Of a stretch of 64,000 bases of DNA, positions 1-64,000 are shown one piece after another. The notes under the pieces were generated by a model. The model was not told where the DNA came from, searched no databases, and saw only the letters and a list, made by a program, of their open reading frames with translations. This DNA comes from Rhodovulum bhavnagarense (GTDB taxonomy: Bacteria > Pseudomonadota > Alphaproteobacteria > Rhodobacterales > Rhodobacteraceae). Position 1 is the first letter of the stretch. Each line of letters opens with the position of its first letter. Position numbers and translations under genes: made by a program. The stretch is taken from NCBI RefSeq assembly GCF_004343505.1, contig NZ_SLXU01000002.1, positions 124,001 to 188,000 of the forward strand, given 5' to 3'.

Positions 1-1160
1 TCCAGCCGCGCGGCCTCCATCTGGCTGGCCAGCGTGCGTTTCCAGATCAGGTCATACAGTTTCTTCTGGTCGGCATCGCTCACCCGCAGGCTGGCCGCGT
101 CGCGGGTCATGTCGGTGGGCCGGATGCATTCGTGGGCCTCTTGGGCGTTCTTGGCCTTGTTCTTGTACATCCGCGGCGATTTCGGGACGTAATCGGCGCC
201 GTAGCGGTCCTTGATCGCGTCGCGGGCGGCCATCACCGCCTCGGGGGCCATGTCGATGCCGTCGGTCCGCATGTAGGTGATATGCCCCGCCTCGTAGAGC
301 CGTTGCGCCGCCTGCATGGTCTGGCGCGCGCCGAAGCCGAACTTGCGGCTGGCCTCTTGCTGGAGGGTCGAGGTCATGAAGGGCGGGGCGGGGTTGCGGC
401 TGGCGGGCTTGGCCTCGACGGCCTCGACGGTGAACTCGCGGCTGGTGATCGCCTGCACGGCCAGCTCGGCGGCGGTGTCTGTGGCGATGTCGAACTTGTC
501 CAGCTTCTTGCCGCCCAGAACGGTCAGCCGGGCCTCGTAGGTCTGGCCGCGGGGGGTGGCGAAGATGGCCTTGACCGACCAGTATTCGCGGGCGCGGAAG
601 GCCTCGATCTCCATCTCGCGCTCGACGATCAGCCGAAGGCAGACCGATTGCACGCGCCCCGCGGATTTCGCACCGGGCAGTTTCCGCCACAGCACCGGCG
701 ACAGGTTGAAGCCCACCAGGTAATCCAGCGCGCGCCGCGCCAGGTAGGCATGCACCAGCGGTTCGTCGACCTGGCGGGGGTTCTTCATCGCCTCGGTCAC
801 GGCGGACTTGGTGATCGCGTTGAACACCACGCGGCTGACGGCGGTGTCCTTCTTGATCGCCTTGCGGCTGCGCAGGGCTTCCTCAAGATGCCAGGAAATC
901 GCCTCGCCCTCGCGGTCGGGGTCGGTGGCGAGGATCAGCGCGTTGTCCTCTTTCAGGGCGTCGGCGATCGCCTTGACATGTTTGCGGCTGTCGCTCGCGA
1001 TCTCCCATTTCATTTCGAAATCATGCTCGGGATCGACCGACCCGTCCTTGGGTGGCAGATCGCGCACGTGGCCATAGGATGCCAGGACCGTGTAGTCATC
1101 CCCAAGATACTTGTTGATCGTCTTGGCTTTGGCCGGGGATTCGACAACAACGACGGGCAT
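1..1160 (-). CDS. topA: DNA topoisomerase I, N-terminal part (gene runs off the left edge)
   Basis: Type IA topoisomerase that relaxes negative supercoils by passing a strand through a transient single-strand break. The open frame starts at an ATG at 1160 (MPVVVVESPAKAKTINKYLG) and is still open at base 1, giving about 386 visible residues. The N-terminal TOPRIM domain carries the metal-binding DPDREGEAISWH motif near residues 80-91. The active-site region ITYMRTDG follows near residue 295, with the Tyr at about 296. The C-terminal zinc-finger or repeat region expected in an approximately 850-residue family member lies outside the window. It is co-oriented with dprA, which ends about 200 bp upstream; dprA-topA is a common neighbour pair in alphaproteobacteria. 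Identity is secure. Confidence 0.97.
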   Translation of the reverse strand, partial: MPVVVVESPAKAKTINKYLGDDYTVLASYGHVRDLPPKDGSVDPEHDFEMKWEIASDSRKHVKAIADALKEDNALILATDPDREGEAISWHLEEALRSRKAIKKDTAVSRVVFNAITKSAVTEAMKNPRQVDEPLVHAYLARRALDYLVGFNLSPVLWRKLPGAKSAGRVQSVCLRLIVEREMEIEAFRAREYWSVKAIFATPRGQTYEARLTVLGGKKLDKFDIATDTAAELAVQAITSREFTVEAVEAKPASRNPAPPFMTSTLQQEASRKFGFGARQTMQAAQRLYEAGHITYMRTDGIDMAPEAVMAARDAIKDRYGADYVPKSPRMYKNKAKNAQEAHECIRPTDMTRDAASLRVSDADQKKLYDLIWKRTLASQMEAARL

Positions 1161-1357
1161 GAAATTCCTTTCGACTCGCGGCATATGACCTTGGCGGCGG
1201 ACCATGTGGCGGAGTGATGCAAATTGTCAATGCGCCGGTCACGGGGCCGGTTGGGGTCGGCGGTCCGGGGCAGGGGCCAGGGAACGGCGCGTCGGATCGC
1301 ACGGGCGCGCCGCGCCCTGCACCCGTTGCAAGGGCGGCACGAAACGGCGCTGCGGCC

Positions 1358-2557
1358 TCAGATGCGGCGGGACAGGAAACCGCCCGGCGCCCGCTCGATG
1401 CGCCCGTCCAGTTCCAGCGTGACCAGTGCGGGCGCCACATGTCCGGGCGGCAAACCGATATCGCGGATCAACTGGTCCTCCGCCAGCGGCGAGGGCCCCA
1501 GCCGATCAAGGATCTGGCGGTGCAGGCTGGCCGTTTTGGAATGGGCGTCGGGGCTGGCACTGCCCGGCATGCGGCGAATCTCGGTTGCGCGCAGGCGCGG
1601 TGCTGGCGTGTCGGGCACATGTGGCCGGGATACAGGTGGGGTCACGACCTCGGCCATGCCGGGCAAGGCCGGCGCCGCGGTGCCGGACAGGATCTCCAGC
1701 ACATCGTCGGGCCCGCGTACCAGCACGGCACCGTCACGGATCAGCATGTTGCAGCCCGCGGCCCGCGCATCCAGCGGATGACCCGGCACGGCCAGCACCT
1801 CGCGTCCTTGGTCCAAGGCGTTTTTCGCCGTGATCAGGCTGCCCGAACGGGCCGCTGCCTCAACCACCACGACCGCCAGCGCAAGCCCCGATATGATCCG
1901 GTTGCGCTGGGGAAAATGGCGGGCCTGCGGCTGCAGGCCGACGGGGTTCTCGCTCAGCCTCAGCCCCTTCTCGCCGATCTCGTGGCAAAGCTGCGTGTTC
2001 TCGGCAGGATAGGGCACGTCGATGCCCCCGGCCTGCACTGCCACCGTCCCTCTCTCAAGTGCTGCCATGTGCGCGGCGCGATCGATGCCGCGCGCCAATC
2101 CCGAGACGACGGAAAATCCCGCCGCGCTCAGCCCCTCGGCCATCCGCCGGGCCATCCGCGTGCCCAGCGACGAGGCATTGCGCGCGCCGACCAGCGCGAC
2201 CATCGGGCGCCCGGTCAGGCCCACCCGCCCTAGAGCCCACAGAAAGGGAGGCGCATCGGGCAGGTCCATCAGCGCACCGGGATAGCCGGGCCCGCCATGG
2301 ATCAGCGGCACCGCGCCCAGGCGGCGGCCGCATTCCAGTTCACGGTGCGCCAGGTCGGCGGAGCATGCCATGTAATCGCTCACGCCGGCATCGCGGGCGA
2401 GCCTGGGCAGCGCCTCGAGCGCGGCCTCGGCGCTGCCATGATCGCCCATGAGCCGGTGAAAGGTGGCCGGGCCGACACGGCGCGACCGGATGAGACGAAG
2501 CCACGAAACCAGGGCATCTTCCCGGGGGGGTGGTGCGAGGGGGGGGCAGGAAGACAT
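1358..2557 (-). CDS. dprA: DNA-processing protein DprA (Smf)
   Basis: DprA binds incoming single-stranded DNA and loads RecA during natural transformation. The protein has about 399 residues. A short SAM-like N-terminal region is followed by the Rossmann-like DprA core with VALVGARNAS, SGLARGIDRAAH, LSENP and FPQRNRIISGLA motifs. A C-terminal winged-helix region ends in DGRIERAPGGFLSRR. I chose the ATG at 2557 because GGAG sits just upstream; a GTG three codons earlier (2566) is the alternative. It lies directly upstream of topA on the same strand. The gene is common in species not known to be naturally competent, so competence is not implied. The family call is secure. Confidence 0.95.
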   Translation of the reverse strand: MSSCPPLAPPPREDALVSWLRLIRSRRVGPATFHRLMGDHGSAEAALEALPRLARDAGVSDYMACSADLAHRELECGRRLGAVPLIHGGPGYPGALMDLPDAPPFLWALGRVGLTGRPMVALVGARNASSLGTRMARRMAEGLSAAGFSVVSGLARGIDRAAHMAALERGTVAVQAGGIDVPYPAENTQLCHEIGEKGLRLSENPVGLQPQARHFPQRNRIISGLALAVVVVEAAARSGSLITAKNALDQGREVLAVPGHPLDARAAGCNMLIRDGAVLVRGPDDVLEILSGTAAPALPGMAEVVTPPVSRPHVPDTPAPRLRATEIRRMPGSASPDAHSKTASLHRQILDRLGPSPLAEDQLIRDIGLPPGHVAPALVTLELDGRIERAPGGFLSRRI

Positions 2558-2676
2558 ATTCTCCACGTCTGGCAGCTCCGCTCATCCGTGGCCCCACTCT
2601 GACCGTTGTAAGGTTAATGCAAGGTGAACGCCGCGGGAAAATTTCTGCCATGTCTGGCCGATGCGCCCGGCCTTCC

Positions 2677-2700
2677 CTTCTTCTTGGTCGAAATACCCAT
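2677..2700. repeat. Dispersed intergenic CTTCTTCTTGG...AAATACCC element, copy 1
   Basis: Single copy of a 24-base element that recurs in several intergenic gaps of this window. This copy lies between dprA and the 3' end of tldD. It reads CTTCTTCTTGGTCG followed by AAATACCCAT. Other copies are at 10193-10260 (as two inverted arms), 13239-13280, 31761 and 35048. Its position just past gene ends suggests a terminator-linked element rather than a mobile one. Confidence 0.8.
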
Positions 2701-2711
2701 GTCTCCTGCCA

Positions 2712-4133
2712 TCATGCCGCCGCGCCGCCGATGGTCAGCCCGCCGATCAACAGCGTCGGCTGGCCCACGCCCACCGGCACCCATTGCCCGGCTTTTCCGC
2801 AAGTGCCGATTCCGGGGTCCAGTGCCATGTCATTGCCGATGCCGCGGATCCGTTGCATCGCCGTCGGTCCGTCGCCGATCAACGTGGCACCCTTGACCGG
2901 TGCGCCGATGATGCCGTTCCTGACGCGGTAGGCCTCGGTGCAGGAAAAAACGAACTTGCCATTTGTGATGTCCACCTGCCCGCCGCCAAAGCCCACCGCG
3001 TAGATCCCGTCCGACAGGTCGGCCACCAGCGCGGCGGGGTCGTCCGTACCAGACAGCATGCAGGTATTGGTCATGCGCGGCATCGGCGGGTGGGCGAAAC
3101 TTTCGCGCCGCCCGTTGCCGGTGGGCGCAACCCCCATCAGCCGGGCGTTCTGACGGTCTTGCATATAGCCGACAAGCACTCCGTCCTCGATCAGCACCGT
3201 CCGGTTCGAGGCGGTGCCCTCGTCATCGACGCTGATTGATCCGCGCCGATCCGGGATGGTGCCGTCATCCACCACCGTCACGCCGCGCGCGGCCACCTGC
3301 TTTCCCATCAACCCGGCAAAGGCCGAGCTGCCCTTTCTATTGAAATCGCCCTCCAGCCCGTGCCCCACGGCCTCGTGCAGCAGGATGCCGGGCCAGCCGG
3401 GGCCAAGGACGACATCCATCACGCCCGCGGGGGCGGCCTCGGCGTCCAGGTTAACCAACGCGATGCGCAACGCCTCGCGGGCGCTGGCCTGCCAGTTGGC
3501 GCGGTCGATGAGGCCGGTCAGGCCCTCGCGGCCGCCCCCCCCGTGGCTGCCGGATTCACGGCGGCCATTCTCTTCGACGATGATGCCAACATTGAGCCGC
3601 GTCATGGGGCGGGTATCGGCCAACAGCGTGCCATCGGGGCGCAGGATGACAACCTCTTGCAACGATGCCGCCAGTGTCGCCGTCACCTGCACCACGCGCG
3701 GATCCAATGCGCGGGCAAAGGCGTCTATCTCGCGCAGGGTGTCCAGCTTCGCGCCGAACGTGGCATCGGCCATCGGGTCTGCATCGGTATAGAGGCGGCG
3801 ATTGCTGGGCGCCGGGCCATCGGCCAGCCTGCCGCCGCCCGCGTCCACCGCGAGGCGGGCGGTTTCGCTCGCCCGTTTCAGGGCAGGTTCGGATATCTCG
3901 GTGGAATGGGCATATCCCGCGGCCTCGCCGCTCACCGCGCGCAGCCCGAACCCTTCGGAGGCGTCATAGCTGGCCGTGCGCACCCGCCCGTCGTCAAAGC
4001 TCAGCGCCTCGGACCGGCGGCGTTCCAGGAACAACTCGCCATCCTCGGCCCCGTCGGTCGCCCTGCGCAGCAGCGCAAGCGCGCGGTCACGGTCGAGCAT
4101 CGTGTCGAAGGGGCGGAAGGAAGGGTGCTGCAT
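2712..4133 (-). CDS. tldD: Metalloprotease TldD
   Basis: TldD forms a heterodimeric zinc protease with TldE/PmbA and degrades unfolded peptides; it is also used in modified-peptide maturation. The 473-residue protein has the family length. It shows the zinc motif LLHEAVGHGLEGD in mid-protein and a glycine-rich C-terminus. The open frame extends about 100 codons upstream, but the ATG at 4133 (MQHPSFRPFDTML) gives the standard N-terminus, and the extension runs into the intergenic region with the FNR box. TldE is not in this window. In many relatives tldD is next to the cytochrome oxidase subunit II gene; here the next gene is thrC, in divergent orientation. Confidence 0.95.
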   Translation of the reverse strand: MQHPSFRPFDTMLDRDRALALLRRATDGAEDGELFLERRRSEALSFDDGRVRTASYDASEGFGLRAVSGEAAGYAHSTEISEPALKRASETARLAVDAGGGRLADGPAPSNRRLYTDADPMADATFGAKLDTLREIDAFARALDPRVVQVTATLAASLQEVVILRPDGTLLADTRPMTRLNVGIIVEENGRRESGSHGGGGREGLTGLIDRANWQASAREALRIALVNLDAEAAPAGVMDVVLGPGWPGILLHEAVGHGLEGDFNRKGSSAFAGLMGKQVAARGVTVVDDGTIPDRRGSISVDDEGTASNRTVLIEDGVLVGYMQDRQNARLMGVAPTGNGRRESFAHPPMPRMTNTCMLSGTDDPAALVADLSDGIYAVGFGGGQVDITNGKFVFSCTEAYRVRNGIIGAPVKGATLIGDGPTAMQRIRGIGNDMALDPGIGTCGKAGQWVPVGVGQPTLLIGGLTIGGAAA

Positions 4134-4478
4134 GGGAAACTCCGCTCGGGCGTCCTTGATCTGGATCAAAAGCGGCAGATTGCCGCAGGTTTTTCTTGCG
4201 CTGTCCTGCTCAATATGTTTAACTTTAGTCGTGGAAACAACGGTGGGGCAGGGATTTATTCCCATCCCGCCGGCGAACGCAGGAAAAATCCCCTGCTGGG
4301 AACCGGGGAGGCCCCGATATCGGGTTGTCTCGCCAGATCGTCCGGCGCCGCGCGCTCCCGCGGGGCCGGACCGTCCCACCCGGATGTTCGTCCTCTCTTC
4401 GTGATGTTTGACCTGTCTTGGGGTGACACCGCCCATGGTCTGGCGTATCAGGCGGGTGTCTTACGGATAGGCAGGCAC
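4134..4478. other. Gene-free divergent region between tldD and thrC
   Basis: A 345-base gap between divergent genes. The reading frame of thrC stays open through it, but the encoded stretch is Arg/Gly/Pro-rich and unlike any thrC N-terminus, so I do not call it coding. Next to tldD it contains a perfect FNR-type site (4156-4169). An AT-rich stretch (about 4190-4222) could carry a promoter. Nothing resembling a cytochrome oxidase gene fragment was recognised. Confidence 0.7.
4156..4169. promoter_or_regulatory. FNR/FnrL-type binding site
   Basis: TTGATCTGGATCAA matches the FNR consensus TTGATnnnnATCAA at every specified base. Its edge is 22 bases upstream of the tldD start codon. Being so close to the start it could repress tldD, or it could serve a promoter firing toward thrC. 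FnrL of Rhodobacter uses this consensus to control respiratory and haem genes under low oxygen. The match is read directly; function is inferred. Confidence 0.75.
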
Positions 4479-5870
4479 ATGCGCTACGTTTCCACGCGGG
4501 GACAGGCCCCGGTTTTGACATTCGAAGAGGCGATGCTGACGGGCCTTGCGCGCGACGGGGGGCTTTACGTGCCCGAGACCGTGCCGCATTGCCCGGCCCG
4601 CGAGATCGCCGCGTTGGCGGGGTTGCCCTACGAAGAGGCGGCGCTGCGCGTGATGCGTCCCTTTCTGGGGTCGGCCTTTGGCGACGACGCGCTGGAGGCG
4701 ATCATCGAACGCGCCTATGCGGGCTTTGACCACCCTGCGCGCGCGCCGTTGGTCCAGCTTGGGTCCAACCACTTCCTGCTTGAGTTGTTCCACGGGCCCA
4801 CGCTGGCCTTTAAAGACTTTGCGATGCAGTTGATCGGGCAGTTGTTCCAGGCATCTCTGGAACGCTCGGGCAAACGGATCACGATCGTGGGCGCGACCTC
4901 AGGCGATACCGGGTCCGCGGCGATCGAGGCGTTTCGGGGGCTCGATAATGTCGATGTCTTCATCCTGTTCCCCGAGGGGCGGGTCAGCGATGTGCAGCGC
5001 CGACAGATGACCACGCCGACCGAGGACAACGTGCATGCGCTGGCCGTGAAAGGCGATTTCGACGATTGCCAGGCCCGGGTGAAGGACATGTTCAACGATT
5101 TCGCCTTCCGCGACCGGGTGGGGCTGTCGGCCGTCAACTCGATCAACTGGGCGCGGGTGCTGGCGCAGGTGGTCTATTACTTCACCTCCGCTGTGTCGCT
5201 CGGCGCGCCGCATCGCGCGGTCAGGTTCGCCGTGCCCACAGGTAATTTCGGCGATATCTTTGCCGGTTACATCGCCCGGCGCATGGGCCTGCCCATCGAA
5301 AAGCTGGTTATCGCCACCAACCAGAACGACATCTTGCATCGGGCGCTGACCGGCGGGGCCTATGAAACCCACGGGGTGACGCCCACGATCAGCCCGTCGA
5401 TGGATATCCAGGTGTCGTCGAATTTCGAACGTGCCCTGTTCGAGGCCTATGGCCGCGACGGGGCCGCCGTGGCCCAGCAGATGGACGCGCTGAAATCGCA
5501 GGGCGGGTTCACCATCAGCCAGGGCGCGCTGGAGACCTTGCGCGAAACCTATGGCTCTGGCCGCGCGTCCGAGGATGAGACGCGTGCCACGATTCGCGCC
5601 CTTTTCGCGGCCACGGGCGAGGTGCTTTGCCCGCATTCCGCCGTGGGCGTTAAGGTGGCGCAGGACCAGCCCGCAAGTGCCGCACCGATGATCACGCTGG
5701 CCACGGCGCATCCCGCCAAGTTCCCCGATGCCGTCGAAGCCGCAACCGGCATCCGCCCCGCCCTGCCGTCGCGTATGGCCGATCTGTTCGATCGCCCCGA
5801 ACGGGTCAGCGCGGTGGAAAACGACCTTGCCGCCCTGAAAGCCCTGATCGAGGAAAGGCGCCGCGCGTGA
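4479..5870 (+). CDS. thrC: Threonine synthase
   Basis: PLP enzyme converting O-phospho-L-homoserine to L-threonine and phosphate, the last step of threonine synthesis. The ATG at 4479 gives MRYVSTRGQAPVLTFEEAML and 463 residues, the normal length. The PLP-binding lysine is in LAFKDFAMQ (about residue 112), followed by the GATSGDTGSAAIEAF phosphate-binding loop. The frame stays open far upstream, but those residues are out-of-family. It overlaps the next gene by four bases (GTGA), so it is the first gene of a thrC-M16 peptidase-GNAT operon. Confidence 0.97.
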   Translation: MRYVSTRGQAPVLTFEEAMLTGLARDGGLYVPETVPHCPAREIAALAGLPYEEAALRVMRPFLGSAFGDDALEAIIERAYAGFDHPARAPLVQLGSNHFLLELFHGPTLAFKDFAMQLIGQLFQASLERSGKRITIVGATSGDTGSAAIEAFRGLDNVDVFILFPEGRVSDVQRRQMTTPTEDNVHALAVKGDFDDCQARVKDMFNDFAFRDRVGLSAVNSINWARVLAQVVYYFTSAVSLGAPHRAVRFAVPTGNFGDIFAGYIARRMGLPIEKLVIATNQNDILHRALTGGAYETHGVTPTISPSMDIQVSSNFERALFEAYGRDGAAVAQQMDALKSQGGFTISQGALETLRETYGSGRASEDETRATIRALFAATGEVLCPHSAVGVKVAQDQPASAAPMITLATAHPAKFPDAVEAATGIRPALPSRMADLFDRPERVSAVENDLAALKALIEERRRA

Positions 5871-7129
5871 GCATAGAGTTGCACAGGCTCTCGAATGGTC
5901 TGCGGATCGTGACCGAGTCCATGCCGGGGCTGAAGTCGGCCGCCCTGGGTATCTGGGTGGGTGCGGGCGCACGAAACGAATCCCCCGCGGAGAACGGGAT
6001 CGCGCATTTCCTCGAACACATGGCCTTCAAGGGAACCCAAAAGCGCAGCACGCTTCAGATTGCCGAGGCGATCGAGGATGTGGGCGGCTATATCAATGCC
6101 TATACCTCGCGCGAGATGACCGCCTATTACGCCCGCGTGCTTGAGGCCGATGTGCCGTTGGCGCTGGATGTGCTGGCAGATATCCTTCTCAATCCGCAAT
6201 TCGCCCCTGACGAAATCGAGGTCGAGCGCGGCGTCATATTGCAAGAGATCGGGCAGGTGGCGGATACGCCCGACGACGTGATCTTCGACTGGATGCAAGA
6301 AGTCGCCTATCCCGACCAGCCGCTGGGGCGACCGATTCTCGGCCCCGCCGAGCGGGTCAGCGGCTTTGCCCGCGACGATTTCTTTGCATTTGTGCGGCGT
6401 CATTACACGCCCGAGAAGATGATCCTGTCCGCTGCGGGCGCGGTCGATCACGACGAAATCGTGCGCCTTGCCGAGGGGCTGTTCGGCCAGCTCGAACCCG
6501 CCCCGGCCGGCACGGTCGAACCGGCGCGTTTTGTCGGGGGCGAGCATCGGGTCGTCAAGCCGTTGGAACAGGCCCACATGGCGCTGGGTTTCGAATGTCC
6601 AGGCTATCGCGATCCTGCCGTCTACACAGCCCAGATCTATGCTACTGCCATGGGGGGCGGCATGTCCTCGCGATTGTTCCAGGAATTGCGGGAAAAGCGG
6701 GGGCTTTGCTATACTGTCTTTGCCCAGGCAGGGTCTTATGCCGACACGGGCCTTGTCACCGTCTATGCCGGCACCAGCGGCGAGCAGCTTGGCGAACTGG
6801 CAGAACTGACCATGGAAGAGCTTGCCCGAAGCGCACAGGACATGACCCCGGCCGAGGTCGCGCGCGCCCGTGCGCAAATGAAGGCAGGGCTGTTGATGGG
6901 CCTGGAAAGCCCTTCGAACCGGGCCGAGCGGCTGGCGCGGCTCGTGTCGATCTGGGACCGGGTCCCCGGCCTTGAGGAAACCATTGCCCATATCGACGCG
7001 GTCACCACCGGCGACGTGCGAGAGTTTGCCGCCCAGTTGGCCGCTCATGCCCGCCCGGCGCTGGCGCTTTACGGCCCGGTCGCGGAGGCGCCGACGCTGG
7101 ATAAGTTGCAAGGCAGGCTTGCCGCCTGA
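5867..7129 (+). CDS. M16 family zinc peptidase (mitochondrial processing peptidase-like)
   Basis: Inverzincin metalloprotease of the pitrilysin/MPP class, 420 residues, single M16 unit. The inverted zinc motif HFLEH is at about residues 47-51, within NGIAHFLEHMAFKGT, and the downstream glutamate ligand region lies in DEIEVERGVILQEI. The C-terminal M16C domain has the usual GGGMSSRLFQELREKRGLCY stretch. It begins at a GTG that overlaps the thrC stop codon and ends at a TGATG junction with the GNAT gene, so the three are translationally coupled. This thrC-M16-GNAT order is common in Rhodobacterales. The peptide substrate is unknown. No signal peptide is seen, so it is probably cytoplasmic. Confidence 0.93.
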   Translation: MSIELHRLSNGLRIVTESMPGLKSAALGIWVGAGARNESPAENGIAHFLEHMAFKGTQKRSTLQIAEAIEDVGGYINAYTSREMTAYYARVLEADVPLALDVLADILLNPQFAPDEIEVERGVILQEIGQVADTPDDVIFDWMQEVAYPDQPLGRPILGPAERVSGFARDDFFAFVRRHYTPEKMILSAAGAVDHDEIVRLAEGLFGQLEPAPAGTVEPARFVGGEHRVVKPLEQAHMALGFECPGYRDPAVYTAQIYATAMGGGMSSRLFQELREKRGLCYTVFAQAGSYADTGLVTVYAGTSGEQLGELAELTMEELARSAQDMTPAEVARARAQMKAGLLMGLESPSNRAERLARLVSIWDRVPGLEETIAHIDAVTTGDVREFAAQLAAHARPALALYGPVAEAPTLDKLQGRLAA

Positions 7130-7713
7130 TGCTGGGTCTCAAACGCAAGGTCCGAATCGAGACCGAGCGGATGACCCTGCGCCCGCCTGCTCATGGCGAT
7201 TTCAACGATTGGGCGGCGTTGCGCGCCTCCAGCGCGTCATTTCTGATCCCCTGGGAACCGGCCTGGGCGCGCGATCACCTCGGCCGCAAGGCGTTTACCA
7301 ACCGGGTTTACTGGTCGCAACGCGCCATCGGGTCCGGCTCGGCCTTGCCCCTGTTCCTGGTCCGGCGCTGTGATAACGTGCTGTTGGGGGCGATCACTCT
7401 GGACAATATACGGCGGGGTCCGGCGCAATCGGGAACGCTGGGCTACTGGATCGGTCAGCCCTTCGCGCGGCAGGGTTACATGCGCGAGGCGATCGAGGCG
7501 GTGGTCCATCATGCCTTTGTCATGCGCGATCTCAGCCGGATCGAGGCCGCCTGCCTGCCGGAAAACGCCGCCTCGCGCGGGGTGCTGGAAAAATGCGGCT
7601 TCAAGTACGAGGGCGTCGCACAGAGCTATCTCCAGATCAACGGGCGCTGGCGCAACCATGTCCTCTACTCCAATCTGCGCGGCGATCGGCGCGGCCGGAC
7701 CGAGGTTGGCTAG
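7129..7713 (+). CDS. GNAT family N-acetyltransferase (RimJ-like)
   Basis: Acetyl-CoA-dependent acetyltransferase of the RimJ/RimL type, 194 residues. It starts with VRIETERMTLRPP and has the acetyl-CoA loop WIGQPFARQGYMREA near residues 105-120, followed by ACLPENAASRGVLEKCGF, the standard helix-alpha4 region. Members of this group acetylate protein N-termini such as ribosomal S5, but the substrate cannot be told from the sequence. The start codon overlaps the stop of the M16 peptidase gene by one base (TGATG), so it is the last gene of the thrC operon. Confidence 0.9.
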   Translation: MLGLKRKVRIETERMTLRPPAHGDFNDWAALRASSASFLIPWEPAWARDHLGRKAFTNRVYWSQRAIGSGSALPLFLVRRCDNVLLGAITLDNIRRGPAQSGTLGYWIGQPFARQGYMREAIEAVVHHAFVMRDLSRIEAACLPENAASRGVLEKCGFKYEGVAQSYLQINGRWRNHVLYSNLRGDRRGRTEVG

Positions 7714-7858
7714 AAGCCGGGGGACAGGGGCACCCCTTGCGGCGGTGCGGATCGGTCGGGCACCCTGCGCGTCGCGATGTCGTTCAGGGGGACAGGCGAT
7801 TTCAAATCCGTGACAGCGCGCGTTTCTGCATTAGGTTCCCCCCAGGAGGTGCCCGCCG

Positions 7859-8692
7859 ATGATCCGTCTGCTTGCATGCCTGTTGGCCCTGTTCGCGGCA
7901 TTGCCCGCCCTGGCGCAGGAACGCCGCCCAAGCCATTGCATCGCCCTGGCCGAGGCCGCGCCGGGCATCGCCCATGTCCAGCTTGCCGCCTTCGGGGGGC
8001 CACTGCCTGACCATACCGTGCGCATCGGCTATGTCGGCCACGCCACTTTCGTCATCGAAACGCCCGGAGGTTTGGTCGCGGCAACCGATTACACCGGGTT
8101 TCTTGGACCATCCGCGCGCCTGCCCGACCTGGTGACGATGAACAATGCGCACGAGACCCATTTCACTGCCTTTCCCGATCCCGCCATTCCACATGTCCTT
8201 CGTGGCTGGCCTGACCGTTCCGGCGCCCCGGCAGACCATTTCCTTGAACTTGGCGACATGCTGGTGCGCAATGTGCCCACCGATCTGCGCGGCGGGATCG
8301 ACCGGGCCGGAACGCGCGAGAATGGCAACTCCATCTTCGTTTTCGAAGTTGCAGGCCTGTGCATCGGGCATCTGGGCCACCTGCATCACGAACCGACCGC
8401 GCAGCAATACGCCGCGTTGGGTCGGCTCGACGTGGTGATGGCGCCTGTCGATGGCGGCCTCACGCTCGACTTGGAAACCATGATCCGCGTCCTGACCCGG
8501 TTGCGCTCGTCGGTCGTGATCCCGATGCACTGGTTCGGCCCCAGCTCGCTCGAACGCTTTCTCGCCGGGATTTCAGAGGTCTTCGCGGTGGAGCGGCCCG
8601 CTTCCCCATCGCTTGAGGTTTCGCTGCGCAGCCTTCCCTCCCGCCCCACCGTCATGGTACTGGATCCCCGCCCGATCAGCGATCCGGGGTAG
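7859..8692 (+). CDS. Secreted MBL-fold metallo-hydrolase-like protein (degenerate metal motif)
   Basis: Protein of 277 residues with a clear Sec signal peptide (MIRLLACLLALFAALPALAQ, cleavage near residue 20). It has the UlaG-like MBL layout: VRIGYVGHATFVIETPGG, a central metal-motif region, GHLGHLHH, MAPVDGG and a final VIPMHWFGP. The canonical HxHxDH motif is replaced by NAHETH within MNNAHETHF, so the first His and the Asp are missing. The later His residues are kept. A strong RBS (AGGAGG) precedes the ATG at 7859. It stands alone between the thrC operon and a dehydrogenase gene. Activity may be altered or may use fewer metals; substrate unknown. Confidence 0.8.
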   Translation: MIRLLACLLALFAALPALAQERRPSHCIALAEAAPGIAHVQLAAFGGPLPDHTVRIGYVGHATFVIETPGGLVAATDYTGFLGPSARLPDLVTMNNAHETHFTAFPDPAIPHVLRGWPDRSGAPADHFLELGDMLVRNVPTDLRGGIDRAGTRENGNSIFVFEVAGLCIGHLGHLHHEPTAQQYAALGRLDVVMAPVDGGLTLDLETMIRVLTRLRSSVVIPMHWFGPSSLERFLAGISEVFAVERPASPSLEVSLRSLPSRPTVMVLDPRPISDPG

Positions 8693-8745
8693 CAGACTTG
8701 CGCAACGGGGCGCAGCGTGGTTCATCCGACGCGAAAGGATCGCCC

Positions 8746-10164
8746 ATGCTGAGCCCCGTGACAGAAGCCTTCATCGCAGATCTTCACACGCGTCTTCCCG
8801 CGTCCAGCTTCCGTGAACTGTCCCCGGCCTACCTGGAGGAGCCGCGCGGGCGCTATCATGGGCAGGGTGGTGCGCTTCTGGTGCCCTCCACGACGGACGA
8901 GGTCGCCGAAATCGTGCGCGCCTGCGCAACCGCCCGGATCGGTATCGTCCCCTTCGGTGGCGGAACCGGGCTGGTGGGCGGACAGATCATGGCCAAAGGC
9001 CCCGCACCGGTGATCCTCAGCCTCGAACGGATGCGCGCGGTCCGCGCGCTCTATGAAAGGGAAAACGTGCTGGTGGTCGAGGCCGGCGCGGTCCTTGCCG
9101 AAGTGCAGGCCGCAGCCGAGGCTGCCGGACGGCTGTTCCCGCTCTCGCTGGCCTCGGAAGGCTCCGCGCGGATCGGGGGGCTGTTATCGACCAATGCCGG
9201 CGGAGTGAACGTGCTGCGCTACGGCAATGCGCGCGACCTCTGCCTCGGGATCGAGGCCGTGCTGCCCGATGGCTCGATCCTCAATGGGCTGAAGCGTCTG
9301 AGAAAGGATAATACCGGCTACGATCTGCGTCACCTGCTGGTCGGGGCAGAAGGGACGCTGGGCATCATTACCGCCGCCGCCCTGAAACTTGTGCCGCGGC
9401 CGGCACAGGAGGCGGCCGCGCTGTTGGCGGTGCGCGACCCCGCTGCGGCGCTCGAACTTCTTGCGCTCGCCCAGGCCAGACTGGGCGAGGGTGTGTCGGC
9501 CTTTGAACTGATGCACCGGATGGGCCTCGATTTCCTGGCCCAGACCATGCCCGGTATCCGCCAGCCCTGGCCCGATCCGCCGGATTGGTCCGTGCTGATC
9601 GACCTTGGGCTGGGTGCCGGACAAGACCCCGGGGCGGCATTGGAAGAGCTTTTCGTCGAGGCTGATGCGGCCGGGCTTGTCGGCGATGGGCTGATTGCTC
9701 GATCGCAGGCGCAACGGGCAGAGTTCTGGGCCTTGCGCGAAAGCATTCCACTGGCCAACCGCCGGATCGGTGCGATCTCGTCGCACGATATTTCCGTGCC
9801 CCTGTCGGCAATCCCCGAAATGATTGCCCGCGCAGGTCCGGCGCTGGCAGAGATCGGCGAATTTCGAATCAACTGCTTTGGCCATGTGGGCGATGGCAAC
9901 CTGCATTACAATGTCTTCCCGCCCCCGGGCGAGACTCGCGCAGACCACGAGAACAAGCGCGCCGCTGTCAAACGCTGCGTGCATGACCTGGTGAACGATC
10001 TCGGAGGCTCTGTAAGCGCCGAGCACGGCGTGGGCCGACTGAAGGTGGAGGATATCGAATGCTACTGCGACCCGGCGAAACTGGCGGCAATGCGCGCGAT
10101 CAAGTCGGCGCTTGACCCGATCGGCATCATGAATCCCGGTGTGATCCTGCGCGCGCCTGCCTGA
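8746..10164 (+). CDS. FAD-binding dehydrogenase of the GlcD / D-2-hydroxyacid type
   Basis: Flavoprotein of the VAO/PCMH superfamily oxidising a D-2-hydroxy acid such as glycolate, D-lactate or D-2-hydroxyglutarate. It has 472 residues. The FAD-binding domain shows PFGGGTGLVGGQ, GGLLSTNAGGVNVLRYGN and GAEGTLGIITAA. The C-terminal FAD_oxidase_C domain has the catalytic CFGHVGDGNLHYNV and SAEHGVGRLK motifs. I chose the ATG at 8746 with GAAAGGA upstream over an upstream in-frame ATG at 8698 whose extra 16 residues look non-coding. Another enzyme of the same class lies at 13358-14773. Exact substrate cannot be fixed from sequence. Confidence 0.9.
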   Translation: MLSPVTEAFIADLHTRLPASSFRELSPAYLEEPRGRYHGQGGALLVPSTTDEVAEIVRACATARIGIVPFGGGTGLVGGQIMAKGPAPVILSLERMRAVRALYERENVLVVEAGAVLAEVQAAAEAAGRLFPLSLASEGSARIGGLLSTNAGGVNVLRYGNARDLCLGIEAVLPDGSILNGLKRLRKDNTGYDLRHLLVGAEGTLGIITAAALKLVPRPAQEAAALLAVRDPAAALELLALAQARLGEGVSAFELMHRMGLDFLAQTMPGIRQPWPDPPDWSVLIDLGLGAGQDPGAALEELFVEADAAGLVGDGLIARSQAQRAEFWALRESIPLANRRIGAISSHDISVPLSAIPEMIARAGPALAEIGEFRINCFGHVGDGNLHYNVFPPPGETRADHENKRAAVKRCVHDLVNDLGGSVSAEHGVGRLKVEDIECYCDPAKLAAMRAIKSALDPIGIMNPGVILRAPA

Positions 10165-10192
10165 GGAACGCGGCGCTGGCCCTGTCCGGACC

Positions 10193-10260
10193 ATGGGTAT
10201 TTGAACCAAGAAGAAGGACAAGGGACCGCGTCCTGTCTTCTTCTTGGTTCAAATACCCAT
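10193..10260. terminator. Long perfect inverted repeat between convergent genes (bidirectional terminator-like)
   Basis: Two 24-base arms (10193-10216 and 10237-10260) are exact reverse complements, separated by 20 bases. Each arm is a copy of the dispersed CTTCTTCTTGG...AAATACCC element, here in opposite orientations. It lies between the convergent stops of the dehydrogenase and apt, where a two-way terminator is expected. There is no clean U-tract. Confidence 0.85.
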
Positions 10261-10274
10261 GTCGCAAGCTCGCC

Positions 10275-10814
10275 TCAGGCGCCAGCGTATTCGCAAAGTG
10301 CATGCACATCCATGCCCATCGCCTGCAAGCGCCGGCGGCCGCCCAGGTCGGGCAGGTCGACAATGAAGGCGCAACCGATCACTTCCGCGCCCAGCCGTTC
10401 GCATAGCTTGATTCCAGCCTCGCAGGTGCCGCCCGTCGCCAACAGGTCGTCGACGATCAACACCTTTTCACCGGGTTGCAGCGCGTCATCGTGGATCTCG
10501 ACCACCGCCTCGCCGTATTCCAGCTTGTATTCCTCTGCGATCGTGGCCGCAGGCAACTTGCCCTTCTTGCGGATCGGCACGAATCCCTTGGACAATTGGT
10601 GCGCGATCGCGCCGCCCAGTATGAACCCGCGCGCCTCGAGCCCCACAACCTTGTCGATCTGGGCGCCAGCATAAGGGTGCAAAAGCTGGTCTATGGCCAT
10701 GCGAAACCCGCGCGGATCGGCAAAGAGCGTGGTCACATCGCGGAACATGATCCCCTCGTGGGGGAAATCGACGATGGTGCGGATGTAATCCTTGACGCTG
10801 TTGATCTGCGGCAT
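10275..10814 (-). CDS. apt: Adenine phosphoribosyltransferase
   Basis: Purine-salvage enzyme making AMP from adenine and PRPP. The 179-residue protein has the family length and typical N-terminus ([20 protein letters not shown]). It contains [17 protein letters not shown] and the PRPP-binding loop [13 protein letters not shown] near residues 122-134. I took the ATG at 10814 ([10 protein letters not shown]); the open frame extends 29 codons further but without family similarity. Its upstream gap to hemE (about 266 bp) holds no gene. Its 3' end faces the preceding dehydrogenase across a 24-bp inverted repeat. Confidence 0.97.
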
Positions 10815-11080
10815 CGCGGGGTCCTTTCGGCAAAGTTCGCCCGGCCGGGTTTCGCCCAAGCACATCGCGCGTGCAAGGGTCCGATTGCCGCAATCGTTCA
10901 AGCGGCCGGGGCATTATGGTATCTTTCAGCGCGGCTTCGATGATCGCCCGGATGCGGTTTGTCCCTACCACCAGTCCCGGGATACCTTGCCCTCTCGAAA
11001 CCACGATGTGCCGCCGCGGTTATCTCGCCGCGACGGCATTTGAGCAGTCATCCGGGGCGACAGGCGGCCCGGCGCATGTC
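10815..11080. other. Gap between apt and hemE
   Basis: 266 bases between two minus-strand genes. No convincing ORF, RNA gene or repeat was seen. It should hold the apt promoter. Confidence 0.5.
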
Positions 11081-12112
11081 TCAGCCGCGCAGCGCCTCCA
11101 GCATGATCGTCACGTTTTCCGGATCGGCATCCGGCGTGATCCCGTGGCCGAGGTTGAAGATATGCGGGCCCTTGGAAAACGCCTCCTTGATCCGCTTGGT
11201 CTCGTCGATCAACTCTTGCCCGCCAGTGACCATCAGCGAGGGCGCCATGTTGCCCTGCACGCAGCCGTCGCATTGCACGTTTTCAGCCGCCCAGGCGGCA
11301 TCGACGGAGTTGTCCAGCGCAACGCAATCCGCCCCGGTCGCCTTGGCGAAGCCGATATACCGCTCGCCCGCCTCGCGCGGGAAGGCGATGCAGGGCAGGC
11401 CCGGGTGGCGCGCCTTCAGCTCGGCGATGATCTTTTTCGCAGGTTCCAGCGCGTATTTGTCGAAATCCGCGCCCTTCAGCGAGCCGCCCCAGCTGTCGAA
11501 GATCTTGATCACCTCGGCGCCGGCCTCGACCTGCTTGGACAGGTATTCGATGGTGGCGTCGGTCAGAAGCTCGATCAGCGCCTCGAAGGTGGCGCGATCC
11601 TCGGCTTTCAGGGCATGGGCCGGGCCCTGGTCCTTGGTGCCGCGGCCCGCGATCATGTAGGTGGCCACCGTCCAAGGCGCGCCGGCAAAGCCGATCAGCG
11701 TGGTCTCGGACGGCAATTCGCGCGACAGGATGCGCACGGTTTCGTAGACCGGGGCCATGTGGTCGTGGATATCGTCCTTGCCCTTCAGTGCCTTCAGCCC
11801 GTCCGGTCCGGTGATCGTGGACATCCGCGGCCCTTCACCGGTCTCGAACCACAGATCGGCCCCGAGCGCCTGGGGTAGCAGCAGGATGTCGGCAAACAGG
11901 ATTGCCGCGTCGAACGCGTAGCGGCGGATCGGTTGCAGCGTCACCTCGGCGGCCAGTTCCGAATTATAGCAAAGCGACAGGAAATCGCCGGCCTCGGCGC
12001 GCGTGGCCCGGTACTCGGGCAGGTAGCGCCCCGCCTGGCGCATCAGCCAGACCGGCGGCACGTCCTGTGTTTCACCAGCCAGAGATTTCAGAAGTTTTTT
12101 GGTTTCCGCCAT
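11081..12112 (-). CDS. hemE: Uroporphyrinogen III decarboxylase
   Basis: Haem pathway enzyme that removes four carboxyl groups from uroporphyrinogen III to give coproporphyrinogen III. The 343-residue protein shows the signature [18 protein letters not shown] near residues 21-38, the [14 protein letters not shown] segment with the substrate-binding Asp, and [14 protein letters not shown]. The ATG at 12112 is followed by [13 protein letters not shown]. It is divergent from hemC with about 100 bp between the starts, so the two may share control. It acts in the cytoplasm. Confidence 0.97.
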
Positions 12113-12216
12113 CGTATTCCCCGTTTAAGAGTTCCGCCTGTCGTCCCCTGCTTGCGTCAGCATGTCAAGTCGGGCCGAGTTGTCAGGACGACGTGACGCG
12201 AATAGAGGTTTGACGC

Positions 12217-13167
12217 ATGGCTATCACACTTCCTTCCCCCGCTTCACCCCTCAAGATCGGAACCCGTGGCTCGCCGCTGGCACTGGCGCAGGCGCACCAG
12301 ACGCGATCGATGCTGATGGCGGCGTTCGATCTGCCCGAGGATGCCTTCGAAATCGTGGTGATCAACACCATCGCCGACCGGGTGCTCGACCGCGCGCTTA
12401 AAGAGATCGGCGGCAAGGGTCTGTTCACCAAGGAAATCGAGGACGCGATGCTCGAGGGGCGCATCGACATCGCGGTGCACTCGACCAAGGACATGGCAGT
12501 GGAACAGCCTCAGGGCCTGGTTCTCGATACATTCCTGCCGCGCGAGGATTTTCGCGATGCTTTCATCTCGCACAAGTTCGCCGCGCTCGCTGACCTGGAT
12601 GAGGGGGCCGTGGTGGGATCGTCTTCCTTGCGGCGCCGGGCACAGTTGTTGAACAAACGCCCCGACCTGAAAGTCGTTGAGTTTCGCGGTAACGTGCAAA
12701 CCCGGCTGAAAAAGCTCGGGGATGGCGTTGCCGATGCGACCTTCCTTGCAATGGCTGGCCTGAACCGGCTGGACATGGCCGACGTGGCGCGCTCGACCAT
12801 CGAGCCCGAGGAAATGCTGCCCGCCGTGGCCCAGGGGGCCATCGGGATCGAACGGCGCGTCGAAGACCCGCTGACCGCCCATCTGCTGGAGGCGCTGCAT
12901 CACCGCGAAACCGGCGAACAGATGGCCGCCGAGCGTGCATTCCTCGGGGCGCTGGACGGCTCCTGCGAAACGCCGATCGGCGGTCTCGCACAGCACGAGG
13001 GCGGACAGATCTGGTTGCGCGGCGAAATTCTGCGCCCCGATGGCAGTGAAAGCATCAAGGGCGATGACCGCGCACCGATCGAAGATGCCGCTGAAATGGG
13101 CCACAATTTGGGCCTCAAACTGCGCGAGCAGGCGGGGGAAGGTTTTTTCGACTGGATCGAACCCTAG
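12217..13167 (+). CDS. hemC: Hydroxymethylbilane synthase (porphobilinogen deaminase)
   Basis: Polymerises four porphobilinogens into hydroxymethylbilane on a covalent dipyrromethane cofactor. The protein has 316 residues. KIGTRGSPLALAQA, GGKGLFTKEIEDAM, IAVHSTKDMAV, GSSSLRRRAQL and EFRGNVQTRL are all present. The cofactor-attachment cysteine is in DGSCETPIGG near residue 249. The loop that usually reads KTxGD is INTIADR here, and the usual HSMKDMP reads HSTKDMA. The key Ser, Lys and Asp of the cofactor pocket are kept. AGAGG precedes the ATG at 12217. It is divergent from hemE. Confidence 0.96.
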   Translation: MAITLPSPASPLKIGTRGSPLALAQAHQTRSMLMAAFDLPEDAFEIVVINTIADRVLDRALKEIGGKGLFTKEIEDAMLEGRIDIAVHSTKDMAVEQPQGLVLDTFLPREDFRDAFISHKFAALADLDEGAVVGSSSLRRRAQLLNKRPDLKVVEFRGNVQTRLKKLGDGVADATFLAMAGLNRLDMADVARSTIEPEEMLPAVAQGAIGIERRVEDPLTAHLLEALHHRETGEQMAAERAFLGALDGSCETPIGGLAQHEGGQIWLRGEILRPDGSESIKGDDRAPIEDAAEMGHNLGLKLREQAGEGFFDWIEP

Positions 13168-13203
13168 GCTGCCGGCTGTAAACCTGTCGGGGAACAACCG
13201 ACC

Positions 13204-13314
13204 GGGGGCTTTGCCCCCGGACCCCCAGGATATTTGCGCCAAGAAGAAGCTGGCATATGCCTTCTTCTTGGAAAAATACCCCGGGGGAGTCCGAAGGACG
13301 GGGGCAGAGCCCCC
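13204..13314. terminator. Composite nested inverted repeat between convergent hemC and dehydrogenase genes
   Basis: The outer arms GGGGGCTTTGCCCCC (13204-13218) and GGGGGCAGAGCCCCC (13300-13314) are each small hairpins and also nearly pair with each other. The inner arms CCAAGAAGAAG (13239-13249) and CTTCTTCTTGG (13261-13271) belong to the dispersed element and enclose the palindrome GGCATATGCC. The element lies in the 190-bp gap between convergent stops, which fits a two-way terminator. Confidence 0.8.
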
Positions 13315-13357
13315 AGCCCGGTCTCCGACCCTGCTCCAGGCGTGATCGGATCGCGGG

Positions 13358-14773
13358 TTATCCCGTCGGCGGCAAGAGCTTTGCCGGGTTCATGATATCG
13401 TCGGGGTCCAAGGCTGTCTTTATCGCCCGCATCACGTCGAGTGCCACCTTGTCCTTGCGCCGTTCCATGGTCGACAGCTTCGACAGCCCGATCCCGTGCT
13501 CGGCCGAAAAGCTGCCGCCAAGTGCGGCGACTTCATCCTCGACCGCTTCGCGGATCGCTTCCTTTATCGCATCGCCGCACAAGGTGGGCCAGACGACGTA
13601 GTGCAGGTTACCGTCGCCCAGGTGGCCGACGGTGATCGTTTCGGCCCCGGCATCTATCTCGGGTAGGCGGGTTTCCATCCGGGCCAGGAAGGTTCCGACA
13701 TGGTCCAGTGGCAGGGCGATGTCGTTATCCACCGCCGGTTGGCGCGAAAAGGTGATCTCGGCGGCCAGTTCGCGGCGTTGCCACATCTCGGCGCGCTGTG
13801 CACCGGATTGGGCGACGACGGCGTCGATCACCTTGCCTGTTTCCATCTGCCTGGCCAGTGCCTCTTCGAGCAGGCTCGTCATCGGGAGCCTTCCTTCGGG
13901 GTCGGTTGCGGCGTCGCGGGGGGCGGTTGCACCCAGTTCGATCAGCACGGCGACCGCGTAGGTCTGCTTGAACGGCGGACGCAGCTCCGGGTGGCAGAAT
14001 GCAAGGCGGCGGAAATAGGTGTCGGGCATGTATTCGAACGCCTCGACCGCACCTCCGCTCGTCTCTTGCAGGGTGTTCAGCAGCTCCAGCGCAGCGTCCA
14101 GGTCGGGCAGGGCTACCATTGCCGTGGCATGGGCGCGCGGTTGCGGGACCAGTTTCAGGACGGCGGCCGTGATGATGCCCAGCGTTCCCTCGGCCCCGAT
14201 CATCAGGTCGCGCAAGGCGTAGCCGGTATTATCCTTGTGCAGGGCCCCCATCACATCCAGCACACGACCATCGGGCAGAACAGCCTCCAGCCCCAGGCAT
14301 AGCGCGCGTGTCGTCCCGTGGCGCAGCACGTTGGACCCGCCCGCATTGGTCGACAAGAGCCCGCCGATCATCGCCGAGTCGCGCGCGCCGAAAGTCATGG
14401 GAAAGCTCAGGCCCTGTTCGGCCGCGGCGTCGTGCAGACGCGACAGGATCACGCCGGCCTCAACCGTGGCGGTGCGCGCGGTAGGGTTTATGGCGCGAAT
14501 GGTGTTCATCCGTTCGACCGAGACCATCACTGCGCCCTCGGCCAGCGCGCCCCCCGCCAGCCCTGTGCGCCCCGCCACCGGCACGACGGGCGTGCGCGTC
14601 GCATGGGCCAGCCGCATGATCGCGGCCACCTGGTCGCGATCGGCCGGACGCAGCACGGCGAGCGGCGTGGCCGTGTATTTCCCGGTCCAGTCGGTGGAAT
14701 AGGGGGCGGTATCGGCCCCGGTCAGCACATTGGCCTTGCCCAAGAGTATCTCGAATTCGTCGATCAGGTCCAT
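13358..14773 (-). CDS. FAD-binding dehydrogenase of the GlcD / D-lactate type
   Basis: Second VAO-superfamily flavoprotein of the window, 471 residues. The FAD domain carries VPVAGRTGLAGGAL, GGLLSTNAGGSNVLRHG and GAEGTLGIITAAVLKL. The C-terminal catalytic region has VGHLGDGNLHYVVWP and SAEHGIGLSK. It resembles the 8746-10164 protein in layout but differs in the middle domain, so the two probably use different D-hydroxy acids. The ATG at 14773 is 9 bases past the stop of the MgtE-like gene, so they are co-transcribed. Expected to pass electrons to a quinone or ETF; which one is not visible. Confidence 0.9.
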   Translation of the reverse strand: MDLIDEFEILLGKANVLTGADTAPYSTDWTGKYTATPLAVLRPADRDQVAAIMRLAHATRTPVVPVAGRTGLAGGALAEGAVMVSVERMNTIRAINPTARTATVEAGVILSRLHDAAAEQGLSFPMTFGARDSAMIGGLLSTNAGGSNVLRHGTTRALCLGLEAVLPDGRVLDVMGALHKDNTGYALRDLMIGAEGTLGIITAAVLKLVPQPRAHATAMVALPDLDAALELLNTLQETSGGAVEAFEYMPDTYFRRLAFCHPELRPPFKQTYAVAVLIELGATAPRDAATDPEGRLPMTSLLEEALARQMETGKVIDAVVAQSGAQRAEMWQRRELAAEITFSRQPAVDNDIALPLDHVGTFLARMETRLPEIDAGAETITVGHLGDGNLHYVVWPTLCGDAIKEAIREAVEDEVAALGGSFSAEHGIGLSKLSTMERRKDKVALDVMRAIKTALDPDDIMNPAKLLPPTG

Positions 14774-14782
14774 CGCGTTCCC

Positions 14783-15757
14783 CTAAAGCATCAGCGCCGT
14801 GACAACGGCGAAATAGATCGACAGGCTGGCCGCATCCTGGATCACGGTGCAGACCGGGCCGCTGCCCATGGCCGGGTCCGATCCCAGACGCTTGAACGCC
14901 CAGGGCAGGGCAAAGCCCACCACGGCGGAAACGGCCCCGCCCGCCAGCACCGCGATCCCCACGGCCAGCGCCAGCATCCCGTCGCGGAACATGGCAAAGA
15001 CCCCCGCGGCGGACAGCACCCCCAGCGTCAGCCCGATGCCCAGCCCGATCACCACCTCGCCACGCATCAGGGCCGCGATCGACACATCCTGTGTCGACAG
15101 CCCCCTGACCGAGACCGAAACCGCCTGTGCCCCGATCGCGCCCGCGATATAGACCAGCGCGGGCACGAAGAAGGCGACCGCGACATTCGCCTGCAACGCC
15201 TCTTCGAACCGGACCATGACCAGCGTGACCAGCGTCGAGGCCAGCAGTCCCAGCACCAGCCAGGGCAGCCGCCGGGCATAGCGGTCGCGCAGGGGCGCAT
15301 CCAGTGCCGCCTCGGGGCCGGCGGCATGGGGGCCGATTCCGGCGAGGCGTTGCAGATCCTCCATGTGTTCGGCGCGCAGGATCCGGAACAGCGCCTCGGG
15401 CGGGACCGCCCCGATCAGGCGGCCGACGTCATCGACCACCGGCACGGCGATCATGTTCAGACTGATCGCCAGTTGGGCGATTTCCTCCTGGTCGGCCTGG
15501 TCGGTCACCGCCTCGTGTTCGGGTTCCATGATCTCGACGATCCGGTCGGCATGGCGGGCGAACAGGTCGTTGATTCGCACGATCCCTTCCAGCCGCCCGC
15601 CCGCATCGGTGACGAAGACCGTGTCGGCGCAGTCGAAAGCCTGCCCGCGCAGGGTGGCGATCACATCGGCAACGGGGGTATCGGGCCGGGCAGTGGGCAC
15701 GGCCCGGACCATGTGCCGGCAGGCGGTATCGGTCAGGCAGAAATCGGGCGTGGTCAT
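14783..15757 (-). CDS. MgtE-like divalent cation transporter lacking the N-terminal domain
   Basis: Magnesium (or Co/Ni) channel-type transporter of the MgtE family, 324 residues against about 450 for full MgtE. It begins with a CBS pair (about residues 15-135, with VFVTDAGGRLEGIVRINDL and IAVPVVDDVGRLIGAVPPE). It then has five membrane segments, starting LPWLVLGLLASTLVTLVM and ending with a region rich in small residues (GSDPAMGSGPVCTVIQDA). The MgtE_N superhelical domain is absent. That domain takes part in Mg-dependent gating, so control may differ. It is upstream of and 9 bp from the dehydrogenase gene and downstream of the esterase gene. Short MgtE forms are known in this group, so truncation by accident is unlikely. 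Confidence 0.85.
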   Translation of the reverse strand: MTTPDFCLTDTACRHMVRAVPTARPDTPVADVIATLRGQAFDCADTVFVTDAGGRLEGIVRINDLFARHADRIVEIMEPEHEAVTDQADQEEIAQLAISLNMIAVPVVDDVGRLIGAVPPEALFRILRAEHMEDLQRLAGIGPHAAGPEAALDAPLRDRYARRLPWLVLGLLASTLVTLVMVRFEEALQANVAVAFFVPALVYIAGAIGAQAVSVSVRGLSTQDVSIAALMRGEVVIGLGIGLTLGVLSAAGVFAMFRDGMLALAVGIAVLAGGAVSAVVGFALPWAFKRLGSDPAMGSGPVCTVIQDAASLSIYFAVVTALML

Positions 15758-15826
15758 GGGCGGTTCCGTGGGGTGGATCGGCCCAGCCTTAACCGGTTCT
15801 CCCCGGTGCGCCTAGGGGGCAGGGGG

Positions 15827-16516
15827 TCACTGTGTCCTGTCGATCAGGTCCAGCACGGCGGGTCCGATGGCCTGCACGATCAGCGCGACGCCCGTGGCCG
15901 AGGGGTGGATACCGTCGCCCTGCATCAGTTCGCGCAGCGCCGTGCCGCGATCGGGCAGGTCGGCCAGCGGTTTCAGGAAACTTTCGAAGTGTAGCGCCCT
16001 GTATTGCGCGGCCAGTTCGGGAAAGATCGCGTCGAAGGCGGCCTTGTAGTCCGGGCCGTAATTGCCCGGCGCCTGCATGCCCACAAGCAGCACCGCCACG
16101 CCGCGATCCTGCGCGGCCCTCAGGATACCCTCGATATTCGCGCGGGTGGCGGCCGGGTCGATCCCGCGCAGCAGGTCGTTGCCGCCCAGCGCCACGATCA
16201 TCGCGTCCACATCAGGCGTCAGCGTCCAGTCCACCCGCGACAGCCCCCCGGCGCTGGTGTCGCCGGAAACGCCCGCGTTCAGCACCCGTACCTCGGCGCC
16301 CTGATCGCGCAGCCAGCTTTCCAGTTGCGGCACGAAGCCGTCCTCCTGCGGCAGGCCGTAGCCCTGGGTCAGGCTGTCGCCCAGGGCCGCGATGGTGACC
16401 TGCCCGGCCAGGGCCGTTCCGGCCGTCAGTATCAGCCCCAACGCCAATGTGAGGTTGAGCGCGCCCGCCCGCACCCCATATCCAGAGGCAATGGCACGAC
16501 GGAACAGGCGCCCCAT
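15827..16516 (-). CDS. tesA: Arylesterase / acyl-CoA thioesterase I, SGNH hydrolase (TesA-like)
   Basis: Periplasmic serine hydrolase of the TesA/lysophospholipase L1 type, 229 residues. A signal peptide (hydrophobic LNLTLALGLILTAGTALAG) precedes block I IAALGDSLTQGYG with the catalytic Ser. Block III is VALGGNDLLRG and block V is DGIHPSATG with the catalytic Asp and His. The ATG at 16516 overlaps, on the other strand, the start codon of the ABC ATPase gene (shared CATG). The same divergent tesA-ybbA-ybbP order exists in Escherichia coli, which supports the start and the name. A 69-bp gap separates it from the MgtE gene downstream. Confidence 0.92.
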   Translation of the reverse strand: MGRLFRRAIASGYGVRAGALNLTLALGLILTAGTALAGQVTIAALGDSLTQGYGLPQEDGFVPQLESWLRDQGAEVRVLNAGVSGDTSAGGLSRVDWTLTPDVDAMIVALGGNDLLRGIDPAATRANIEGILRAAQDRGVAVLLVGMQAPGNYGPDYKAAFDAIFPELAAQYRALHFESFLKPLADLPDRGTALRELMQGDGIHPSATGVALIVQAIGPAVLDLIDRTQ

Positions 16517-17210
16517 GACCGACTCGATTCTCTCTCTCGACGATGTGACCCTGACGCTCGCCGGCAATGCCGGCCCGGTGGAAATCCTGCACGGCATCAC
16601 CCTGCAGGTGGCCAGGGGCGAAACGCTGGGGCTGGTCGGGCCGTCTGGGTCGGGCAAGTCGTCTCTCCTGATGCTGATGGGCGGGCTGGAGCGCGCCACC
16701 GGCGGCACCGTCACGGCGCTGGGCCATGACCTGACCGCGATGAACGAGGACCAGCTTGCCCGGTTCCGCAGGGATCATATGGGCGTGGTGTTCCAGTCTT
16801 TCCACCTGATCCCGACGATGACCGCGCTTGAAAATGTCGCGACCCCGCTGGAACTGGCGGGCCACCGCGACGCGTTTGATCGCGCCGAGGAAGAGTTGCG
16901 CAGTGTGGGTCTGGGCGCGCGGCTGGACCATTATCCCAGCCAGATGTCGGGGGGCGAACAGCAGCGCGTGGCGCTGGCCCGCGCCGCAGCCCCCCGCCCG
17001 CATATCCTGCTGGCCGATGAACCGACCGGCAACCTCGACGGGGCCAACGGGGCGGCGATCATGGATCTTTTGTTCGGGCTGCGCGACCGGCACGGGGCGA
17101 CGCTGGTCCTGGTCACCCATGCGGCGGATCTGGCCGCGCGCTGTGATCGGATCGTGCGGCTGGCCGATGGCCGTGTTGCCGGGCAAGAGGGGCGGAGGGC
17201 CGCGGAATGA
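16515..17210 (+). CDS. ybbA: ABC transporter ATPase, YbbA/LolD type
   Basis: ATP-binding subunit of a MacB/LolCDE-like transporter, 231 residues. Walker A is GPSGSGKSS, the Q-loop region VFQSFHLIPTMTALENV, the signature MSGGEQQRVALARA and Walker B ILLADEPTGNLD. The ATG at 16515 was chosen; an upstream in-frame ATG at 16491 is possible. It overlaps the permease gene by four bases (ATGA). With the permease it should form a membrane complex that is thought to move hydrophobic molecules or lipoproteins rather than import nutrients. No substrate-binding protein is present. Its divergent neighbour is the TesA-like esterase, as in E. coli. Confidence 0.93.
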   Translation: MTDSILSLDDVTLTLAGNAGPVEILHGITLQVARGETLGLVGPSGSGKSSLLMLMGGLERATGGTVTALGHDLTAMNEDQLARFRRDHMGVVFQSFHLIPTMTALENVATPLELAGHRDAFDRAEEELRSVGLGARLDHYPSQMSGGEQQRVALARAAAPRPHILLADEPTGNLDGANGAAIMDLLFGLRDRHGATLVLVTHAADLAARCDRIVRLADGRVAGQEGRRAAE

Positions 17211-19729
17211 CCTTGCCGGTCGCCGCCCGCATCGCCCGCCGCGAGTTGCGCGGGGGCCTGCGGGGCTTTTACGTCTTTCTCGCCTGCCTTGCGCTGGGCG
17301 TGGCGGCGATCGCCGCCGTGGGCTCGGTCCGCGAAAGCATCACCGCCGGTCTGCAGCGCGAAGGCGCTGTGCTGCTGGGCGGCGATGCCGAGATGTCCTT
17401 CACCTACCGCTATGCCGAGCCGGAAGAGCGGGCGTGGATGGAGCGCACCGCCGGAACCGTGTCGGAAATCGTCGATTTCCGCTCGATGGTGGTGGTCGAC
17501 CGCGACGGCGTCACCGAACGCGGCCTGACCCAGGTCAAGGGCGTGGACGCCGCCTATCCGCTGTTCGGACAGGTTGCGCTGGACCCGCCGATGCCGCTGG
17601 ACGCGGCGCTGGCGGGCAATGGCGCGGTGATGGAACGGGTGCTGGCCGACCGGCTGGGCCTGCGCCCCGGCGACAGTTTTCGCCTGGGCACGGGCACCTA
17701 TGAATTCCGTGCCGTTCTGACCCGTGAACCGGACGGGGCAGGGGACGGGTTCGGCCTGGGTCCGCGCCTGCTGGTCCGCACACAGGCGCTGGAGGGCTCG
17801 GGCCTGCTGGAACCGGGGACGCTGTTCGAGACGAAATACCGGCTGGACCTGCCCGAGGGTACCGATTTCGCCGGGCTGGAAGAGGCGGCCGAGGACCGCT
17901 TTGCCGATAACGGGATGCGCTGGCGCGATGCGCGCAACGGGGCGCCCGGCATGACCCGCTTCGTCGAGCGGCTGGGCTCGTTCCTGGTGCTGGTGGGGCT
18001 GGCGGGGCTGGCCGTGGGCGGCGTGGGCGTATCGGCCGCGGTGCGCGCATATCTCGACGGCAAGACCGCGGTGATCGCCACGCTGAAGACCCTGGGCGCG
18101 GAAAGTCGCACGATCTTTGCCGCCTACCTGATCCAGATCGGGGCGCTGGCGGTGCTGGGTATCGTGATCGGCCTGGTGCTGGGCGCGGCGCTGCCGCTGG
18201 TCTTTGCGCCGCTGATCCAGGCGCAATTGCCGGTGCCCGCCGAGATCGGGATCGCCCCCGGACCGCTGGCGGAGGCGGCGCTGTACGGCGTGCTGACGGC
18301 GCTGGTCTTTACCCTCTGGCCCCTGGCCCGGACCGAGGAGGTCCGCGCGGGTGCCCTGTTCCGCGATGCGGTGGGGCGGACGCGGGCCTGGCCGCACTGG
18401 CGCTATCTGGTGGCTATCGTCGGGCTGGCGGTGACCCTGATCGGGGTGGCGGCGTGGTTTTCCGGCGTGCCCTCGCTGGCGCTGTGGTCGGCCTTCGGCA
18501 TCCTGGCCGCGCTGGGGCTGCTGGTTCTGGCGGCAGCCGCGCTGCGCTGGGGCGCGCGCCGCGCCGCACGGGCGCGCTTCGTGCGCGGGCGCACGGCGCT
18601 GCGGCTGGCGCTGGGCGCCGTGGGCGGACCCGCGGGCGAGACGACCTCGGTGGTGCTGTCGCTGGGGCTGGGGCTGTCGATCCTGGCCGCGGTGGGCCAG
18701 ATCGACGCCAACCTGCGCAGCGCGATCAGCCAGGAACTGCCCGAGGTCGCGCCCTCCTATTTCGTGGTGGATATCCAGCCGCATCAGCTCGACGGCGTAT
18801 TGGACCGGCTGGAGGGCGATCCGGGCGTGTCCAAGGTGCAGACCGCGCCGATGCTGCGCGGCATCATCACCCGGATCAACGGCCAGCCCGCGCGCGAGGT
18901 GGCCGGCGATCACTGGGTGGTCACCGGCGACCGGGGCGTGACCTATGCCGCCGCGCCGCCAGAGGGGACCATCGTCAACGGCGGCGAATGGTGGCCTGCC
19001 GATTACGACGGCCCCGCGGTGATGAGCTTTTCCGACGAGGAGGCCGAGGAGATCGGCCTGAAGCTGGGCGACGACGTGACCGTCAACATCCTGGGCCGCG
19101 ACATCACCGCCAAGGTCACCAGTTTCCGGGACGTGGATTTTTCGACCGCCGGGATCGGTTTCGTGATCTCCATGAACCCCGGCGCCCTGCAAGGCGCGCC
19201 GCACACCCATATCGCCACGATCTATGCCGCGCCCGAGGCCGAGGCCGCGATCCTGCGCGACCTGGCCAGCGCCTATCCCAACATCACCGCAATCCGGGTG
19301 CGCGATGCCATCGACCGGGTGGCCGAGGTTCTGGACGGGCTGGCCGCCGCCATCGCCTATGGCGCGGCGGCCACGCTGGTGACCGGGCTGATCGTGCTGA
19401 TCGGCGCGGCGGCGGCGGGCGAGCGGGCGCGCGTGTACGAGGCGGCGGTTCTGAAAACCGTGGGCGCGGTGCGCGGCCAGGTGCTGGCCTATTTCGCCCT
19501 GCGCTCGGCCCTGCTGGGGGCTGCGGCGGGCGCGGTGGCGATCCTGGCGGGCGGTGTTGCCGGCTGGGCCGTGATGGAATTCGTGATGATGGGCGGTTAC
19601 GAGTTCGAGCCGGTTTCGGCGATCGCCATCGTCGCGGGGGGCGCGCTGGCGACGCTGGGGGCGGGGCTGGCTTTTGCCTGGCGGCCGCTTGCGGCCCGTC
19701 CGGCCCGCGTGTTGCGCGCGCGCGAATAG
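17207..19729 (+). CDS. ybbP: FtsX-like permease, YbbP type
   Basis: Membrane subunit partnered with the preceding ATPase, 840 residues. It has the YbbP layout of about ten membrane segments: one N-terminal (FYVFLACLALGVAAIAAVG), a large periplasmic domain, a first FtsX core (from about residue 260), a second periplasmic domain and a C-terminal FtsX core (from about residue 720). It starts at an ATGA overlap with ybbA. The gene is very GC-rich. Because of this, the opposite strand stays open across it and both downstream genes (see rejected items). Function in any organism is poorly known; a role in exporting lipids or peptides is inferred from the family. Confidence 0.93.
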   Translation: MTLPVAARIARRELRGGLRGFYVFLACLALGVAAIAAVGSVRESITAGLQREGAVLLGGDAEMSFTYRYAEPEERAWMERTAGTVSEIVDFRSMVVVDRDGVTERGLTQVKGVDAAYPLFGQVALDPPMPLDAALAGNGAVMERVLADRLGLRPGDSFRLGTGTYEFRAVLTREPDGAGDGFGLGPRLLVRTQALEGSGLLEPGTLFETKYRLDLPEGTDFAGLEEAAEDRFADNGMRWRDARNGAPGMTRFVERLGSFLVLVGLAGLAVGGVGVSAAVRAYLDGKTAVIATLKTLGAESRTIFAAYLIQIGALAVLGIVIGLVLGAALPLVFAPLIQAQLPVPAEIGIAPGPLAEAALYGVLTALVFTLWPLARTEEVRAGALFRDAVGRTRAWPHWRYLVAIVGLAVTLIGVAAWFSGVPSLALWSAFGILAALGLLVLAAAALRWGARRAARARFVRGRTALRLALGAVGGPAGETTSVVLSLGLGLSILAAVGQIDANLRSAISQELPEVAPSYFVVDIQPHQLDGVLDRLEGDPGVSKVQTAPMLRGIITRINGQPAREVAGDHWVVTGDRGVTYAAAPPEGTIVNGGEWWPADYDGPAVMSFSDEEAEEIGLKLGDDVTVNILGRDITAKVTSFRDVDFSTAGIGFVISMNPGALQGAPHTHIATIYAAPEAEAAILRDLASAYPNITAIRVRDAIDRVAEVLDGLAAAIAYGAAATLVTGLIVLIGAAAAGERARVYEAAVLKTVGAVRGQVLAYFALRSALLGAAAGAVAILAGGVAGWAVMEFVMMGGYEFEPVSAIAIVAGGALATLGAGLAFAWRPLAARPARVLRARE

Positions 19730-19748
19730 CCCGCGGTGGGACGCAGGG

Positions 19749-19769
19749 CGATTTTTCTGCGAAAAATCG
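19749..19769. terminator. Hairpin after the ybbA-ybbP operon
   Basis: CGATTTTTC and GAAAAATCG form perfect 9-base arms around a 3-base loop, 20 bases past the ybbP stop. The stem is A/T-rich and lacks a following U-run, so termination strength is uncertain. Confidence 0.5.
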
Positions 19770-19882
19770 GGTGCCCGGGGGGGCTGTCGCGGAAGCTTCA
19801 CGAAGCGGGGGCCTCTTTGGCTTGACTTGGCGGTCCCGGCTGTCGCATCCGGCTGAAGACAGTTTTCCGTTGGAGCGGTATC

Positions 19883-21208
19883 ATGAAGATTGCGATGATC
19901 GGGACGGGCTATGTTGGTCTGGTCTCTGGCGTTTGTTTTTCGGATTTCGGGCATGACGTTGTCTGCGTGGACAAGGACCCGCGCAAGATCGAGATGCTGG
20001 AGCGCGGCGAGGTGCCGATTTACGAGCCCGGCCTCGACGAGGTCATGGCGCGCAACGTGGAGGCCGGTCGTCTGACCTTTACCGGCGATCTTGCCGCGGC
20101 CGTGGATGGGGCGGATGCGGTGTTCATCGCGGTGGGCACGCCCACGCGGCGCGGCGACGGCCATGCCGATCTGACCTACGTGATGTCCGCCGCCGAAGAA
20201 ATCGCGCGGGCGATGACGGGCTACACGGTGGTGGTGACGAAATCGACCGTGCCCGTGGGGACCAACCGCAAGGTCAAGCAGACCATCGCCAAGGCCAACC
20301 CGGAGGCGGTTTTCGACGTGGCCTCGAACCCCGAATTCCTGCGCGAGGGCGCGGCGATCGACGATTTCATGCGCCCCGACCGTGTGGTGGTCGGCATCCA
20401 GACCGACCGCGCCCGCGAGGTGATGGCCGATATCTACCGGCCGCTTTTCCTGCGCGAATGCCCTGTCGTCTATACCGACCTGGAATCGGCCGAGATGATC
20501 AAGTACGGCGCCAATGCCTTTCTCGCGGCCAAGATCACCTTCATCAACGAGATGGCGATGCTGTGTGAAAAGACCGGTGCCGACATCAAGGCGGTGGCCA
20601 AGGGGATGGGGCTTGACGGCCGGATCGGCAACAAGTTCCTGCATGCGGGGCCGGGCTATGGTGGGTCGTGCTTTCCCAAGGACACCTCGGCACTGGCGCG
20701 GATCGGTCAGGAACATGCCTGCCCGATGCGGATCACCGAAACGGTGATGGAGGTCAACGACGCCGTGAAACGGCGCATGATCGACAAGGTGATCGACCTG
20801 TGCGGCGGGTCGGTCAACGGCAAGACGATCGCGGTGCTGGGCGTGACGTTCAAGCCCAATACCGACGACATGCGCGATGCGCCCAGCCTGACCATCGTGC
20901 CCGCGCTGGTGGGGCGTGGGGCAAAGGTTCGCGTGGTCGACCCGCAGGGACGGCGCGAGGGCGAAGCGCTGTTGCCCGGCGTGGTCTGGACCGAGGATGC
21001 CTACAAGGCCGCGCAGAATGCCGAGGCGCTGATCATCCTGACCGAGTGGAACGAGTTCCGCGGCCTCGATCTCAAGCGCCTGGCCCGAAAGATGTCGGCG
21101 CCCCGCATGGCCGACCTGCGCAACATCTATCCGCCCAGCGAGGCCCGGCGTGCCGGGTTCGAGGCCTATGTCTGCATCGGGCGCCAGGGCTTCGGCCCGG
21201 ACGCCTGA
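19883..21208 (+). CDS. ugd: UDP-glucose 6-dehydrogenase
   Basis: Oxidises UDP-glucose twice to UDP-glucuronate with NAD, supplying acidic sugars for surface polysaccharide. The 441-residue protein has the N-terminal NAD fold (MKIAMIGTGYVGLVSG), the central dimerisation domain with EMIKYGANAFLAAKITF, and the catalytic cysteine in GPGYGGSCFPKD near residue 259. The C-terminal domain includes GVTFKPNTDDMRDAP. An RBS-like GGAG lies 8 bases before the ATG. It is a single-gene unit between ybbP and mnmH. The GDP-mannose genes at 52-55 kb are the other surface-sugar genes in the window. Confidence 0.97.
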   Translation: MKIAMIGTGYVGLVSGVCFSDFGHDVVCVDKDPRKIEMLERGEVPIYEPGLDEVMARNVEAGRLTFTGDLAAAVDGADAVFIAVGTPTRRGDGHADLTYVMSAAEEIARAMTGYTVVVTKSTVPVGTNRKVKQTIAKANPEAVFDVASNPEFLREGAAIDDFMRPDRVVVGIQTDRAREVMADIYRPLFLRECPVVYTDLESAEMIKYGANAFLAAKITFINEMAMLCEKTGADIKAVAKGMGLDGRIGNKFLHAGPGYGGSCFPKDTSALARIGQEHACPMRITETVMEVNDAVKRRMIDKVIDLCGGSVNGKTIAVLGVTFKPNTDDMRDAPSLTIVPALVGRGAKVRVVDPQGRREGEALLPGVVWTEDAYKAAQNAEALIILTEWNEFRGLDLKRLARKMSAPRMADLRNIYPPSEARRAGFEAYVCIGRQGFGPDA

Positions 21209-21316
21209 GCGGGCAGGCGGCTGTCGTCTGTCGCCGGGCCAAGCCGCGTGTCGGTGCGCGGGCAGAGGGGGCGATAGCCCCTTCCGCCTGCCCGAACTTG
21301 GGCGTAGACAGGCGCC

Positions 21317-22399
21317 ATGCCCGTGACGTTGACCTCGCTTTCCGATCTTGCCTCGCTCGATTTCGACGACATCATCGATGTGCGTTCCCCGGCCGAATAT
21401 GCCGAGGATCATATTCCCGGTGCGATGTCCCTGCCCGCGCTGTCGAACGAGGAACGTGCCCGCGTTGGCACGATCTATACCCGCGAAAGCCCGTTTCGCG
21501 CCCGCCGCATCGGTGCCGCGCTGGTCGCGCGCAACGTGGCCAGCCACTTGGAAACCGTGCTGTCCGACCGCCCGAAAAGCTGGAAGCCGCTGCTTTACTG
21601 CTGGCGTGGGGGACAACGTTCGGGTTCGGTCGCGCTGATGCTGCGCCAGATTGGCTGGCAGGCCGAGACGGTCGATGGGGGCTGGCGCAGCTATCGGCGG
21701 CTGGTCAGTGATGCGCTGTATGGTGCGCCATGGCCCGCGCCCGTGGTGATCCTCGATGGCAATACAGGCACGGCCAAGACTGACATGCTGGCGCTTCTGG
21801 CAACTGCGGGTCTGCAGGTGATCGATCTTGAGGGGCTGGCAAACCATCGTGGTTCGCTTTTCGGGGCGATGGCCGGGGGGCAGCCAGCGCAGAAGGGTTT
21901 CGAGACGCGCCTGGCGCTCGCGCGGCTGGGTCTGGACCCGACCCGGCCGGTGGTGGTCGAGGCAGAATCTTCCCGGATCGGCGCGGTCAACCTGCCCCCG
22001 GCGCTATGGGAGGCTATGAAAACCGCCCCCCGCGTGGTGCTCGGTGCGCCGTTGGCCGCGCGGGCGCGCTACCTTGCGCGGCGCTATCGTGACCTGACCG
22101 ATGATCCTGCGCGCTTGCTGGCCACCATCGACGCCCTGTCAGGCCAGCACCCGCGCGAGCGGATCGAGCATTGGCGCGCGATGGCGCAAGAGGGCGCATT
22201 CGAGGCCCTGGCAGGCGGGTTGATGGAATCCCACTACGATCCCCGCTACGCCAACCAACGCGCGCGTTTCGAGGATCGGTCCTGCGAATATGTCGAGCTT
22301 CAGGCGCTGGACGAGGCGGCGCTTGCCGCTGCCCTGCCGCGGGTGATTGCGGCGGTCGAGGCTCTTCGCGCGGCGTGGGCCCCTCAGGGCAGTTCGTGA
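21317..22399 (+). CDS. mnmH: tRNA 2-selenouridine synthase MnmH (SelU)
   Basis: Replaces the sulfur of 2-thiouridine at the tRNA wobble base by selenium, using selenophosphate; it goes through a geranylated intermediate. The 360-residue protein has an N-terminal rhodanese domain with the catalytic Cys in LLYCWRGGQRSGS (about residue 95). A P-loop domain follows with LDGNTGTAKTDML near residues 146-158. It converges on, and overlaps by 16 bp, the gene at 22384-23517. That neighbour resembles the N-terminal half of the Rhodobacterales SelD fusion but lacks the selenophosphate synthetase domain MnmH depends on. No other SelD is in the window. Confidence 0.94.
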   Translation: MPVTLTSLSDLASLDFDDIIDVRSPAEYAEDHIPGAMSLPALSNEERARVGTIYTRESPFRARRIGAALVARNVASHLETVLSDRPKSWKPLLYCWRGGQRSGSVALMLRQIGWQAETVDGGWRSYRRLVSDALYGAPWPAPVVILDGNTGTAKTDMLALLATAGLQVIDLEGLANHRGSLFGAMAGGQPAQKGFETRLALARLGLDPTRPVVVEAESSRIGAVNLPPALWEAMKTAPRVVLGAPLAARARYLARRYRDLTDDPARLLATIDALSGQHPRERIEHWRAMAQEGAFEALAGGLMESHYDPRYANQRARFEDRSCEYVELQALDEAALAAALPRVIAAVEALRAAWAPQGSS

Positions 22400-23517
22400 A
22401 ACTGCCGCATGAAGCCGCGGTCGATCCTGTCTTTCCAGCGCCAGACCCAGGCACCCTCGATCCGCAGGGGCAGACGGTCGGCGGCGGCGCGCTTGCCGCC
22501 CATCGAGATCAGCTTGAGGTAATCGCGCTGCGGCTGGTAGGGGCGGCGCCGACCGCCGGTCAGTTCCGCCCTGAGATTATGGTATAGGATCGGCGCCTCG
22601 CGCACGGCATAGACGCCGGCCTTGGGACGCGGGGCGTGGGACAGGTGCGCGCAATCGCCCGCGGCATAGATGGCGGGATCGTTTGTCGCGCGCAGGAACC
22701 TGTCCACGCTGACAAAGCCCTTGACCAGGTCGAGCCCGGTTTCGGTCAGCCAGCCCTGTGGACGCGTGCCGGCAGCCCCGATGACGAGGTCCGCGTGGAT
22801 CGCTTCGCCGCCCGCCAGCATCACGCCGCCTGGTGCGACCCGGACGATCCGCGCGCCGGTGCGCAGCGCCACGCCCCGCGCCGCGACCTGGTCCATCAGT
22901 GCCGCTCGCGCGCCGGCCCTTACGTCGCGCAGGATGTCGGGGGCTGCATCCAGCAGCGTGATTTCCGGCACCCGTCCGGCCTGGGCCAGCCGGTGATGCG
23001 CGGCAAGGGTCAGTTCCACCCCGGCCACGCCCGCACCTATCACCGCGATGCGGGGGACACCCTGCGCGCCGAGGGCGCGGGCGACGAAACCTTCCCATGC
23101 CTCGGCAAAGGCGCCCAGCGGCTTGGCGGGCACTGCATGGTCGGCAAAGCCGGGCATGTCCGGCAGATCTGAGGTGATGCCGATATCCAGCGATGCCAGG
23201 TCGTAAGACACTTCGCCATGCCCTGCGACGTGGATGACATGGCGCGTGCGGTCGATCCCCTCGGCCCGGCCCAGGATAACCTCTGCGCCCGCGTGACGGG
23301 CCAGCGGAGCCATCGCGATTTCAAGCTGGTCACGGGTGTAATGACCTGCAACCATCCCCGGCAGCATGCCCGAATAGGGGGCGGTCGGGCCGGGGTTGAT
23401 TACCCTGAGCCTTATGCCCGGCACCGGTTTTCGACCCCACATCCGCAAAACCAGCGCATGTGCATGCCCGCCCCCGATCAGGACGAGGTCGCGGAGGGGC
23501 GGTGCTGTGCGGTGCAT
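22384..23517 (-). CDS. NADH-dehydrogenase-like FAD oxidoreductase (SelD-fusion N-terminal module without SelD)
   Basis: Flavin disulfide reductase-type protein of the NDH-2 class, 377 residues. The first FAD/dinucleotide motif is LVLIGGGHAHALVL (about residues 11-24), followed by PTAPYSGMLPGMVAGHYT. A second Rossmann motif is IAVIGAGVAGVELTLAA, and the FAD-closing motif is AIYAAGDCAHL. In many Rhodobacterales this exact module is followed in one polypeptide by selenide, water dikinase. Here the protein stops at RIDRGFMRQFHELP, where the linker to SelD would start, and its 3' end overlaps mnmH. The ATG at 23517 has AAAGG upstream. It lies 73 bp after the FMN-binding protein gene. I infer loss or separation of the SelD half. 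Confidence 0.85.
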   Translation of the reverse strand: MHRTAPPLRDLVLIGGGHAHALVLRMWGRKPVPGIRLRVINPGPTAPYSGMLPGMVAGHYTRDQLEIAMAPLARHAGAEVILGRAEGIDRTRHVIHVAGHGEVSYDLASLDIGITSDLPDMPGFADHAVPAKPLGAFAEAWEGFVARALGAQGVPRIAVIGAGVAGVELTLAAHHRLAQAGRVPEITLLDAAPDILRDVRAGARAALMDQVAARGVALRTGARIVRVAPGGVMLAGGEAIHADLVIGAAGTRPQGWLTETGLDLVKGFVSVDRFLRATNDPAIYAAGDCAHLSHAPRPKAGVYAVREAPILYHNLRAELTGGRRRPYQPQRDYLKLISMGGKRAAADRLPLRIEGAWVWRWKDRIDRGFMRQFHELP

Positions 23518-23590
23518 GGTGTGGCCTTTGGTTTTGTGCGGCTGGCGTGGGCCGTGTTGCATGGGTGCCGCGCGGGGCGGGGCGCAGGGG

Positions 23591-24145
23591 TCAGGGCGCG
23601 CGCCAACTGCCGGCCCAGCCATCGGCAGCGCGAAACAGCGCTCGGCGGTGGTGATCGGGACGCAGGTGCAGGGTTTCGATCTCGGTCAGCCAACCGCGCA
23701 GCACGGCAAATGCCGCGCGGTCGGGGCCGGGTGCATGGTCCGAGGGGTGAGGCAGGGGGGCGCCCGGTGCGGGCGAGCCGCCGTAAAGCGTGCGCGATGA
23801 GGGCGCGCTTGCCTGCCAATCGGGCTCGACCGCCGGGCCCGAGAGCACCTCGAACCGGGCGCGCAGACGGATTTGCAGCAAAGCCAACCCATCCCAGACC
23901 AAAAGCGCGGCGTGCGGTTCGGCGCGCAGTTCGGCCACCTTGGCCGCGCGCAGATCGGAATGGATGTCGACATGACCCGCCGTCCGGTCGGCGGCGCGCA
24001 GCACGACCATCCGTGCCTCGGCGCCTGCCGCGCCCCGAGTGGCCAGAACGGGCGTACGGGCTGCTGCGTGGCGATCGAGGATGCCGTCTGAAAGCCTTTG
24101 CCAGACGAGGTCCAGAACGCCAGGCAAGGTATTGAAATCATTCAT
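23591..24145 (-). CDS. Pyridoxamine 5'-phosphate oxidase-like FMN-binding protein
   Basis: Split-barrel flavoprotein of 184 residues. The N-terminal half has the family pattern: TPVLATRG, then ARMVVLRAADRTAGHVDIHSD, DLRAAKVAELRAEPHAALLVWD and LQIRLRARFEVLSGP. The C-terminal part (about residue 115 onward) resembles the short region following the barrel in Alr4036-type proteins. Whether it oxidises pyridoxamine phosphate or is a general FMN reductase-like protein cannot be told; it is shorter than true PdxH and lacks its C-terminal signature. It overlaps the AttH-like gene by 8 bp, so it belongs to that operon. Confidence 0.82.
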   Translation of the reverse strand: MNDFNTLPGVLDLVWQRLSDGILDRHAAARTPVLATRGAAGAEARMVVLRAADRTAGHVDIHSDLRAAKVAELRAEPHAALLVWDGLALLQIRLRARFEVLSGPAVEPDWQASAPSSRTLYGGSPAPGAPLPHPSDHAPGPDRAAFAVLRGWLTEIETLHLRPDHHRRALFRAADGWAGSWRAP

Positions 24146-25208
24146 AACCGGTCATCTCCAGATAGCCTGTCCCCGCATGGGTGCCGTTGACCCGGACCGG
24201 GCCTTCCCAATAGGGTACCATCGTGTCCATCCACGCATCGCCGCGTAGCGCCGTGATGGTGATATCCACGCCATGCGCGGGCAGCGCAAGACGCCAGCGC
24301 GTTGGAATGCGGCGGCCCGCCACTTGCGTTTCCGAAAGCGGCCTCAGCGCCAGCGCGTCGTCTGAAAGCGGCGTGGCGCTGCCGTCCGCGGCGATCCATG
24401 TCCCAGAGCGAAACGCTGTGCCCTCGCCGCGCAACTGGAATGCCATAAGCTTGGACCCGTCCTCGAAATGCAACGAGAACCAGTCCCACCCGTTCTGGTC
24501 CTCGGCCAATGGCTGGCTGGACCATTCGCGATCCAGCCAGGCCTGGCCGGTCACCGCCACCGCGCCGTCGGGCAGGTCGAGCCGGCCGGTAACGCGATAG
24601 AAGGGTTGGGAATAATAGTAACTGGCCTGCCCGCTCTCGGCCTTGACCGAAAACCCCTCCTCGCCATGCAAGACCAGCGGCCCCTCGGCGGCAAGTTGCA
24701 GATCATAGCCGAAATCTGCCCCCTGCGCGGTCAGGCTGAGCGCCGATAGGGGGTCCTCACCGGGGGGCGCGATGCCCTGCATGCGCCATTCGTCTATCCA
24801 GGCGGCAAAGGGGGCGGTCGTCACCCCGGCCTGCCCGATGCCGCCGCGCGCAATCCGCATGGCGCCGCGATGCGCCGTTTCATCGGTCAGCGCCGCATGT
24901 CCCATCCATGCCTGCGATGAAGACCAGCCCGTGCCCGGATTGCCCGGTGCCAGTGCGTTGCGGAACAATGTCCACTGGATGCCATAAGGGGTGCCGTCGG
25001 GGGCCTCAAGATTGGCGGTCAGATACCACCATTCGATACGGAAATCTGGATGTGCGCCATGATCGATGGGAAAAGCGAGCCGTTGGCCGCGTTGCGGCAG
25101 GCCATAGCCCTCGGCATCGCGCGCCATCCCCGCAAAGCCCTGTGCCAGCGCGCACAACGGCAGCGCAGAGGCCAGCGCCGCGCACAGGACTGCAACCCTA
25201 GCGTTCAT
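24138..25208 (-). CDS. AttH/CrtC-like secreted protein (predicted secreted hydrolase)
   Basis: Exported two-lipocalin-domain protein, 356 residues. A signal peptide (ARVAVLCAALASALPLCALAQG) is followed by the family hallmark FPIDHGAHPDFRIEWWYLTANL. Later family motifs include WLDREWSSQPL and GWDWFSLHFEDGSKLMAFQLR. Relatives are the CrtC carotenoid hydratase and AttH of Agrobacterium, encoded beside ABC genes. The ATG at 25208 was chosen over a TTG two codons earlier. It overlaps the FtsX gene by 11 bp and the FMN-binding gene by 8 bp. Its ligand is unknown; the context suggests it hands over or receives a hydrophobic molecule moved by the ABC complex. Confidence 0.88.
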   Translation of the reverse strand: MNARVAVLCAALASALPLCALAQGFAGMARDAEGYGLPQRGQRLAFPIDHGAHPDFRIEWWYLTANLEAPDGTPYGIQWTLFRNALAPGNPGTGWSSSQAWMGHAALTDETAHRGAMRIARGGIGQAGVTTAPFAAWIDEWRMQGIAPPGEDPLSALSLTAQGADFGYDLQLAAEGPLVLHGEEGFSVKAESGQASYYYSQPFYRVTGRLDLPDGAVAVTGQAWLDREWSSQPLAEDQNGWDWFSLHFEDGSKLMAFQLRGEGTAFRSGTWIAADGSATPLSDDALALRPLSETQVAGRRIPTRWRLALPAHGVDITITALRGDAWMDTMVPYWEGPVRVNGTHAGTGYLEMTGYE

Positions 25209-27612
25209 CGGCAAACACCTTCAACAGGTCGCTTGGGGCCAGACGGGCCAGCCGCCAGGCGGGCCAGGCCGCCGCCAGCCCCGCCGCGGCCAGTGCCAGC
25301 AAGCCCAGCCACAGCCAGTCGGCGGGAAAGAGATGCATCGGCAATTTCCATCCGAAGGCCGCGACATTGATCACCGCCAAAAGAACCCAGGCCAGGATCA
25401 GCCCAACCGGCACCGCAACCAGCAGCGTCAGCCCCGCCAGCAACATCGCCCGGATCAGTTCCAGCCGCGCCAGCCGCCTCCGCGTAAGACCCAGCGCCCA
25501 GACCGGGGCAAGTTGCGGCAGGCGCATGGTGGACAGCGTCAGCAGGCTGGTGAACATCGCGAACCCTGCGACAGCCATTGTCAGCACGTTCAGCGCACCA
25601 GTTACCAGGAAGGTCCGTTCGAAGACCATCAGCGAGATTTCCTTGACCCGTCCCTGGTCGATCATGCTGTCAGACGGCAGGCCGAATTCCTCGGTCAGCG
25701 CGGTCTTGAGCTCGGGCACGGCGGCCGGGTCGGTGCGGATCGCGTAACGGCGCCGATCGACATCGGGATAAAGCGCGGTCAGGTCGTCGAGCCCGAGGAT
25801 GACCTGTCCCTTAGGATTGCCGTAATCGGCATAGACCCCGACGAGGGCGCGCACTGCCCCACCCGGAAGCGGGACCGTATCGCCCAGCGCAAGATCTGCG
25901 CGTCGCCAGAGCTGTTCGTTCACGATCATGCCCTGGCCGCGGGCAAGCACTTGCCAGGTATCGGCCTCGCCCAGGATCAGCGGCCAGTTGTCTGGATAGG
26001 TGCGGTGATCGGCAACGCCGTAGATTTCTACCGGCCCGCCCAGGATGGTGCCCTCTACCTTCCAGATCGGCAACAGCGCGTCGATGCGTGGCGCCAGCCA
26101 GTCGCGCAGGCGCCGTGCCTCTTCTTGGTCGCGCGCGGTGACATAAAGTTCCGAGGGCAGGCGCTGGTCCAGCCAATCGGTAAAGGTCAGGCGGAAACTG
26201 GCCACCATGGTGCCCACGCCGATATTGGCCGACAGCGCCAGCAACAGCGCCATCAGGGCCAGCGACAGCCCCGGCAGTTGCTGCCGCGTGTCGGCCCAGA
26301 ACCATTGCGCCAGCGCGCCGCGTGCCAACCTGGCGCCGCCCGCCAGCATCAGCGCCAGAATCCCCGGCAGCGCGAGCGCCGCCGAGATCAGTAACGCGCC
26401 CAACAGGATGAAGCCGCCCGCGATCCCCTGCCCGTGAACCGCCGCCAGAACCGCGACCAAGGCCAGGCCACCCGCCGCGATGCCTTGGCGGGCGAGCGCC
26501 CGCGTCGAGGCACGTGCCCAGGCGGTGGGCTGTGCAGGTGCCAAGAGCGGAAGGCGCCAGAGTCGCCAAAGGCTTTGTCCCGCCGCGATGGCTGCGCCAG
26601 CCAGTGCCATGCCAAGCCCGCCCAGCCACCATTCTGGTCTGAGCGACAGGCTGCCCGACACGGTGGCCCCGTAAAGCCCACGCAGGGTGGCGGCGACATC
26701 TGGTAACAGGGCCGCGGCGATCAGGTAGCCCAGCGCGATGCCCACAAGCCCGGCAACCAGCGCCAACAGCACTACCTCGCCCGCCAGCACCACCACGAGG
26801 TCGCGCAGCGGCAGGCCCAGCGCGCGCAAGGTGCGGAACATCGGCCGACGCTGCTCGAACGCGAGGCCGATCGCGGAATGCACAATGAACAACCCCACGG
26901 CGAAGGACAGCAAGCCGAAGGCGGTCAGGTTCAGGTGGAAACTGCCGGTCAGTTGCGCGGAATCGGCCTGTTCGATGGGCGCGCGACGTTCCAGTCCGGG
27001 GGCGATCGCGGCCAGTTCCGGGCGGCTACGCGGCTGGTCTGGCAGGATCAGAAGCCGCGAAAGCCGCCCCTCGGCCCGCAACAGCGACTGCGCGATGCCG
27101 ATATCGGTGAACAGAAGTCCCGGCGCCATGCCTTCGGCGGCCGCCAGCGGTGGCAGGCCCACCACGCCCGTCAGCGCCGCCACGGTTTCGGGGGCGCCAT
27201 AGGCAAGGCCGGGCGGGGCGAGAAAGTCGGTGATGCGGGTTTCGTCCAGTATCATGCCGGGCAGGGCACTCCGCGGCGCCGTAAAGGGATCGAGCCCCAC
27301 GATCTGTACCGAGATGCCTGCGCGCGACCATTGCCCCTCCAGCAGCGGCGATACCTGCCAGCCGGCGCGGCGCAGGCTGACAAAGATATCCTGGTCGAGA
27401 TGGGGCAGGCCCCGCGCGGGCACCAGGCTTTCCAGCCGGTCCTGTCCCAGAACGCCCGCCGCGCGCGCGTAACTTGCACGCGCCTCGGCGTTGATGGCCT
27501 GCACCCCCGACCACAAGGCCGTGGCCAGTGCCAGCCCCAGCAACAGCGTCGCCAGTTGCAGCGGGTGCCGCCGCCAATGCGCCAACAGCGCGGAAAGGGC
27601 GACGCGCCGCAT
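25198..27612 (-). CDS. FtsX-like ABC permease (AttFG-type)
   Basis: Membrane subunit of an ABC exporter/extractor, 804 residues. It has an N-terminal segment (LQLATLLLGLALATALWSGV), a large periplasmic domain, then a first FtsX core from about residue 225. A middle membrane cluster is near residues 380-430. A second periplasmic domain follows, with a C-terminal FtsX core near residues 680-790 ending in PAWRLARLAPSDLLKVFADE. Start and stop overlap the neighbouring genes (TGATG with the ATPase). In Agrobacterium the two permease halves AttF and AttG are separate; here both lie in one polypeptide. Confidence 0.9.
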   Translation of the reverse strand: MRRVALSALLAHWRRHPLQLATLLLGLALATALWSGVQAINAEARASYARAAGVLGQDRLESLVPARGLPHLDQDIFVSLRRAGWQVSPLLEGQWSRAGISVQIVGLDPFTAPRSALPGMILDETRITDFLAPPGLAYGAPETVAALTGVVGLPPLAAAEGMAPGLLFTDIGIAQSLLRAEGRLSRLLILPDQPRSRPELAAIAPGLERRAPIEQADSAQLTGSFHLNLTAFGLLSFAVGLFIVHSAIGLAFEQRRPMFRTLRALGLPLRDLVVVLAGEVVLLALVAGLVGIALGYLIAAALLPDVAATLRGLYGATVSGSLSLRPEWWLGGLGMALAGAAIAAGQSLWRLWRLPLLAPAQPTAWARASTRALARQGIAAGGLALVAVLAAVHGQGIAGGFILLGALLISAALALPGILALMLAGGARLARGALAQWFWADTRQQLPGLSLALMALLLALSANIGVGTMVASFRLTFTDWLDQRLPSELYVTARDQEEARRLRDWLAPRIDALLPIWKVEGTILGGPVEIYGVADHRTYPDNWPLILGEADTWQVLARGQGMIVNEQLWRRADLALGDTVPLPGGAVRALVGVYADYGNPKGQVILGLDDLTALYPDVDRRRYAIRTDPAAVPELKTALTEEFGLPSDSMIDQGRVKEISLMVFERTFLVTGALNVLTMAVAGFAMFTSLLTLSTMRLPQLAPVWALGLTRRRLARLELIRAMLLAGLTLLVAVPVGLILAWVLLAVINVAAFGWKLPMHLFPADWLWLGLLALAAAGLAAAWPAWRLARLAPSDLLKVFADER

Positions 27613-28268
27613 CACGCCAGCCGGCCGCCCGTCAATCGCACCCGTCGGCCCAGTCGCCCGGCCAGGCGCGGCGAATGGGTGACCATCAACAACCCCGCCC
27701 CGCTTTCCGCGACAAGCTCCAGCATCAGGTCGAGAACGGCATCGCCCGTGGCCTCGTCGAGATTGCCGGTGGGTTCGTCGGCCAGGATCAGTGCAGGGCG
27801 GGCGGCAAGCGCGCGTCCGATCGCGACGCGCTGTTGCTGACCACCAGATAGCTGTTCGGGATAGCGGTCATGCAAGCCCTCAAGCCCCAGTCGCATGGCC
27901 AGTTCGCCGCACCAGTCCGGGTCATCGCGTCCCGACAGCCGCGCCTGGAAGGCGAGGTTGGCGCGAACCGTAAGCGAGGGGATCAGGTTGAACTGTTGAA
28001 AGATCAACCCGACCGTTCCACGGCGCAGCCCGGCCAGGGTCGCGTCATCTGCCCGCGCAAGATCGCAGCCGACAACCACGATCCTCCCGGCATCTGGCCG
28101 GTCAAGACCCGCGCACAGGTGCAGGCAGGTGCTCTTGCCCGAACCGGATTCGCCCGTAAGCGCCACCGTCTCGCCCGCCTCAAGCGACAGGCTGACCCCG
28201 CGCAGCACGGCGACACGGCTGCCACCGCTGACATGGGACTTCTCGACATTCTCGATATTCAGCAGCAT
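27612..28268 (-). CDS. ABC transporter ATPase, LolD/MacB type (AttE-like)
   Basis: ATPase of 218 residues serving the downstream FtsX permease. Walker A is GESGSGKST, the Q-loop region IFQQFNLIPSLTVRANL, the signature LSGGQQQRVAIGRA, Walker B LILADEPTGNLDE and the H-loop VTHS. The start is an ATG at 28268. It is the first gene of an ATPase-permease-AttH-FMN protein cluster whose members all overlap. The second transporter of this class in the window is ybbA-ybbP at 16515-19729. Confidence 0.92.
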   Translation of the reverse strand: MLLNIENVEKSHVSGGSRVAVLRGVSLSLEAGETVALTGESGSGKSTCLHLCAGLDRPDAGRIVVVGCDLARADDATLAGLRRGTVGLIFQQFNLIPSLTVRANLAFQARLSGRDDPDWCGELAMRLGLEGLHDRYPEQLSGGQQQRVAIGRALAARPALILADEPTGNLDEATGDAVLDLMLELVAESGAGLLMVTHSPRLAGRLGRRVRLTGGRLA

Positions 28269-28352
28269 TGCCCGGCCCTTTCCTGCCGCGTCTATCTAGC
28301 GCGGCAGGCGCCGGGGCACAGCCCATGCAGGGCGCGGCAAGGCGTCCGCTTT

Positions 28353-28742
28353 CTAGGGGCGCTCGCGGATACGGCTCTTGGAAAAGATGCGTGGGGTTGG
28401 GGCGGCCGGTTGCGGCGGCTCGGTATGGGCCCAGACCGACAACCGGATATCGGGCCCGCCCAGACGTGTCGAGGTGACGTTGACGATGCGTACCCGCGGC
28501 TGGTCGCCCCGCCCCAGGATCGGTGCGACCAGCCCGGTCGCCGTCGGGCCCAGATGACCCAGCCGCACCCAGCGTGGCCGCCTGAAGGCGCGAAACGGCA
28601 CCGGGCGCGCACGGGCAAGGACTGCGATCTTGCCATCCGTCTCGGTCTGCAATCTCAGCGGATCGCCCGGACCCAGACCCAACCTGTCCGGATCGCCGGT
28701 CAGCCCGACCACCGCGACGCTGTGAATGATCACCTGCATCAT
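28353..28742 (-). CDS. Small protein with a HIRAN-like domain (tentative)
   Basis: Protein of 129 residues not recognised with certainty. The pattern VVGLTGDPDRLGLGPGDPLR, then KIAVLARARPVPF and RLGHLGPTATGLVAPIL, follows the HIRAN layout (Gly-rich first strand, G-D-x-L, A-I-A-V, L-G-x-L-P). HIRAN domains bind 3' DNA ends or accompany repair enzymes. The C-terminal 30 residues are Pro-rich and probably disordered. The start could be either of two adjacent ATGs (28742 or 28739); the RBS is weak. It lies 84 bp upstream of the ABC ATPase gene on the same strand. Confidence 0.5.
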   Translation of the reverse strand: MMQVIIHSVAVVGLTGDPDRLGLGPGDPLRLQTETDGKIAVLARARPVPFRAFRRPRWVRLGHLGPTATGLVAPILGRGDQPRVRIVNVTSTRLGGPDIRLSVWAHTEPPQPAAPTPRIFSKSRIRERP

Positions 28743-28852
28743 CTGCGTTCTACCCGTTTCTTGAAAGTATTTCCCGACCCATCCTTGCAGGAGGGCCGTT
28801 CTGCTCGTTTTTCAACAGGGTAGTGCGTCGATACCGATTCCAGAAGGGCTGT

Positions 28853-29101
28853 TCAGCCTTCGGCCTGCGGGCGGGTGGGAATCCGCCGAGCCAGCAATTC
28901 ACCCAGCACGCGATTGGCGGGATTGCGGCTGTCGACCGCGGCGCGCAGGGCCTCTGCCACAAGGCCCTCGGAGGCATCGGGATCCTCGATCTCGAAAAGA
29001 AATCGACGTCCCCCAGTATCGCATATGACCTGCTTGCGGCCGAAAAGCATACGCAGCCCCAAGCAGGACCGGCCGTCGCGGCTGTGAAAAACGATACTCA
29101 T
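28853..29101 (-). CDS. Hypothetical protein, 82 residues
   Basis: Unknown small cytoplasmic protein starting MSIVFHSRDGRSCLGLRMLF. I preferred the ATG at 29101 because GGAGA lies 7 bases upstream; the frame is open 31 more codons. The first half looks like a short beta-rich unit (QVICDTGGRRFLFEIEDPD). The second half is helical (GLVAEALRAAVDSRNPANRV). No motif is recognised. A 242-bp gap upstream contains a perfect palindrome (29199-29213) that could be its operator. Confidence 0.6.
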   Translation of the reverse strand: MSIVFHSRDGRSCLGLRMLFGRKQVICDTGGRRFLFEIEDPDASEGLVAEALRAAVDSRNPANRVLGELLARRIPTRPQAEG

Positions 29102-29198
29102 CAAGGTCTCCAGCGTGAGAACAACCACACCATTCTTTGTGTTTTTGGGCGTTAAACCAGAGCCTTGCAGACCAGCATCGATTACCTGTGGCAATAGG

Positions 29199-29213
29199 GC
29201 AACTGAAAGTTGC
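29199..29213. promoter_or_regulatory. Palindrome upstream of the 82-residue protein gene
   Basis: GCAACTGAAAGTTGC is a perfect 6-3-6 inverted repeat, and it extends imperfectly outward to ATAG/CTAT. It lies about 100 bp upstream of the gene at 28853-29101 in an AT-richer part of the gap. The size and symmetry fit a dimeric repressor site; no regulator is assigned. Confidence 0.45.
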
Positions 29214-29343
29214 TATTATGGCGCAGGGCATATGCCCAAATGGATGCGTCTCGGCGCCTTTGGGTATATACTCATCTCTTCGGTGTGTGCTCGGGCGTAT
29301 TCGTGCCGTGCTGCGGGGCGTCTCGGCCCCGGCGCGAGTCGCG

Positions 29344-29982
29344 CTATGCCTGGCCGTAGCCGCGGGTGAACTGCGCAACTGCTTCGGCCAATTGATTCTC
29401 GTTCAAAAGCGGCGGATCGCCGATCAAGAGCGCGCCGTGATATTGCCGCGCCAGCGCCTCGACCTCCACGGCCAGCCACATCGCCTTGTCCAGGCTCGCC
29501 TCGGCGGCCAGCATCCCGTGATGGGCCATCAGGCAGGCCTTGCGCCCCTCCAGCGCCTCGATGATCCGGTCCGACAGCTCCTGGGTGCCGAAGGTGGCAT
29601 AGGGCGCGCAGCGGATGTTCTCGCCCCCCGCGGCGGCAACCATGTAATGCACCGCCGGGATCTCCATGTGCATGATCGCCAGGGTCGTGCAGTAGGGGGC
29701 GTGGGCATGGACCACCGCGCCCAACTCGGGCCGGGCGCGCAGGATGTCGAGGTGAAAGCGCCACTCGCTGGAGGGTTTGCGCCCCCCGTGCGGCGTGCCG
29801 TCCATGTCCAGGCGCACGATGTCCTCGGGCACCAGATCCTCGTAGGGGATGGAACTGGGGGTGATCAGGATGTCATCGCCCACCCGCACGCTGATATTGC
29901 CCGACGTGCCCTGGTTCAGGCCGACGGTATTCATCTTGAGGCAGGCCGCGATGATGGCCTTGCGGGTGTCCAGATCGTCCAT
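29344..29982 (-). CDS. Class II aldolase/adducin family protein (L-fuculose-phosphate aldolase-like)
   Basis: Zinc-dependent aldolase-type protein, 212 residues. The N-terminal substrate loop is GLNQGTSGNISVRVGDDILI. The zinc ligands are in VVHAHAPYCTTLA (two His) and the third is in LMAHHGMLA. The acid residue lies in the SSEWRFHLDIL segment. Relatives split fuculose, rhamnulose or methylthioribulose phosphates, or act as decarboxylases; the substrate is not clear. AAGGAG lies 9 bases before the ATG. It is 27 bp downstream of the Lrp gene on the same strand, so the regulator and aldolase may be co-transcribed. Confidence 0.88.
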   Translation of the reverse strand: MDDLDTRKAIIAACLKMNTVGLNQGTSGNISVRVGDDILITPSSIPYEDLVPEDIVRLDMDGTPHGGRKPSSEWRFHLDILRARPELGAVVHAHAPYCTTLAIMHMEIPAVHYMVAAAGGENIRCAPYATFGTQELSDRIIEALEGRKACLMAHHGMLAAEASLDKAMWLAVEVEALARQYHGALLIGDPPLLNENQLAEAVAQFTRGYGQA

Positions 29983-30009
29983 GCTGCGCTCCTTGGCGGT
30001 GTGGTCGTG

Positions 30010-30474
30010 CTATAACGGCAAGGCGGTGGTCTTGAACACCGTCCGCAGCGCGAAAGAGGACTGCATCCGCGCCACGCCCGGCAGGCGCGTGAGGTGCTGG
30101 CGGTGGATGCGGGCGAAATCCTCGCTGTCCTCGGCCACGACCTTCAGGATGTAATCCGCGCTGCCTGCCATCAGGTGGCATTCCAGCACATCGGGCACGC
30201 GCGCAACGGCCTTTTCAAAGGCTTCGAGTATATCGTCGCTCTGGCCCGACAGGGTGATTTCGACAAAGACGGTGGTCGGGCGGCCCAGCTTGCGCGCATC
30301 CAGCAACGCGACGTAATCGCGGATCAGGCCCGAGGCCTCCAGCCGCTGCACGCGCCGGTGGCAGGCCGAGGGCGAAAGGTTCACCCGCTCGCTGAGCTCC
30401 GCATTGGAAATGCGACCCTGTTTCTGTAGAACAGTCAGCAGGCGGCGGTCGGTATTGTCAAGCTGCAAGCGCAC
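30010..30474 (-). CDS. Lrp/AsnC family transcriptional regulator (AldR-like)
   Basis: DNA-binding amino-acid sensor, 154 residues. An N-terminal winged helix-turn-helix (LDNTDRRLLTVLQKQGRISN, then LSPSACHRRVQRLEASGLI) is followed by the RAM ligand domain (ECHLMAGSADYILKVVAED). It starts at a GTG at 30474. It is divergent from alanine dehydrogenase across 129 bp, the classic AldR-ald arrangement. I infer that it activates ald in response to alanine. The RAM domain has the usual glycine-aspartate loop (GSADY). Confidence 0.92.
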   Translation of the reverse strand: MRLQLDNTDRRLLTVLQKQGRISNAELSERVNLSPSACHRRVQRLEASGLIRDYVALLDARKLGRPTTVFVEITLSGQSDDILEAFEKAVARVPDVLECHLMAGSADYILKVVAEDSEDFARIHRQHLTRLPGVARMQSSFALRTVFKTTALPL

Positions 30475-30603
30475 GCAAGAACTTTCGGTCGAATGCGGGT
30501 TTGACGCAAGATTTCACCTCTGGCCCGCCGGTGCAAGCGGCGCTTTTCAAAGCTTTTGTTCGCGCCCTGCGGCATCCTGTCATCACGGGAAAGGGAGAAC
30601 CGC

Positions 30604-31713
30604 ATGCGCATCGGATGCCCGACAGAAATCAAGCCACAGGAATATCGCGTCGGCCTCACCCCCAACGCCGCGCGCGAGGCGGTGGACCATGGCCACGAGG
30701 TTCTGATCCAGACCGACGCCGGGCTGGGTGCGGGATTCACCGATGCCGATTACACCGCCGCGGGGGCGGCGGTCGTGGATACGGCCGAGGAAATCTTCGC
30801 CCGGTCCGATCTGATCGTGAAGGTCAAGGAACCGCAGGCCGCAGAGCGCGCGCATCTGCGCGAGGGTCAGGTTCTTTTCACCTACCTGCATCTTGCCCCC
30901 GACCCCGACCAGACCCGCGACCTGCTGGCCTGCGGCGTGACCGCCATTGCCTATGAAACCGTGACCGATGCGGCGGGCGGCCTGCCGCTCTTGGCGCCGA
31001 TGTCCGAGGTCGCCGGGCGTCTGGCCCCGCAGATGGGCGCCTGGGCCTTGCAGAAGGCGAACGGCGGGCGCGGCACGCTGATGGGCGGCGTGCCCGGCGT
31101 CGGCCCGGCCGAGGTGGTGGTGATCGGCGGCGGGGTCGTGGGAACCCACGCGGCGCGGGTTGCGGCGGGCATGGGCGCGGACGTCACCGTGCTGGACCGG
31201 TCACTGCCACGCCTGCGCTATCTCGACGACGTGTTCGGCGGACGCATCCGCACGGTCTATTCCTCGGGCGGCGCGCTGGCGCGGCTGCTGGACCAGGCCG
31301 ATCTGGTGGTGGGGGCGGTGCTGATCCCCGGCGCCGAAACACCCAGGCTGGTGCACCGCGCGGACCTTGCCAGGATGAAATCCGGCGCGGTGCTGCTGGA
31401 TGTCGCCATCGACCAGGGCGGATGCTTCGAAACCTCGCACCCCACCACCCACGAAGATCCGATCTTCGCCGTGGACGGCATCGTGCACTACTGCGTCGCC
31501 AACATGCCCGGGGCCGTGCCGCGCACCGCGACAATCGCGCTGGGCAATGCGACGATGCCCTACATGCTGGCTCTGGCGGACAAGGGCTGGCGCCAGGCCT
31601 GCACCGATGACCCGCACCTTCTGGCCGGTCTCAATACCCATGCCGGCCTGCTGACGAATGACGCGGTAGGCCGCGCGCAGGGCATCGAGGCGCGCTCGCC
31701 GCGGATGACCTGA
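30604..31713 (+). CDS. ald: Alanine dehydrogenase
   Basis: NAD-dependent reversible deamination of L-alanine to pyruvate and ammonia. The 369-residue protein begins MRIGCPTEIKPQEYRVGLTP, the family start. It contains VKVKEPQ (substrate lysine), MSEVAGRLAPQMGA and the NAD-binding VVVIGGGVVGTHAARVAAGMG. The C-terminal signature region is NMPGAVPRTATIALGNATMP. The frame is open 16 codons upstream, but GGGAGA precedes the ATG at 30604. Regulated most likely by the divergent Lrp protein. Confidence 0.96.
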   Translation: MRIGCPTEIKPQEYRVGLTPNAAREAVDHGHEVLIQTDAGLGAGFTDADYTAAGAAVVDTAEEIFARSDLIVKVKEPQAAERAHLREGQVLFTYLHLAPDPDQTRDLLACGVTAIAYETVTDAAGGLPLLAPMSEVAGRLAPQMGAWALQKANGGRGTLMGGVPGVGPAEVVVIGGGVVGTHAARVAAGMGADVTVLDRSLPRLRYLDDVFGGRIRTVYSSGGALARLLDQADLVVGAVLIPGAETPRLVHRADLARMKSGAVLLDVAIDQGGCFETSHPTTHEDPIFAVDGIVHYCVANMPGAVPRTATIALGNATMPYMLALADKGWRQACTDDPHLLAGLNTHAGLLTNDAVGRAQGIEARSPRMT

Positions 31714-31760
31714 CACGGCATTGACCGTACCGCGCCGGTGCAGCGCGCTGCCGCTGCCTG

Positions 31761-31784
31761 CTTCTTCTTGGTCAAAATACCCGG
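31761..31784. repeat. Dispersed intergenic CTTCTTCTTGG...AAATACCC element, copy in the ald-GST gap
   Basis: CTTCTTCTTGGTCA followed by AAATACCCGG, 47 bases past the ald stop and about 75 bases before the GST gene. Same family as the copies at 2677, 10193-10260, 13239-13280 and 35048. No inverted partner is seen here. Confidence 0.75.
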
Positions 31785-31858
31785 TGCGGGTGCCTTCGGC
31801 GCCCCCCTTCCATCTTGCGCTCAAACCGCTATCACGGGGCCGGACAAAGGAGGCCCCG

Positions 31859-32560
31859 ATGACCGATCTGACTGATTTTCCGATCACGCGGCACTGGCCG
31901 CCGCGCAATCCCGCCGCGATCCAGCTTTATTCCTTTCCCACGCCCAACGGCGTGAAAGTATCCATCATGCTGGAGGAAACCGGCCTGCCCTATGAGGCGC
32001 ACAAGGTGGACATCAACACGGGCGACCAGTTTTCCGACGCCTTCACCTCGCTCAACCCCAACGGCAAGATCCCCGCGATCATTGATCCCGACGGGCCGGA
32101 CGGCGCACCTGTCGGCCTGTTCGAAAGCGGCGCGATCCTGATCTACCTGGCCGAGAAGACGGGAATGTTGCTGCCAGCCGATCCGCGCGCACGGGCCGAG
32201 GTGCTGCAATGGTTGATGTTCCAGATGGGCGGCATCGGGCCGATGTTCGGGCAGATGGGGTTCTTCGTGAAATTCGGCGGCAAGGACGTGGCCGATCCGA
32301 TCCCGCGCACCCGTTACGTGACCGAGGCAAAACGGCTGATGGGCGTTCTGGACAAACGGCTTGAGGGGCGCGACTGGGTCTGTGGCGACTATTCCATCGC
32401 CGATATCGCGATTGCGCCCTGGCTGCGTGCGGTGCTGGTGGGCTATCAGGCGCGCGAGATCGTGGGCTGGGACGATTTCGCCAACCTGCCCGCCTATCTG
32501 GACCGCTTTCTTGCCCGCGATGCGGTGGCGCGCGGCCTTGTCCAGCCGCCGCGGGACTGA
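31859..32560 (+). CDS. Glutathione S-transferase (YghU/YfcG-like, Nu class)
   Basis: Glutathione-binding protein, 233 residues. The thioredoxin-like N-domain has QLYSFPTPNGVKVSIMLEET, LNPNGKIPAI with the conserved cis-Pro, and the glutathione gamma-glutamyl site LFESGAILIYLAEKTG. The helical C-domain includes CGDYSIADIAIAPWL. The N-terminal PTPNG segment is typical of YghU/Ure2-like disulfide-bond oxidoreductases rather than classical conjugating GSTs. An AAAGGAGG-like RBS lies before the ATG at 31859. It is a single-gene unit. Confidence 0.92.
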   Translation: MTDLTDFPITRHWPPRNPAAIQLYSFPTPNGVKVSIMLEETGLPYEAHKVDINTGDQFSDAFTSLNPNGKIPAIIDPDGPDGAPVGLFESGAILIYLAEKTGMLLPADPRARAEVLQWLMFQMGGIGPMFGQMGFFVKFGGKDVADPIPRTRYVTEAKRLMGVLDKRLEGRDWVCGDYSIADIAIAPWLRAVLVGYQAREIVGWDDFANLPAYLDRFLARDAVARGLVQPPRD

Positions 32561-32617
32561 GCGCGCACCGACCGGGTGCCCCCCCCGCAAACCGCATGGG
32601 CCGACGGGGGGCCACCC

Positions 32618-34249
32618 CTAAGGGATCGCCTTGGCCCCACCATCGCCGCCGGCCCCTGCGATCATCGCCGCCGCGCGTTCGCCGATCATCATGGCGGGCG
32701 CGCCGGTATTGCCGCCGATCACCCGCGGCATGACCGAGGCGTCCACCACGCGCAGCCCTTGCAGACCGCGCACGCGCAGCTGGGGGTCCACCACCGCCAT
32801 CTCGTCGCGGCCCATCCTGCAGGTGCCCACCGGGTGATAGATCGAATCGGCACGTGCGCGGATATCGGCGGCAAGCGCCGCATCGCTGCCGTCATGGGGA
32901 TACAGCCGTCCGCCCCGCCAGGGCGCCAGCGCCTGCGCGCCCAGAACCCGCTCCATGATCCTGGCGCCGCGCATCAGCGTGGCCAGATCCTCGGGATGGG
33001 ACAGGAACGCCGGGTCGATCCGCGGGGGATCGGCGGGGTTGCGGCTGACCAGCCCCACGCTTCCCCGGCTTTGGGGCCGCAGCGCGCAGACATGGCAGCT
33101 ATAGCCGTCGGCCAGGTGCAGCCGGCGCATGTGGTCGTCCTCGATCCCGATCACGAAATGCAGTTGCAGGTCGGGCCGGTCCAGCCCCGGCCGCGAATGC
33201 ACGAAGGCCCCGGCCTCGGCATAGGGGGTGGCGAACAGCCCCTCGCCGGTCTTGCGCCATTTTCCGGCCGCCCGGCCCAGCCGGACCAGCCCGCGCGGGT
33301 TCAGCCCCACCACGTCGCGGCGCCGCGAGCGGTGCAGGATCGTGTAGTTCAGGTGATCCTGCAGGTTCTGCCCCACACCGGGCAGCACATGCACCGGCGC
33401 GATCCCATGGGCGGCCAGTTCGTCCTCTGGCCCGATGCCCGAAAGCAACAGCATTTGGGGCGAGTTGAAGGCGCCGCCCGACAGGATCACCTCGCCCCGC
33501 GCCGCGATCTTGCGGCGACGGCCGTTTCGCCGGACCAGAACGCCCGCGGCGCGGCCCGCCTCGATCAGCACCCGTTCGGCGCGCGTTCGGGTCAGCACCG
33601 TCAGGTTCGCCCGTCCCAGCGCCGGGAACAGATAGGCGGCCGCGGCCGAACACCGTTCGCCCTTGCGCTGACCTTGCCGGAACTGCTTGACCTGGAACAG
33701 CCCCGCGCCCGCCTGTTCCGGCCCGTTGAAATCGTCGTTGCGGGGGATCTGGGCCTCGGCACAGGCCTCGACGAAGGCGCGGGAAATCCGGCGCGGCGCG
33801 CTTTGGTCGCTGATCTGCACGGGACCGCCGCCGCCATGCCAGTCGTCGCCACCGCGCCCATTGCCCTCCAGCTGCAGGAACCACGGGCGCACGTCGGCCC
33901 AGGACCAGCCCTCGGCCCCCAGATCGGCCCATTCGTCATAGTCGCGCGGGTGGCCCCGGACATACAGCATGGCATTGATCGCGCTGGACCCGCCCAGCGC
34001 CCGCCCGCGTGGCTGAAACCCGCGCCGCCCGTTCAGCCCCGGCTGCGGGGTGGTAAGGAAGGCGTAGTTGTTGATCCGGGGCCGTCCCGAGATCATCGCC
34101 GGGATCAGCGCGGGCGCCCGGATGAAGATGTCGTCGCCGCCCCCGCCTGCCTCGATCAGGCAGACCGAGACATGCGGATCCTCGCTCAGACGCGCGGCCA
34201 GAACACAGCCGGCCGACCCGCCACCGATGATGACATGATCGAATTCCAT
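32618..34249 (-). CDS. GMC family FAD oxidoreductase (choline/alcohol dehydrogenase-like)
   Basis: Glucose-methanol-choline flavoprotein, 543 residues. The N-terminal FAD motif is VIIGGGSAGCVLAARLSE. The GMC signature 1 is RALGGSSAINAMLYVRG and signature 2 GGAFNSPQMLLLSGIGP. The catalytic His is in SIYHPVGTCRMG, and the C-terminal Asn region reads GGNTGAPAMMIGERAA. The ATG at 34249 gives the standard start; the frame is open 61 codons further. Most Rhodobacteraceae have several such enzymes for primary alcohols; no BetA-specific neighbours are present, so choline is not implied. Electrons likely go to a quinone or cytochrome. Confidence 0.92.
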   Translation of the reverse strand: MEFDHVIIGGGSAGCVLAARLSEDPHVSVCLIEAGGGGDDIFIRAPALIPAMISGRPRINNYAFLTTPQPGLNGRRGFQPRGRALGGSSAINAMLYVRGHPRDYDEWADLGAEGWSWADVRPWFLQLEGNGRGGDDWHGGGGPVQISDQSAPRRISRAFVEACAEAQIPRNDDFNGPEQAGAGLFQVKQFRQGQRKGERCSAAAAYLFPALGRANLTVLTRTRAERVLIEAGRAAGVLVRRNGRRRKIAARGEVILSGGAFNSPQMLLLSGIGPEDELAAHGIAPVHVLPGVGQNLQDHLNYTILHRSRRRDVVGLNPRGLVRLGRAAGKWRKTGEGLFATPYAEAGAFVHSRPGLDRPDLQLHFVIGIEDDHMRRLHLADGYSCHVCALRPQSRGSVGLVSRNPADPPRIDPAFLSHPEDLATLMRGARIMERVLGAQALAPWRGGRLYPHDGSDAALAADIRARADSIYHPVGTCRMGRDEMAVVDPQLRVRGLQGLRVVDASVMPRVIGGNTGAPAMMIGERAAAMIAGAGGDGGAKAIP

Positions 34250-34298
34250 GGCCGCCAGCCTAGACCATGTCGCGGCCACGGCCAGCACCCAAATCGCC

Positions 34299-34967
34299 TC
34301 AGCCGGGCCTGCCGTCCTCGAGATCCTGCCCGTTCCGGAACTGGCGCAGCAACTGCACCACTTCCTCGTCGCTGACCTGGTCGAAATCGCGGTAATACAT
34401 GCCGACCGCGCGGAAATCTCGCGGCGCCTCAAGGAAGATCAGCCGGTCTGTCATCCCTCGCATCTGCCAGATCAGGTCTTGCGGGCCAACGGGCACGGCC
34501 AGCCAGACCTCGACCGGCCCGCGCTTGCGCAAGGCTTGCAAAACGGCCCGGGCGGTCGCGCCGGTGGCCATCCCGTCATCGACCACGATCACCGTGCGAC
34601 CGGCAATTCTCTCCGGCCTGCACCCTGCCAGGTAAAGACTGCGCCGGGTCTCGATCTCGGCCAGCTTCTCTGCCACGGCATCGGTGAAATCGGCCTGGAC
34701 CAGCCCGGCATGGTCCAACAACTCCGCATTGAAAACCACCTCGCGCGCTCCGCCATCGACCACGGCGCCCGCGGCCAGTTCCGGATTGCCCGGCATGGCG
34801 ATCTTGCGCACCAGCGCCAGGTCCAGCGGTGCGCCCAGGGCACGGGCCACCGGCACTGCCACCGGTACGCCGCCACGCGGCAAGGCCAGTACCAGGGCAT
34901 TCTCCGGTTCCAGGGCCGCGACTTTCTCGGCCAGCCGACGCCCGGCCTCTTCCCGGTTATCGAACAT
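34299..34967 (-). CDS. Phosphoribosyltransferase domain protein
   Basis: Type I PRTase-fold protein, 222 residues. It starts MFDNREEAGRRLAEKVAALE and continues LVLALPRGGVPVAVPVARAL. The PRPP-binding loop TVIVVDDGMATGATARA sits near residues 133-149. Relatives are often beside alpha/beta-hydrolase genes, and their base acceptor is unknown. GGAGAGG precedes the ATG at 34967. It is 50 bp upstream of the GMC gene on the same strand, so the two may be co-transcribed. A nucleotide-salvage role is not supported beyond the fold. Confidence 0.87.
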   Translation of the reverse strand: MFDNREEAGRRLAEKVAALEPENALVLALPRGGVPVAVPVARALGAPLDLALVRKIAMPGNPELAAGAVVDGGAREVVFNAELLDHAGLVQADFTDAVAEKLAEIETRRSLYLAGCRPERIAGRTVIVVDDGMATGATARAVLQALRKRGPVEVWLAVPVGPQDLIWQMRGMTDRLIFLEAPRDFRAVGMYYRDFDQVSDEEVVQLLRQFRNGQDLEDGRPG

Positions 34968-35047
34968 TCCGCCTCTCCCTGTTCCCGACGCTGGCACATT
35001 ATGCCGCCCTTGGGGTGCCTCTCCAAGCCCCGTGCGCGCTGCGTCTG

Positions 35048-35098
35048 CTTCTTCTTGGGGGAAATACCCCGGGGGGTCTGGGGGGCGGCGCCCCCCAG
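35048..35098. terminator. Dispersed element followed by a GC-rich perfect hairpin downstream of pheT
   Basis: The repeat copy CTTCTTCTTGGGGGAAATAC begins at 35048. It is followed at 35078-35098 by CTGGGGGGCG-G-CGCCCCCCAG, a perfect 10-base-arm palindrome. It lies 25 bases past the pheT stop, so it probably ends pheT transcription. There is no U-tract. Confidence 0.75.
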
Positions 35099-35123
35099 CC
35101 TCTCCGCCCGGACCGTTCCCCGG

Positions 35124-37523
35124 TCAGCCGCGCAGGGTGCCGCCGGTGGCTTTCCCGACCTTGTCGACGATCTTGCGGCCCACGGCCTCGATCTCGTCCT
35201 CGGTCAGGGTCTTGTCCACGGGTTGCATCCGCACGGTGATGGCCAGCGATTTCTTGCCCTCGCCCAGGCTGCCGCCGATGAACTCGTCGAACACGCGGAC
35301 CTCTTCGATCAGGGCCTTGTCGGCGCCTGTCGCGGCGTTGACCACGTTGATCGCCTCGACCCCGGCATCCAGCACGAAGGCGAAATCGCGTTCCACCGCC
35401 TGCAGGTCAGAGGCTGCCAGCGCGGCCCGCGTCGCGCCCTTCTTGCGCGGCATCGGCGGTTCTTCCAGGTAGACGGTGAAGGCCATGGCGGGGCCCTTGA
35501 CGTCCATCGCCTTCAGCACCTTGGGGTGAAGCTCGCCGAACACGGCCATCACCTTTTTCGGCCCAAGGCAGATCCGGCCCGACCGGCCGGGATGCCACCA
35601 CTCCGGCGCCTCGCGCAGGATCTGCGCCTTGGCGGGCGCGCCGATGGCGGCCAGCACCGCCTCGACATCGGCCTTGGCGTCATAGACATCGACCGCCCGG
35701 CGCGAGCCAAAGGGATCGCGCGGCGCCACGCCGCCCACCAGCAGGCCCGCGACCTGGATATGCTGTTCTTCCGGTTCGGCGCCGTGAAAGGCGGGGCCGA
35801 CCTCGAACAGCGACAGGTCCATGAATCCGCGCGCCTGGTTGCGGGCCGCTGCCTGCAACAGGCCCGGCAGCAGGTCGGGCCGCATATGGCTCATCTCGCT
35901 GGAGATCGGGTTCTCCAGCGCCATCGCATCGGTCCCGCCCCCGAACAGCGCGGCGCTGTCGGCATCGATGAAGGAATAGGTGACGCATTCGTTGTAGCCC
36001 AGCGCCGCGCAGGTGCGCCGCGCCATCGCCTCGCGTTTTTGCATCGGCGTCAGGATACCGGCGGGCACCCCCACATGGGCGCGGGCCAGGCGCTTGCCCT
36101 CCAGTTTCGTCAGCGAGGCCACGCGCGCGACCTCTTCCACCAGGTCGGCCTCGCCCAGAACGTCGGGACGCCAGGACGGCACATGGGCCACATCGCCCTC
36201 CAGCCGGAAGCCCAGCGCGGTCAGGGTCGCGCGCTGTTCCTCGGCGGGGATTTCCATGCCGACCAGGCTCTCGACCCGCGCGGTGTCCAGCTTGTAGGCG
36301 CGCGACGTGTCGGGGATTTCGCCCGCGACGACCACTTCGGACGGCTCCCCGCCGCACAGGTCCAGGATCATCTGCGTCGCGGCCTCGATGCCCTGGGGCG
36401 TCCAGTCAGGGTCGATCCCCCGCTCGAACCGATAGCGCGCATCGGAATTGATCTTGAGCGCGCGGCCGGTCATCGCGGTGCGGATCGGGTCGAAATAGGC
36501 GGCCTCCAGGAACACGTTCACCGTCTGCTCAGAGCAGCCCGAAACCTCGCCGCCCATCACGCCGGCAAGGCTTTCGACCGTGTCGCCCACCGAGATCGCG
36601 GTCATGCCGGGCTGCAGGACGTATTCCTTTTCGTCGAGGGCAAGGAACCGCTCGCGCCCCTGTGCTGCATGCACCCGCAGCCCGCCCGCGACCTTGTCCG
36701 CGTCGAAGACGTGCAGCGGGCGGTTCATGTCGAAGGTAAAGAAGTTGGTGATATCGACCAGCGCCGAGATCGGGCGCAAACCGATGGCGCGCAGGCGGTC
36801 TTGCAACCACTGGGGCGAGGGGCCGTTCTTTACGCCGCGGATCACCCGGCCGTAAAACACCGGGCAGGCGCGCTCTTGCGTTTCGGGGTCGATGCTGACG
36901 GGGATCGGGCAGGGGAACTGGCCCGCGACGGGCGTGACCTGCACCGGTTTCAGCGTGCCCAGACCCCGCGCGGCGAGGTCGCGGGCGATGCCATGCACCC
37001 CCAGCGCGTCGGGGCGGTTGGGGGTGATCGCGATCTCGATCACCGGATCGACCTTGGCGGGGTCGTGTTCCGCGAGCCAGTCGATGAATTTCTGCCCGAC
37101 CTCGCCCGAGGGCAGTTCGATGATGCCGTCATGTTCGTCCGACAGCTCCAGCTCGCGTTCCGAGGCCATCATGCCATGGCTTTCCACGCCGCGGATCTTG
37201 CCCACCGAGAGGGTCACGTCGATGCCGGGCACGTAATCGCCGGGTTTCGCCAGGACCACGGTGATCCCCTCGCGCGCGTTGGGGGCGCCGCAGACGATCT
37301 GTTTCTCGCCTTCGTCGGTGTCCACCATGCAGACGCGCAGGCGGTCGGCATCGGGGTGCTGCTGCGCGCTTTTCACCTTGGCGATGGTGAAGCTGCCGAG
37401 CTTGTCGGCGGGGTTTTCCACGCCTTCGACCTCAAGGCCCAGATCGGTCAGCGCGTCGAGGATCTCGTCGAGGCTCGCCTCGGTATCGAGGTGGTCCTTC
37501 AGCCAGGAAAGGGTGAATTTCAT
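35124..37523 (-). CDS. pheT: Phenylalanine-tRNA ligase beta subunit
   Basis: Large subunit of the alpha2-beta2 enzyme that charges tRNA-Phe, 799 residues, full length. The domain order is: start MKFTLSWLKDHLDTEASLDE, EMAP/OB tRNA-binding domain (about residues 40-150), B3/B4 editing domain (from about 215, with NFFTFDMNRPLHVFDADK), B5 domain (about 405-475), core fold and a C-terminal ferredoxin-like anticodon-binding domain (AVERDFAFVLDAGVEAINVV onward). The alpha subunit gene pheS is not next to it: the next gene upstream is a 106-residue unknown after a 290-bp gap. Confidence 0.97.
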   Translation of the reverse strand: MKFTLSWLKDHLDTEASLDEILDALTDLGLEVEGVENPADKLGSFTIAKVKSAQQHPDADRLRVCMVDTDEGEKQIVCGAPNAREGITVVLAKPGDYVPGIDVTLSVGKIRGVESHGMMASERELELSDEHDGIIELPSGEVGQKFIDWLAEHDPAKVDPVIEIAITPNRPDALGVHGIARDLAARGLGTLKPVQVTPVAGQFPCPIPVSIDPETQERACPVFYGRVIRGVKNGPSPQWLQDRLRAIGLRPISALVDITNFFTFDMNRPLHVFDADKVAGGLRVHAAQGRERFLALDEKEYVLQPGMTAISVGDTVESLAGVMGGEVSGCSEQTVNVFLEAAYFDPIRTAMTGRALKINSDARYRFERGIDPDWTPQGIEAATQMILDLCGGEPSEVVVAGEIPDTSRAYKLDTARVESLVGMEIPAEEQRATLTALGFRLEGDVAHVPSWRPDVLGEADLVEEVARVASLTKLEGKRLARAHVGVPAGILTPMQKREAMARRTCAALGYNECVTYSFIDADSAALFGGGTDAMALENPISSEMSHMRPDLLPGLLQAAARNQARGFMDLSLFEVGPAFHGAEPEEQHIQVAGLLVGGVAPRDPFGSRRAVDVYDAKADVEAVLAAIGAPAKAQILREAPEWWHPGRSGRICLGPKKVMAVFGELHPKVLKAMDVKGPAMAFTVYLEEPPMPRKKGATRAALAASDLQAVERDFAFVLDAGVEAINVVNAATGADKALIEEVRVFDEFIGGSLGEGKKSLAITVRMQPVDKTLTEDEIEAVGRKIVDKVGKATGGTLRG

Positions 37524-37813
37524 CGGAACGGACGCCTGTGCAGGGGTATCGGGTTGCGCGCGTGTCTAGCCCAAAGGGGGGCGGGGGAAAAGAGGGGGGC
37601 GCGAAAGAGGGCGGCGTCTGCGCGTCCCGCACAGCCGAAGATGGCTCTGCCGCGATCTCGGCGGGTCAACAACGGGCGGATCATGGCAGCGGGCGCCTGC
37701 GATGGCCCCGCCTAGCGGCCCAGGCGCGGGATGGGCACAAGCCGGATATCGCGCTCACACCACCCCATTCGCCGTTTCGGGGGGGGCGCCTGCGGGCGGC
37801 GCCCGACCGTGTT
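37524..37813. other. Gap upstream of pheT
   Basis: About 290 bases, G-rich near pheT (runs of G at 37577-37600). It contains no convincing ORF and no visible T-box-like or attenuator structure, although a hidden leader peptide cannot be excluded. It should hold the pheT promoter. Confidence 0.5.
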
Positions 37814-38134
37814 TCAGGGGCGCCCGGCGCGCTTTTGCAATGCTGCGACGAACTCTGCCGCCGCCGCATCGTCGCGCGCCGCGCGAATGGCGGCGACATG
37901 GCTTGCGGCCGCGGGGCTGGACTTGGCGATCGCGTCGAAAAGCGGATCGTCATAGCCCCGCCTTGCGGGTGCGATGGCCGGGCGTTGGGCAACCTGTTTT
38001 GCCTCTTGCAGTTCCAGCCATTGCAGGAAGGTTTGGTAAGCCTCGACCGCCTTTTCGTATTCGGCCTCGTTCAGTGCAAGATGCCCATGGTCGAACACCT
38101 CGTCGGGTGACGGTCTGAGTGTTGGGCGTTTCAT
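37814..38134 (-). CDS. Hypothetical protein, 106 residues
   Basis: Unknown, probably all-helical cytoplasmic protein. It starts MKRPTLRPSPDEVFDHGHLA with GAGGG upstream of the ATG at 38134. A TPR-like helical pair (NEAEYEKAVEAYQTFLQWLE) is followed by a linker and an Ala-rich helical end (SHVAAIRAARDDAAAAEFVA). The frame stays open for 89 more codons upstream, but that part has no good start signal. It lies between uvrB and pheT on the same strand. Confidence 0.6.
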   Translation of the reverse strand: MKRPTLRPSPDEVFDHGHLALNEAEYEKAVEAYQTFLQWLELQEAKQVAQRPAIAPARRGYDDPLFDAIAKSSPAAASHVAAIRAARDDAAAAEFVAALQKRAGRP

Positions 38135-38474
38135 GGCCCCATCCCTCTGTTGGACAAGGCCAGCATAGCGCGAATCGGTGCGAATCGGAACTTCGAAATG
38201 CACTCTTGGGTTGTGACCGGCCATGGCAGTGGAAAACGCGGACGATTTTAGACCACAGGTTTTTGCAATCGGGCAGGTCTTGACGGGAATGTCCTTGAAT
38301 GCCTGCCTTGTCCAGGCGCCGTCGGGTCCGGGGCATTGCCGCGCCACTTCATTCCAGGACGCAATGCGCCGCCGCGTCCCGTTCGGATATGGCTTTGGCA
38401 TATGGGCCAGAGCTGCCTTGACGAAATGAGGCGCCGATCCCGGGAGAGGCGCGTTCCGGCATCGGGCCCGGCTT
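38135..38474. other. Gap between the 106-residue protein gene and uvrB
   Basis: About 340 bases. The minus-strand frame of the downstream small gene is open across most of it, but the residues show no motif and no suitable RBS was found. No RNA gene or repeat is recognised. It should contain the uvrB terminator region and the small gene's promoter. Confidence 0.45.
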
Positions 38475-40658
<2,184 letters not shown>

Positions 40659-40907
40659 GGGCGGCATCCTTGTCAGGCCCTAGACTTGTCGTCTCGTCTG
40701 CCGGGTTCAAGGCCCATCGCACGGATCGGCGCACCGGCTGGTGCGGCACCCCTCACCTGCATAGCTGAAATGGGCAAACCTGTCCGGGTGCGCATCCAGC
40801 ATGTCACCGTGGACAGGCAGGCTTGATCAACGCGATGGAAAAGATGCGCGCCATGCCAGGTCCGGGCGGGTCGGCCCGACGACACGGCGCGCGCCCTGCC
40901 GCCAGTA

Positions 40908-41336
40908 TCAGCCGATCGAGACCAGTTCGATCGCGAAGGTCAGATCCTTGCCCGCCAATGGATGATTGGCATCCAGAACGACCTGTTCCTCGGTTACCTT
41001 GGTGACCACCACGGGCATCACCTGACCATCGGGGGATTGAAGTTGCAGCCGGGTGCCCGGATCAAGCGGAATATCGTCTGGCACCTGGGCGCGCGGGATT
41101 GCCTGGCAGGCATCGGGGTCATGCACGCCATAAGCCTCGGCGCAGGGGATCTCGACGGTTTTCCTGTCGCCCGCGCTCATGCCCGGAAGCGCCTTGTCCA
41201 GGCCCGGGATGATCTCGCCCGAGCCGACGGTGAATTCCAGCGGCTCGCGCCCCTGCGAACTGTCAAAGGTGGTGCCGTCTGCCAGCGTGCCGGTATAGTG
41301 TATGCGAACCTTGTCGCCCGGTTTGACCTGGGTCAT
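40908..41336 (-). CDS. FKBP-type peptidyl-prolyl isomerase (SlyD-like)
   Basis: Proline isomerase/chaperone, 142 residues. The FKBP part begins with VKPGDKVRIHYTGTLADGTT and includes FTVGSGEIIPGLDKALPGM. The IF (insert-in-flap) domain is in the middle (about residues 68-120). The chain ends with the SlyD-typical VVLDANHPLAGKDLTFAIEL. The His-rich metal-binding tail of E. coli SlyD is absent. The ATG at 41336 has GAGAGAC upstream; the 67 extra open codons were not used. It stands alone, divergent from the operon at 41552. Confidence 0.93.
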   Translation of the reverse strand: MTQVKPGDKVRIHYTGTLADGTTFDSSQGREPLEFTVGSGEIIPGLDKALPGMSAGDRKTVEIPCAEAYGVHDPDACQAIPRAQVPDDIPLDPGTRLQLQSPDGQVMPVVVTKVTEEQVVLDANHPLAGKDLTFAIELVSIG

Positions 41337-41551
41337 CGGTCTCTCTTCTGCTTGTGGGATGAATTTGCAGAGGCCGCGCGGCGCGCAGGTGCTCTGGGTG
41401 TGGGACAAGCCTAAAGAGGTTGGGCGCGATGTAAACCCCGGACCGGCGAACCGGCCAGTCCTTTGGCGCCGCGCGGGGATCGCGGGGGCGACGGGCGATG
41501 GGGCCTTTCCCCGCCTGCGCCGCTGTGCCAGTCTCAAGGCTGGAGGACAAG

Positions 41552-42241
41552 ATGCCGATCACGACTTGCGTTTTCGATGCCTATGGGACGTTGTTCGATG
41601 TGACGGCCGCCGCCCGCCAAGCCGCGGCCGAGCCTGGCAACGGCGCGCTGAACGACGTCTGGCCGCGCCTGGCCGAGGATTGGCGGCGCAAGCAACTTGA
41701 ATATACCTGGCTCAGGGCCATTGCCGGGGCCCATGCCGATTTCTGGCAGGTAACCCAGGACGGGCTGGATTGGGCGATGGAGGCCGCGGGGCTGACCTGT
41801 GCGGAGGGATTGCGCGCACGGCTTCTGGCGCTTTACCGCGAATTGTCTGCCTTTCCCGAAGTGCATGACGTTCTTTCGGCGCTGAAGCAATCGGGCAAAG
41901 CCACGGCGATCCTGTCGAACGGATCGCCCGCCATGCTGTCCGAAGCGGTGGCCTCGGCGGCGATCGGCGATCTGTTGGACGATGTTCTCTCGGTCGAGGA
42001 TGTCGGAATCTACAAACCGCACTCCTCGGTCTACGATCTCGTGGGGAAAAGATTTCTCGTAGAAAGATCGCAGGTCCTGTTCGTGTCGTCAAATGGCTGG
42101 GACGCGGCGGCGGCGACCGGCTATGGGTTCACGACCGCCTGGGTCAACCGCGCGGGGGCGCCGGTGGACCGGATGCCATGGCGCCCGGCCCATATCATGG
42201 GTGATCTGACCGGCATTCCAGCGCTTGCAGAGGCGGGCTGA
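41552..42241 (+). CDS. Haloacid dehalogenase type II-like HAD hydrolase
   Basis: HAD-superfamily hydrolase, 229 residues, of the L-2-haloacid dehalogenase group. The nucleophile motif is VFDAYGTLFDV near residues 7-17, motif II AILSNGSPAML, the Lys motif GIYKPHSSVYDL, and the last motif FVSSNGWDAAAATGYGFTTA. These match (S)-2-haloacid dehalogenases, which displace halide from 2-halo acids. GGAGG lies before the ATG at 41552. Its stop overlaps the next gene by one base (TGATG). It is the first of seven coupled genes, so its true substrate may be an intermediate of that pathway. Confidence 0.9.
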   Translation: MPITTCVFDAYGTLFDVTAAARQAAAEPGNGALNDVWPRLAEDWRRKQLEYTWLRAIAGAHADFWQVTQDGLDWAMEAAGLTCAEGLRARLLALYRELSAFPEVHDVLSALKQSGKATAILSNGSPAMLSEAVASAAIGDLLDDVLSVEDVGIYKPHSSVYDLVGKRFLVERSQVLFVSSNGWDAAAATGYGFTTAWVNRAGAPVDRMPWRPAHIMGDLTGIPALAEAG

Positions 42242-43074
42242 TGCCGCGTTTTGCCGCCGATGACGGGGTAATGCTGGCCTATGACGACTGCGGGCAGGGC
42301 CCGGTGCTGTTATGCCTTGCGGGGCTTACCCGGAACATGGATGATTTCGAACCGGTGGTGGACCGGTTCGCCGGTCTTGCGCGCATCCTGCGGCTGGACA
42401 TGCGGGGGCGGGGCGGTTCCGACCACGATCACGATTTCATGAATTACAACCTGATCCGCGAGGGGCGCGATGCGCTGGCGCTTCTGGATCATCTGGGGAT
42501 CGCGCGGGCGGCGATCCTGGGCACCTCGCGCGGGGGGTTGGTTGCCATGACGCTGGCGGCCGGTCACAGAGACCGGTTGAGTGGTGTCTGCCTGAACGAT
42601 ATCGGCCCGATGATCGAGCCGCGCGGGCTGGCTTACATCATGGATTACCTCGGCAAACTGCCCGGCTATGCCGATTACGACGATGCGGCTGACAAGCTGT
42701 CGGTTGGCATGGCGGGGCGCTTTGTCGGTGTGTCGTGGACCCAGTGGCGCGATCATGCAAGGCGGCTGTGGATGGAAACGCCCGAGGGGTTGGCGCTGCG
42801 CTATGATCCCCGGTTACGGCACGCGGTGGCCGAGGCGTCGGCAGCGGATGCCATACCCGACCTGTGGCCGCTGTTCGAGGCGCTGAAGGATTTGCCGGTG
42901 GCGCTGATCCGGGGAGAAAATTCCGACATCCTGTCGGCCGCGACCGCCGCGGAGATGTGCCGCCGTCGTCCCGACATGATCTATGCCGAGGTGCCTGGTC
43001 GTGGGCATGTGCCCTTTCTGGACGAGCCCGAGGCGGTCACGGCGCTGGGGCTGTTTCTGGAGCTGGTGCAATGA
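42241..43074 (+). CDS. Alpha/beta hydrolase (operon gene 2)
   Basis: Serine hydrolase fold, 277 residues. The oxyanion region is PVLLCLAGLTRNMDDFEPVV, with LRLDMRGRGGSDHD and the nucleophile elbow GTSRGGLVAMTLA (Ser near residue 96). The catalytic acid candidate is in LIRGENSDILS, and the His is in VPGRGHVPFLDEP. The hydrolysed ester, lactone or ring bond cannot be named. It overlaps the HAD gene by one base and the PLP enzyme gene by four (ATGA). The pair HAD-hydrolase recurs in Rhodobacterales, from memory rather than from a search. Confidence 0.88.
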   Translation: MPRFAADDGVMLAYDDCGQGPVLLCLAGLTRNMDDFEPVVDRFAGLARILRLDMRGRGGSDHDHDFMNYNLIREGRDALALLDHLGIARAAILGTSRGGLVAMTLAAGHRDRLSGVCLNDIGPMIEPRGLAYIMDYLGKLPGYADYDDAADKLSVGMAGRFVGVSWTQWRDHARRLWMETPEGLALRYDPRLRHAVAEASAADAIPDLWPLFEALKDLPVALIRGENSDILSAATAAEMCRRRPDMIYAEVPGRGHVPFLDEPEAVTALGLFLELVQ

Positions 43075-44051
43075 ACATCGAGATGATCGAGGCCGCCGCG
43101 GCGCGGCTGGCGGGCCATGCGCGGGTGACGCCGTTATTGTCCTCGCCCTTTCTGGACGAGCTTGCAGGGCGGCGCGTCCTGGTCAAACCCGAATGCCTGC
43201 AACAGACCGGCAGTTTCAAGTTCCGCGGCGGCTGGGCGGCGGTTTCGGCCCTGCCCGATGACATCCGCGCCCGCGGCGTGATCGCGTTTTCCTCGGGAAA
43301 CCATGCCCAGGGCGTGGCCCGTGCCGCGGCCCTGCACGGAGTGCCCTCGGTGATCGTGATGCCCTCGGACGCGCCGCGGCTCAAGATCGCAAATACCCGT
43401 GCGCTGGGCGCCGAGGTGGTGCTGTATGATCGCGCAAGCGAGGATCGCGATGCGCTTGGCGCCCGGCTGGCCGAGGAACGCGGCCTGACCCTGATCAAGC
43501 CCTTTGACGAACCGCAGGTGATCGCGGGGCAGGGGACATGCGGGTTGGAAATCGCCGTGCAGGCGGCCCAGGAGGGCGTGAGCGAGGCCGATGTGCTGAT
43601 CCCCTGCGGCGGCGGCGGGCTGACCTCGGGCATCGCGCTGGCGCTTGCGGCCCGTGCGCCGGGGCTGATCGCGCGGCCGGTGGAACCGGAGGGGTTCGAC
43701 GACACCGCCCGCTCGCTGGCCTCCGGCCGGATCGAGCGGAATGCGCGGCTGGCAGGCTCGATCTGCGATGCGATCATCACGCCCAGTCCCGGAGAGGTCA
43801 CCTTTCCAATCATGCATCGGCTAGGTGGACCCGGCCTTGTCGTGACAGAAGAGGAGGCCCTGCGGGCGATGGCGGCGGCCTTTCTGCGGCTCAAGATCGT
43901 TCTGGAACCGGGCGGCGCGGTGGCTTTGGCGGCCGCGCTCTATCACCCCGCGGCCGTGGCCGGTGAGGCGGTGATCGCCGTGGCCTCGGGCGGGAATGTT
44001 GACCCCGACCTGTTTCGAATGGCGCTTGATCGCTATGGGGAGGACGCATGA
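43071..44051 (+). CDS. Threonine/serine dehydratase-like PLP enzyme
   Basis: Fold-type II PLP enzyme, 326 residues. The PLP lysine is in QTGSFKFRGGWAAV (about residue 49), the substrate loop is SSGNHAQGVA, and the phosphate-binding glycine loop is IPCGGGGLTSGIALAL. It lacks an ACT-like regulatory domain, so it resembles catabolic threonine dehydratase, serine racemase or EutB-type hydroxyectoine enzymes. A variant position is the lone EDN-less pocket, so the amino-acid substrate is not predictable. Starts at an ATGA overlap with the upstream hydrolase and ends in an ATGA overlap with the EEP gene. Confidence 0.88.
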   Translation: MNIEMIEAAAARLAGHARVTPLLSSPFLDELAGRRVLVKPECLQQTGSFKFRGGWAAVSALPDDIRARGVIAFSSGNHAQGVARAAALHGVPSVIVMPSDAPRLKIANTRALGAEVVLYDRASEDRDALGARLAEERGLTLIKPFDEPQVIAGQGTCGLEIAVQAAQEGVSEADVLIPCGGGGLTSGIALALAARAPGLIARPVEPEGFDDTARSLASGRIERNARLAGSICDAIITPSPGEVTFPIMHRLGGPGLVVTEEEALRAMAAAFLRLKIVLEPGGAVALAAALYHPAAVAGEAVIAVASGGNVDPDLFRMALDRYGEDA

Positions 44052-45256
44052 AAACTTTCACGATTGCAACATTCAACGTGAAGAACCTGATTGGCGCCAA
44101 GCAGGAATATTATCTTTTCGAACAATATAGTTCCGAAGAATATGCTTGGAAAGAAGACTGGTTGGCCGAACAACTGACCCGCATGAATCCCGACATTGTC
44201 GGGTTCCAGGAGATTTTCGAGGCCGAACCGTTGCAAAAGGTGATCGCGGGCGCTGACGAACGGGGGCTGGCCTCGAATGCCGCCTCTATCCCGGAGGGAC
44301 GGAAGGGCATTGGCCGCAAGGCTATCTTTCGCAAGCTCGAATATGATCCCTATGGCGATGCTGCGCTCGCCTTTGCGCCCAACCTGTCCGATAGCGGGCC
44401 GGGTGAACGGCGGCCGGGGGTTGCGATCCTGTCGCGTTTCGGGTTCGTTGACGACCCCCAGGCGATCCAGCTGCTCGACCCGCCGATCGACATTCCCTTT
44501 CATCACCTTGGCGGGGGCGAGGCGGGCAGCTATCAGATCAAGCGGCTGTCGCGCCCAATCCTGAAGGTGCGCATTCCCTTGGGCGAGCATGTCGTCACGG
44601 TGTTCAATACCCACCTGAAATCCAAGCTGGGTGAATTCGTCCGTCCCCACGGTGCGCGTTTCTCACCCGAGGTGGACCTGTTGAACTACGACGCTCCGGG
44701 CCGCGCGATGGGTTTTTTGCGCGCGTCGGTGCGCCGGATGGCCGAGGCCTGGGTGCTGCGCAAGCTGGTGCTGGACGAGTTGGATCAGGGCCGCCCGGTG
44801 ATGGTGCTGGGCGATCTGAACGACAATGAACACTCTGTCACGCTGGAAATCATCGAGGGCGAGATGCCCTTCGTGAACTACGAGTGGATGCGCCGCCATG
44901 ACGCCCGCGATGAGGCCGACCGCTATAGCCCGGTCGAGGCCGCACAGATCAGGGAGAGCATAGAGAGGGTGCGCCTGCATTCTGCCGAAAAGCTGTTTGT
45001 CCGCAAAAGTTTGCGTGACATGGTCTACACGGCGTCCTTCGGCGGCGTGTTCGAGTCGCTTGACACCATCCTGATGTCGCGTCACTTCCATCCCGATTGG
45101 CCCGGACGCATCGCCGAGATGGATTATTTCAGCGTTTTCAACGACCACATAACCGATGGCTCGCATCCCGAGGCGCCCTATAACAAGCTGGCCTCGGATC
45201 ACGGGCAGGTCATGGCGCATATGCGCATGCGTGCAGCGCCGGAGGGTCGCCAATGA
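44048..45256 (+). CDS. Endonuclease/exonuclease/phosphatase (EEP) family protein
   Basis: Metal-dependent phosphoesterase fold, 402 residues. The N-terminal strand is TFTIATFNVKNLIG, the metal Glu lies in VGFQEIFEAEPL, the catalytic His in VFNTHLKSKLGEF, and the Asp/Asn in MVLGDLNDNEHSVTL. The C-terminal His is in KLASDHGQVMAHM. No signal peptide is present, so it is cytoplasmic. The family spans DNases, sphingomyelinases and inositol phosphatases. Its place inside a small-molecule operon, coupled by ATGA overlaps on both sides, argues for a phosphoester intermediate rather than nucleic acid, but that is inference. Confidence 0.87.
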   Translation: MKTFTIATFNVKNLIGAKQEYYLFEQYSSEEYAWKEDWLAEQLTRMNPDIVGFQEIFEAEPLQKVIAGADERGLASNAASIPEGRKGIGRKAIFRKLEYDPYGDAALAFAPNLSDSGPGERRPGVAILSRFGFVDDPQAIQLLDPPIDIPFHHLGGGEAGSYQIKRLSRPILKVRIPLGEHVVTVFNTHLKSKLGEFVRPHGARFSPEVDLLNYDAPGRAMGFLRASVRRMAEAWVLRKLVLDELDQGRPVMVLGDLNDNEHSVTLEIIEGEMPFVNYEWMRRHDARDEADRYSPVEAAQIRESIERVRLHSAEKLFVRKSLRDMVYTASFGGVFESLDTILMSRHFHPDWPGRIAEMDYFSVFNDHITDGSHPEAPYNKLASDHGQVMAHMRMRAAPEGRQ

Positions 45257-46041
45257 GAATTGCCGGTCTGGGCGACGTTGCGCTGCATTACCGCGACGAG
45301 GGCGATCCGGATGGCCCGGCGGTGGTTTTTGCCAATTCACTGGGTACAGACCTGCGGCTGTGGGATGATCTTGTGCCGCTTTTGGTCGGCGGTCTGAGGA
45401 TCATCCGTTACGACAAGCGGGGTCATGGGCTGTCGTCCTGCCCGGCCGGTCCCTATTCCATGGGCACCCTTGTTCGCGATGCCGAACGATTGCTGGATTA
45501 CCTGGGCGTGCGCGATTGCGTTTTCGTTGGTCTTTCAATCGGCGGCATGATCGCGCAGGGATTGGCGGTCAAGCGGCTGGACCTGGTGCGCGCGATGGTG
45601 ATCTCGAATACCGCCGCCAAGATCGGCGCCAAGGAGGTCTGGGCCGCCCGCATGGCCGCCGTCCGCGAAGGCGGGATCGAGGCCTTGGCCGACGCCACGA
45701 TGGAGCGCTGGTTCTCCCGCCCCTTCCGCGAAAGCCCCGATTGCGTGCTCTGGCGCAACATGCTGACCCGCCAGCCGGCAGAAGGCTACCTGGGTTGCTG
45801 TGCTGCGATCTCGGGTACCGATTTCTATACGCCGACCGCGGGTTTGACCTTGCCCACGCTGGCGATCGCGGGGTCCGAGGACGGGTCGACCCCGCCCGAC
45901 CTGGTGCGCGAAACCGCCGAGCTGGTGAAGGGATCGCGCTTTCACCTGGTCCGGGGGGCGGGGCATCTGCCTTGCGTCGAGAAACCGGGTGAATACGCCG
46001 AGGTGCTGAACGGCTTTCTAAAGGATATCGCTCATGTCTGA
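45253..46041 (+). CDS. Alpha/beta hydrolase, 3-oxoadipate enol-lactonase-like
   Basis: Hydrolase of 262 residues resembling PcaD. It has VVFANSLGTDLRLWDDLVPLL, YDKRGHGLS, the nucleophile elbow GLSIGGMIAQGLA (Ser near residue 96), AGSEDGSTPPDLV and the His in VRGAGHLPCVEKP. PcaD opens the enol-lactone of the beta-ketoadipate pathway, but no other pca gene is in the window. It may therefore act on a different lactone or ester. It overlaps the EEP gene by four bases and the next hydrolase by eight. Confidence 0.85.
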   Translation: MRIAGLGDVALHYRDEGDPDGPAVVFANSLGTDLRLWDDLVPLLVGGLRIIRYDKRGHGLSSCPAGPYSMGTLVRDAERLLDYLGVRDCVFVGLSIGGMIAQGLAVKRLDLVRAMVISNTAAKIGAKEVWAARMAAVREGGIEALADATMERWFSRPFRESPDCVLWRNMLTRQPAEGYLGCCAAISGTDFYTPTAGLTLPTLAIAGSEDGSTPPDLVRETAELVKGSRFHLVRGAGHLPCVEKPGEYAEVLNGFLKDIAHV

Positions 46042-46756
46042 GGGACCGATCACCGAATTCCTGTTGATCCACGGGTCCAACCACGGGGCGTGGTGCTGGC
46101 GCGATGTGCTGCCGCCCCTGGCCGCTGCGGGCCATGCCGCGCGCGCCATCGACCTGCCCGGCGCGGGTCTGGACGGCACGCCCCTGGACGCGGTGACGCT
46201 GGACAGCTACCGCGATGCGGTGCTGGGCGCGCTGCATGGACGGACGATCCTGGTGGGCCATTCCCTGGGTGGCGTCACGATCACCGCCGCCGCGGCTGCG
46301 GCCCCCGAAAAGGTGGCCGCGCTGGTCTATCTGTGCGCCTGGGCGCCGCGGCCGGGCGACAGCGCCCGCGACCTGCGCGCGCGTTACGGCTGTGAGGCGC
46401 TGATGGGCGCGATGCGCCGCAGCCCGGATCGCCTGACCACCAGTTTCGCGGACGAGACGCTGGAGGAGCTTTTCTACCACGACTGCCCGCCGGGCACCGC
46501 GGATTATGCCCGCGATCATCTGTCCGCGCAGCCCATTGCGCCGGGCATGGCGCCGGCCCTTGCCGTACCGGACAGCGTGCCGCGCCACTACATCCGCTGT
46601 ACCGGCGACCGGATCATCCCGCCCGAGGCGCAGGCCGACATGACACGAGACTGGCCTGCCGATCATGTCCATGACCTGGCCACCGGACATTCGCCCTTTT
46701 TTGCCGACCCCGTTGGGCTGGCAGAGCTGCTGACAAGGATTGCCGAGAAACCATGA
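46034..46756 (+). CDS. Alpha/beta hydrolase, EstC/methyl-esterase-like
   Basis: Small serine hydrolase of 240 residues. It has FLLIHGSNHGAWCWRDVLPP, the nucleophile elbow LVGHSLGGVTITAAAA (Ser near residue 78), YIRCTGDRIIPPEAQAD with the acid residue, and LATGHSPFFADP with the His. The HGSNHGAWCW start is typical of the plant hydroxynitrile lyase/methyl-salicylate esterase and bacterial EstC group. It overlaps both neighbours (8 and 4 bases). It is the third alpha/beta hydrolase of the same operon. Confidence 0.87.
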   Translation: MSEGPITEFLLIHGSNHGAWCWRDVLPPLAAAGHAARAIDLPGAGLDGTPLDAVTLDSYRDAVLGALHGRTILVGHSLGGVTITAAAAAAPEKVAALVYLCAWAPRPGDSARDLRARYGCEALMGAMRRSPDRLTTSFADETLEELFYHDCPPGTADYARDHLSAQPIAPGMAPALAVPDSVPRHYIRCTGDRIIPPEAQADMTRDWPADHVHDLATGHSPFFADPVGLAELLTRIAEKP

Positions 46757-47583
46757 CCAAACCCTGCATCATCTGTGTCGCCATCACCGGGTCCGTCCCT
46801 CGCAAGCAGGACAACCCGGCGGTTCCGATCACCATCGCCGAACAGGTCGAAAGCGTGCATGAAAGCTTCGAGGCCGGGGCCTCTATCGCGCATTGCCATG
46901 TGCGGGAAGAGGACGGCACACCCACCTCTGATCCCGACCGTTTTGCCCGGCTGATGGAGGGGATTCACAAACATTGCCCCGGCATGATCGTGCAATTGTC
47001 CACCGGGGGCCGGTCTGGTGCGGGGGCGGCGCGCGGGGGGATGCTGCCGTTGCGGCCCGACATGGCCTCGCTCTCTGTAGGGTCCAACAATTTTCCGACA
47101 CGAGTCTACGAGAACCCGCCCGAACTGGTGGATTGGCTGGCCTCGGAAATGCAGAAATACGACATCAAGCCCGAGATCGAGGCGTTTGACCTGAGCCACA
47201 TTTTCCAGGCGGTCAAGCTGAGCGAGGACGGGCGTTTGACCAAGCCCCTCTATGTTCAGTTCGTGATGGGGGTCAAGAACGCGATGCCCGCGGACAAGCC
47301 CAGCTTCGACTTCTATGTCGAGACATTGAAACGGATCGCGCCGGATGCGGAATGGTGCGGCGCCGGGATCGGCCGCCACCAGGTCGAGGTGAACGAATGG
47401 GCCATCGCCGCGGGCGGTCATACCCGCACCGGGCTGGAGGATAACGTGCGCTGGGATCGTGAAACCCTGGCGCCCTCGAACGCGGCGCTGGTCCGGCGCG
47501 CGGTCGAGATATGCCAGAAACACGAACGTCCCGTCGCCACCTGGGCCCAGGCACGCGATATGCTGGGGTTGCGTCCCGGCTGA
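46753..47583 (+). CDS. BKACE family beta-keto acid cleavage enzyme (3-keto-5-aminohexanoate cleavage-like)
   Basis: Zinc enzyme that condenses a beta-keto acid with acetyl-CoA to release acetoacetate and a new CoA ester. The 276-residue protein has CVAITGSVPRK, the zinc His pair in GASIAHCHVREEDG, MIVQLSTGGRSG, and the terminal EWAIAAGGHTRTGLEDN carrying the Glu ligand. Members act on 3-keto-5-aminohexanoate, dehydrocarnitine or other keto acids, and the side-chain pocket decides which. Coupled by ATGA to the upstream hydrolase, it is the last of seven overlapping genes and gives the operon a carbon-exit step into central metabolism. Confidence 0.93.
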   Translation: MTKPCIICVAITGSVPRKQDNPAVPITIAEQVESVHESFEAGASIAHCHVREEDGTPTSDPDRFARLMEGIHKHCPGMIVQLSTGGRSGAGAARGGMLPLRPDMASLSVGSNNFPTRVYENPPELVDWLASEMQKYDIKPEIEAFDLSHIFQAVKLSEDGRLTKPLYVQFVMGVKNAMPADKPSFDFYVETLKRIAPDAEWCGAGIGRHQVEVNEWAIAAGGHTRTGLEDNVRWDRETLAPSNAALVRRAVEICQKHERPVATWAQARDMLGLRPG

Positions 47584-47654
47584 GGTGTGAAAGGGGTTTG
47601 ATGCCGGGCCAAGGGCGGTCTAAGCCTTTGGCACCACCGCATCGGGATCACCCC

Positions 47655-48875
47655 ATGAAAGAACCGCATAACCGACTTCCGATCATCTTTATCCTCGTTA
47701 CCCTGGTGCTGGATGCGATCGGTATCGGGCTGATCTTGCCGGTCATGCCGGACCTGATCCACGATATCGAGGGCGTGGATGTCTCTCGGGCCGCGGCCTG
47801 GGGCGGCATCTTGATGACTTGTTTCGCGGTGATGCAATTCCTGTGCGGGCCGTTGCTGGGGAACCTGTCCGACCGTTATGGGCGGCGCCCGGTGTTGTTG
47901 CTGTCGCTGGCCACCATGGCGCTGGATTACGTCGTGATGGCGCTGGCGGGGTCGATCTGGCTGCTATTGGCGGCTCGGATCGTGGGTGGAGTGACCGCCT
48001 CGACCCAAGCCACGGCCAGCGCGTTCATCGCAGATATCTCGCGCCCCGAAGACAAGGCCGCGCGCTTTGGGATGGTTGGCGCGTCCTTTGGGATCGGCTT
48101 TGTGATCGGGCCGCTGATCGGCGGGTTCCTGGGGGAACTGGGCCCGCGCGCGCCGTTCTGGGCCGCCGCGGCGCTGGCCATGGCGAACCTCGTCCTTGGA
48201 TATTTCGTGCTGCCCGAAACCGTGACCGACCGTATCCGCCGCCCCTTCGAGTGGCGCCGCGCCAATCCGTTGGGGGCGTTTCGGTCGATGGGGCGTTTGC
48301 CCGGCGTTCGCCCCTTGATGTTGCTGTTCTTCCTATATGAGTTCGCGATGTTCATCTATCCCGCGATCTGGGCCTATTTCACGCAATACCGGTTTGGCTG
48401 GTCCGCTGGCACGATCGGCGTCTCGCTGGCGCTGTTCGGGATCGGGGTCGCGGTGGTGCAAGGCGGGCTGATCCGGGTCTATCTGCGGGTTCTGGGCGAG
48501 CGCAACATGGTGTGGTTCGGGCTGACCTATAATTTTGTGGCCTTCCTCGTTATCGGTTTCGTTGGTAACTCGCTGGCGGTGCTTTTGATGACGCCGTTGA
48601 TCGCGCTGGGCGCGGTGGTTACGCCGGGTCTGCTTGGCATCATGTCAAAGGCCGCGGGCGACGATCGGCAGGGCGAATTGCAGGGCGCGGTCAGTTCGCT
48701 GCGCTCGGTCGCGATGATCCTCTCTCCGCTGGTCATGACGCAGATCTTTGCCCTGTTTACCGGCGAGAGCGCGGGGGTCGTTCTGCCCGGTGCGCCCTTC
48801 GTGCTGGCGGCGATAACGATGCTGGTCTGCGCGACGGTGTTCGTCGCCCCGCGCGCGCGCGCCGCACAGACCTGA
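47655..48875 (+). CDS. MFS transporter, TetA/DHA1-like
   Basis: Twelve-helix major facilitator, 406 residues. Its N-terminus is LPIIFILVTLVLDAIGIGLI with the DHA1 motif D-x-x-G-x-G-x-x-x-P-V-x-P. Motif A is GNLSDRYGRRPVLLLS between helices 2 and 3, and motif C is GASFGIGFVIGPLIGG. These mark a drug or metabolite exporter of the tetracycline-efflux group. Resistance to tetracycline is not implied. It begins 71 bp after the BKACE gene with the same direction, so it may be co-transcribed as the transport step. It ends 15 bp from the convergent TRAP permease gene. Confidence 0.9.
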   Translation: MKEPHNRLPIIFILVTLVLDAIGIGLILPVMPDLIHDIEGVDVSRAAAWGGILMTCFAVMQFLCGPLLGNLSDRYGRRPVLLLSLATMALDYVVMALAGSIWLLLAARIVGGVTASTQATASAFIADISRPEDKAARFGMVGASFGIGFVIGPLIGGFLGELGPRAPFWAAAALAMANLVLGYFVLPETVTDRIRRPFEWRRANPLGAFRSMGRLPGVRPLMLLFFLYEFAMFIYPAIWAYFTQYRFGWSAGTIGVSLALFGIGVAVVQGGLIRVYLRVLGERNMVWFGLTYNFVAFLVIGFVGNSLAVLLMTPLIALGAVVTPGLLGIMSKAAGDDRQGELQGAVSSLRSVAMILSPLVMTQIFALFTGESAGVVLPGAPFVLAAITMLVCATVFVAPRARAAQT

Positions 48876-48890
48876 GCCGACACAGGCGCC

Positions 48891-50225
48891 CTAACGCAGA
48901 AGGTCCGTCAGCAAAAGCGACAGCGCCGGCACGGCGGCGATGACGCCAAGGCCCAGCACGCTTGCCACCAGGAACGGGAACGCGCCGCGCGCGATGCGCT
49001 CGATCGACAGGCGTGTGACGTTGGCCGCCACGTAAAGGTTGATGCCCACCGGCGGCGTGAACAGCCCGATGGCGAGGTTGACCATCACCACCACGCCGAA
49101 CCACACCGGGTCCCAGCCCATTTCGCGCATCACCGGCAGGAAGATCGGCAGCGAGATGAACATCACCGTGATCGCGTCCATGAACATGCCCGCGACCAGC
49201 AGCACCAGCATGATGACCAGCAGGATCACCCACTGGTTTTCGCTGAGGCCCAGAAGCGCCTGGGAATAGGTGCCGACCAGGTCCTCGACCGTGACCACCC
49301 AGCCGAACAGGCCGGCATAGGCCACCACCAGCATCACCACCGCCGACGACGCGGCCGCATCGGCCAGCGCCTCGTAAAGGCCGCGCAGCGTCAGCGTGCG
49401 ATAGGCCAGCGCCCCCACCCCCAGCGCATAGACGGTGGCGACCAGTGCCGCCTCGGTGGGCGTGAAGATGCCGGAATAGATCCCGCCGAGGATCACCATC
49501 GGCGTGAGCAGGCCCCAGAACGCCTCGCGGAAGGCCAGCCAGAGGCGGCGGCCATAGGGCAGCCCGGCATGAGGCGCGGGGCTGAGCGCGTCGAGCCCGG
49601 CCCGGCCATGCTCGGCCCCGCCGCGCCGCGCGAAGGGCAACGTGGCCAGCATGGTCAGCCCCATGAACAGGCCCGGCAGGATCGCCGCGATGAACAGCTG
49701 CGAGATCGAGGTTTCGGCGATCACGCCATAGATCACTAGACCGATGGAGGGCGGGATGACGATGGACAGCGCCGCACCCGTGCAGACCAGCCCCGCGGCA
49801 TAGGCGCGGTCATAGCCGTCCTCCTCCATGCCCTTGACGATCATCGGGCCGATGGCCGCGACCGAGGCCGGGCCCGACCCGCTGACCGCGCCCCAGAACA
49901 GGCAGACCACCGTGCCGACAACCCCCATGCCGCCCGGCAGCGTCCCGATCAGAACGCGGAAGAACCGGATCATCCGTTCCGCGATGCCCAGCGTGCCCAT
50001 CAGCGTGCCAGCGAGGATGAAGAACGGGATGGCCAGCAGCGAGAACCTGGTGACGCCCGCGGAAATCAGGTCACCGGCCAGATCGAGGCCAAAGCCGATC
50101 TGCCACATCGCATAGATCGCAGACAGGCCCAGCGAGAACGCCACCGGCACCCGGCAGGCCAGCAGGAGGAAGAACAGGATCACCATCTCGGTGCCCGCGC
50201 CAAGGCCGGGGATCAGGTCAGACAT
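48891..50225 (-). CDS. dctM: TRAP transporter large permease (DctM)
   Basis: Twelve-helix membrane subunit of a tripartite ATP-independent periplasmic transporter, 444 residues. Family marks are LLLACRVPVAFSLGLSAI near the start, LLAIPFFILAGTLMG, FWGAVSGSGPASVAAIGPM, SIVIPPSIGLVIYGV and LFTPPVGINLYVAANV. It uses a sodium gradient to import an organic acid captured by DctP. It starts 8 bp before the end of dctQ, so the two are coupled. Its 3' end meets the MFS gene with only 15 bp between. Confidence 0.95.
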   Translation of the reverse strand: MSDLIPGLGAGTEMVILFFLLLACRVPVAFSLGLSAIYAMWQIGFGLDLAGDLISAGVTRFSLLAIPFFILAGTLMGTLGIAERMIRFFRVLIGTLPGGMGVVGTVVCLFWGAVSGSGPASVAAIGPMIVKGMEEDGYDRAYAAGLVCTGAALSIVIPPSIGLVIYGVIAETSISQLFIAAILPGLFMGLTMLATLPFARRGGAEHGRAGLDALSPAPHAGLPYGRRLWLAFREAFWGLLTPMVILGGIYSGIFTPTEAALVATVYALGVGALAYRTLTLRGLYEALADAAASSAVVMLVVAYAGLFGWVVTVEDLVGTYSQALLGLSENQWVILLVIMLVLLVAGMFMDAITVMFISLPIFLPVMREMGWDPVWFGVVVMVNLAIGLFTPPVGINLYVAANVTRLSIERIARGAFPFLVASVLGLGVIAAVPALSLLLTDLLR

Positions 50226-50709
50226 GGGGCAAATCGCCGGACGGGCCGCCGGGGGTGCGCAAGGTGACCCAGGCGTGTTGCAGGTAGCGGACCAGGATCA
50301 GCGCAAAGCCGAAGGGCACCGCCGCCTGATAATACCACGCCGGCAGCCCCAGCGCGTAGGACCGGATGCCGCTGGACAGCTGGTTGGTCAGCGTGACCCA
50401 GGAAAACCAAGCCGACAGCGCCAGAAGCAGCACCGACAGCGCCGTGGCCAGCACGAAAAGCGGCGTGCGCAGGGGGCGCGGCAACAGGTCGTGGACCAGC
50501 GTCACCGCCAGATGTTCGCCCCGGCGCGCGGCGATGGCGGCGCCGAAGACGGTCAGCAGCAGGAACCCGTTGGTCAAGAGTTCCTCGGTGGCGGCCAGCG
50601 AATAGTTGGTGCCATAGCGCACCACCACGTTGGCGAACCCGATCGCCGTCATGCCCAGGAACAGCACGGCGCAGACGATCTTTTCCGCCTCGTCCAGAAG
50701 GAAACGCAT
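50218..50709 (-). CDS. dctQ: TRAP transporter small permease (DctQ)
   Basis: Four-helix subunit bridging DctM in the inner membrane, 163 residues. It begins MRFLLDEAEKIVCAVLFLGM. It contains the family pattern TEELLTNGFLLLTVFGAAIA followed by RGEHLAV, and a last segment LGLPAWYYQAAVPFGFALIL. The ATG at 50709 was chosen; the open frame continues upstream through the dctP-dctQ hairpin. It overlaps dctM by 8 bp. Confidence 0.93.
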   Translation of the reverse strand: MRFLLDEAEKIVCAVLFLGMTAIGFANVVVRYGTNYSLAATEELLTNGFLLLTVFGAAIAARRGEHLAVTLVHDLLPRPLRTPLFVLATALSVLLLALSAWFSWVTLTNQLSSGIRSYALGLPAWYYQAAVPFGFALILVRYLQHAWVTLRTPGGPSGDLPHV

Positions 50710-50737
50710 GGGAAGAGCCTCGCTGTGGCGCGCAGGA

Positions 50738-50768
50738 AACAGGCCCGCGCGGGATGCGCGGGCCTGTT
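50738..50768. terminator. Stem-loop between dctP and dctQ
   Basis: AACAGGCCCGCGC and GCGCGGGCCTGTT form a perfect 13-base stem with a 5-base loop in the 71-bp dctP-dctQ gap. Such hairpins just after the binding-protein gene typically stabilise its message or attenuate the permease genes, giving more DctP than DctQM. No U-tract is seen. Confidence 0.8.
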
Positions 50769-50780
50769 CGATGGCGGGCG

Positions 50781-51785
50781 TTACTGCGCCGCGGCGATGG
50801 CGGACTGGAACGCCGCCACGATCTCGGGGCCGACCTTGGCCGCCCATTCGTCGAAGGCGGGCTTGGTCGCTTCGCGGAAGGCCTGAAGTTCCTCGGGGGT
50901 GGGTTCGTAGACCTCCATCCCCTTCTCGGTCAGGAAGGCGATGCCGTTCGCGGTGCCCTCGCGCGTGATCTGGCGCTGGTAGGCCATGGCCTCTTGGGCG
51001 GCGGTGCGCAGTTTTTCCCGCGTTTCCGCGTCATAGCTGTCCCACTTGGCCTTGGAGATGCCGAGGAAGATCGGGTCGTAGGAATAGTGCCAGGTCGTGA
51101 TGTATTTCTGCATCTCGTAGACCTGCTGCGGGATGATGACCGCGCCGATCGGGTTTTCCTGCCCGTCGACCACGCCCTGTTGCAGCGCGGTCAGGGTTTC
51201 CGACCATTGCATCTGCTGCGGGTTGGCGCCCAGCGCGTTCATCACGTCGATATACATCGGCCCCGCGACGCGCATGTTCAGGCCCTTCATGTCCTCGGGC
51301 GAGGTGATCGGGCGGACGTTGTTGGTGACCTCGCGAAAGCCGTTCTCGCCCCAGGCCAAGACGACGATGCCCTTGTCCAGAAGGATATCGGCCATCATCT
51401 GGCCGGGTTCGCCCTGGGTGGTCGCGTCGACCTGGTCATAGGACGCATAGAGATAGGGCAGTGAGAACACCGCCATTTCGGGCACCAGCGGCGTGACGTT
51501 GATCGCCGAGGTCAGCACCAGATCCAGCGCGCCGCGGCCGATCATCTCGGCCTGTTTCATCTGGTCGCCGCCCGCAAGCTGGGCATTGGGGAACACGCGC
51601 ACATCGATTTCGCCGCCGGTTGCCTCGGCGATAAGCTCGTTGAACTTTTCGGCGCCCTGGTGCCACGTCGTCGTGTCGCCCACATTATGCGACAGGCGCA
51701 GCGTCTCGGCCGAGGCCGCCCCGACCATCATCGCGCCCGCGACCATCGCGGCAAGGGCGGCTCGGCCCAGCTTTTCAACTTTCAT
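50781..51785 (-). CDS. dctP: TRAP transporter substrate-binding protein (DctP)
   Basis: Periplasmic binding protein of 334 residues. The signal peptide is MKVEKLGRAALAAMVAGAMM plus an Ala-rich end, cleaving near ASA-ETLRLSH. Family motifs include FPNAQLAGGDQMKQAEMIGR, the carboxylate-binding Arg in GLNMRVAGPMY (about residue 170), and LTALQQGVVDGQENP. It captures an organic acid for DctQM; the ligand is unknown. RBS GGAGGAAA lies before the ATG at 51785. It heads a dctP-dctQ-dctM operon, divergent from the phosphomannomutase gene. Confidence 0.94.
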   Translation of the reverse strand: MKVEKLGRAALAAMVAGAMMVGAASAETLRLSHNVGDTTTWHQGAEKFNELIAEATGGEIDVRVFPNAQLAGGDQMKQAEMIGRGALDLVLTSAINVTPLVPEMAVFSLPYLYASYDQVDATTQGEPGQMMADILLDKGIVVLAWGENGFREVTNNVRPITSPEDMKGLNMRVAGPMYIDVMNALGANPQQMQWSETLTALQQGVVDGQENPIGAVIIPQQVYEMQKYITTWHYSYDPIFLGISKAKWDSYDAETREKLRTAAQEAMAYQRQITREGTANGIAFLTEKGMEVYEPTPEELQAFREATKPAFDEWAAKVGPEIVAAFQSAIAAAQ

Positions 51786-52057
51786 CGGTTTCCTCCGGTG
51801 TTTCGCGTGCCCGTTCGGGGCTGTTATTGGGCCGTTCCCGGCCGGCCCGCGCCCATCATCAAAACCAGAACCGCACGCCGTCGACAAGGCGCGATGCGCG
51901 GCTGCGACGCAGAGACCGGGCATGAAAGGGAGCCATCTGCCGCGTGTGGACAGGTTATTGTCGCCGCAGGGTTGCAAGGGCAATCTGGTTTGGCACAGGC
52001 TCGGGCGGTCATATTGCAATGGAATGCCCCGTCTTGAACAGGCTTGAGGTTTTTTCG

Positions 52058-53449
52058 ATGTCCGTCCTTTCTGCGATGTCTCCCCGGTTTGGCACCAGCG
52101 GTTTGCGCGGCCTTGTCAGCGCATTAACCGAGGATCTCGTTGCTGATCATGTCCGGGCCTTCCTGGGCTGTTGCGAGACCGGGGGGCGGGTTTTCGTGGG
52201 GTATGACCTGCGCCCGTCCTCTCCGGCGCTGGCCGAGGTGGTGGCGCGCACGGTCCGGGCGGCGGGGCAGGGCGTGGTGATGGCGGGGGCTGTTCCCACG
52301 CCGGCACTGGTTGACGCGGCGCGAGGGGCGGGGGCGGTGATGGTCACCGGCAGCCATATCCCCGCCGATCGCAACGGCCTGAAATTCTATACGCTCGGGG
52401 GCGAGATCACCAAGGCCGACGAGGCCGCGATCGTGGCCGGGCTGGGCCGGCGCCTGGCCGCGGCGGCGCCGGGGGGGATCAGCGAGGATCGACAGGCCGG
52501 TGCGCGGTTTGTCAAACGATTCATCGCGGCCTGTCCTCCCGGGGCGCTGGCGCGGCGCAGGCTGGGCGTCTTTTCCCATAGCAGCGTTGCGCGCGACCTG
52601 CTGGTGCGGATGCTGGCGGCGCTGGGCGCCGAGGTGGTGGAACTGGGCCGCGCCGACAGCTTTGTCGCGCTGGATACCGAGGCGGTTGATGCCGATATGC
52701 GGGCCCGACTGCGGGGCTGGGCGCGCGGGCTGGGGCTGGATGCGATCGTGTCGGCCGATGGCGATGGCGACCGCCCGCTGGTCACCGATGAAACCGGCGC
52801 GGTCATCCCCGGCGACCTGCTTGGCCAGATCACGGCACAGATGCTGGGCGCCGAGACCGTGGTCACCCCGGTGTCGTCGAATTCGGGGCTGGAGCAAAAG
52901 GGCCTTGGCCGGGTCATTCGCACCCGCATCGGGTCGCCTTACGTGATCGCGGCGATGCAGGCGCAGGGCGGGCGCGTGATCGGTTTCGAGGCCAATGGCG
53001 GTGTCTTGCTGGGCTTTGATGCCCGCCTGCCGGCGGGGGTGATCCCGGCCCTGCCGACACGCGACAGCTTCCTGCCCATCCTGTGCGTTCTGCTGGCCGC
53101 GGGCGAGGACCCGCTCTCGGTGCGGGTGGCGCGCGAACCGGCCCGCTTTACCGCCGCTGACCGGCTTCAGGATGCGAGGCCGGAGGCGATGGCGCGTTAT
53201 ACCGGGGCGCTGGCCCGCGATGGCGCCGCGCGGGCTGGGGTGCTGGCGCGGCTGGGGCTGGCCGAGGCGGAACTGGATCTGACCGACGGGGTGCGGATGC
53301 TGTGCAGCGATGGGCGGATCGTGCATGTGCGCCCCTCGGGCAATGCGCCGGAATTACGCCTTTACGTCGAGACCGAGAGTGCAGAGGCCAGCGCCGGGCT
53401 GTTGGCGCGCGGGCTCGATCTGTTGCGGTGCGAGATGGACAAGGCATGA
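52058..53449 (+). CDS. manB: Phosphomannomutase (phosphohexomutase family)
   Basis: Alpha-D-phosphohexomutase, 463 residues, interconverting mannose-6-P and mannose-1-P. It begins with FGTSGLRGLVSALT. The phosphoserine loop is MVTGSHIPADRNGLK (Ser near residue 95), the metal loop is VSADGDGDRPLV, the sugar-specificity loop GFEANGGVLLGFD, and the phosphate-binding loop HVRPSGNAPELRLY. The ATG at 52058 has TTGAGGT upstream. It is 44 bp upstream of the mannose-1-phosphate guanylyltransferase gene, so together they make GDP-mannose for surface polysaccharide. Confidence 0.92.
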   Translation: MSVLSAMSPRFGTSGLRGLVSALTEDLVADHVRAFLGCCETGGRVFVGYDLRPSSPALAEVVARTVRAAGQGVVMAGAVPTPALVDAARGAGAVMVTGSHIPADRNGLKFYTLGGEITKADEAAIVAGLGRRLAAAAPGGISEDRQAGARFVKRFIAACPPGALARRRLGVFSHSSVARDLLVRMLAALGAEVVELGRADSFVALDTEAVDADMRARLRGWARGLGLDAIVSADGDGDRPLVTDETGAVIPGDLLGQITAQMLGAETVVTPVSSNSGLEQKGLGRVIRTRIGSPYVIAAMQAQGGRVIGFEANGGVLLGFDARLPAGVIPALPTRDSFLPILCVLLAAGEDPLSVRVAREPARFTAADRLQDARPEAMARYTGALARDGAARAGVLARLGLAEAELDLTDGVRMLCSDGRIVHVRPSGNAPELRLYVETESAEASAGLLARGLDLLRCEMDKA

Positions 53450-53493
53450 CACGGGCCGGATGCAATCCCGGCATCGATGGCAAGGAGCCCGCG

Positions 53494-54942
53494 ATGACCC
53501 AGATGACCCACCAGATTACGCCGATCATCCTGTGCGGCGGCTCGGGCACGCGGCTCTGGCCACTGTCGCGCAAGGCCTATCCCAAACAGTTCCAGTCGAT
53601 CTTTGGGGGGGATACGCTATTTCAGGCGTCGGCGCGTCGGGTCAGCGGCACGGCCGAGGGGATCGCGTTCCGCCCGCCCGTCGCAGTGACCGGCAGCGAT
53701 TTCCGTTTCATCGTGGCCGAACAGTTGATGGCGCTGGGCATTGATCCCGGTGCGATCCTGATCGAGCCGTCGGGGCGCAGCACCGCGCCCGCGGTCCTTG
53801 CCGCCGCCCTGCACGTTGCGGCGGCAGATCCGGGTGCGATCCTCCTGGTGGTGCCTTCCGATCACGTGATGGGGCAGACAGAGGCCTTTCACGCCGCGGT
53901 CGCGGCGGGAGCCGAGGCCGCGATGCGGGGCGATCTGGTCACCTTCGGGGTGGTGCCCGACCGGGCCGAGACCGGCTATGGCTACCTGCGACTGCCCCGC
54001 GCGCCGGGTGAGGCGGTCGAGGCAATGCGGCTTGAGGCTTTTGTCGAGAAACCCGCCGAGGCCGACGCCGAGCGCATGATCGCCGATGGCCGTCACCTTT
54101 GGAACGCGGGTATCTTCCTGTTCCGGGCGCGCGATCTTTTGGTGGCCTATGCGCGCCATGCGCCCGATCTGACGGCGCCGGTCGGCGCGGCGGTCGAGGG
54201 CGCGGTGCCCGATCTCGGTTTTCTGCGCCTGGCGCCCGGTCCCTGGGAGGGATGCGCGGAAATCTCGATCGATTACGCGGTGATGGAGCGGGCGGAAAAC
54301 CTGTCGGTTGTGCCGCTGCGCGGGGGCTGGTCCGACCTTGGCAGCTGGGAGGCTGTTCTGAATGACAGCGCCCGCGATGCGCGCGGGGTTGCGACGCATG
54401 GCGCGGCGACGGCCATCGATTGCGATGACAGCCTGCTGCGATCTGAAACGGGGGCGGTGCATCTTGTGGGGCTTGGGCTTCGGAACGTGATCGCGGTTGC
54501 GACCGAGGATGCGGTGGTCGTGGTTGACCGGGCCCGGTCGCAAGAGGTGCGCACGATTGTCGAGCATCTGAAATCCGAGGGCCTGCGCCAAGCCACCGCG
54601 TTCCGTCGCGATCACCGGCCCTGGGGGCATTTCGAGACGCTGGCACTGTCGGAGCGGTTCCAGGTCAAGCGGATCGTGGTCAAGCCCGGTGCGGCGCTGT
54701 CGTTGCAAAGCCATGTTCACCGTGCCGAACACTGGGTGGTGGTGTCGGGGACGGCACGGGTCACGGTTGACCGAGAGGTTCGACTTTTGACCGAGAATGA
54801 ATCGGTCTACATCCCGCTTGGCACGGTTCACCGCCTTGAAAACCCCGGCAAGGTGCCGATCGTCCTGATCGAGGTGCAGACCGGCGCCTATCTCGGTGAG
54901 GACGATATCGTGCGCTACGAGGACAGCTATGCCCGGGGATAG
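53494..54942 (+). CDS. manC: Mannose-1-phosphate guanylyltransferase / mannose-6-phosphate isomerase
   Basis: Bifunctional type II enzyme of 482 residues. The N-terminal nucleotidyltransferase has PIILCGGSGTRLWPLSRKAY and the FVEKP motif (EAFVEKPAEAD), with GYGYLRL and WNAGIFLF. The C-terminal cupin isomerase (from about residue 360) begins RPWGHFETLALSERFQVKRI. It contains the zinc-binding LQSHVHRAEHWVVVSGTA and IPLGTVHRLENPG. AAGGAG lies before the ATG at 53494. It forms an operon with manB. GDP-mannose is its product. Confidence 0.95.
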   Translation: MTQMTHQITPIILCGGSGTRLWPLSRKAYPKQFQSIFGGDTLFQASARRVSGTAEGIAFRPPVAVTGSDFRFIVAEQLMALGIDPGAILIEPSGRSTAPAVLAAALHVAAADPGAILLVVPSDHVMGQTEAFHAAVAAGAEAAMRGDLVTFGVVPDRAETGYGYLRLPRAPGEAVEAMRLEAFVEKPAEADAERMIADGRHLWNAGIFLFRARDLLVAYARHAPDLTAPVGAAVEGAVPDLGFLRLAPGPWEGCAEISIDYAVMERAENLSVVPLRGGWSDLGSWEAVLNDSARDARGVATHGAATAIDCDDSLLRSETGAVHLVGLGLRNVIAVATEDAVVVVDRARSQEVRTIVEHLKSEGLRQATAFRRDHRPWGHFETLALSERFQVKRIVVKPGAALSLQSHVHRAEHWVVVSGTARVTVDREVRLLTENESVYIPLGTVHRLENPGKVPIVLIEVQTGAYLGEDDIVRYEDSYARG

Positions 54943-55013
54943 GGGGGCGCGACGCGGTTCGCGGAATCAATCCGGGCCCTGGCGAGGCTGACCGTCGGCC
55001 ACGCCCGTCATCT

Positions 55014-55916
55014 TCATGGTCGCCGCAGGATGAAATCTGGAACGATCCCCGAGGCCGAGATCGCGGCATCCGCATCCGCGCCGGCGAAAAAGCCATACTC
55101 GCACACCAGCGCCGAGGCGATGCCGGCGGTCCGGGCGCCCAGGATGTCGGTATGCAGGCTGTCGCCCACCATCAAGATACGTTCGCGCTGCACCCCGTCG
55201 CCAAGGGCTGCAAGGGCCATGTCGAAGATATTGCCGAAGGGCTTGCCAAAGAACCTTGGCGCGATTCCCAGGGTTTCGGCAAGACGGTGGGCGAAATGGC
55301 CGGGTTCCAGCGAAAAGCCCTGTTCGCGCGGCGCCACGATATCGGGGTTGCCCACCCAGACCTCGCGCGGTTCGGCGCGCAGCGCATCCTCAAGCAACGC
55401 CTGCCTCTGCTCGGTCCATGCTCCGGCCCCCAACAGCATGAAACCCTCGGCCCGCTGGTAGGCGGCGGGGTCATCGGCGAGGAAGCTCAACCCGATCCCA
55501 TCGAGGTCTGAGCGACCCAGACCGGGCGTGGCCATCACCCCCCAATGGCGCCGTTCCTCACCGCGCAGGGCCGAAAGCAGGGTCTTGCGGCTCGTGATGA
55601 CATCGCGAGGGGCAAAGTCATAGCCAAGGCGCGCGTATTTCTGCATGAGCATGTGGTGCGGATAGCCCGCCGCGTTCGAGACCACCATTACCCGTTTGCC
55701 CGCGGCTTGCAGGGCCGTGACGCGCTCGGGGGCGTTCGGAATGGCTGTCTCACCGATATTCAGGACGCCAAAGGCGTCCAGCAGGAAAACGTCGAACAGA
55801 TCGGCGAGATCGACCAGCGTGTCGGCTCGGCGAGGGATGGGGGCAGGACCGGGCACCGGGAGCCTGTCACGCGCATCCTGGTAGGCCGCGAAGGCCTGTT
55901 CGAAGGTCGTCGTCAT
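55014..55916 (-). CDS. HAD superfamily hydrolase (NagD-like, TIGR01459-type)
   Basis: HAD phosphatase of subfamily IIA, 300 residues. Motif I is VFLLDAFGVLNIGE near residues 43-56, motif II VMVVSNAAGYP, and the C-terminal motif MVGDSLHTDILGARTAGI. The first Asp of motif I is kept, but the general-acid position reads A-F-G. Relatives dephosphorylate small sugar or nucleotide phosphates. Its substrate is not known. The ATG at 55916 gives the family start; the frame is open for 58 more codons. It is 170 bp from the tex gene on the same strand. Confidence 0.85.
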   Translation of the reverse strand: MTTTFEQAFAAYQDARDRLPVPGPAPIPRRADTLVDLADLFDVFLLDAFGVLNIGETAIPNAPERVTALQAAGKRVMVVSNAAGYPHHMLMQKYARLGYDFAPRDVITSRKTLLSALRGEERRHWGVMATPGLGRSDLDGIGLSFLADDPAAYQRAEGFMLLGAGAWTEQRQALLEDALRAEPREVWVGNPDIVAPREQGFSLEPGHFAHRLAETLGIAPRFFGKPFGNIFDMALAALGDGVQRERILMVGDSLHTDILGARTAGIASALVCEYGFFAGADADAAISASGIVPDFILRRP

Positions 55917-56086
55917 TATCGTGTTGCCCTTTTTCTTGACCGTGCCCGCGGTCCCGTCCCGTCCATGCGGGGCGCCGTCCCCGCGGCAGGGGCGGCCTGT
56001 TTTGGTGCCTGTCTCGTCTCGTTTCGTGACATCACCATGACATCCCGATCCTGCCGGGGCAGGGAATGACGGCCGCCTGCCGCGGG

Positions 56087-58387
56087 TCAATCTTTTCGCG
56101 TCATCGCGGCCCTGAGTGCCGCGCCAAGCGCCCCGTTGTCACCCTTTTGGGTACGCGCGCCCTTGTCCTGGGCAGGTTTGCCCGATCGCCTGGCCGGGCC
56201 GGTGCCCGGTTTTGCGGGGGTGTCCGGCCGACGCATCGACAAGCCGATACGTTTGCGCGCGATATCGATTTCGACTACCCGCACCTTGACCACGTCACCG
56301 GCCTTGACCACGGAATGCGGGTCTTTCACGAACCGGTCGGCAAGCTGGCTGACATGAACCAGCCCGTCCTGATGCACGCCGATATCGACGAAGGCGCCAA
56401 AGGCAGCGACATTTGTCACCGTGCCCTCAAGCATCATGCCGGGTTTCAGATCCTTGATGTCCTCCACCCCCTCGGCAAAGGCCGCGGTCTTGAAGCTGGG
56501 GCGCGGGTCGCGGCCGGGTTTTTCCAGCTCCGCCAGGATGTCGCGCACCGTGGGCAGGCCGAATGTGTCGTCGACGAAATCCTCGGCGCGCAGCGCCTTC
56601 AACGCGGCCCCATCGCCCATGATCTGGCGCAGGTCGCGTCCGCAGGCGGAGACGATCCGGCGGGCCAGGCCGTAGGCCTCGGGGTGGACGGCCGAGGCGT
56701 CCAGCGGTTCGGCCCCGTCGCGGATGCGCAAAAAACCCGCCGCCTGTTCGAACGCCTTGGGGCCCAGCCCGGCCACCTTGAGCAGCGCCTTGCGCGAGAC
56801 AAAGGGGCCGTTGGCGTCGCGATGGGCGACGATGGCCTCGGCCAGGCGCGGGCCCAGCCCCGCCACATGGGACAAAAGAGGCGCCGAGGCGGTGTTCAGA
56901 TCCACCCCTACCGCGTTCACCGCGTCCTCGACCACCGCCTCCAGCGCCTGTGCCAGGCGACGCTGGTCGACATCGTGCTGATACTGGCCGACGCCGATGG
57001 ATTTCGGCTCGATCTTGACCAGTTCGGCCAGCGGATCCTGCAGCCGCCGTGCAATCGACACCGCGCCCCGCAGTGAAACATCGAGATCGGGGAATTCGCG
57101 CGCGGCCAGTTCCGAGGCCGAATAGACAGAGGCCCCGGCCTCTGACACGACGACCTTGGTGGGTTTGGGCACATCTGCGGGCAACAGGCGCAGGATGTCG
57201 CCCACCATCCGCTCGGTCTCGCGGCTGGCGGTACCGTTGCCGATGGCGATCAACCCAACTCCGTGGCGGCGGATCATCTCGATCAGCTTGGCCTCGCTGC
57301 CCTGAAGGTCGTTGCGGGGCTGAAAGGGATAGAGCGTGGAGGTCTCGACCAGCTTGCCGGTCGCATCTACAACCGCCGCCTTGACACCAGTGCGGATGCC
57401 TGGGTCCAGCCCCAGTGTGGGCCGCGCGCCCGCCGGTGCGGCCAGCAACAGGTCGCGCAGGTTTCGGGCAAAGACGCCGATCGCCTCGTCATGGGCGCGA
57501 CGGCGCAATTCACCCAAAAGGTCCATGTACATCGCAAGGCTGAGCTTGACCCGCCATGTCCAGCCGGCGGCCTCGCGCAGCCAGTCGTCGCCGGGACCCT
57601 CGCCCGCGATGCCGATCGCGGCAGCGATCATGCCGGTCGCGCGGGTGGCGCCGGTTTCGGGATCGGGGGCGATCTCGATCGTGACGATTTCCTCTTTCGA
57701 AGCGCGCAGGATCGCCAGTGCCCGGTGGGCGGGGATCGTGGCCCATTTCTCGCGGTGGTCGAAATAGTCGGAAAACTTGGCGCCCGGCTCTTCTTTGCCG
57801 GGCAGGACACGGGCCGCGATGAACGCCTCGGCGCGCATGAAATCGCGCAACCGGCCCAGAAGCGTGGCATTTTCGGATAATTCTTCGGCCAGGATATCAC
57901 GCGCACCGGCCAGTGCGGCCTTTGTGTCGGCGACAGCCTCGGACAAGTAGCCCGCCGCCAGCGTTTCGGGATTTGCGTTCCGGTCCGAAAGGATTGCCCG
58001 CAACAGGGGTTCCAGCCCGTTTTCGCGGGCAATCATCGCCTTGGTCCGGCGCTTGGGCTTGAACGGCAGGTAGATGTCTTCGAGCGTTGCCTTGGTTTCG
58101 GCGCCGGCTATGGCGCGGGCCAGGTCGTCGGTCAGCTTGCCCTGTTCCTTGATGGATTTCAGGATCGTGTCGCGCCGTGCCTCCATCTCGCGCAGATAGG
58201 CGAGCCGGTCTGACAGAAGGCGCAGTTGCGTGTCGTCCAGCCCGCCCGTCACCTCCTTGCGGTAGCGGGCGACGAAGGGAACTGTCGCGCCCTCGTCCAG
58301 CAGCCGCGCCGCCGCTGCGACCTGGGCGGGGGTGGCGTTGATTTCGGCGGCGATAATGCGGGCGATGCGGGTTTCGGCGGTGCTCAA
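56087..58387 (-). CDS. tex: Tex family transcription accessory protein (S1 RNA-binding)
   Basis: RNA-binding protein of 766 residues related to Spt6. The N-terminal helical Tex_N domain starts TAETRIARIIAAEINATPAQ. The YqgF-like domain is near residue 330 (PTLGLDPGIRTGVKAAVVD). Paired helix-hairpin-helix motifs are near residues 480-580 (VDLNTASAPLLSHVAGLGPR). The C-terminal S1 domain is GTVTNVAAFGAFVDIGVHQD. A basic tail follows. I chose a TTG start at 58387 because AGGAG sits 7 bases upstream; the frame is open 21 codons further without a good start. It helps tune gene expression; the target in this group is unclear. Confidence 0.95.
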   Translation of the reverse strand: MSTAETRIARIIAAEINATPAQVAAAARLLDEGATVPFVARYRKEVTGGLDDTQLRLLSDRLAYLREMEARRDTILKSIKEQGKLTDDLARAIAGAETKATLEDIYLPFKPKRRTKAMIARENGLEPLLRAILSDRNANPETLAAGYLSEAVADTKAALAGARDILAEELSENATLLGRLRDFMRAEAFIAARVLPGKEEPGAKFSDYFDHREKWATIPAHRALAILRASKEEIVTIEIAPDPETGATRATGMIAAAIGIAGEGPGDDWLREAAGWTWRVKLSLAMYMDLLGELRRRAHDEAIGVFARNLRDLLLAAPAGARPTLGLDPGIRTGVKAAVVDATGKLVETSTLYPFQPRNDLQGSEAKLIEMIRRHGVGLIAIGNGTASRETERMVGDILRLLPADVPKPTKVVVSEAGASVYSASELAAREFPDLDVSLRGAVSIARRLQDPLAELVKIEPKSIGVGQYQHDVDQRRLAQALEAVVEDAVNAVGVDLNTASAPLLSHVAGLGPRLAEAIVAHRDANGPFVSRKALLKVAGLGPKAFEQAAGFLRIRDGAEPLDASAVHPEAYGLARRIVSACGRDLRQIMGDGAALKALRAEDFVDDTFGLPTVRDILAELEKPGRDPRPSFKTAAFAEGVEDIKDLKPGMMLEGTVTNVAAFGAFVDIGVHQDGLVHVSQLADRFVKDPHSVVKAGDVVKVRVVEIDIARKRIGLSMRRPDTPAKPGTGPARRSGKPAQDKGARTQKGDNGALGAALRAAMTRKD

Positions 58388-58462
58388 GGCGGGGCTCCTG
58401 CGTCGGTTCGGGCCGTCTTGATAACTGGCCTCGGACCGCCCGCCAAGCATCCGCGCGCGGCC

Positions 58463-59317
58463 TCAGCGCATCAGCACGACAGGCACCTTGCAGGTGCGGA
58501 TCATCTCGGTCGTGGTCGAGCCGATGACCATGGTGCGGATGCGCGAATGGCCATAGGCGCCCATCACCAGAAGGTCGATGCCGCCGCCCTTGATCAGATC
58601 GCCCAGTGCCTTGTCGGGGCTGCCCTTGAGAACCCTTGCCTCGGCCTCGTGCCCTCCGGCCTTGAGCGTTGCGCGGGCATTGTCCAGCGCCTTGCGCAAT
58701 TCGGCGTTTTCCTGCCCGACCGAGGCAACCACCACCTCCAGCCCGGAAAACAGCGGGTCGCGGGCGACGTAATCCACTGCCTTCATCGAGGACACGCCGC
58801 CGTCATAGGCGATCAGAACCCGCCGGATCGGGGCAAAGGCGCGGTTGGCGACGAAGACCGGCTTGTGGCTGGCGCGCACGATCCGCTCGAAATTGGATCC
58901 AAGATGCGGACTTTCCAGGCCCGCCGCCTCGCCCCGCTTGCCGATCAGGATCATGTCGGCGACGGCCTCCTTGGCCTCGACCGTGGCAACGATGTCGTCG
59001 TGGCGCAGCCGGGTGATGACATCGCTCACGCCCTCTGCCTCGATCAGGGTCTTTGCATCCTCAAGGATCGCGCGGCCCTGGGCCTGGGCCAGCTTGGCGT
59101 GCTGTTCGTCAAGGTCGCTGAGCTGTTCCATCAGCTTGGTGCGCGCGCCCAGCCGGATAGAGCCCGACAGGTCGCGTCTGCCTTGTGCCCGGCGCGGGTC
59201 GAGGACGTGGTAGAGCTTGACCTGCGCGCCGGTGCGCCCGGCGATCCAGGCGGCATGGCGACAGACGCTTTCGGAATAGGCCGAGCCGTCGACCAGCGCC
59301 ATCAGTATTCCAGACAT
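58463..59317 (-). CDS. Universal stress protein, tandem domains
   Basis: UspA-family protein of 284 residues with two Usp domains. The first (residues 1-150) begins GILMALVDGSAYSESVCRHA and ends near FERIVRASHKPVFVAN. The second (about 155-284) begins RRVLIAYDGGVSSMKAVDYV and ends with the ATP-binding motif MGAYGHSRIRTMVIGSTTTE. The first domain has a weaker G-x-x-G-type motif (IGKRGEAAGLESPHLGSN). The ATG at 59317 follows GAGGGGGTGGAG; a GTG two codons earlier is possible. It starts 10 bp after the SulP gene, so they are co-transcribed and may act together, as in SulP transporters with stress domains. Confidence 0.93.
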   Translation of the reverse strand: MSGILMALVDGSAYSESVCRHAAWIAGRTGAQVKLYHVLDPRRAQGRRDLSGSIRLGARTKLMEQLSDLDEQHAKLAQAQGRAILEDAKTLIEAEGVSDVITRLRHDDIVATVEAKEAVADMILIGKRGEAAGLESPHLGSNFERIVRASHKPVFVANRAFAPIRRVLIAYDGGVSSMKAVDYVARDPLFSGLEVVVASVGQENAELRKALDNARATLKAGGHEAEARVLKGSPDKALGDLIKGGGIDLLVMGAYGHSRIRTMVIGSTTTEMIRTCKVPVVLMR

Positions 59318-59327
59318 CTCCACCCCC

Positions 59328-60812
59328 TCAATGTCCCATCAGGTCATCCATCGCGCCGGGCTTGTCATGCATGGCAAGCTTGTCGACGATGGTTTCAGAC
59401 GCCTGGTTCATGCCCGTTATCTCGACGGTGGCGCCCTCGCGGCGGAACTTGAGCACGGCCATGTCCAGCGCCGCAACGGACGAAACGTCCCAGATATGGG
59501 CACGGCTGACATCGATGGTGACGCGCTCAAGCGCCTCCTTGAAGTCGAAGGATTTCATGAAATCCTCGGTTGAGGCAAAGAACAACTGGCCTTCCACAAC
59601 GTAGGTGCGTTCGCGCCCGTCGGACGAGATTTCCGAGGTTACACGGAACAGCTGTGCAATCTTGGCAGAGAAGAAGATACCCGACAGCAGCACCCCCACC
59701 AGCACCCCGATGGCCAGGTTGTGGGTGTAGACCACGAAGAACACCGTCGCCAGCATCACGATCGAGGACGAGCGGGGATGTTCGCGCAGGTTGCGGATCG
59801 ACGACCAGGAGAAGGTGCCGATCGAGACCATGATCATGATCGCCACCAGCGCGGGCATCGGGATCTGGCCCACCAGATCGCCCAGCACCACGATCAGGAA
59901 CAACAGCATCGCGCCGGCGGTAAAGGTCGACAGCCGCCCGCGCCCGCCGGATTTGACGTTTATGATGGATTGTCCGATCATCGCACAGCCTGCCATGCCC
60001 CCGATGAAGCCGGTGCAGGTATTCGCGATCCCCTGGCCGATGCATTCCTGGTTGCGGTCGCTGGGCGTGTCGGTCAGGTCGTCGATGATGGTCTGGGTCA
60101 TCAGGCTTTCCAAGAGACCGACAGCGGCGACCCCGATGGAATAAGGCAGGATGATCTGCAAGGTTTCGAGGTTCAGAGGGATGTCGGGGATCAGGAACAC
60201 CGGCAGCGTATCGGGCAGCGCCCCCATGTCGCTGACCGTGCGCACATCCAGTCCCAGCACCATCGTGACCGCGGTCAGCACGACGATGGTGACCAGCGGC
60301 GAGGGGATCGCGGTCGTCATCATCGGGAACAGGTAGATGATCGCCAGCCCCGCCGCGACCATCGCATAGGTTACCCATGTCACGCCGGTCAGTTCGGGTA
60401 CCTGCGCCAGGAAGATCAGGATCGCCAGCGCGTTGACAAAGCCGGTGATGACCGATCGCGACACGAAGCGCATCAGGTGGCCCAGCCGCGCCAACCCCGC
60501 GCCGATCTGGATCAGCCCCGCCAGCACCGTTGCCGCCAGCAGGTATTGAAGCCCGTGTTCCTTGACCAGCGTCACCATCAAGACCGCGGTCGCCGCGGTG
60601 GCCGCAGAGATCATGCCGGGCCGCCCGCCGGTGATCGCCACGATCACCGCTATGGAAAACGAGGCGTAAAGCCCCACCTTGGGGTCCACGCCCGCGATGA
60701 TCGAGAAGGCGATGGCCTCGGGGATCAGCGCCAGCGCCACGACAAGGCCCGCAAGGATGTCGCCGCGGATATTGCCCGTCCACTGGTCGCGATAGGCGTA
60801 GAGTGCTTTCAT
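59328..60812 (-). CDS. SulP family anion transporter with STAS domain
   Basis: Inner-membrane carrier of the SLC26/SulP family, 494 residues. It has about 12-14 membrane segments starting [20 protein letters not shown], and the central signature-like region [20 protein letters not shown]. It has a C-terminal STAS domain (about 390-494, with [20 protein letters not shown]). Members carry sulfate, bicarbonate (BicA) or other anions. A BicA-like role is possible, since marine relatives are close to it, but the ion cannot be read off. The RBS GGGGAG precedes the ATG at 60812. The downstream gene is the tandem stress protein. Confidence 0.92.
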
Positions 60813-60977
60813 GGTCTCCCCGATCGTCAGGGACCGCAGATGCCGTCCGGCGTGCGGCGTGGGTTTGTATCGCTGGGCAGGCGCGCTAGCCCTAGACCGG
60901 ACGGCGCTGATCCGGCTAAAATTCGCCGCCTAGTTAAAGGAAATCACGCCCCGAGGAAACCGGCAATTCCGCCCCGG

Positions 60978-61613
60978 TCAGAGCGCGCCGGCACCCCGCA
61001 GGAAAACTGCGATCGCGCGGGCGACATGTGCAGAGCGGGCGGCAGCGTCGGCAGCGGGCGCGTCCGTCGCAAGAAATGCTTCGAGCGGGCAGGTCAGCGC
61101 CATGCCGTGCAACAGCGCGGCGGCGGCCTGTGTATCGGTCAGCCCGATCTCGCCCCTTGCCACAGCGCGGTCCAGCTCGTCGCGGATCATGCGGCGCACC
61201 GCGCGCGGCCCGTCCTCGAGGAACCGCGCGGCGAGTTCGGGATGCTGGGGTGCCTCGGCAACCACGGCGCGCAGCACTTCAAGGGCGGTGGCGCAGGTCT
61301 CTGTTTCGGCCTGCGGGTCCAGCAAAAGGTGCAACCGCTCGGCCAGCGGGCGCGCGGTCTGTGCCGGGGTAAGCGGCTGGATCACCGCGCCGCGTAGCCG
61401 CGTGACCAGGGCGGCCATCAATGGCTCGCGCCCGAGAAAATGTTCGTAGAGTGTGCGCTTTGACATTCCCGCGCATTGAGCCACACGCTCCATCGTCAGA
61501 CCTTGCAGGCCGCGCGCCAACAGCACCTGCTCGGCGGCATCCAGAATAAGCGCCTCGCGCTGGGCGGCGGTCATTTGCGGCGGACGGCCTCGGCGGGAAA
61601 GTGGACGGCCCAT
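60978..61613 (-). CDS. TetR/AcrR family transcriptional regulator
   Basis: Repressor of 211 residues. The N-terminal helix-turn-helix is AALILDAAEQVLLARGLQGL-like, with MERVAQCAGMSKRTLYEHF as recognition helix (about residues 40-60). The C-terminal ligand domain is helical and Ala-rich. It is divergent from an RND efflux operon across a 156-bp gap containing a palindrome (61694-61709). I infer that it represses the pump until a toxic compound binds. Confidence 0.92.
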   Translation of the reverse strand: MGRPLSRRGRPPQMTAAQREALILDAAEQVLLARGLQGLTMERVAQCAGMSKRTLYEHFLGREPLMAALVTRLRGAVIQPLTPAQTARPLAERLHLLLDPQAETETCATALEVLRAVVAEAPQHPELAARFLEDGPRAVRRMIRDELDRAVARGEIGLTDTQAAAALLHGMALTCPLEAFLATDAPAADAAARSAHVARAIAVFLRGAGAL

Positions 61614-61693
61614 GGCGAAGGGCTACCTCTCAGATGAACGCCTGCGTGCCGACTGCGAGATTAAGCTTGCGCGGCTTGGCGGTATGGAATAGC

Positions 61694-61709
61694 GAAACGG
61701 TATCGTTTC
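61694..61709. promoter_or_regulatory. Predicted TetR-family operator
   Basis: GAAACGGTATCGTTTC is a perfect 16-base palindrome in the divergent gap between the TetR gene and the efflux operon. It matches the size and GAAACG half-sites of AcrR-type operators, and is likely to control both promoters. Confidence 0.75.
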
Positions 61710-61769
61710 ATAAATCTATGTCCTGCGCAAATCCACCCCTTTTATATTGCGCCGACCAGGAGCCCCGCC

Positions 61770-62912
61770 ATGCCCCGTTCCGTTTGGGTCTTCGCTGCCC
61801 TCTTGGGCCTTTCACTCGCCCTGCTTGTTCCGCCTGCGCAGGCCCAGCAGGGTGGTGGGCCCGACCGTCCGCCACAGTCCGTGACCGTGGTTACGCTTGA
61901 CGCGCAGGACGTGACGCTGACCGCCACCTTGCCCGGTCGCGTCGTCGCCTCTGGCGTCGCAGAGGTTCGCCCCCAGGTCGCCGGCATCATCAAGGAACGT
62001 CTGTTCGAGGAAGGGGCTGAGGTTGCCCTGGGGGATGCGCTTTACCGGATAGACGCGGCCACCTACGAAGCCGGGGTTGCCGCCGCGCGCGCCGCCGTTG
62101 CACAGGCACAGGCCACGCTGAACGCCGCCCGCAAAGAGGCCGATCGGTTACAAACGCTGATGGATCGCAACGTGACCAGCCAGCAGGCGCTGGATGACGC
62201 GCTGGCCGCGCGCGAGGCGGCCGCCGCGGGGGTGCAGGTTGCCCAGGCGGGTCTTTTGGCCGCCGAGATCGACCTTGATCGCACAACGGTCAGGGCGCCG
62301 CTATCGGGCCGCGTAGGCCGGTCGCTGACCACGCGCGGCGCGCTTGTGACCGCGGGCCAGGCCGAGCCATTGGCGGTGATACGCACGCTGGACCCGGTCT
62401 ATGTGGACGTGACCATGTCGGCGGCGGAACTGGTAAGTTGGCGGCGCGGGCATATGGACGCCCAGTTGGGCGATGCCGACCGTAGCGTAACGTTGCGCCT
62501 GCCTGATCGCGGTGGGTACGACCATACCGGCCTGTTGACCGCAGCCGAACCCCAGGTCGATCCGCTGACCGGGGTGGTGGTACTGCGCATGACCTTTCCC
62601 AATCCCGACAAGTTCCTTTTGCCGGGGATGTATGTTCAGGTCGAACTGCCTCAGGGCGTGGCCGAGAACGTGATCCTGGCCCCGCAATCGGCGGTTAGCC
62701 GCGACCGGCGCGGGCGGCCCACGGCGATGGTGGTTACGCCCCAGAACACGGTCGAGATGCGCGTGCTGGATGTCATCCGCGATCTCGGTAACGATTGGAT
62801 CGTGCGTTCCGGCCTGGCCGATGGCGACCGGCTGATCGTCGAGGGGCTGCAAAAAGTCGCCCCCGGCGCCACGGTCGCCCCGCGGGAACGCGGCGCCGAG
62901 CCGCAAAACTAA
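61770..62912 (+). CDS. RND efflux periplasmic adaptor (AcrA/MexA-like)
   Basis: Membrane fusion protein of 380 residues. The signal peptide (VFAALLGLSLALLVPPAQAQ) cleaves near residue 26. It has the barrel-sandwich start SGVAEVRPQVAGIIKERLFE, an alpha-hairpin with coiled-coil helices (about residues 95-165), the lipoyl return RTTVRAPLSGRVGRSLTTRG, then beta-barrel and membrane-proximal domains. No lipobox Cys is visible. CAGGAG precedes the ATG. The pump gene follows after 18 bases; no TolC-type gene is in the window. Confidence 0.94.
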   Translation: MPRSVWVFAALLGLSLALLVPPAQAQQGGGPDRPPQSVTVVTLDAQDVTLTATLPGRVVASGVAEVRPQVAGIIKERLFEEGAEVALGDALYRIDAATYEAGVAAARAAVAQAQATLNAARKEADRLQTLMDRNVTSQQALDDALAAREAAAAGVQVAQAGLLAAEIDLDRTTVRAPLSGRVGRSLTTRGALVTAGQAEPLAVIRTLDPVYVDVTMSAAELVSWRRGHMDAQLGDADRSVTLRLPDRGGYDHTGLLTAAEPQVDPLTGVVVLRMTFPNPDKFLLPGMYVQVELPQGVAENVILAPQSAVSRDRRGRPTAMVVTPQNTVEMRVLDVIRDLGNDWIVRSGLADGDRLIVEGLQKVAPGATVAPRERGAEPQN

Positions 62913-62930
62913 CCACCCGGAGCACCCGCC

Positions 62931-64000
62931 ATGGCCCGTTTCTTCATAGACCGTCCGGTTTTCGCTTGGGTGATCTCTATCCTGATCATGGGCGTGGGAT
63001 TGTTGTCCATCTTTACCCTGCCGGTGGCCCAATATCCCGAGATCGCGCCGCCCTCTGTCAGCGTGACCGCCAGCTATCCCGGTGCCTCGGCCGAGACAGT
63101 GGCCAATACCGTGACCCAGGTCATCGAACAGCAGATGACTGGCCTGGACGGGATGCGTTATATCTCGTCCTCGTCCACCTCGTCGGGGCGGGCACAGATC
63201 ACGCTGACTTTCGAGACCGGGACCGATCCCGATATCGCGCAGGTCCAGGTGCAGAACAAGCTGGCGCAGGCAACGCCACTTTTGCCCGAAACGGTACAGC
63301 GGCAGGGCGTGAGCGTGCGCAAGTCCTCTGCCGGGTTCCTGATGGTGATCGCGCTGATCTCGCGCGACGGCGCGCTGGAACAGGTGGACCTGTCCGACTA
63401 CATGGTCTCGAACCTGGTGGACGAGTTCAGCCGGATCGAGGGCGTCGGCGAGGTCCAGGTTTTCGGCGCGCAATATGCGATGCGCATCTGGCTTGATCCT
63501 GCGAAACTGGCCGCGTTCGAGTTGACGCCCTCGGATGTCGTGGCCGCGGTATCGGCCGAGAACGCGCAGATTTCCGCGGGCTCCTTCGGGGCGCTGCCTG
63601 CCCCCGATGGGCAGATGCTGAATGCTACGATCACGGCGCAATCGCTGCTTTCCACGCCGGAGGATTTCGAACAGATCGTGCTGCGGGCCGAAACCGATGG
63701 CGGGCTTGTCCTCTTGAAGGATGTCGCCCGCGTCGAGATCGGGGCCGAGAACTATTCCACCATAGCGCGGTTCAACCGCGACCCTGCCGCGGGCATGGCG
63801 ATCCGTCTGGCGCCGGGGGCCAATGCGCTGGATACGGCCACCCTGGTCAAGGAACGGTTGGAGGAAGTTTCCGCCTTCTTCCCCGAAAACGTCGATTACG
63901 TCATTCCCTACGACACCACCCCCTTCGTGGAAATCTCGATCAAGGAGGTGGTCAAGACCCTGTTCGAGGCGATCCTTCTGGTGTTCCTGGTGATGCTGCT
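62931..64000 (+). CDS. RND multidrug efflux permease, N-terminal part (runs off the right edge)
   Basis: Proton-driven pump of the HAE1 type (AcrB/MexB-like). About 356 residues are visible of roughly 1040. The start is [20 protein letters not shown], the standard HAE1 N-terminus. It is followed by [40 protein letters not shown] and the porter-domain region [20 protein letters not shown]. The next membrane segment begins at the window edge ([17 protein letters not shown]). It is co-transcribed with the adaptor 18 bp upstream and presumably controlled by the divergent TetR protein. Confidence 0.95.

Follow-up and report, generated by a model that had tools for sequence, protein, structure and literature searches.

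Two of the systems closest to the locus analysed here belong to the beta-ketoadipate pathway. In Methylobacterium, the portions of PMC8963497 cited here describe a DUF849/BKACE gene flanked by pcaG and pcaB in nearly every strain, and a Limimaricola plasmid record carries the order pcaQ-pobA-pcaCHG-BKACE-pcaD-pcaB. For Roseovarius nubinhibens, the main text of PMC12442348 describes a 4-hydroxybenzoate pathway that resembles our case in that pcaB lies outside the main pca cluster and that normal 4-hydroxybenzoate use requires a 3-oxoacid CoA-transferase, whereas its PcaIJ-type ending with exchangeable thiolases differs from the BKACE ending described below. The words BKACE, DUF and acetoacetate are absent from that main text, which refers to Bastard 2014 on a different fate of beta-ketoadipate. 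A BKACE route in this organism would call for a 3-oxoacid CoA-transferase together with an acetoacetyl-CoA thiolase and could dispense with PcaF, in agreement with the phenotypes that the paper reports.

The window, that is, the whole analysed stretch of 64,000 nucleotides of Rhodovulum bhavnagarense (genome G000), contains a gene row whose PcaD and BKACE belong to the same families as those of the BKACE-variant protocatechuate pathway. Judged by family, PcaD followed by BKACE would be the end of this variant of the beta-ketoadipate pathway (PMC8963497, portions cited), an ending for which the sequence-only reading had known of no pathway. That reading had called the operon unassigned, which still holds for its HAD-ABH1-PLP-EEP part but not for the PcaD/BKACE ending. 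Unlike the full BKACE-variant pathway, the row is without pobA, pcaC, pcaH, pcaG and pcaB and is fused to HAD-ABH1-PLP-EEP. Its features, with domain names checked with Pfam and NCBIfam, are as follows.

41552..42241, + strand: HAD type II protein of the L-2-haloacid dehalogenase family (TIGR01428, 194.4 bits, cut-off 125.4)
42241..43074, + strand: ABH1, alpha/beta hydrolase (PF12697, PF00561; no NCBIfam cut-off reached)
43071..44051, + strand: PLP-dependent ammonia-lyase, threonine/serine/3-hydroxyaspartate dehydratase-like (PF00291)
44048..45256, + strand: EEP-superfamily phosphoesterase/nuclease (PF03372, 44.7 bits, cut-off 24.5)
45253..46041, + strand: PcaD, predicted 3-oxoadipate enol-lactonase (TIGR02427, 319.5, cut-off 255.85)
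46034..46756, + strand: ABH3, esterase of the plant-methylesterase / hydroxynitrile-lyase / pyrethroid-hydrolase type (PF12697, solved relatives)
46034..46041, + strand: ATGTCTGA, pcaD stop and ABH3 start codon as now read (junction sequences)
46753..47583, + strand: BKACE, predicted 3-oxoadipate:acetyl-CoA acetyltransferase type (NF053568, 503.9, cut-off 350)
47655 (alternative start 47601)..48875, + strand: MFS efflux-type transporter, closing the locus

The seven genes from 41552 to 47583 overlap their neighbours by 1, 4, 4, 4, 8 and 4 bases, and the MFS gene is separated from BKACE by 71 bases (start 47655) or 17 bases (start 47601) without overlap. Based on this spacing, the seven genes likely form one operon with translational coupling. 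In these respects the sequence-only reading, which had described overlaps of 1-8 bases, a following MFS transporter and one operon, was accurate; so it was for BKACE chemistry and for an enol-lactonase-like fifth gene. Between 40600 and 49200, a single sigma-70-like site was detected, on the - strand (1.7 in shuffles), and 4 terminator-like sites (6.2 in shuffles). A chance gene row was rejected because the order recurs whole or partly in 16/16 genomes of the genus, the window's included. Gaps in this recurring order were seen in G015, which is without HAD and EEP, and in G001 and G010, which are without a full EEP. In each of the 16 Rhodovulum regions and in 47 of the best-scoring 80 EEP loci, the locus ends with the MFS gene, which scores under the Tet(A/B/C)-family cut-off (334.9 vs 475 bits). 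A TRAP transporter was also considered as part of the locus and rejected, there being no match in 16 regions (13 of the genus).

The HAD protein aligns near full length to 1jud and 2no4 and retains the catalytic motifs; these motifs and the score above the TIGR01428 cut-off would make it a type II L-2-haloacid dehalogenase. The PLP protein falls under the cut-off of its best NCBIfam match, threo-3-hydroxyaspartate ammonia-lyase (NF005454, 298 vs 452 bits), and the EEP protein matched no NCBIfam family. The nearest solved folds to the AlphaFold2 model of EEP (pLDDT 79.8) are CNOT6L, nocturnin, TDP2 and ExoIII, with TM-scores of 0.40-0.49 by query length; this search reached the superfamily level only and pointed to no substrate.

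In two congeners, G006 and G013, the same locus reads HAD-ABH1-PLP-EEP-pobA-pcaD-pcaC-pcaH-pcaG-ABH3-BKACE-pcaB-MFS, which is the full version of the pathway and has ABH3 between pcaG and BKACE, as seen in G006; G018, from another genus, carries the locus with a nearly complete pob/pca set. Relative to G006 and G013, pobA, pcaC-pcaH-pcaG and pcaB are missing at the window locus, where pcaD is the only pca gene left beside BKACE. Other shortened versions retain pcaC (G002), pcaB (G011) or a pcaB fragment (G010), and no pcaQ match was found in the Rhodovulum regions. The EEP/PcaD junction falls where pobA stands in G006 and G013, and the 8-base pcaD/ABH3 overlap falls where pcaC-pcaH-pcaG stand; the tight spacing at both junctions is thus a derived state. 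In a comparison of the junctions in G000, G012, G003 and G011 with G006, G013 and G002, the ABH3 start codon of the window is the codon that starts pcaC in the latter three. Because G000 and G012 both carry a leader of five residues and then ATC at the position of the old ATG, which G003 retains, the deletion is older than their split. The deletion junctions differ between lineages of the genus and, as the base of the UvrB tree is unresolved, one ancestral pcaHG loss and several losses are both compatible with the data.

We consider it probable that the row is a composite operon in which a HAD-ABH1-PLP-EEP(-PcaD) module was fused by deletion to the pob/pca remnant pcaD-ABH3-BKACE. Specifically, a pob/pca operon would once have been placed at the PcaD end of the module, and in the window's lineage deletion of pobA, pcaC-pcaH-pcaG and pcaB would have left pcaD-ABH3-BKACE and packed the genes into an overlapping row. 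From their families, PcaD would convert 3-oxoadipate enol-lactone to 3-oxoadipate, and BKACE would convert 3-oxoadipate and acetyl-CoA to succinyl-CoA and acetoacetate, replacing PcaIJ and PcaF. The acetoacetate could be activated by a PcaI/ScoA-family CoA-transferase whose gene lies roughly 1.5 kb ahead of the window (G000:C2:121821-122468).

The score of BKACE above the NF053568 cut-off and the pca neighbours in relatives make 3-oxoadipate cleavage the predicted chemistry, so that a BKACE with an open substrate is replaced by a specific, testable prediction, 3-oxoadipate. BKACE stands beside pca or cat genes in 4/4 plasmid records examined; these were taken from 91 matches, and one was chosen because pcaD was visible in its listing entry. 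NF053568 was also passed by 6/6 BKACEs scanned out of nine fetched from PF00775-less genomes, away from pcaD, pcaH, pcaG and pcaB, and therefore a pass alone does not fix the substrate. Those nine regions, from seven genomes, contain no pcaD, pcaH, pcaG or pcaB, and by eye their BKACE neighbours show no shared alternative pathway. Among them, one pcaC-like neighbour (35%) and one partial pcaQ-like neighbour (40%) were seen.

The nearest solved chains to BKACE are 3chv, 3fa5 and 3no5. With the lysine-fermentation enzyme Kce (2y7d) it has in common the fold family and, by alignment, H47, H49 and E229, which match two His and a Glu that we take to be the metal ligands in Kce. In contrast, Val15 occupies the position of a Kce Glu that presumably binds the substrate amino group, and BKACE falls under the cut-off of the Kce model NF052387 (260.5 vs 382), on which score we rejected a Kce identity. 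Because of Val15, the common GenBank label 3-keto-5-aminohexanoate cleavage protein looks misleading for this BKACE and is called into question.

The sequence-only reading had joined all seven enzymes in one pathway of dehalogenation, ester or lactone opening, ammonia loss and keto-acid cleavage by BKACE, and had proposed conserved co-occurrence as a check. The tight overlaps, the dehalogenase motifs of HAD and the dehydratase type of the PLP enzyme agree with such a pathway, but in the best-scoring 80 EEP loci, a sample that favours close relatives, the full set of seven is found in 6, and BKACE is present in 10 compared with PLP in 77 (HAD 74, ABH1 74, PcaD 69). Five of the six all-seven loci are from the window's genus and the sixth, L106, has the whole pca set; thus, BKACE travels with pca and not with HAD-ABH1-PLP-EEP. 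As BKACE is also embedded in the pca genes of the full operons in G006, G013 and G018, we regard a single seven-enzyme pathway as very improbable.

HAD, ABH1, PLP, EEP and PcaD are found together in 64/80 of these loci, and many, although not all, Rhodobacteraceae have HAD-ABH1-PLP-EEP as a module, in most cases with PcaD next. It is patchy, being strong in 13/16 genomes of the genus but in 3/21 genomes sampled from other genera of the family. Flanking sequence was sufficient in 69 loci, of which 52 retain FKBP, itself expected to play no part; of the 17 without an FKBP neighbour, 14 keep all four first genes and 12 keep PcaD, and we rejected synteny inertia alone for the four. Their linkage seems to be more than inheritance of place, though FKBP is often kept too. 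We found no paper covering four of the terms pcaD, haloacid dehalogenase, threonine dehydratase, Rhodobacter and endonuclease/exonuclease/phosphatase.

The best solved relative of PcaD is 2xua, a 3-oxoadipate enol-lactonase, and TIGR02427 was passed by 10/10 PcaDs scanned of 11 from PF00775-less genomes. At the locus, PcaD persists in 11/13 genomes without PF00775 and in 22/24 with the pcaH type (Fisher p 0.60), whereas pcaB is there in 1/13 and 13/24, respectively (Fisher p 0.011); both tests ignore kinship. Of 13 additional genomes whose PF00775 is of another type, 13 have PcaD and 3 have pcaB. PcaD at the locus is therefore kept independently of ring cleavage, and a five-gene Rhodobacteraceae module with this property is brought to light. 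It is conceivable, if rather unlikely, that HAD-ABH1-PLP-EEP-PcaD is a real pathway of the family, with a PcaD lactone that does not come from aromatics, into which Rhodovulum recruited the leftover ABH3 and BKACE; if true, this would be a new catabolic route ending in acetoacetate and a CoA ester.

In the window's genome (99.78% complete), the PF00775 ring-cleavage dioxygenase has 0 matches and the PcaC cut-off is not reached anywhere (best 53.7 vs 155.7 bits); pcaB and pobA are absent among the coupled genes at the window locus. PF00775 is missing in 13/16 genomes of the genus, this one included, and present in 73/80 non-genus BKACE genomes among the matches listed. Most likely, PcaD, ABH3 and BKACE act on a lactone or 3-oxo acid from a source other than ortho ring cleavage. 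The main alternative is that pcaCHG is supplied in trans in other strains, the species still degrading protocatechuate with pobA-pcaCHG on a replicon missing from the assembly or strain. Such supply is real in one species, as G011 (R. robiginosum) has pobA-pcaC-pcaH-pcaG on contig C51 and pcaD-ABH3-BKACE-pcaB at this locus, and a Ruegeria pomeroyi megaplasmid carries pcaQ-pobA-pcaCHG-BKACE, where the annotation shows neither pcaD nor pcaB alongside. However, accounting for 13/16 genomes would take many repeats of this loss or gap, pcaB is gone from the window locus as well, and the G011 set is rather distant from its G006 counterpart (pcaC 56%, pcaH 70%), suggesting its later acquisition. We hold a split pathway to be possible but not the likely case.

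The remnant is being lost in some congeners: G003 is without BKACE, G009 is without PcaD, BKACE is broken into two frames in G005, and in G001 it has diverged (59%, under the NF053568 cut-off; omega 0.489 vs G014). These losses would fit a relic that is decaying without a present role, but between G000 and G012, after the deletion common to both, omega is 0.025 [0.009-0.046] for BKACE, the lowest of nine genes compared, 0.092 [0.050-0.149] for PcaD and 0.086 [0.043-0.155] for ABH3, compared with 0.088 for UvrB. BKACE, PcaD and ABH3 are thus under purifying selection after the deletion, which leaves the relic explanation improbable. Across much of one genus, selection has preserved the end of a catabolic pathway whose opening steps were deleted. 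Omega in the full-pathway pair G006-G013 is 0.079 for BKACE and 0.129 for PcaD, and hence constraint is no weaker without ring cleavage. For the pair G004-G007, also without PF00775, omega is 0.212 for PcaD and 0.303 for ABH3.

The seven plus-strand genes of the row (41552-47583; HAD, ABH1, PLP, EEP, PcaD, ABH3 and BKACE, of which ABH1 and ABH3 are alpha/beta hydrolases, EEP is an EEP-superfamily phosphoesterase and BKACE is a beta-keto acid cleavage enzyme) overlap by 1, 4, 4, 4, 8 and 4 bases, and an MFS gene lies 3' of them after a gap of 71 bases (17 with an earlier start). The sequence-only reading had described seven translationally coupled genes; the overlaps of 1-8 bases stand, coupling itself being what their spacing suggests, and its domain names for these genes were upheld by Pfam and NCBIfam profile scores. 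Convergent to the operon is a further transport locus, for which the 16 regions compared (13 of them from the genus) held no match:

48891-51788, minus strand, TRAP transporter (DctM and DctP above cut-offs, with a small unscored gene between them)

The fifth protein scores above the cut-off of the PcaD model TIGR02427 (319.5 versus 255.85), and the seventh above that of NF053568, 3-oxoadipate:acetyl-CoA acetyltransferase (503.9 versus 350). As a 3-keto-5-aminohexanoate cleavage enzyme, the seventh protein failed (260.5 versus a cut-off of 382). The solved chains nearest to it are 3chv, 3fa5 and 3no5. In alignment with Kce (2y7d), its H47, H49 and E229, at positions that we take to be metal ligands in Kce, are conserved, whereas Val15 replaces a Kce glutamate that presumably binds the substrate amino group. 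Most likely, PcaD would open an enol-lactone and BKACE would perform an acetyl-CoA-dependent cleavage, both being predicted activities. The genome has a single PcaI/ScoA-family CoA-transferase above cut-off, encoded ~1.5 kb before the window, and this could activate acetoacetate; PcaI itself belongs to the same family. ABH3, judged by its solved relatives a member of the esterase/hydroxynitrile-lyase family, may hydrolyse an ester and liberate the acid. HAD, ABH1, PLP and EEP bear family signatures without an assigned pathway, and the predicted EEP fold resembles CNOT6L, nocturnin and TDP2.

Gene context elsewhere bears on the BKACE assignment. Among four plasmid records examined of 91 matched, one of them (H17) picked since pcaD was visible in its listing, BKACE lies inside pcaQ-pobA-pcaCHG operons in Limimaricola, Ruegeria pomeroyi and Paracoccus versutus, and adjoins pcaD in a ben/cat cluster in Rhodobacter CZR27. 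Because NF053568 also passes BKACEs away from pcaD, pcaH, pcaG and pcaB (6/6 scanned, of nine fetched, from genomes without the intradiol dioxygenase family PF00775), the substrate of the window BKACE is a prediction and not proof. BKACEs adjoining other genes in such genomes occur in regions L156 (9087-9914), L157 (8565-9395) and L158 (8977-9807), the first two passing NF053568; these three possibly have other substrates within its subgroup.

According to passages of PMC8963497, which cites Bastard 2014 regarding beta-ketoadipate, pcaG and pcaB flank a DUF849 gene in almost all Methylobacterium strains, in operons described there as without pcaI, pcaJ and pcaF; an excerpt of PMC12379598 agrees. 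In contrast, one Methylobacterium island carries PcaIJ and PcaF (PMC12542667, in part), so the BKACE ending appears not to be uniform. In Roseovarius nubinhibens, portions of PMC12442348 report that use of 4-hydroxybenzoate requires a 3-oxoacid CoA-transferase and that losing PcaF alone has no effect; a BKACE route would account for both.

Among the other Rhodovulum genomes (G001-G015), G006 and G013 hold a full locus, HAD-ABH1-PLP-EEP-pobA-pcaD-pcaC-pcaH-pcaG-ABH3-BKACE-pcaB-MFS, and G018, from another genus, has nearly this gene order, with no recognised ABH1 or ABH3. The window locus is without pobA, pcaC, pcaH, pcaG and pcaB (pobA and pcaB sought around the locus). Intermediate loci retain pcaC (G002), pcaB (G011, R. 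robiginosum) or a piece of pcaB (G010). Other changes affect pcaD (missing in G009), BKACE (missing in G003, split into two frames in G005, diverged in G001) and EEP (none in G010 and G015; a match to residues 3-67 with an internal stop in G001), and HAD was not found at the G015 locus. R. robiginosum (regions L031 and L146) retains pcaD-ABH3-BKACE-pcaB at this locus and has a second pobA-pcaC-pcaH-pcaG set on a separate contig, not close to that of G006 (pcaC 56%, pcaH 70%). ABH1 (42241-43074 in the window) is 51-53% identical in G009, G006, G002 and G010 (regions L034, L038, L039 and L147) versus 73-84% in the other 11 Rhodovulum, a pattern suggesting that a distant homologue was swapped in at the same position; ABH3 of G013 and G010 (36-39%; G013 36%) looks likewise replaced.

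In G006, G013 and G002 the pcaC start lies inside the pcaD stop (ATGTCTGA), and the codon at that position opens the ABH3 frame in the window, R. adriaticum (G012), G003 and R. robiginosum (ATGTCTGA; G003 ATGCCTGA). The former ABH3 start is still present in G003 and R. robiginosum, so the true start there is unsure. The five-residue leader common to the window and R. adriaticum runs into an ATC at the position of the old ATG of G003, so the deletion is older than the split of these two species.

A genome profile search did not find PF00775 in 13/16 Rhodovulum genomes, including that of the window; it is present in G006 and G013 (within the locus) and R. robiginosum (elsewhere), and PcaC exceeds its cut-off in these three and G002 (4/16). 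BKACE (E <= 1e-100) occurs in 269/390 Rhodobacterales genomes. PF00775 accompanies it in 73/80 non-genus genomes (the first 80 listed) versus 3/14 Rhodovulum with full-length BKACE, G001 being counted at 1.6e-98 (Fisher p 1.3e-7, kinship ignored). Between the window and R. adriaticum, BKACE had an omega of 0.025, from 8.5 non-synonymous against 77.5 synonymous changes; PcaD gave 0.092, ABH3 0.086, UvrB 0.088 and the remaining five genes 0.107-0.199. BKACE and PcaD gave 0.079 and 0.129 in the full-pathway pair G006-G013, and 0.085 and 0.212 (ABH3 0.303) between R. euryhalinum (G004) and G007, both without PF00775; BKACE reached 0.489 between R. kholense (G014) and G001. The retained genes are therefore not drifting in the window's lineage, and constraint varies among lineages.

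The upstream module is patchily distributed. EEP is strong (E < 1e-100) in 13/16 Rhodovulum genomes versus 3/21 in a sample of the family's other genera, and reaches E <= 1e-40 in 4/289 class-sample genomes, all four Rhodobacteraceae like the window (for most negatives no kinship is given). Around EEP homologues in the best 80 of 306 relatives, a sample biased to close ones, we found PLP in 77, HAD and ABH1 in 74 each, PcaD in 69, MFS in 47, ABH3 in 35, pcaB in 29 and BKACE in 10; HAD-ABH1-PLP-EEP and PcaD occur jointly in 64/80. All four first genes are present in 64/69 loci with enough flank and in 14/17 showing no FKBP neighbour. Fifty genomes (of 51 chosen) behind these loci were typed by PF00775 score as having a pcaH-type (24), only another type (13) or none (13); in that order, PcaD is at the locus in 22/24, 13/13 and 11/13, pcaB in 13/24, 3/13 and 1/13, and ABH3 in 13/24, 8/13 and 3/13. 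TIGR02427 was passed by 10/10 PcaDs scanned of the 11 from genomes without PF00775. In a tree, PcaDs from the locus cluster in a single clade that excludes three PcaDs of other pca or cat operons, a grouping to be read with caution given its long branches. The locus in a record titled Nocardioides marinus (L086) groups with Leisingera and Phaeobacter; this is likely a mislabelled or mixed assembly.
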